From Tubiluchus corallicola (Eukaryota; Priapulida; Priapulimorpha; Priapulimorphida; Tubiluchidae), in NCBI GenBank assembly GCA_030141605.1, contig JAQGDQ010000886.1, forward strand, positions 30,001 through 83,830: a DNA stretch of 53,830 nt, in the 5' to 3' direction. The position numbers were made by a program, and so were the translations under genes. Positions 1 through 53,830 of this stretch are shown here, piece by piece; within the stretch, counting starts at the first letter, position 1, and the number at the start of each line of letters is the position of its first letter. The notes under the pieces are model-generated. The model worked only from the letters and a program-made list of their open reading frames with translations. It searched no databases and had not been told where the DNA came from.

Positions 1-1956
1 CCAGAATAGCACTATTAAGCTGACGAAGTCACAGGCAAAAACGTCGATGGCGATGGATTTCACTCAAAGATGGTCAAGCACCTTGGCTTTTAGGCGAAAT
101 AGGTTTTTTCACTTGTGTAATCAATGTCTAACTGAGAAGAAATTTGTGTAAGAGAATGTCAAAGTGATGCTAATAAAAAGGGAGAATAAAGAAGCGTACA
201 CCGAACCAGGGAAATTAAGACAACTTGCCAATTCTTTTACTTTGGGAAACTAGTGGAACAACTAGTAGTACCCTTTTAGTACTGACGATTTGTCCAGAAA
301 CTAGCAAATTGTAGACAAAATTATTAATTATTGACCAAATAACACAATTTTAACTGTTAATGTAGGCAGTAAGTTATCTTTTGATGATCATGTCAGTGCA
401 GTTAGAAAGATTACCTGGAAGAAATGGACTTCGATTTAACGTTTGGACTTAGCAGTTTTAACTTGTCCCCCTGCAATCGCTATTTAAATGTATTACTTGT
501 ATGGAGCGGTTGCCTGGATGGTCCATCAGCACATTTTTACGACTTAACCTACGATGTTATGAAGACAGGAATCGGCTACAATCTTAAACCAGCATTGGAA
601 TTACTAGAACTTATTTGTGAATTACCTCCACTAGGTATTATTTTTAAAGCTATTAGTACATAATTTGCTTGCGCAATTGTCGTAAGCAGATAAAGATTTA
701 GTAAAAAGACACTTTACAACAGCTGACGTTCGTGGCCACAGGCTTTCCTAATGTCATCTTCTCCCAATTACCAATGAATTCATAAAACATTCTAAAGAAT
801 TTGATTACGTACTGAAAACATGACTGACCTTTGGACATGCTCGGTTACAGTGAAAGCGAGATAGACAATTTTGTTTTGCATTTATGGACCAACAAGTGCC
901 GCTCGAGGTTTTTAATGTCAGGAAAGCTCTTCAAATCCATTTACAGTTTGAATTGGGCACGGTTTTAATTTAATTGTATTCAACAAAGAACATTATGGGT
1001 CGTGTTTTCATGTAAATAATCCACTAAAAATAAATTTTTACTTAACTTTCGATCTTTGAGGCGTGGTATCGAAATTGAAGATTATGTAGTGATACCACAC
1101 ATTCACACCAGATGTTAGCAGAATACTATAGGCCTGTAATAATGTGCGTTCGAAATTAAAGGCTTAGTGTATATGTTGTAATAATAAATTTAGCTTAATT
1201 GCAAAATGTGCACGTGTGCGTGTTCTATATTAAATGTTTAGTTACATGTTATGCCTAATTGCAATATGTGCATGCAGGTGCAAGTTTGTAACAAATGAGT
1301 AAGTAGTTAAACTATAAGCCTGATACGAGTTTAAAATTCTAATAACATTGATATTGGTAATTTTATACTGCGACTTTGTAAGCCAACTGAACTTCCGTCG
1401 CTATTTCTGACTTCTACATACTAAATCTTTAATTGACGCCTTCGTAAATTTTGAAAAGAAAATTTTATTATTGATGTAAATTGTAATGTCTAAATGTTTA
1501 ATTGATCTGCAAGATTTAATTCATTTTATTGCTGTACTGAAATTTTCAATGATCTAACTCATATACAAATTAGGTATAGATGTGCTCACATAGACGCAAA
1601 TATTCTCTATAATCATTATGACAAATATCAGTTCTAGGTTAATATCATCATCATAATACCAAAAATATCGAACTATTCAGACTTTACTTCAATTACTTTA
1701 ATGGTTGAGTTATGTAACAAATCATCTCTAATCTTTATTGCTAGACTCAGATCATTCTTATTTGCACATTGTTTTCACAATCAAGCTTTGAGCAAGTTAC
1801 AAAAAACATTTTCTAAATATCTGTAGCAATCATAAGACGACTATTACTCTGCTGAATTTTGTCATGCCAGGTAAGTGTAAAAACTTTGGGAAAGAGGAAA
1901 AACTTAAACAGTGTTTATTGCTTTTAAATGGACAATTTTAAATATTTATTTGTTAA
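1..1956. other. No identifiable gene, left flank
   Basis: I see no convincing exon, RNA gene or repeat. Short open frames here lack domain motifs and flanking splice sites. The right end must hold the 3' UTR of the minus-strand NDK gene: two minus-strand AATAAA signals (TTTATT on the plus strand) lie at 1945-1950 and 1914-1919, directly past the NDK stop codon. Confidence 0.5.
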
Positions 1957-2083
1957 TTAAAAATTATCCTCATAGACCCATGGTTGGCAAACTGGTTTCC
2001 ATTCAATTAATTCGGATGGTTGAAACCAAAGGGCAATCTCACGTTCGGCACTTTCCACGGAGTCACTACCGTGACAAATATTT
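1957..2083 (-). CDS. NDK exon 4 with active-site histidine and stop
   Basis: The acceptor ATTACAG is followed by one base completing Arg, then [15 protein letters not shown]. The canonical NIFHGSDS has Cys for Phe here. It ends WVYEDNF and TAA at 1957-1959, three residues beyond the usual WVYE terminus. Confidence 0.93.
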
Positions 2084-4507
2084 CTGTAATAAAAATGAAA
2101 TTTGTTCTATTACATAAATGCTTGTAAAGTTAAAATTGTATGTAAAATGCTTACTATAAATGTTTATTAAAGAAATTGACAAACCAGGGAGATACAAGTG
2201 GCCAACTGATCAGCTTTTTGCCAACATGTACCATTGACAATATTGGGATCAATAATTTCCTTCCCCGGGGCGAATATTCATGCAGGTCCAACCTCTCTTG
2301 GTCCAATTAGTAAGCATTCAAAGTTGTATACTAAACAGTTTACTACTTTATGTACTTCTTTAGGGTAAAAAGAATAAAACATACACATTCGCCTAGTCTG
2401 GCTGAAAATAAATTTATAGTACACGAAGCATTTAACTTGATTAAATCAGTGATTAAATAATACATGTTAATGAAATTATAGCCATTATTAGCACAGAGCA
2501 CAGTTTCAAGGATATTTTGATGAAAGTTGTAATTTAAGATTTGGCATTGTTAGCAGCATTTTATCAAAATTTAACCAAAATGCATTTTGACTGCTGAGGC
2601 ACATAATCTATTTTTGTCTAATTACTACGTATGTTACATGATAAGCATTTGTTGCTGGATACATTACAGCCTTATACACTTAGTACCTTCCAACTTGAAT
2701 GCAAAAGTCTCCACGAATTGTGCCTGGATTCGAATCCTGTGGATTGGTTGCCCCTAGCATTTTACGTCCTGTTTCAACCATGTTCAAGCCTTCCCATACC
2801 TTAATTGTAAACGCATGGTTACGTTACTAAGACGTGTGGTTAATATTAGTTGCTTTGTAGATTTCAGTCTCAAAATTATTTAAACTGTTTTAAAATGAGG
2901 TGATGATAGCGATTATGACTGCAGGCGCTGCAAGTTAATAGGATTGCTATAAATAATGCTTAGTTTTCAACATCTACTCAAAAGCTAGTGATTATAGCAA
3001 AGTCCTAATATTTATGCTCATAGAGAAACATTATAAATTCTTGAGCATGATCTTGAGTCCTAGAAAAAATCCGGTAATAACATACTCAGACAGTCCGTCA
3101 GACTTTTTTCAACTACAAAGTATGTATCCAATTTAGTTGAAATTTGATAGCTTGATTGGTGAGGAATAGCTTTGATTCAAAAAATTGTAACAATTTCCTT
3201 GTTAAGTATTTAATTAATTTGTGCATGTAATTGACACTTACCATAGCACAAACCGGTCCTGAGGACATGTATTCAATTAAATCCGGAAAAAACGGTTTCT
3301 TAGATAGAGCTTCATAATGTACCTTGAGCAATTCATCGCTGGCCTACAGCATTGCATAAATAGCTTAGTAAAAAACTTGTTAGAAATCGGTGGTTTTATA
3401 GCTGCATAATAAGAGTTTCGTAAACGAAAAGAATAAAATAAGCAGACAATTGAACTGCTTTCTATGAAAAATTACTTGATGAAATTACAAGTTTGCAAAG
3501 TTTATTAACATGTTCATAAGTGAAACTTACACAACTTCATAGCAAGACTTAGGCATTGTTCATATTTGCTTAATACAGTCGAAATTCCTATTATACATAT
3601 TTAAATTTACTAAGGCTGCCAGGGCCAGATTATAGTGTGTTGGTGCCCTAAGCACATCAAGCACCTAGTACCCCGGCTCTCTTCTTTGCCCGCGTCACCG
3701 TGTGAACGTTTTGTGACATACTTATTATGTGACACAAGTAACGTGATATTATATATAAAACAAACTGCATTGCTCTGCATAGAATAAATTAAACAAAAAG
3801 GTGTGATGCCTGATAACAGCAAAAAATTAGTCAGCACTAGAGGCCACTAGTTATTGAAAAGACTTAGCTAAGACAAACATTAAGACCAACCTAATAGCCT
3901 AATACTAAATAATGTAAAGATATCAGTAACACTTTTCAATAACACAATGGCTAATGCTGTCATCAACTTCATTTCAATTTTATGTTAACATATTTTATTT
4001 AAATTTCATCTTTTATCTTTCTTTTGCCAGGCGTGGTGCTTCCTGAGCCTTGGTACCCTAAGCACGTGCTCAGTCTGCTTAAACGTTAATCTGGCCCTGA
4101 AGGTTGCAAGAAATATATCACGTTGTCTCTGTGATATTGGTAACCTCAAACAGAAGAACTCTCACAAACCACGGATGGCTTGTAGGGAGCGTTACGGAAA
4201 CTTGAGCAAATAATGAAGCGACAGGGTGAGTGATGACTAATCTTTATGCAAGTAAAATTAATGATCTACTGATTTGACCAATTTAACCTTGATACGTGAC
4301 TATGTCAATGGCTTCACACTTGTAAGCAGCCGAATTTTTAATAACAACCAAATTAAAAAGTTATTGTACGTATACCTTCATAAATTTCATAGCCACTAGC
4401 CTAAATCCTTTCTGTTCAAATCGCTTAATAATGTCTGCAATCAAACCTCGATGGACTCCATCCGGCTTCACGCAAATAAAACTTCTCTCCTTGTACTTGG
4501 CAGACAT
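1957..4507 (-). CDS. Nucleoside diphosphate kinase (NME/Awd family), four coding exons
   Basis: Transfers the gamma phosphate from NTPs to NDPs through a phospho-histidine; cytosolic hexameric enzyme in this family. Coding exons on the minus strand are 4507-4376, 3343-3242, 2799-2687 and 2083-1957, summing to 474 nt (157 residues plus stop), close to the usual 152-155. Visible motifs are KPDGVHRG near residues 14-21, KPFFPDL and SSGPVCAM in exon 2, GATNP and [13 protein letters not shown] in exon 3, and the active-site histidine in NICHGSDS followed by [10 protein letters not shown] in exon 4. The chosen ATG at 4507 gives [10 protein letters not shown], the usual position; an in-frame ATG at 4555 would add 16 residues without family support. 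All catalytic residues I can check are present, so it is probably functional. It could be any group-I NME paralogue. Confidence 0.93.
2687..2799 (-). CDS. NDK exon 3
   Basis: Begins [15 protein letters not shown] and ends CIQVG plus two bases of an Arg codon. The acceptor is TTAAG and the donor GTACTA. The 113-nt length gives the phase needed by exon 4. Confidence 0.92.
3242..3343 (-). CDS. NDK exon 2
   Basis: Thirty-four codons beginning [10 protein letters not shown] and ending SSGPVCAM. The acceptor is CTGTAG and the donor GTAAGT; phase 0 at both ends. Confidence 0.92.
3620..4099. mobile_element. hAT-type MITE in NDK intron 1
   Basis: A 480-bp non-coding insertion starts CAGGGCCAGATTA (3620-3632) and ends with its exact reverse complement TAATCTGGCCCTG (4087-4099). 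The flanks are AAGGCTGC (3612-3619) and AAGGTTGC (4100-4107), an 8-bp target duplication with one mismatch, as expected for hAT. Inner sequences near both ends (CCCTAAGCAC) also resemble each other. No transposase is encoded, so it is non-autonomous. Confidence 0.8.
4376..4507 (-). CDS. NDK exon 1
   Basis: Codes for 44 residues from the start ATG, including the P-loop-like KPDGVHRG. The donor reads AAG|GTATAC on the minus strand, phase 0. Confidence 0.9.
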
Positions 4508-7500
4508 GTTGGCAGTGAAGCCAGCAATCACGTGACGCAAAGACATGAGAAGCATAAATTAAAACCAGCGAGCGGTGGCAGCACCTTCTATCAGCTCTGA
4601 ATTAAAACGTGCTTATATTTTTCCTCAGGAACGAGAGTGAAATAAGATACAGCCAAGTTCAGGCTTACAGCCAACTCAAGTTCTGTTGCTAAATGTTAGG
4701 AAGATGTTCAGCTTGCAAGCAAATGTTTCTTACAGTCGAAAGGATTAAAGTTGCAAATATATTATAGAAATCCACTTCTAGCCTTTATATAAGCTAAAAA
4801 TGAGGTATGTCGGTAGCTGATACAGGGCTAATCTGTACTAAAGCTTTCAATAAAACTTTTCACGATTTCAAACGAAAAATATTAAAAAAATTCTGTAAAG
4901 TCAACCATTAAGAATATCTTTAAAATTAGAACTTGATCTTGTATTAAACTGCACGGCAAGTTATAACGTTAGACGTATTACAATAGTAATTTTTATTGAA
5001 AGTTTCATAGTATAGTTATATGTGTGTGTGGGGGGGGGGCATGAAGGAAACCATGCCATGAGCGTTTGAGTATGTCCATGAAGGTTTAGTTTCCCTGTAA
5101 TAGACAACATTAAATTGCAATAGAAACAATTAAAGCAAATAACTGTAGTGAGAGAAATGAATTCTGAAGTGCTTAATCTGTGCAGCAAAACAGCATTAAC
5201 TGTAAACATTTATGTAAGGACTAATCGACATTTTCACCGTTTATAAATATTATGAAACTATTTGTTAAATGGGACCGTAGTCTCTCGGAGGTTTTAATAT
5301 TACAAATTATCTAAGACGAGGTGCATTGGGTACTACAACATCTCTTCAATGTCTATGTATATGATTTGACATCAAAATAAAATAAAATAAAATAAAGGGC
5401 CATCGGCTAGGCAAATTAACAATTTTTGCCTGTCTCTATCTTTGCAATATCTGTTTTACAGGAAATTATAGATTGATGTGTACGATATTTAGAAATTTAC
5501 AATATTCACTTTTATCCAAAAACATAAATTTATATTTTTTCGCCCAGGCATATTTCAGAATATTAGTCCAGGCGATGTTTTTCTATATGGCACTCCAGTT
5601 CCGGTGAGTACGTAGGAAAAGTACCTGGGACATGTTTTGCGCACTGACAGAATACCAATACTGACATTGAAAACCAGACAAGATTATTTTACATTCGTGT
5701 AAACCTGCTTATTAGAAAATTCTCCTGCTGCTCGTATAACGTGAGAGTTATATTTAAAAGTTATTGTGCAAATTATTATGGCTTTTCACCTTGGTACAAT
5801 TTCAGTAATGGTGTATTAAACAGATTAAGAGTGCTTATAATAATGGCATTTGTAAATTATTTTCGCTTAGGTCTGATTGCAGTGCATCTACGATATGCGT
5901 TTAACTTTGATCTTGAATTTCTTGAATTTGAGGAGAAAATGTTACTATAGTTTTAGGCAACGAGTTTTTAATGTCAAAAAAATAATTTTTTACACTTTAT
6001 TGTGAATTCAGATGGGTATTTTAGATCAATTTTTGAAATTGTGGAATACTGATTATCTTTGTGATAACCTTGTAAATTTTGAATTGTAACTTTTAAATGC
6101 TTTTAGTTTCTTTCTGCATATAGTAATTTGAGTATTTTAGTGTAGATTTTAGTCAATGTGAATTTTAATTATATGCTTTTATGGCTTTTTATGGTAAAAT
6201 GCATAGTAAGCAGTCTATCAATCAATAAAACATGTGTAACCAAGTCTCTGATTATTGTTATTATAGTTTTGCTCAAAACTTCGTGTATATGGACTAGGTT
6301 TCGTTTGTGGTGGCAGCGCTTTCAGGTAACTATCACGTGACAGAAGCAGCTGAGCAGACACTGGCGGCTTCACAAACAACAGCACACCGTGTAATAGCAA
6401 GGCGGTATTCATGAAGCTGATATAGCGTGAACTGATGCTATCAAAACTTACTATGTTATAGTTATCACAATTACTTCATTAACTGTGCATGTCGATTAGC
6501 GCTAACCCGTGATAAATGTTTTGCTAGAGGAATTATTTAGGAAAAACATAACACAAGTAAGTATGCGAACATTTATTATACTTACATAGACTGGCCATCG
6601 TGGTAAATGACATCATGGTGAAGGATAATAGTAATATTAAGTGTACGCCTGCTGGTTAATGCCACTACGTTTGATGTAATATTCGTGCAAGTCAAACAAC
6701 AACCGTAACTTGTATGTGTAATGTCACGTTGAATCTTACGGACAGTAAAAAGTTGTACAGACTATCGGACATTATCAAACTTATCGCAATTTTAAGGATC
6801 ATTGTAATAATGTATTGATTGATCATCTCTAAAATGATACACGAAGCATTGTGTTATAAGCCGTGTAACCATGAACTGCACACAGGTGTGTATGACTAAA
6901 AGAAAACCTATTTTTACGAACAAACTGCTTAATTAAATAATCATGTCTGTATTTAAAGCGTTTGAATATGTATAACTTTTAGTGCTCAAATTGACTCTGT
7001 CGGCAGTATGTAGAAGCTTCTGTGTATCTAAATACCAGAAAAAAATCGTATCTCGGTCATTACATCTGTTTTTCATTAAAACATTGTTTTTTTAAAAAAT
7101 TAATTGTGTGGTGGAATGATAGTTAGACCAATGAAATTTAATTAAAATAATTATAATACATTCACTTAGCTTGTTTATGCTGGACAAATGTCATAATTAT
7201 TATTATAATTCTTGTGCTTCATTCCTTCCCTCACAAAGAAAATTTTTTCGAAACATCTGAAACATATCTTATAATCTCAAATCATTTGATATGAACAATA
7301 CCAATTGGCATAAATGACATGCTTTTGTGACTATAGTTTCAAAGGAAATCTCAGCAGCTGGTATTGTCGCTATTGTCGCTGCGGTTATACTGTTTTTTAA
7401 AAACAGTAAAGAAAGTTACCAGTCTTTTATGATTCATATTACTATATAGGATTGTTCCGTATTCCATGCTTTCCTGGGCACTTTACCGTCAATCACAAAC

Positions 7501-10075
7501 TTCTCACACGGTACCATACACAGCTTTCGCCGTCGGGTCGAGTCTTTTCGCCACTCTTGATTTTTAAGTTAGCTGGGTAGAGCAGAACAGGACAGAGCAG
7601 GGCAGGACATGACAGGGGAATATACAGTAGGGTAGGACGGGACGAGATGGGACGGGACGGGATGAGACAAGTAAAGACAAAATGGTAGTACTAGTAGTTT
7701 TTTATTGATTATTTTTACAACATTATTTTAACAATGGGGTAAGAGAGAATTAATCCACAGAGTATTAAAGTCCAAATAATATTACATAGAGTATTAAACT
7801 GGACAAAGTGCCAAAAGTAAAATGCGTAGAATTACCATTAAAACGAAAACAATTTCACAAATTGTGAGTACAAGAAATTTAGAATGCATTGTATAATTAA
7901 CAGCAAAATCTAATTAACAATAAGGTTAAACGTTCCTGTAGATAAAAATAACGCGGTATAGTTTAACTGGTAAACAGGAACTTTTTGACAAGAACATGTC
8001 TTGTAAATTACTTGAAAGAGTGTTTTGTAATTACATTCAAGGTGAACTAAAATCTTCTGAAAGTTTTATTACAGAATTGGTGATGGCGATTCTAGTGACT
8101 CGCCAAGAACTATTGCCATCCAGTCGTCTTTTCTTTTTAACCTAACCGTCTAACGTTTTAACTACCTTTTTAGCCTTTATTATTGAACTGATTTGAATCT
8201 GCTGACTGGATGTAAACGTGGACCAGTGACGAATAATCTTGCTTCTCGATTAAACGATTGCAGAAGCTTCGGATCCCTTTATGTAAAACGCATGAGTAAA
8301 TTTGAACATTTTGAATCATGATTAGTTATTGATGAGATCATAATCAAAAGCTGAGTAATCAATCACACAGTATTTAACGCAAGCATCGGGCAACTGAAAT
8401 CAAACAATGATTACGTATTTATTATTAATAGGCCGCGACAGATTGCAAGGTTCCTTAGCAGACACATCAATGTTAAAAACAACAAACTTTTTTTCTTAAA
8501 ATTCAGAGATACAGAGTTACTATTACTGAAACGTGTTGTGTAGGCTGTATTAAAAAGACCGTAAACTACATTACTTTTAATAGCTGTAGAGAGATATTAG
8601 TTATAATTAAGTATGATGTCAACATTTCTTAATTCGAATTTATTGATAATTAATTGGATATGAATAAAAAACTGATGTTGATTGGTAGTGAAATAATGAC
8701 TCACATTAACAACCTAAAGCTGGTGTTGTACATGGTCTTTTTACAACAGTCTATAAAACATCTTCTATAGAATAACAATTATAACAGGGTTTGGGATAAG
8801 ACTGAGCAATTACTAAAATTGTCAAAATGAAAAAAGAAATCTTAGATCAAGATTTAGTGTTATTTCAACGGCCTGTTGATGACCTTATGCGTCAGTATTT
8901 CAATACGGAACTAATACAAGAGATGACTGTTATATTCTAATTAAATGTTGAACCTTATTTTTCCTGTAAAAAATGCAACAAAAAATGACGCAAAGATGCA
9001 GAAATTCGTTAGAATGATAAAGCTGTAAACGACGGCTCAGATTTATAAGTCAGTCCCTGTTTAGTGTTAAATTGTGCCTCAGGAATACACTTGCTTACAT
9101 AACATCTACTAGCCTTCCATAACCTCCTACTATTATGGTTTTCTCCGAGGAACAGGTGGCCATTAGCTCACTTTCCTCGCATTCACTAATGTAATTGTGA
9201 TTTCTTTATAAACTCAGCTTCCGTGGTTGAGCCTGTACTGGGCATTGCCAAGACGCTAGACCATCTGTACAACAAGTTATATGAAGAGTAATCCCCAGTA
9301 ATGAGATCAGACTAATGTACATACATATTAATAACAGTGTGGCATCTGGGGTCATACATTTTTAATGTAATTTACTCGCTCAGCAGTCCAGCTGGAACAA
9401 ACAAAATTGCGATGAACTCAGCGAATTTTCAGCAGCAAGAGCAGGAAACCTTTGCATCTTTAAAATTCGCAATCTGTTTACTACAATGAAAGAACACTTT
9501 TCCTTTTTCAGGTACATTTAGGACAAAGAACAGTAGGAAATGGTTCCAGTTTGAAAGGGAACCATTAAAAATATTTGATACTGTTAAGAGTTCAGTGTCA
9601 GCCATGAATGGACATTAACGCATGCAGCAACGCCCTTCGTGGTTAAACTTCAACCTTCAGTTATAAAATAATTTCTGTACTTTTCATGATCATTGTTATA
9701 TATTTTGTGCGTTAGGTAATGTCCCCTTAACTCAATTCTAAATTTCGTAGTAATGTGTGCTTTTGTTTTACAGGTGAATTTATTTGAAAGAAATTCCTGT
9801 TAGTGAGCAGTGAGAGTATTCGGGTTGCGACTTTTTGAAGAAAAATGAAGACTAAAAGTTCTCAAAAATTTTGCATTTTATTTGCTCATTCAAAGGAGTA
9901 ATTAACTTTGTACACTTCTTTATCCGTCGCAGAAATCAACAAATTTAAACCTAACAATGTAGACGCCACATAAAAAGCAGCACAAAGATAACAACGTTTT
10001 TTACACGAGAAAGGTGTTTTCAGTGTTTTGGTATATGATTGGGACGACAGAAACGTATCGTGTGCCTGCCTTGTC
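4508..10075. other. Intergenic region, no gene recognised
   Basis: This stretch holds the divergent 5' flanks of the NDK gene and the modular gene. I see a TG/G run at 5022-5039, an AAAAT pentamer run near 5371-5397, a degenerate GGGAC-type repeat near 7575-7680, and an isolated exon-like segment at 5548-5603 that I could not assign. Open frames here are short and without motifs. A 5' UTR exon of the modular gene may lie in the last few hundred bases. Confidence 0.5.
7575..7680. repeat. Degenerate GGGAC/GACAG pentamer repeat
   Basis: Variants of GGGAC, GGACA, GAGAT and GGGCA follow one another for about 100 bases on the plus strand, a strongly purine-biased degenerate microsatellite. No coding role is apparent. 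Confidence 0.7.
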
Positions 10076-36408
<26,333 letters not shown>

Positions 36409-36540
36409 AGACATTAGTATGGTCATCTTCATTGCCCAACAAAACGCTGGATAACTTGTCTCCTTATTTTTAAAGCTGAGTTATTGTATCTTGACAAAAG
36501 GCACTTAACGAGTAGCATTAAATTGCTACTGAGACAGTTT

Positions 36541-36546
36541 AATAAA
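36541..36546 (+). terminator. Poly(A) signal of modular gene
   Basis: AATAAA lies 133 bases after the stop codon, giving a short 3' UTR and supporting exon 20 as terminal. Confidence 0.65.
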
Positions 36547-37873
36547 ATGTGTTTAATTATTAGTAAATTTTATTTACAATGTTTTCGTTATATAATCCGT
36601 ATGAATTTGTTTTGCATGCAAGACCATTAAAAAGGTTACACTTCTGACACTCAGTAACAGAGATAGTAAAATGATTACCAGTGCATTTTACAATTTTACC
36701 TTATATATGTGTTGAGTATTAACCGGTGTTACAGCTGTTCACATTGTCGTGCGTTAAGTTTATTTTTTTTATACAGTATTAACTATGCAGCAGTAATAAA
36801 ATGATGTCACTCACGATTTTAAGTTTTTTTGATCTTGATCTTGTACATGACACTTGTTTAGCATTTGTAGAGTATCACGCACGTTTTTTTAAGAAAATCG
36901 AAAAAATCAGTAAATCAAAGTATCTATTACTAAAATTATTAAAATATACAATCTTGTAAACTTAGGACTATATTTTAAGCATATTTTGTCTAGTTATTTA
37001 AAGATAATGCCATAAAAGTGTTAGATTTGTGTAAGGTTGCCAGGACTGATTTTTAATGAGAATCTGTTATTCGAACACCTTTTCCTCTATAGCGAACAAT
37101 CTAAATGTTCATTTTTAACTGTTGCTGTATTTTATAAATGTCACATAGTATTTGTCCGGTTACTTACAGATTACAAATATAATGACAATTATATTACAAT
37201 TTGTACTTCACGAGCTTTGGGCATTTTTTGTTTGTTTGTTTTACAGATTAAAGTTTTGTTTAAAAAAAGTCATATGTATATTCGTATGTATAGTTTGACT
37301 GAGCATGCAGGAATATTTCATAGTGTACAGGTTTTAAATATTGTTAACTATTTCACATCGAAGTGAAGTGATCACTGCACTACTAGTAATGCTAGAACTT
37401 CTTGTATAAACAACTAAGTGTGGTACTAATGGGAATCAAGATCACCAAGCTTGTTACAGGTATGACAAATATGCAGGCTAAGTTAAAAAGATGTTTTTAA
37501 ATGCATCTTTCTGATCGACAATGAGATTCTGATCATGCTAAAGTTAGAGTGCAAAGTGTACAATCCTCGTCGTTATTATCTTCTTCATTGTTTCGTCGTC
37601 AACGCTGCATTTGGGAAATCCTAAATAATACAATAAAAATTTACCATATTTACGATAAAAAACTGCAGTATGTTAGATGGAGCTACACTGAAACTGGTAA
37701 TAGAAGAATAATAATTTATTTAAATGCTTCGAACAACGACACGTTATTCATCGTCAAGAAAAATGTTGAAAAATAAATAAAGCAACATGTAACACAGGGC
37801 AAAAGGGAATAACAGACTTTTCACGGTGTGTGACTCGCAAACAGAAGCTAAGTTTTACATTAATTATACAGTA

Positions 37874-38010
37874 AACTGCGGAAAGGTATCATTGTCTGTC
37901 CTAGTGTCAGCTTTATTAATGACAGAATTATTGGGGAACTGCGGAAAGGTATCATTGTCTGTCCTAGTGTCAGCTTTATTAGTGACAGAAATATTGGGGA
38001 ACTCGGGAAA
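37874..38010. repeat. 63-bp tandem duplication
   Basis: The unit starting AACTGCGGAAAGGTATC at 37874 repeats at 37937 with few changes, and a third copy starts at 38000 but stops after about 11 bases. Because 63 is a multiple of 3, an open frame spans it, but nothing suggests it is coding. Confidence 0.9.
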
Positions 38011-38869
38011 TGGGTCACTGGCATAAGATTTTAATCTAAAGTTCAAATTTTTCACAGAACAAATCAGTCAATCGCCTGACTTCAAACAGATGAATGAAAT
38101 GATTGGCTGACATGACATGAAAATTAATTGCTGTCATTCGTGTTTTCGGACAGGGAAGCGACCTTGATGTTATGGGTGCGACGCATATTTCAGAGAATGA
38201 GGAATTTATATCCTGCAGCAATAATTTTTTCCATTTTCCCCGTCAATTTGTCACGTCATGCCCTAGAGATAATCATCAGGTTCTATTTCTGATGAGGTTG
38301 CAAATTAGACGTTTTACTGGTATTTTGTTTCGCCTTCCCCCAGGTACCTTGAAAGAATCATCTATTATTAAAAAGTTTTAAAACTTTTTAAAATTTCAAC
38401 CAGTTAAAAATTAGCTACTATTTTGAAATAGGTAAAAGTGTCTAGCTATTGATTTACACAAATTATTAAAATTATCTGTACGCTGGAAAAAATAAATAAG
38501 AGCATGAGGGTTAGGTATAACAATCCTAAGCATTAATTAAACCGATTTAAATAGCGAGGAGAGTAAAGTTACCATTTCTTATTCACCCCCCCCCCCCAAA
38601 CCTTAAACGTTCTAAACCTTAAATAAACTATATTGGTCAGTGATAGCGTGACAAAATAGGACATAAAAGGTCTAGGCCAATACAAAAATAAGAAACTGAT
38701 ATGGGAGACGATACGGCATTAGTCAAAGCACTTCCAACTACCAACATATTCATAACGCTCATTTGGCTTACATTGCTATCGTCATAACGAGAGATTCCGA
38801 ACGCAAGATTTCTATCGAAAAATTTGAAACCAAGCTTCATTTCCTCATTTTGCTACTTTTTCTGTCATT

Positions 38870-39010
38870 ACCGTTATCATCATTATCGTCATCAGCAGCA
38901 GCAGCAGATTTCATTATTATTATCATCATTTCCGCCGCAATGGTCGATATACTCGTCGTCAGCAATATTAATATTATTGCCACTGTTGTCGTCATCGTCG
39001 TCATTAATTT
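38870..39010. repeat. ATC/TCATTA/CAG trinucleotide low-complexity tract
   Basis: Interrupted ATC, ATT and CAG words run for about 140 bases. Frames on both strands are repeat artefacts. Confidence 0.7.
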
Positions 39011-39856
39011 TTCATTTCTTGACATTAAATATTTCTTTCGTATTTTCACCTGCTTATTATGACACATATACAAAATGCGAAGTTGGTCAAGGACGAGATG
39101 TCATAAGAAAGTGACTCAACGCTTCATGATGTCACGACTGTTAAAGTTTACATGCTGTGGCATTTCGCGGCTTTTCTTCGTGCGTTTCTGCAAGTTGGTC
39201 AACAGCACACCACAATTAGCTGCTATAAAGCGGTTCGTAAGACTGAGGCTTGTAGGTAAGTTGATTATTACGAAACTATTACCTCTATTACTTTCATTAT
39301 GTTTATGAAACAAACTTTTTTATTTAATTCAGAAGAATAAGATAAATAGGGTCATTCGAAAATAGCTTGAAATCAATTCTTATCACTTACTTTTTTACTT
39401 GCTGAATTTTTATTCTACTTTTTCTATCACCTGCTGAATTTATTTTTACAAGGATACATTACAAATGGGATGTATTAGGTAAAAAGTAGATTCGTATTCG
39501 TATTCCTGAAAGAACACACAGATAGGGCTTGTATCTGTCAAAATAGTGAAAACAACGAAACTTAATCTTTTAACGAACGTGAGTGCTATTTCCACTTAAA
39601 GCTGTTTAATCAACGTTTACAAAAAATAATCCTATCTTTTGGCAAGCACTAAGAAACAGTTTGTCACCCATCATGGGCAGTTTACAGACCGATAGTCAGC
39701 GCAACCCATAAATTACTAAACTCTATAGTCAGCGATATTTCTTATAATTATTTGCTCAGCTTTTCTTCTTAAGAGAAATTTTGAATTCATTTCACAAAAA
39801 TTGCTGGTTAAAATTCTTACAGATCACGATTTGGATTTTGTGGAATTGTTTTCAGA

Positions 39857-39898
39857 ATGGATCACAAAATAATGTTTCTTCTGCTGCTCTTACAGCTC
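39857..39898 (+). CDS. Small peptide gene exon 1: signal peptide
   Basis: ATG through MDHKIMFLLLLLQL to the donor CTC|GTAAGT, phase 0, 14 codons. The hydrophobic core continues into exon 2 (VIV). TTTTCAG just before AATGG suggests the coding exon begins there after a 5' UTR intron. I find no second copy of this exon in the window. Confidence 0.7.
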
Positions 39899-42800
39899 GT
39901 AAGTATATCATTATATTTATGCGTGTCAGACTTCAAAAAGATCTTTGGGTAAATATCTAGCATCCTCTTAGCCTAATAGGTGAGCCTAAAAGATACATAA
40001 GATTTGCATTAAGATTTAACGCAAACAATTTATTGTTTTAATAAAGCAAAAAATAACTATTTTGTGCTATATGTTATCTCTGTACCAATGATACCTAATG
40101 ATTCTGCAATTCAACTTGAACAGAATAAAAATGTCGTTATGCTGACTTATTACCTTGTAAAGTTCAGAGTTCTTGCTTTTTTAGTTCAAATTGGTGACAG
40201 TCGGGATCTGAATAAATAAACAGGCTTGTAAAATAAAAAGCCTGCGAGTCGAGACAGCAAGGTCATATATAGACAAACTTTCATAGACCATTTGAAAATT
40301 TAAAAACGTTACAGTACGAAACTAAAATATGAATTCTTATAACATTAGCAAACAAATTTTACACTGAATTAATTTCTGTACGTAGAATATTTTATTACGA
40401 ATTTTCGCTCCCTAAACACAGTAATCCCTCTTTCAGGTTATCGTTAAAGCCCAAGAATTACCTGGTTCTCCGTGGGTAGTTTACTTTCCTATTTTTTATC
40501 CAGAAATTTATAATGGTCTGCTATATGAAGAATACTTTTTGGAATGAGACTGCGACGACAATTCTAAGCCTGTTTATTGTTGATGGTTGATATGGTGCAT
40601 TATGAACATCTAAATTTTATAAATATGATTCATTTTTGGAGTTTTTTTGTGTCGTAAATAAATATTTTACTGCCAAATGTGTTATGTATAAATTGACTTT
40701 AAATTCTATATGTTCCTGAATCGTTATCATCGTTACCGTCATCGACGCCATCGTCATCGTGATGATTATCATTCAGACTATCATCAGCGTTAGCAGCATT
40801 GCTGACAGATTTTACCAGCGACAGCATTCTTGTTAGCGTCATAAATGTATAACACACACTGAACAGAAGTTAATGGCATTTACAACAACTGTAAACATGC
40901 TTGTTACGGATAGCAATTAACACATCAATAAATTGGATAAAAAATGATTAAGCCCGTATCTTTCGGCAATTTATATGTAATGCGCACGTAAACAATGTAT
41001 GTTATACAAGGGGAACTGGATTATATATAACATATGTAGCAAAATTGGGTCAACAATGTCCGATTCGTTGCCATTGTTTGGCTAATTATTTTTGATTATT
41101 GATTTGACTTCTATGGATCTTTTATAAAATACTTAGCCCACAGGTGACAGGTCACTCCCAAATGTCCCAGCAATTTTCACTAGAAAGCCAATTCCAAAAT
41201 CGCCCTCCAATTCTGTCTTGAAAAGTTATCTTTTGAATTGTGATCAGTCTAAATCTGAGTATTCGTCCTCACTACTTTCTGAACAATCAGATTCCAAGGA
41301 ATCCGCCCATCTTCTGCCAATCAACAAGGTGATTATAATAGGCATGAACTCTCTCCTCCTCCTTCTCCTCCTCCTCATTCTCATCTCCCCTGCTCCCTTC
41401 AACTGATTGTGGTGGAGACAGATGTGTGGCGAAGCGCACAAAAGGGACAAGACAAGAGTGACTTGGCGCTAGTTCCCACCCATGTCTGACTATGAAGAGC
41501 GGTACGCAGTAGTTAGGTAGATGTCCATGAAATGTTGAAAAATTTGTAATGCATTAGCATGCCACATACACACAAAGAGCTTACATGGCACCCAGGCACT
41601 CTTCCTCTAAGTGACTCATGTTCACATTCACGTTCATCACTGCACCACTGCAACGCCCACCAAGCCTGCCAAATCCACCCCACTGTGAAACCTATCTAAT
41701 CTGTCACCACCCAACTTCTAAATCTGCTATACCATTAAATGTTAAAAATTTTACCCCAAATCAGTATTAAACATTTGTGGATTTGCCATTTGGCTTTTTC
41801 ATATATAGACAAATTTTCATAGACCATTTAAAAATTTAAAAACGTTACAGTACGAAACTAAAATATGAATTCTTATAACATTAGCAAACAAATTTTAGAC
41901 TGAATTAATTTCTGTACGTAGAATATTTTATTGCGAATTTTCGCTCCCTAAACACAGTAATCCCTCTTTCAGGTTGTCGTTAAAGCCCAAGAATCACCTG
42001 CTTCTCCGTGGATAGTTTACTTTCCTATTTTTTATCCAGAAATTTATAATGGTCTGCTATATGAAGAATACTTTTTGGAATGAGACTGCGACGACAATTC
42101 TAAGCCTGTTTATTGTTGATGGATACTCTATAATAATATGCTATGATTGAAATCCATTACAGTACATAACTAACATGAAGTTTATAATGACCAACTACAT
42201 GAAGAATACTATTTAGATTAAGGTTGTGACGACAACTATAAGCAGCTTGTTCTAGATAGTAATCTAATAAAGAGTTAAATCTTTCCGGCAACTTTCCAAC
42301 AGCAATTTGTTGAGCTATAAGGATATCAATCAAAACATCATAAAAAGTGAACAATTATTGTTTAGTAATTATAAGAAACATATACGAAATATATTGTTCA
42401 ATAGCTGGCACTCAGTTATATGTACAGCCACAACTCTTTTAACCTGGTGGATTGATAATGTGTGGTGCATTATGAACATCTAAATTTTATAAATATGATT
42501 CATTTTTGGAATTTTTTTGTGTCATAAATAAATATTTTACTGCCAAATGTGTTATGTATAATTGACTTTAAATTCTATAAGTCCCTGAATCGTTATCATC
42601 GTTACCGTCATCGACATCATCGTCATCGTGATCATTATCATCCAGACTATCATCAACGTTAGCAGCATTGCTGACAGATTTTACCAGCAAAATCATTCTT
42701 GTTAGCGTCATAAATATATAACACAAACTGAACAGAAGTTAATGGTATTTACAGCAACTGTAAACATGCTTGTTATGGATAGCAATTAACACATTAATAA

Positions 42801-45800
42801 ATTGGATAAAAAATGATGAAGCCCGTATCCTTCGGCAATTTATAAATAACGCACACGTAAACAATGTATGTTATACAAGGGGAAGTGGATTATATATAAC
42901 ATATGTACCAAAATTGGGTCAACAATGTCAGATTCGTTGCCATTGTTTGGCTAATTATTTTTGATTATTGATTTGACTTCTATGGATCTTTTATAAAATA
43001 CTTAGCCCCCAGGTGACAGGTCACTCCCAAATGTCCCAGCAATTTTCACTAGAAAGCCAATTCCAAAATCGCCCTCCAATTCTATCTTGAAAAGTTATCT
43101 TTTGAATTGTGATCAGTTTAAATCTGAGTATTCGTCCTCACTACATTCTGAATAATCAGATTCCAAAGAATCGCCCATCTTCTGCCAATCAACAAGGTGA
43201 TTATAATAGGCATGAACTCTCTCCTCCTCCTTCTCCTCCTCATTCTCATCTCCCCTGCTCCCTTCAACTGATTGTGATGGAGACATATGTGTGGCGAAGC
43301 GCACAAAAGCAACAAGATAAGGGTGACTTGGCACTAGTTCCCACCCATGTCTGAGTATGAAGAGCGGTACGCAGTAGTTAGGTAGATGTTCATGAAATGT
43401 TGGAAAATTTGTAATGCATTAGCATGCCACATGCGCACAAAGAGCTTACATGGCACACAGGCACTCTTCCTTTAAGTGTCTCACATTCACGTTCATCACT
43501 GCACCACTGCAACGCCCACCAAGCCTGCCAAATCTATCCCACCGTGAAACCTATCAAACCTGTCACCACCCAAGTTCTAAATCTGCTATACCTTTAAATT
43601 TTGAAAATTTTACCCCAAATCAGTGTTAAACATTTGTGGATTTGCCATTTGGCTTTTTCAGATATAGACAAATTTTCATAGACCATTTAAAAATTTAAAA
43701 ACGTTACAGTACGAAACTAAAATATGAATTCTTATAACATTAGCGAACAAATTTTACACTGAATTAATTTCTGTACGTAGAATATTTAAGTTACGAATTT
43801 TCGCTGCCTAAACACAGTAATCCCTCTTTCAGGTTATCGTTAAAGCACAAGAATCACCTGCTTCTCCGTGGATATCTTACTTTCCTATTTTCTATTCAGA
43901 AATTTATAATGGTCTGCTATATGAAGAATACTTTTTGGAATGAGACTGCGACGACAATTCTAAGCCTGTTTGTTGTTGATGGGTACTCTATAATAATATG
44001 CTATGATTGAAATCCATTACAGTACATAACTAACATGAAGTTTATAATGATCAACTACATGAAGAATACTATTTAGATTAAGGTTGTGACGACAACTATA
44101 AGCAGCTTGTTCTAGATAGTAATCTAATAAAGAGTTAAATCTTTCCGGCAACTTTCCAACAGCAATTTGTTGAGCTATAAGGATATCAATCAAAACATCA
44201 TAAAAAGTGAACAATTATTGTTTAGTAATTATAAGAAACATATACGAAATATATTGTTCAATAGCTGGCACTCAGTTATATGTACAGCCACAACTCTTTT
44301 AACCTGGTGGATTGATAATGTGTGGTGCATTATGAACATCTAAATTTTATAAATATGATTCATTTTTGGAATTTTTTTGTGTCATAAATAAATATTTTAC
44401 TGCCAAATGTGTTATGTATAAATTGACTTTAAATTCTATAAGTCCCTGAATCGTTATCATCGTTACCGTCATCGTCATCGTGATCATTATCATCCAGACT
44501 ATCATCAGCGTTAGCAGCATTGCTGACAGATTTTACCAGCAACATCATTCTTGTTAGCGTCATAAATATATAACACACACTGAACAGAAGTTAATGGTAT
44601 TTACAGCAACTGTAAACATGCTTGTTACGGATAGCAATTAACACATTAATAAATTGGATAAAAAATGATGAAGCCGGTATCCTTCGGCAATTTATATGTA
44701 ATGCGCACGTAAACAATGTATGTTATATAAGGGGAACTGAATTATATATAACACATGTAGCAAAATTGGGTCAACAATGTTAGATTCGTTGCCATTGTTT
44801 GGCTAATTATTTTTGATTAATGATTTGACTTCTATGGATCTTTTATAAAATACTTAGCCCCCAGGTGACAGGTCACTCCCAAATGTCCCAGCAATTTTCA
44901 CTGGAAAGCCAATTCCAAAATCGCCCTCCAATTCTGTCTTGAAAAGTTATCTTTTGAATTGTAATCAGTTTAAATCTGAGTATCGTCCTCACTACATTCT
45001 AAATAATCAGATCCAAGGAATCGCCCATCTTCTGCCAATCAACAAGGTGATTATAATAGGCATGAACTCTCTCCTCCTCCTTCTCCTCCTCCTCATTCTC
45101 ATCTCCCCTGCTCCCTTCAACTGATTGTGATGGAGACAGATGTGTGGCGAAGCGCACAAAAGCAACAAGATAAGAGTGACTTGGCACTAGTTCCCACCCA
45201 TGTCTGAGTATGAAGAGTGGTACGCAGTAGTTAGGTAGATGTTCATGAAATGTTGGAAAATTTGTAATGCATCAGCATGCCACATGCGCACAAAGAGCTT
45301 ACATGGCACACAGGCACTCTTCCTTTAAGTGACTCACATTCACGTTCATCACTGCACCACTGCAACGCCCACCAAGCCTGCCAAATCTATCCCACTGTGA
45401 AACCTATCAAACCTGTCACCACCCAACTTCTAAATCTGCTATACCTTTAAATTTTGAAAATTTTACCCCAAATCAGTGTTAAACATTTGTGGATTTGCCA
45501 TTTGGCTTTTTCATACATAGACAAATTTTCATAGACCATTTAAAAATTTAAAAACGTTACAGTACGAAACTAAAATATGAATTCTTATAACATTAGCGAA
45601 CAAATTTTACACTGAATTAATTTCTGTACGTAGAATATTTTATTACGAATTTTCGCTCCCTAAACACAGTGATCCCTCTTTCAGGTTATCGTTAAAGCCC
45701 AAGAATCACCTGGTTCTCCGTGGGTAGTTTACTGTCCTATTTTTATACAGAAATTTATAATGGTCTGCTATATGAAGAATACTTTTTGGAATGAGACTGC

Positions 45801-45974
45801 GACGACAATTCTAAGCCTGTTTATTGTTGATAGGTACTCTATAATAATATGCTATGATTGAAATCCATTACAGTACATAACTAATATGAAGTTTATAATG
45901 ACCAACTACATGAAGAATACTATTTAGACTAAGGTTGTGAGGACAACTATAAGCAGCTTGTTCTAGATAGTAAT
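39857..45974 (+). CDS. Small secreted acidic peptide gene with tandem alternative last exons
   Basis: One signal-peptide exon (39857-39898) is followed by four copies of a 36-codon last exon at 40437, 41973, 43833 and 45685. Each has the acceptor CTCTTTCAG in phase 0. Splicing to any of the first three gives a 50-residue precursor: MDHKIMFLLLLLQL plus a piece starting V-[IV]-V-K-A-Q-E, cleaved probably after the AQ or earlier. The mature peptide is about 30 residues, Pro/Trp/Tyr/Phe-rich and acidic, ending EIYNGLLYEEYFLE. Not recognised as any known family. Function unknown; hormone-like, defensive or structural roles are all possible. Only exon 1 carries a start codon, so the copies depend on it unless unseen starts exist. 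Confidence 0.65.
40437..40547 (+). CDS. Small peptide gene last exon, copy 1
   Basis: After CTCTTTCAG, 36 codons and TGA (40545-40547). Starts VIVKAQELPGSPWVVYF and ends EIYNGLLYEEYFLE. A poly(A) signal follows at 40657-40662. Confidence 0.72.
   Translation, partial: VIVKAQELPGSPWVVYFPIFYPEIYNGLLYEEYFLE
41973..42083 (+). CDS. Small peptide gene last exon, copy 2
   Basis: Same length and frame as copy 1. Differs in the front part, reading VVVKAQESPASPWIVYF; the last 19 residues are unchanged. Poly(A) signal at 42527-42532. Confidence 0.68.
   Translation, partial: VVVKAQESPASPWIVYFPIFYPEIYNGLLYEEYFLE
42177..42221 (+). pseudogene. Decayed older copy of the last exon, unit 2
   Basis: Reads EVYNDQLHEEYYLD then TAA, aligned with EIYNGLLYEEYFLE then TGA of the main copies. 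Flanking bases after the stop also align (GTGACGACAA against GCGACGACAA). A TAA shortly upstream closes the frame, so it is not a normal last exon now. A poly(A) signal at 42266-42271 fits an ancient full terminal exon. Confidence 0.65.
43113..43334 (-). pseudogene. Antisense acidic reading frame within array unit 2
   Basis: The minus strand is open from about 43,390 down to TGA at 43113, reading LPNYCVPLFILRHGWELVPS, an acidic run (GDENEEEKEEER) and a tail ending CSEDEYSDLN. Homologous minus-strand sequence is in units 1 and 3 but frameshifted near its end. It looks like the 3' part of an unrelated gene carried in the duplicated unit. I do not recognise the family, and no start or donor is certain. 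Confidence 0.3.
43833..43943 (+). CDS. Small peptide gene last exon, copy 3
   Basis: Intact frame. Front part reads VIVKAQESPASPWISYF, and a Ser replaces the Pro just before EIYN. The last 14 residues are unchanged. Poly(A) signal at 44387-44392. Confidence 0.68.
   Translation, partial: VIVKAQESPASPWISYFPIFYSEIYNGLLYEEYFLE
44037..44081 (+). pseudogene. Decayed older copy of the last exon, unit 3
   Basis: The same remnant as in unit 2, at the same relative place, with one base changed (GATCAA for GACCAA). The reading remains E-V-Y-N-D-Q-L-H-E-E-Y-Y-L-D and stop. Confidence 0.6.
45685..45859 (+). pseudogene. Small peptide gene last exon, copy 4, frameshifted
   Basis: Acceptor and the first 20 codons are kept (VIVKAQESPGSPWVVYCPIF), but one base is lost in the T run near 45740. 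The conserved ending is then out of frame, and the homologous stop (45792-45794) is bypassed. The shifted frame stays open to a TGA at about 45857-45859, giving an unrelated longer tail. The LTR retrotransposon inserted about 115 bases further on removes the normal downstream sequence, so this copy is probably dead. Confidence 0.65.
45889..45933 (+). pseudogene. Decayed older copy of the last exon, unit 4
   Basis: A third occurrence in the interrupted unit. The retrotransposon inserted about 40 bases downstream, so its old poly(A) region is separated from it. Confidence 0.55.
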
Positions 45975-47182
45975 TGTCATGTTTCGCCCTACATTTAATA
46001 GTTCTCACATTATGCTTATGCAACATTAAGCCCTATTCATACTGTATGTTCAATTAATTGATATGTATGATATTTAGCTACTGGCAGTGATAGTTAATTG
46101 TGTTATTAATTACTGATATTTTGTTAGGATGTAGGCACCTACTAACAAACCCCCTTTTGAATTCCGTCTGACCCACTCTTGTCTGCCCTATCGCGGCTGT
46201 AATGCAGTGGCTAAGTCAAGGTTAATGATAGTGTACAGGTGAATAAAATTATAGCTGTTTTTAAGTGAGTGGCTTCTCGATGAACTTCGTTCTAACACTG
46301 TTTAGATAGAGACGGCAACTTGACACAGAACGAGACAGGTCGTTTACTCGTCTCTGTGAAGTTATGTGTTTGTTGAACAGAAATGCCGTACTAGAAAGTT
46401 TCACACAAGATATGGTGTGTAATGTACATGGTGATACTGTGAGAGCCTAGTTGTTGTAAGCTACGTGGTCGTCAACCAGAGTTGTCCCAGAGATGCTGGC
46501 TTGCAGTCTGCAATAGTGGAGTTACCCACTGACTGACAAATGGATCGACCTACTACAGAACCACATCCAGGGTGGTAACAGGTACTTTTCGCTTTTGTTA
46601 CGATCGTAACTAACGTCGCACTGATAACGTAAACATCACGTATACTAGCCTAATGTTCTTCGATGCTACTTGCTGGGTAAAGACTAATTGGTAGTTTCTC
46701 TGACGAAGTTTGGAATCGCAACTGTATTCAGACGCAGAGGTTATACGACGTATTGCTACCGTTCTACAAACTGTTCGCTTTAAAGGAAAGGTGTTTCAAA
46801 AAACCTAGGTACAAAGTGGGCAGACATGAACTTTATGCAAACGTATATACCCTACTAACCCCAAGCTTTGTCAATATTGCTATATCTTTGTTATTACTGA
46901 ACTTTTGCTTAAATCGAATCACTTTGGAATTTGTTAACGATTAAATTGTTTGATTAATTATTTTAATGTCTGCCATTTGATCTTTTTCTTTCTTCAATCC
47001 ATTAGTGTATAGAATGCAAATAGGCCATAGTCCCCCGTATTTTTAACATTAGCCTTAGGCCGATCTGCATCCATACATTTAGTGACTATCATACTAGCTC
47101 CCTTCTGTTATGAGATGTAAAACTAACGCAGCATGCCCCTCTTTGATTCCCCTAGAGGAAATACAGGATCAGGGTCATCACA
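45975..47182 (+). repeat. 5' LTR
   Basis: 1208 bp, starts TGTCATGTTTCGCCC and ends GGTCATCACA. By eye, roughly 25-30 differences from the 3' LTR, mostly in the first half. An AATAAA lies at 46242-46247. Confidence 0.93.
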
Positions 47183-47874
47183 ATGGTGGCAGCGGTTTTA
47201 AAGTAATTGCCACAGTATAACAGTTGTAGCAATGGTTTGTCATAATTAATTTGACATCAGTTTACAGCAGTAGTAGTTATTGTTTTTCTTCATTCTAGTA
47301 CATGTGAACAGTGTAATTGTTGTGAGTTTCAACTTTTAACGAAAGTAGTTTAGCAACAAATTTTTAGGGAAGAGCTGTCTATGATTGCAGGAAATTTAAT
47401 AATTATGTTGGTAATACTAATCAGTTTATACTGTGTTGTACCGTAAATCATAAATGCCTAATATCTGCAATTTTTACTAGACTGATAAAACCCTATGCTT
47501 GTTTATGCTAAAATACCTGTTTGGTGTGTCACCACATGATTTTCTATTTACGGTTAAGTTTTGTGTTTTCAAGGTAATAAGTTGTTATTGCGTGAATGCC
47601 CGTACATAGGTGTATTTAGCATAGTAACTGGCTTCATAGTATTTGCGTGGAAATTTTTCTCTGGCTATAGATCCCTTAAATACACAGTGCAAACAGACTT
47701 TCCTATAAAGCACTGTCTGAACTTAGCGCATAAATTACCATAGCATTACTTGTGGGTATTCTGACTTAGTTTACTTTAAGCGTTTTTTTTCTGCTTACCT
47801 ATACAGTTACTACAGTATAACTCTTGTGAATTAGCAACCTTAGTTCATACATTCACTGAAACAATTAATACATA
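47183..47874 (+). other. Retrotransposon leader
   Basis: About 690 bases of AT-rich untranslated sequence between the LTR and gag, starting with the PBS. No coding segment is apparent. Confidence 0.7.
47184..47195 (+). other. Primer-binding site
   Basis: TGGTGGCAGCGG starts one base after the LTR. TGG complements the tRNA CCA end, and the rest would pair with a tRNA 3' end reading CCGCTGCCACCA. I cannot name the tRNA without a search. Confidence 0.75.
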
Positions 47875-49311
47875 ATGGAATCCAAAGTTATTTTGACGAA
47901 AGAAGCTTTAGATTCCATGAGAAAAGCTGAACTTTTGGAAACAGCAAAAGCATTTGGTTTACCAACCTCAGGTAGCAAGCAAGAATTAATAACTCGCATA
48001 TTAGCGTTCCAGAATTTTGTTGAATCTGACATAGTTAATCCTGATGAAGGCACAGTTCAGGAAGAAAATGTTAGTCTCCCTGATACGCAGCTGACACAGC
48101 AGAATGCACGTGATGACGAGGGTGCAACGGCCGAGCTCCCCCTCACTACGTCCACTCCCAGTGTCCAACATGCTATACAAAATTTTGGTGGAGTCGTGAA
48201 ATCTAAACCTTACACAACGCCGCCACCAAACATTCCTAATATGTTTCAGGATGCGTTACCTGTGCAACAAATGCAAGCACCTGATAATTATTTCCAAATA
48301 ACACAAACTAAGCAGATAGAATTGCAATTGCAAGAAAAAATTTTACAAACAGAGCAAATAAAATTAGAACAAATGCGCTTACAAAGTCAAATGGGGATGA
48401 ACAGTTATATGAATCAAAGTACACCAGATTACAATCAGTCACCACTGAAAATTAAGCTACCAGTTTGGGATGACTCTAAAATGGATATCTTGGAATTGTT
48501 TTCCAATTTTGAACGCTGCATGAGCGTTAATAAAGTCCCTAAGCGAGACTACGTAGCAAATTTAAGCAGGGTAGTAACACCTCGTGCGAATAGAGCACTA
48601 GATGAACTTTCAGAAGATGAGATAGCTGATTATGATACGGTAAAACAACGAATACTTGACGCATATAAACTTTCCAAAGAGGCCTATCGTGTAGCATTTC
48701 GCGATACGCACAAATATAAATCTGAAACCTTCAGAAATTATTTCAGCCGTGTACGCAAAGCTGGCAATGCATGGTTAAATGCTGTTGACGCAAAAACAAA
48801 AGAGGCCGTCTGTGATCATTTCTTTCTAGAGCAAGCATATACTAGTTTGCCTGACGATTTAGTTGCCTATCTGAAAAGGCAAAAATTCACTTCCTACTTA
48901 GAAATGGCAGATTGTGCTGATATTTATTGGACTTCTACAACAGAAGTGGCACCAATTAAACCATTTAAGGGGAAGGGCACAAGAAACTTTAAAAAGGTTT
49001 CCTCTATTGCCAATGGAAAAATTGATCATGATATCGCTGATCAAATAAGTGGTCGCAAAGACACAAATTATCAACAGTCTAAAAAAGCTTATTGTTTTTC
49101 ATGTGGGCAAAAAGGACATTCCAAGTATGAATGTAGGAATAAGTCCATTCAGAAATCAACCCCGTCTGAGAAAAAGACATACTCAATTCTGCATTCAAGA
49201 AGCAGTTGTCTGGAGTTGTTCAGAGAAGAACAAGGTCTTACTCCGATTCTTCAAATCAGAATAATGTCAGTTATCTCAGAGACGGTAATCACTATATATG
49301 GATTACAATGA
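47875..49311 (+). CDS. gag: Retrotransposon Gag with SAP domain and CCHC knuckle
   Basis: 478 residues, intact from ATG to TGA. Residues about 12-45 fit a SAP DNA-binding motif (LDSMRKAELLETAKAFGL, then SGSKQELITRIL). Residues about 145-175 are Gln/Glu/Leu-rich and likely coiled coil. The middle (about 195-370) fits a retrotransposon Gag core. A CX2CX4HX4C zinc knuckle uses C407, C410, H415 and C420. The following pol frame overlaps and is in the -1 frame, suggesting programmed -1 frameshifting. A SAP domain suggests chromatin or nucleic-acid tethering; that role is inferred. Confidence 0.85.
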   Translation: MESKVILTKEALDSMRKAELLETAKAFGLPTSGSKQELITRILAFQNFVESDIVNPDEGTVQEENVSLPDTQLTQQNARDDEGATAELPLTTSTPSVQHAIQNFGGVVKSKPYTTPPPNIPNMFQDALPVQQMQAPDNYFQITQTKQIELQLQEKILQTEQIKLEQMRLQSQMGMNSYMNQSTPDYNQSPLKIKLPVWDDSKMDILELFSNFERCMSVNKVPKRDYVANLSRVVTPRANRALDELSEDEIADYDTVKQRILDAYKLSKEAYRVAFRDTHKYKSETFRNYFSRVRKAGNAWLNAVDAKTKEAVCDHFFLEQAYTSLPDDLVAYLKRQKFTSYLEMADCADIYWTSTTEVAPIKPFKGKGTRNFKKVSSIANGKIDHDIADQISGRKDTNYQQSKKAYCFSCGQKGHSKYECRNKSIQKSTPSEKKTYSILHSRSSCLELFREEQGLTPILQIRIMSVISETVITIYGLQ

Positions 49312-50768
49312 ATGGCATTGGATGTTATGCACTTAGGGATACTGGAGCTGATTCATCCATGGTTCGCTCTACTCTTTTACCCAAAGACCAATACACTGAA
49401 GACACTGTTGTTCTCATATGCTGTTGGGGTGAAACGAAAAAATTTTCGTTGGCTAAAATACCAATTTTCTCACCATTAGGAAATGGATGGCTTACTGTTA
49501 TAGTAATTCCTAATTTGCCTAAGAATATAGTCATTGGAAATGACTTTAAAGAGGCATTGGAACCATTCTCCAAAGCAGAGGAAATCCAATTTGCAATGGG
49601 TAACTCTAAGGTGAGTCTTGGTCGTGCCTTATCTTTGGAACAGTTGAATGACATCCCTCTTGATAACACATATGAGCTCGCTCATAAAGTGAACAAACAT
49701 TCCAAGACGCAGTTTCCTGATGTAAATGCTGATCATGCTTGTCAATCATTGGTTGTCACAAGAGCTCAAGCAGCAAAGCGTGATTCTCAACGAGAGTTTT
49801 CTGCTACGAGTGGGGATGATGGAATTAAGGCAGATCTGAATCAGCATAATGACAAGTTGTTTCACTTGTCTAGAGCTCAGCTAATTCATGAACAGGAGGA
49901 TGATGTAACCCTAAGGAATCTTCAAGACAATGCTGTTAGCAAACAAACAGCACTGAAAAAGGGTGATGCATACTACCTGGAAGCTGGTGTTCTTCACAGA
50001 GCTCTAAGAGACAAGAAAGGCAAGACAAAGACATTGTTGGTAGTTCCGAAGTCTCGAAGACTTGAGGTGTTGCAGCTAGCACATGATACAGAGATGGCAA
50101 GTCACTTGGGTATTAAAAAGACTCGACAACGAATCTTATCTGATTATACCTGGCCTGGAATTCATAATTCGATAAAGCGATATGTACAATCCTGTCCAGT
50201 TTGTCAGAAAACATCTCGAAATATGACAAGAGACAGGATGAAACTCAAACCTTTACCTGTCATAGAGAAAGCTTTTGAGAGTATTCAAATTGATATTTGT
50301 GGCCCATTTAATAGGACCAAAAGGAATAATCGCTACGTGTTAGTTATAATCGACCAAGCAACACGCTATCCAGATGCGTATGCTATGCCAAATGCAGAAG
50401 CTTCCACTGTAGCAAGATGTCTGCTACAATTTATGTGTAGATATGGAATCCCTTCGATTATCCAATCTGATCAAGGCACTCAGTTCAAATCGTCACTGAT
50501 TCGCGACCTGGAAACAGCACTGCACATTCAAGGAGTTTTTTCTACCCCATATAGACCCCAAAGTCAAGGTCTTTGTGAACGTTTTAATGGCAGCCTAAAA
50601 GCTTCTATTAAAAAGCTTTGCTTAGCCAAGAAAACATCTCAATGGGATGACCTTCTGTGCTTTGTTCTTTTTGCATACCGTGAGGTACCGCAAGAGTCAC
50701 TCAAATACAGTCCATATGAACTGGTGCATGCATGGCCATCAAATAAATGGACCAATGGCAGTCCTTAG
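49206..50768 (+). CDS. pol: Retrotransposon Pol part 1: protease and integrase
   Basis: An open frame of 520 codons in the -1 frame relative to gag, with no need for its own ATG. Aspartic protease motif DTGAD at residues 45-49. Integrase zinc-binding H293, H300, C330, C333 (HX6HX29CX2C). Catalytic triad D363, D422, E458 in IQIDICGPF, QSDQGTQF and LCERFNGS, spacing DX58DX35E. The integrase frame breaks near 50720-50740 beside a short CATG direct repeat and runs into a stop at 50766-50768; coding similarity continues in another frame. Confidence 0.88.
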   Translation: MSGVVQRRTRSYSDSSNQNNVSYLRDGNHYIWITMNGIGCYALRDTGADSSMVRSTLLPKDQYTEDTVVLICCWGETKKFSLAKIPIFSPLGNGWLTVIVIPNLPKNIVIGNDFKEALEPFSKAEEIQFAMGNSKVSLGRALSLEQLNDIPLDNTYELAHKVNKHSKTQFPDVNADHACQSLVVTRAQAAKRDSQREFSATSGDDGIKADLNQHNDKLFHLSRAQLIHEQEDDVTLRNLQDNAVSKQTALKKGDAYYLEAGVLHRALRDKKGKTKTLLVVPKSRRLEVLQLAHDTEMASHLGIKKTRQRILSDYTWPGIHNSIKRYVQSCPVCQKTSRNMTRDRMKLKPLPVIEKAFESIQIDICGPFNRTKRNNRYVLVIIDQATRYPDAYAMPNAEASTVARCLLQFMCRYGIPSIIQSDQGTQFKSSLIRDLETALHIQGVFSTPYRPQSQGLCERFNGSLKASIKKLCLAKKTSQWDDLLCFVLFAYREVPQESLKYSPYELVHAWPSNKWTNGSP

Positions 50769-52287
50769 AAAACGCTGGGGTTCAGAAAAGTCTACAAACC
50801 CAGTTGAACTCGATGATTATGTTGCCGAAATGATTGATCACCTCGAAGACATAACTGAAGAAGCTCATGACCAGTTGTTACAGGCTAAAGTTGCACAAAA
50901 AGACTGGTATGACCAAAAGAGTCGTCATAGGTCTTTAGAACCAGGCATGCAAGTTCTAGTTCTGCTTCCCTCTTCTCAGAAGAAGTTGGCCAAAATATGG
51001 CAAGGTCCATACGAGGTGTTGAGCAAAATATCTGAATATGTATATGAGATAGCTATTCAGAAAAAAGGAAAGAAATCCCAATGCTTCCACATCAATCATC
51101 TAAAGGAATATATTTCCCGTGATGCAAAGACAATTCTCTATGCACAAAGTATCCTGCCAAGAGAAGAACAGTTTAAAAACTTTTCTGATAAGCAGCCTGA
51201 ACTAGGTGAGGACAATAATGCAGATATTTGGTTGTCTTTGAAACAAGAAACTGATATGCCTGATCATTGTTTTCCTCCATCATTAGTTACACCGACACAA
51301 AGTGTCAAAGATGTGGTAATACCCACTCACCTGTCTAAACAACAACAACAGGAATTAACTGAGCTTTTAGATAAATTCTCCATTGTATTCTCCGACATAC
51401 CTGGGAAAACTAATCTAATTGAGCACAAAATCAATCTTACTTCTGACAAACCAATTTCTCAAAAGCCTTACCGCATTCCACAAGCGCAAAGAGAAGCAGT
51501 GCGTTTGGAAGTGCAAAATATGAAAGACCTTGGAGTGATTGAGGAGTCAGATAGTCTATATTCCAGTCCGGCAGTCCTGGAACCAGTAATCACTTGTGCA
51601 TCTGGTTATATTGATGATGTAGCTATTAGAAGTCAGACATGGAAAGACCATCTTTACCACATTGAACTTGTATTAACATGCATCATGCATGCAGGCCTAA
51701 CTATAAAGCCACTTAAATGTGCTTTTGCACAACGAGAAATCGAATTTCTTGGCTACATTGTGGGCTGTAATGTTCTCAGACCACAACCTGCAAAAATACA
51801 AGCACTCAAAGACATGGCAAGACCACAAACTAAAAAACAAGTTCGCAGTTTTTTAGGCTTCGTAGGATTTTATCGCAGATTCATTAAAAACTTTTCAAAC
51901 ATTGCTATTCCACTTATTGCACTTACTGAAAAGTGTAAACCAAATGCTATTGTCTGGAACGACGACTGTGAGCAGTCATTTGTTACTCTTTGCCATGCCA
52001 TTAATACGGAATCGATACTTCATTCTCCTGATTTTGAGAAAACTTTCTATGTAACTACAGATGCAAGTGATACAGGCATCGGTGCTACTCTCTCACAATT
52101 TGACACACAAGGTAATGAGCTACCAATAACTTACATTAGTAGGAAGCTCTCTGGAGCTGAAAAGAATTATTCAACAATTGAACAAGCGCTGTTGGCAATT
52201 GTCTATTCAGTTGAAAAACTTTCTTTTTACCTAGTTGGTCGAAGATCATGTTGGATGCAAAATCACTTGTCCCCTTACAAAACATGA
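50735..52287 (+). pseudogene. pol: Retrotransposon Pol part 2: integrase C-terminus, truncated RT, RNase H
   Basis: Continues the integrase with PGMQVLVLLPSSQKKLAKIW and FHINHLKEYI. The RT follows: KPYRIPQAQREAVRLEVQ, LGVIEESDSLYSSPAV, then directly GYIDDVAIRS near 51607. The segment that normally lies between, with the fingers and first catalytic Asp, is missing by an in-frame deletion around 51575-51600. Then LGYIVG, the SFLGFVGFYRRFI connection, and RNase H with TTDASDTGIGATLSQ and NYSTIEQALLAIV. It ends at a premature stop after a frameshift near 52240. This copy cannot make a working RT. Confidence 0.85.
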
Positions 52288-52409
52288 AAGTTAAAAACAA
52301 GAGAATTGCTAGATGGATTTTGCTCCTTCAGGAGTACACTTTCACACTTGAGCACATTCCTGGAGTAAAAAAATGAATGTGCTGATGCTCTTAGTAGGAT
52401 GTGAATAAT
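52240..52409 (+). pseudogene. pol: Retrotransposon Pol tail in shifted frames
   Basis: After the frameshift near 52240, the end of the RNase H region remains readable in other frames, with RWILLLQEYTFTLEHIPGV and later ADALSRM. A further frame change lies at the A run near 52368-52374. Confidence 0.7.
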
Positions 52410-52613
52410 TTTATCACTTTTTTAGATAGAATAGCATATGTTTCTTTTGAGAACCTTGGAAACTTTTAAGCAAAGTGATCTGTAATATGGACCGAACTTT
52501 TTTTTGATATATTTTTTTTGCCAGAGAAAGGTTATCACAATTTCTTTTTCACTTCAATGTTGCATATAGATTTAAAGTGGTGACGTCCTTTTTTAGTCCA
52601 TCACACACTTTTT
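52410..52613 (+). other. Retrotransposon 3' untranslated region
   Basis: AT-rich sequence between the end of pol and the polypurine tract. No envelope-like or extra reading frame was seen, so the element lacks env. Confidence 0.7.
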
Positions 52614-52625
52614 GGAGAGGGGGAC
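52614..52625 (+). other. Polypurine tract
   Basis: GGAGAGGGGGAC directly before CT and the 3' LTR start; the expected plus-strand primer. Confidence 0.8.
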
Positions 52626-52627
52626 TC

Positions 52628-53829
52628 TGTCATGTTTCGCCCTACATTTAATAGTTCTCACATTATGCTTATGCAACATTAAGCCCTATTCATACCGTAT
52701 ATTTAATTAGTTGATATGTATGATATCTAGCTACTGGCAGTGATAGTTAATTGTATTATTAATTATTGATATTTTGTTAGGATGTAGGCACCTACTAACA
52801 AACCCCCTTTTGAATTCCGTCTGACCCACTCTTGTCTGCCCTATCGCGGCTGTAATGCAGTGGCTAAGTCAAGGTTAACGATAGTGTACAGGTGAATAAA
52901 ATTATAGCTGTTTAAGCGAGTGGCTTCTCGACGAACTTCGTTTAACACTGTTTAGATATAGACGGCAACTTGACACAGAACGAGACAGGTCGTTTACTCG
53001 TCTCTGTGAAGTTATATTTTGTTGAAGAGAAATGCCGTACTAGAACGTTTCACACAAGATATGGTGTGTAATGTACATGGTGATACTGTGAGAGCCTAGT
53101 TGGTGTAACACGTGTTCGTCAACCAGAGTTGTCCCAGAGATGCTGGCCTGCAGTCTGCAGTAGTGGAGTTAACCACTGACTGACAAATGGATCGACCTAC
53201 TACAGAACCACATCCAGGGTGGTAACAGGTACTTTTCGCTTTTGTTACGATCGTAACTAACGTCGCACTGATAACGTAAACATCACGTATACTAGCCTAA
53301 TGTTCTTCGATGCTACTTGCTGGGTAAAGACTAATTGGTAGTTTCTCTGACGAAGTTTGGAATCGCAACTGTATTCAGACGCAGAGGTTATACGACGTAT
53401 TGCTACCGTTCTACAAACTGTTCGCTTTAAAGGAAAGGTGTTTCAAAAAACCTAGGTACAAAGTGGGCAGACATGAACTTTATGCAAACGTATATACCCT
53501 ACTAACCCCAAGCTTTGTCAATATTGCTATATCTTTGTTATTACTGAACTTTTGCTTAAATCGAATCACTTTGGAATTTGTTAATGATTAAATTGTTTGA
53601 TTAATTATTTTAATGTCTGCCATTTGATCTTTTTCTTTCTTCAATCCATTAGTGTATAGAATGCAAATAGGCCATAGTCCCCCGTATTTTTAACATTAGC
53701 CTTAGGCCGATCTGCATCCATACATTTAGTGACTATCATACTAGCTCCCTTCTGTTATGAGATGTAAAACTAACGCAGCATGCCCCTCTTTGATTCCCCT
53801 AGAGGAAATACAGGATCAGGGTCATCACA
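52628..53829 (+). repeat. 3' LTR
   Basis: 1202 bp, starts TGTCATGTTTCGCCC and ends GGTCATCACA. The last half is nearly identical to the 5' LTR. A 63-codon frame inside both LTRs is part of the repeat and not a separate gene. Confidence 0.93.
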
Positions 53830-53830
53830 G

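Follow-up and report, generated by a model that had tools for sequence, protein, structure and literature searches.

The window analysed here, 53,830 nucleotides of the priapulid Tubiluchus corallicola (contig JAQGDQ010000886.1, positions 30001-83830, ending at the contig end), contains a 1.5-1.9-kb segment whose tandem copying is beyond doubt and which comprises part of an intron (intron 1 of the candidate gene described below), exon 2, the 3′ end and downstream DNA. We think it somewhat probable that the locus is an unproven orphan peptide gene that probably ends in the first copy of the segment and has had its 3′ end multiplied by a recent tandem segmental duplication. An earlier, sequence-only reading had gone further and proposed that one promoter makes several precursors by choice of last exon. 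This is partly supported: the layout would permit it for copies 1-3, but the changes among these copies look neutral and copy 4 is broken, so that the proposal goes further than the evidence.

The anatomy of the array is as follows (Table 1). Four acceptors ending CTCTTTCAG each open a copy of the exon, and copies 1-3 hold 36 codons in phase with exon 1 and then a stop. A stop and a poly(A) signal of its own are found in three of the four copies; copy 4 lacks this arrangement, given that a one-base deletion in its coding part makes the frame run on beyond the stop position of the other copies, and the AATAAA listing has no entry between copy 4 and the retroelement that follows. Each of units 1-3 also carries one additional AATAAA (at 40927, 42796 and 44648). 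What would be expected of alternative last exons is found in part, namely one upstream (predicted) exon followed by four homologous last exons, with the frame to the stop kept in 3/4. The exon coordinates of the sequence-only reading proved exact, as did its claim of a stop and AATAAA for each of copies 1-3, whereas its fourth in-phase copy is the frameshifted one. Exon 1 is indeed single: blastn with exon 1 and its flanks reveals no further copy in the window (the next-best match has E 0.06), and a query spanning 39857-40600 finds four matches in the assembly (343.5 Mb, 2344 contigs; repeat counts are lower bounds), all of them in the window and only one including exon 1. What had been taken for a tandem array of last exons as such is, however, a duplication of the whole unit, which starts inside intron 1; the aligned blocks of the unit copies are 95-97.5% identical (for example a 3536-base block at 95.8%). 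The array had been described as ending at 45974, which is explained by the LTR element starting at the next base.

Table 1. Features of the candidate gene, the duplicated units and the inserted element, in window coordinates. Unit starts are approximate and lie inside intron 1; the lengths of units 1-3 are also the spacings between units.
Feature	Position	Strand	Remarks
Candidate exon 1	39857..39898	+	Start codon and first 14 predicted signal-peptide codons (MDHKIMFLLLLLQL); donor GTAAGT at 39899
Candidate intron 1 to copy 1	39899..40436	+	538 nt; duplication breakpoint inside, ~40263
Last exon copy 1	40437..40544	+	36 codons, stop; AATAAA 40657
Last exon copy 2	41973..42080	+	36 codons open, stop; AATAAA 42266, 42527
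Last exon copy 3	43833..43940	+	36 codons open, stop; AATAAA 44126, 44387
Last exon copy 4	45685..45791	+	Frameshifted, one-base deletion; no AATAAA before the retroelement
Duplicated unit copy 1	40263..41798	+	1536 nt; without the ~340-nt stretch of copies 2 and 3
Duplicated unit copy 2	41799..43657	+	1859 nt
Duplicated unit copy 3	43658..45510	+	1853 nt
Duplicated unit copy 4	45511..45974	+	Cut by the LTR element
Relic of exon 3′ half	42177..42257 (copy 2), 44037-44117 (copy 3), 45888-45968 (copy 4)	+	nhmmer E 5.5e-9, 2.3e-9 and 4.4e-8, respectively
LTR retrotransposon	45975..53829	+	LTRs 45975-47182 and 52628-53829; interrupts copy 4

The units differ by a stretch of about 340 bases that is present in copies 2 and 3, missing from copy 1 and kept for its first 143 bases in copy 4. 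This stretch contains a diverged fragment of the 3′ half of the exon with its stop at the same place, a relic that is absent from copy 1 and identical to the exon at 61/82 positions. Upstream of it lies an intron-like piece (34/45 positions alike), and we read the two together as the probable remains of an older duplicate. The relic was considered as an outgroup that could reveal constraint and was set aside, with no clear excess of conservation in its coding part (35/45 identical positions at the coding end against 26/37 beyond it, by hand count). An acidic antisense frame of 101 aa (43116-43418, minus strand) is open in copy 2, its frame being shifted in copies 1 and 3; its copy-2 reading has no Pfam match at E <= 10 and no homologue was found for it, while its copy-1 reading gives a sub-threshold match to DUF5825 (E 0.062, 13.5 bits against a cut-off of 25).

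The candidate gene would consist of two exons. When exon 1, which translates as MDHKIMFLLLLLQL up to its GTAAGT donor, is spliced in phase to the 36 codons that begin at 40437, the product reads MDHKIMFLLLLLQLVIVKAQELPGSPWVVYFPIFYPEIYNGLLYEEYFLE, a precursor of 50 residues in which the predicted signal peptide is completed across the exon 1/exon 2 junction. A scan by rule finds the expected features, an N-terminal basic residue, a hydrophobic core and small residues before the cleavage site, and the predicted signal peptide is likely cut after VKA, leaving a peptide of 31 residues. This predicted mature part is acidic (calculated pI 4.05, charge -5.2 at pH 7), contains 29% aromatic residues and is devoid of cysteine, lysine and arginine. 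Unmodified, the 31-residue peptide would weigh about 3.8 kDa, and its N-terminus may carry pyroglutamate. The ATG at 39857 has A at -3 and G at +4, an in-frame stop lies upstream of exon 1 just before 39812, CTAAAC and a pyrimidine tract precede the copy-1 acceptor, and the AATAAA at 40657 is followed by a TG-rich stretch (TGTGTTATGT). The AATAAA alone is not telling because four others lie within intron 1 and the DNA is A+T-rich (window GC, 35.5%).

How often such a model arises by chance was estimated on both strands of positions 1-40600 of the window, against 300 shuffles of the plus strand. Under strict rules (donor GTAAGT, purine at -3, at least 9/12 pyrimidines before the acceptor, strong hydrophobic core) one first exon is found on the plus strand and none on the minus strand, with 3.3% of the shuffles holding one; under medium rules the counts are the same and 14% of the shuffles hold one. 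The sole first exon that passes both sets of rules on either strand is 39857..39898. An earlier scan with somewhat different rules also gave one on the plus strand and none on the minus strand, and none in 30 shuffles. When weak donors and any start context are allowed, five first exons pass on each strand and 92% of the plus-strand shuffles hold at least one (mean 2.7), so that the gene model is not proven. The strict and medium figures suggest a two-exon model that moderately beats chance, bearing in mind that they flatter the model because the rules were written after it was known. We therefore regard the peptide gene as a plausible but unproven orphan prediction.

Do the copies evolve as if their peptides mattered? 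Pairwise divergence is 2.8-7.5% between the exons, 2.3-3.5% in the adjoining intron part and, for copies 1-3, 2.4-4.9% in the downstream part of the unit; the noncoding parts are at least as similar as the exons. Copies 1-3 differ by nine exon changes, seven nonsynonymous (two of them in one codon) and two synonymous, against a neutral expectation of 6.3 : 2.7 that uses the transition bias of the noncoding unit parts (P(<=7) = 0.80; low power, with nine substitutions). All nine lie within the first 66 nt of the exon, leaving its last 42 nt unchanged. On this account positive selection on the N-terminal half of the mature part was considered and set aside: the pointwise P of the cluster is 0.017, yet over all 66-nt windows 81% of permutations reach the same count (max-window P 0.81). 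Because N:S is neutral, the cluster is unremarkable over all windows and copy 4 is frameshifted, we see nothing to indicate codon constraint, and nothing solid to indicate selected divergence, among copies 1-3, within the low power of nine substitutions (7N:2S). Copies 1-3 appear to change as neutral DNA would, the copies being young and the test weak. The sequence-only reading had named, among the signs that would speak against it, evolution of copies 2-4 free of codon constraint along with exclusive use of copy 1, and this is found in part: copies 1-3 fit neutrality at low power, and copy 4 has lost its frame.

The reading that we favour would run as follows. Tandem segmental duplication has multiplied the 3′ end of what would be a two-exon gene for a small secreted peptide; its breakpoints lie inside intron 1 and 1.3-1.6 kb beyond the stop codon. 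Polymerases starting at a promoter before exon 1 would meet copy 1 first, and exon 1 would most likely be spliced to this nearest acceptor, the transcript ending at the copy-1 poly(A) site. The copy-1 acceptor should win mostly, given that the four acceptors are near-identical and that copy 1 is the nearest, with a stop and a poly(A) signal directly behind it. The anatomy, the duplication, the frameshift, the insertion and the neutral-looking changes are observed in the sequence; we infer that the gene is expressed, that it uses copy 1 and that its product is secreted. Read-through past 40657 could permit the use of copies 2 and 3, which are structurally usable but drift with no detectable codon constraint; copy 4 is frameshifted and was later cut by the LTR retrotransposon.

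If copies 2 and 3 are more than bystanders, the signal exon transcribed from one promoter could be joined to any of copies 1-3, each of which has a poly(A) site of its own, yielding peptides that differ in the mature N-terminal half. That copies 1-3 keep phase, acceptor, stop and AATAAA speaks for such functional alternative last exons, as does the distribution of the substitutions, seven of the nine changing residues and all of them lying in the first 66 nt. We nevertheless hold this to be improbable: the N:S ratio is neutral and the cluster not significant over all windows, the flanks are conserved at least as well as the exon, copy 4 is broken, and among near-identical acceptors the one that is nearest has its own poly(A) signal. 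Recent duplication is likelier than a working splice switch because the changes among the copies look like drift. A bolder version, in which a miniature secreted-peptide gene was recently made into a switch with one signal exon and three last exons by a breakpoint in its first intron, the mature N-terminal half now diversifying, would make the locus a splice cassette seen very early in its life, before it is either fixed or decays; we rate it as more doubtful still. A further idea, that each unit is a complete gene with a first exon of its own, was rejected: the leucine-rich ATG frame at 41344 reaches a stop before any GT (as read in copy 1), and this frame and its equivalents arise from a CTC repeat (tblastn pieces at 41347, 41356, 43221, 45065 and 45074).

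Alternatively, there may be no gene, exon 1 and the acceptor-exon being a chance match and the segment plain duplicated noncoding DNA. Neutral-looking change in all copies is also expected in that case, and the lack of codon constraint among the copies, the about equal divergence of the relic in its coding and 3′ parts and the ease with which such models arise under loose rules all point the same way. So does the failure to find homologues of the precursor in about 5.8 billion proteins, in Pfam (no match at E <= 10) or among PDB sequences (no match at E <= 1), but the missing matches mean little because the protein collection seems poor in animal proteins; in fact, the Gag protein of the retroelement finds only one weak match there (24% identity). 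A literature search with three peptide strings likewise returned no paper among open-licence papers. What speaks against the absence of a gene is that 39857..39898 is the only first exon in a 40.6-kb stretch, on either strand, to pass the strict and medium rules, and that start context, donor, acceptor, stop and poly(A) signal form a coherent whole. On balance we consider it unlikely that no gene exists, although the idea has to be reckoned with.

The array ends in an LTR retrotransposon, which cuts copy 4 at the junction 45974/45975 and thereby parts the copy-4 exon from any poly(A) region belonging to it. Up to this junction copy 4 keeps register with the other copies, and the element therefore most likely landed after the duplications. 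Its LTRs are 97.8% identical over 1208 aligned positions and begin with TG and end with CA; judged by its sequence, the element is young. The contig ends one base past the 3′ LTR, so the element terminates the visible array. GTAAT precedes the 5′ LTR and may be the target-site duplication; the one base that follows the 3′ LTR is G. Its coding part comprises three long overlapping open frames: (i) SAP, a SCAN-like capsid (PF02023, E 4.9e-8) and a sub-threshold zinc knuckle; (ii) protease (RVP), H2C2 and integrase core (rve); (iii) the integrase C-terminal domain, RVT_1 reverse transcriptase and RNase H. In this Ty3/gypsy-type element the integrase precedes the reverse transcriptase, the order RVP, H2C2, rve / integrase C-terminal, RVT_1, RNase H extending over two overlapping frames. 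Integrase upstream of reverse transcriptase is described as the peculiarity of Gmr1 elements among gypsy-type elements (PMC8220671), and the SCAN domain is reported to derive from a Gmr1-like Gag (PMC3424704). By domain order and content, the inserted element resembles the Gmr1-like Ty3/gypsy retrotransposons of these accounts in both respects (PMC8220671, PMC3424704).

On the same strand, 3.4 kb before candidate exon 1, lies the stop of a gene whose exons (12444-36408) encode an extracellular protein with Sushi, EGF_CA, HYR and two Ephrin_rec_like domains, which we take to be SVEP1-like. Exon 2 was considered as its last exon and this was ruled out because the upstream gene has its own stop (36406-36408, at the end of its Ephrin_rec_like exon) and AATAAA (36541). 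The Pfam scan of the neighbourhood covered 118 of the 322 ORFs that reach 45 aa on either strand up to 45974, plus sets of 10, 10 and 3 proteins; on the minus strand outside the array it included two ORFs. Elsewhere in the window there are a long trinucleotide-type repeat array (24807-25213), an inverted repeat whose arms of about 180 bases are 81% identical (25661-25840 / 26439-26618; perhaps DNA transposon ends) and a 63-base tandem repeat in two and a bit copies that are 94% alike (37874-38010). A tRNA-like match at 27845-27917 (30.4 bits against a gathering score of 29) is perhaps a tRNA-derived repeat; ARAGORN finds no tRNA there.

Duplicated C-terminal exons have precedents, so this kind of layout is already known. 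Insect serpin genes are reported to undergo C-terminal alternative splicing in which a constant 5′ part, with a signal peptide in extracellular forms, is joined to one of many alternative C-terminal exons, exon duplication being among their origins (PpSerpin-1, PMC10513286). There, the exons are part of a large known protein, orthologues in another genus (Nasonia) exist for 16 of the 21 alternative exons, and roles in immunity and venom are reported for several isoforms (PMC10513286). Unlike these, the exon copies of Tubiluchus are young, nearly identical including their flanks, and known from sequence alone. Drosophila mod(mdg4) also combines common 5′ exons with alternative 3′ exons; there, independent promoters supply the 3′ exons, and trans-splicing attaches them (PMC12692577). 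In a study of green-lacewing venom genes, alternative last exons are among the event types scored (PMC12758981). The present data agree with an ordinary, recent tandem duplication affecting the 3′ end of a gene. Should copies 2 and 3 be in use, the locus would illustrate the birth of an alternative-last-exon gene, in that a single breakpoint within the first intron would have turned a plain gene into a cassette.
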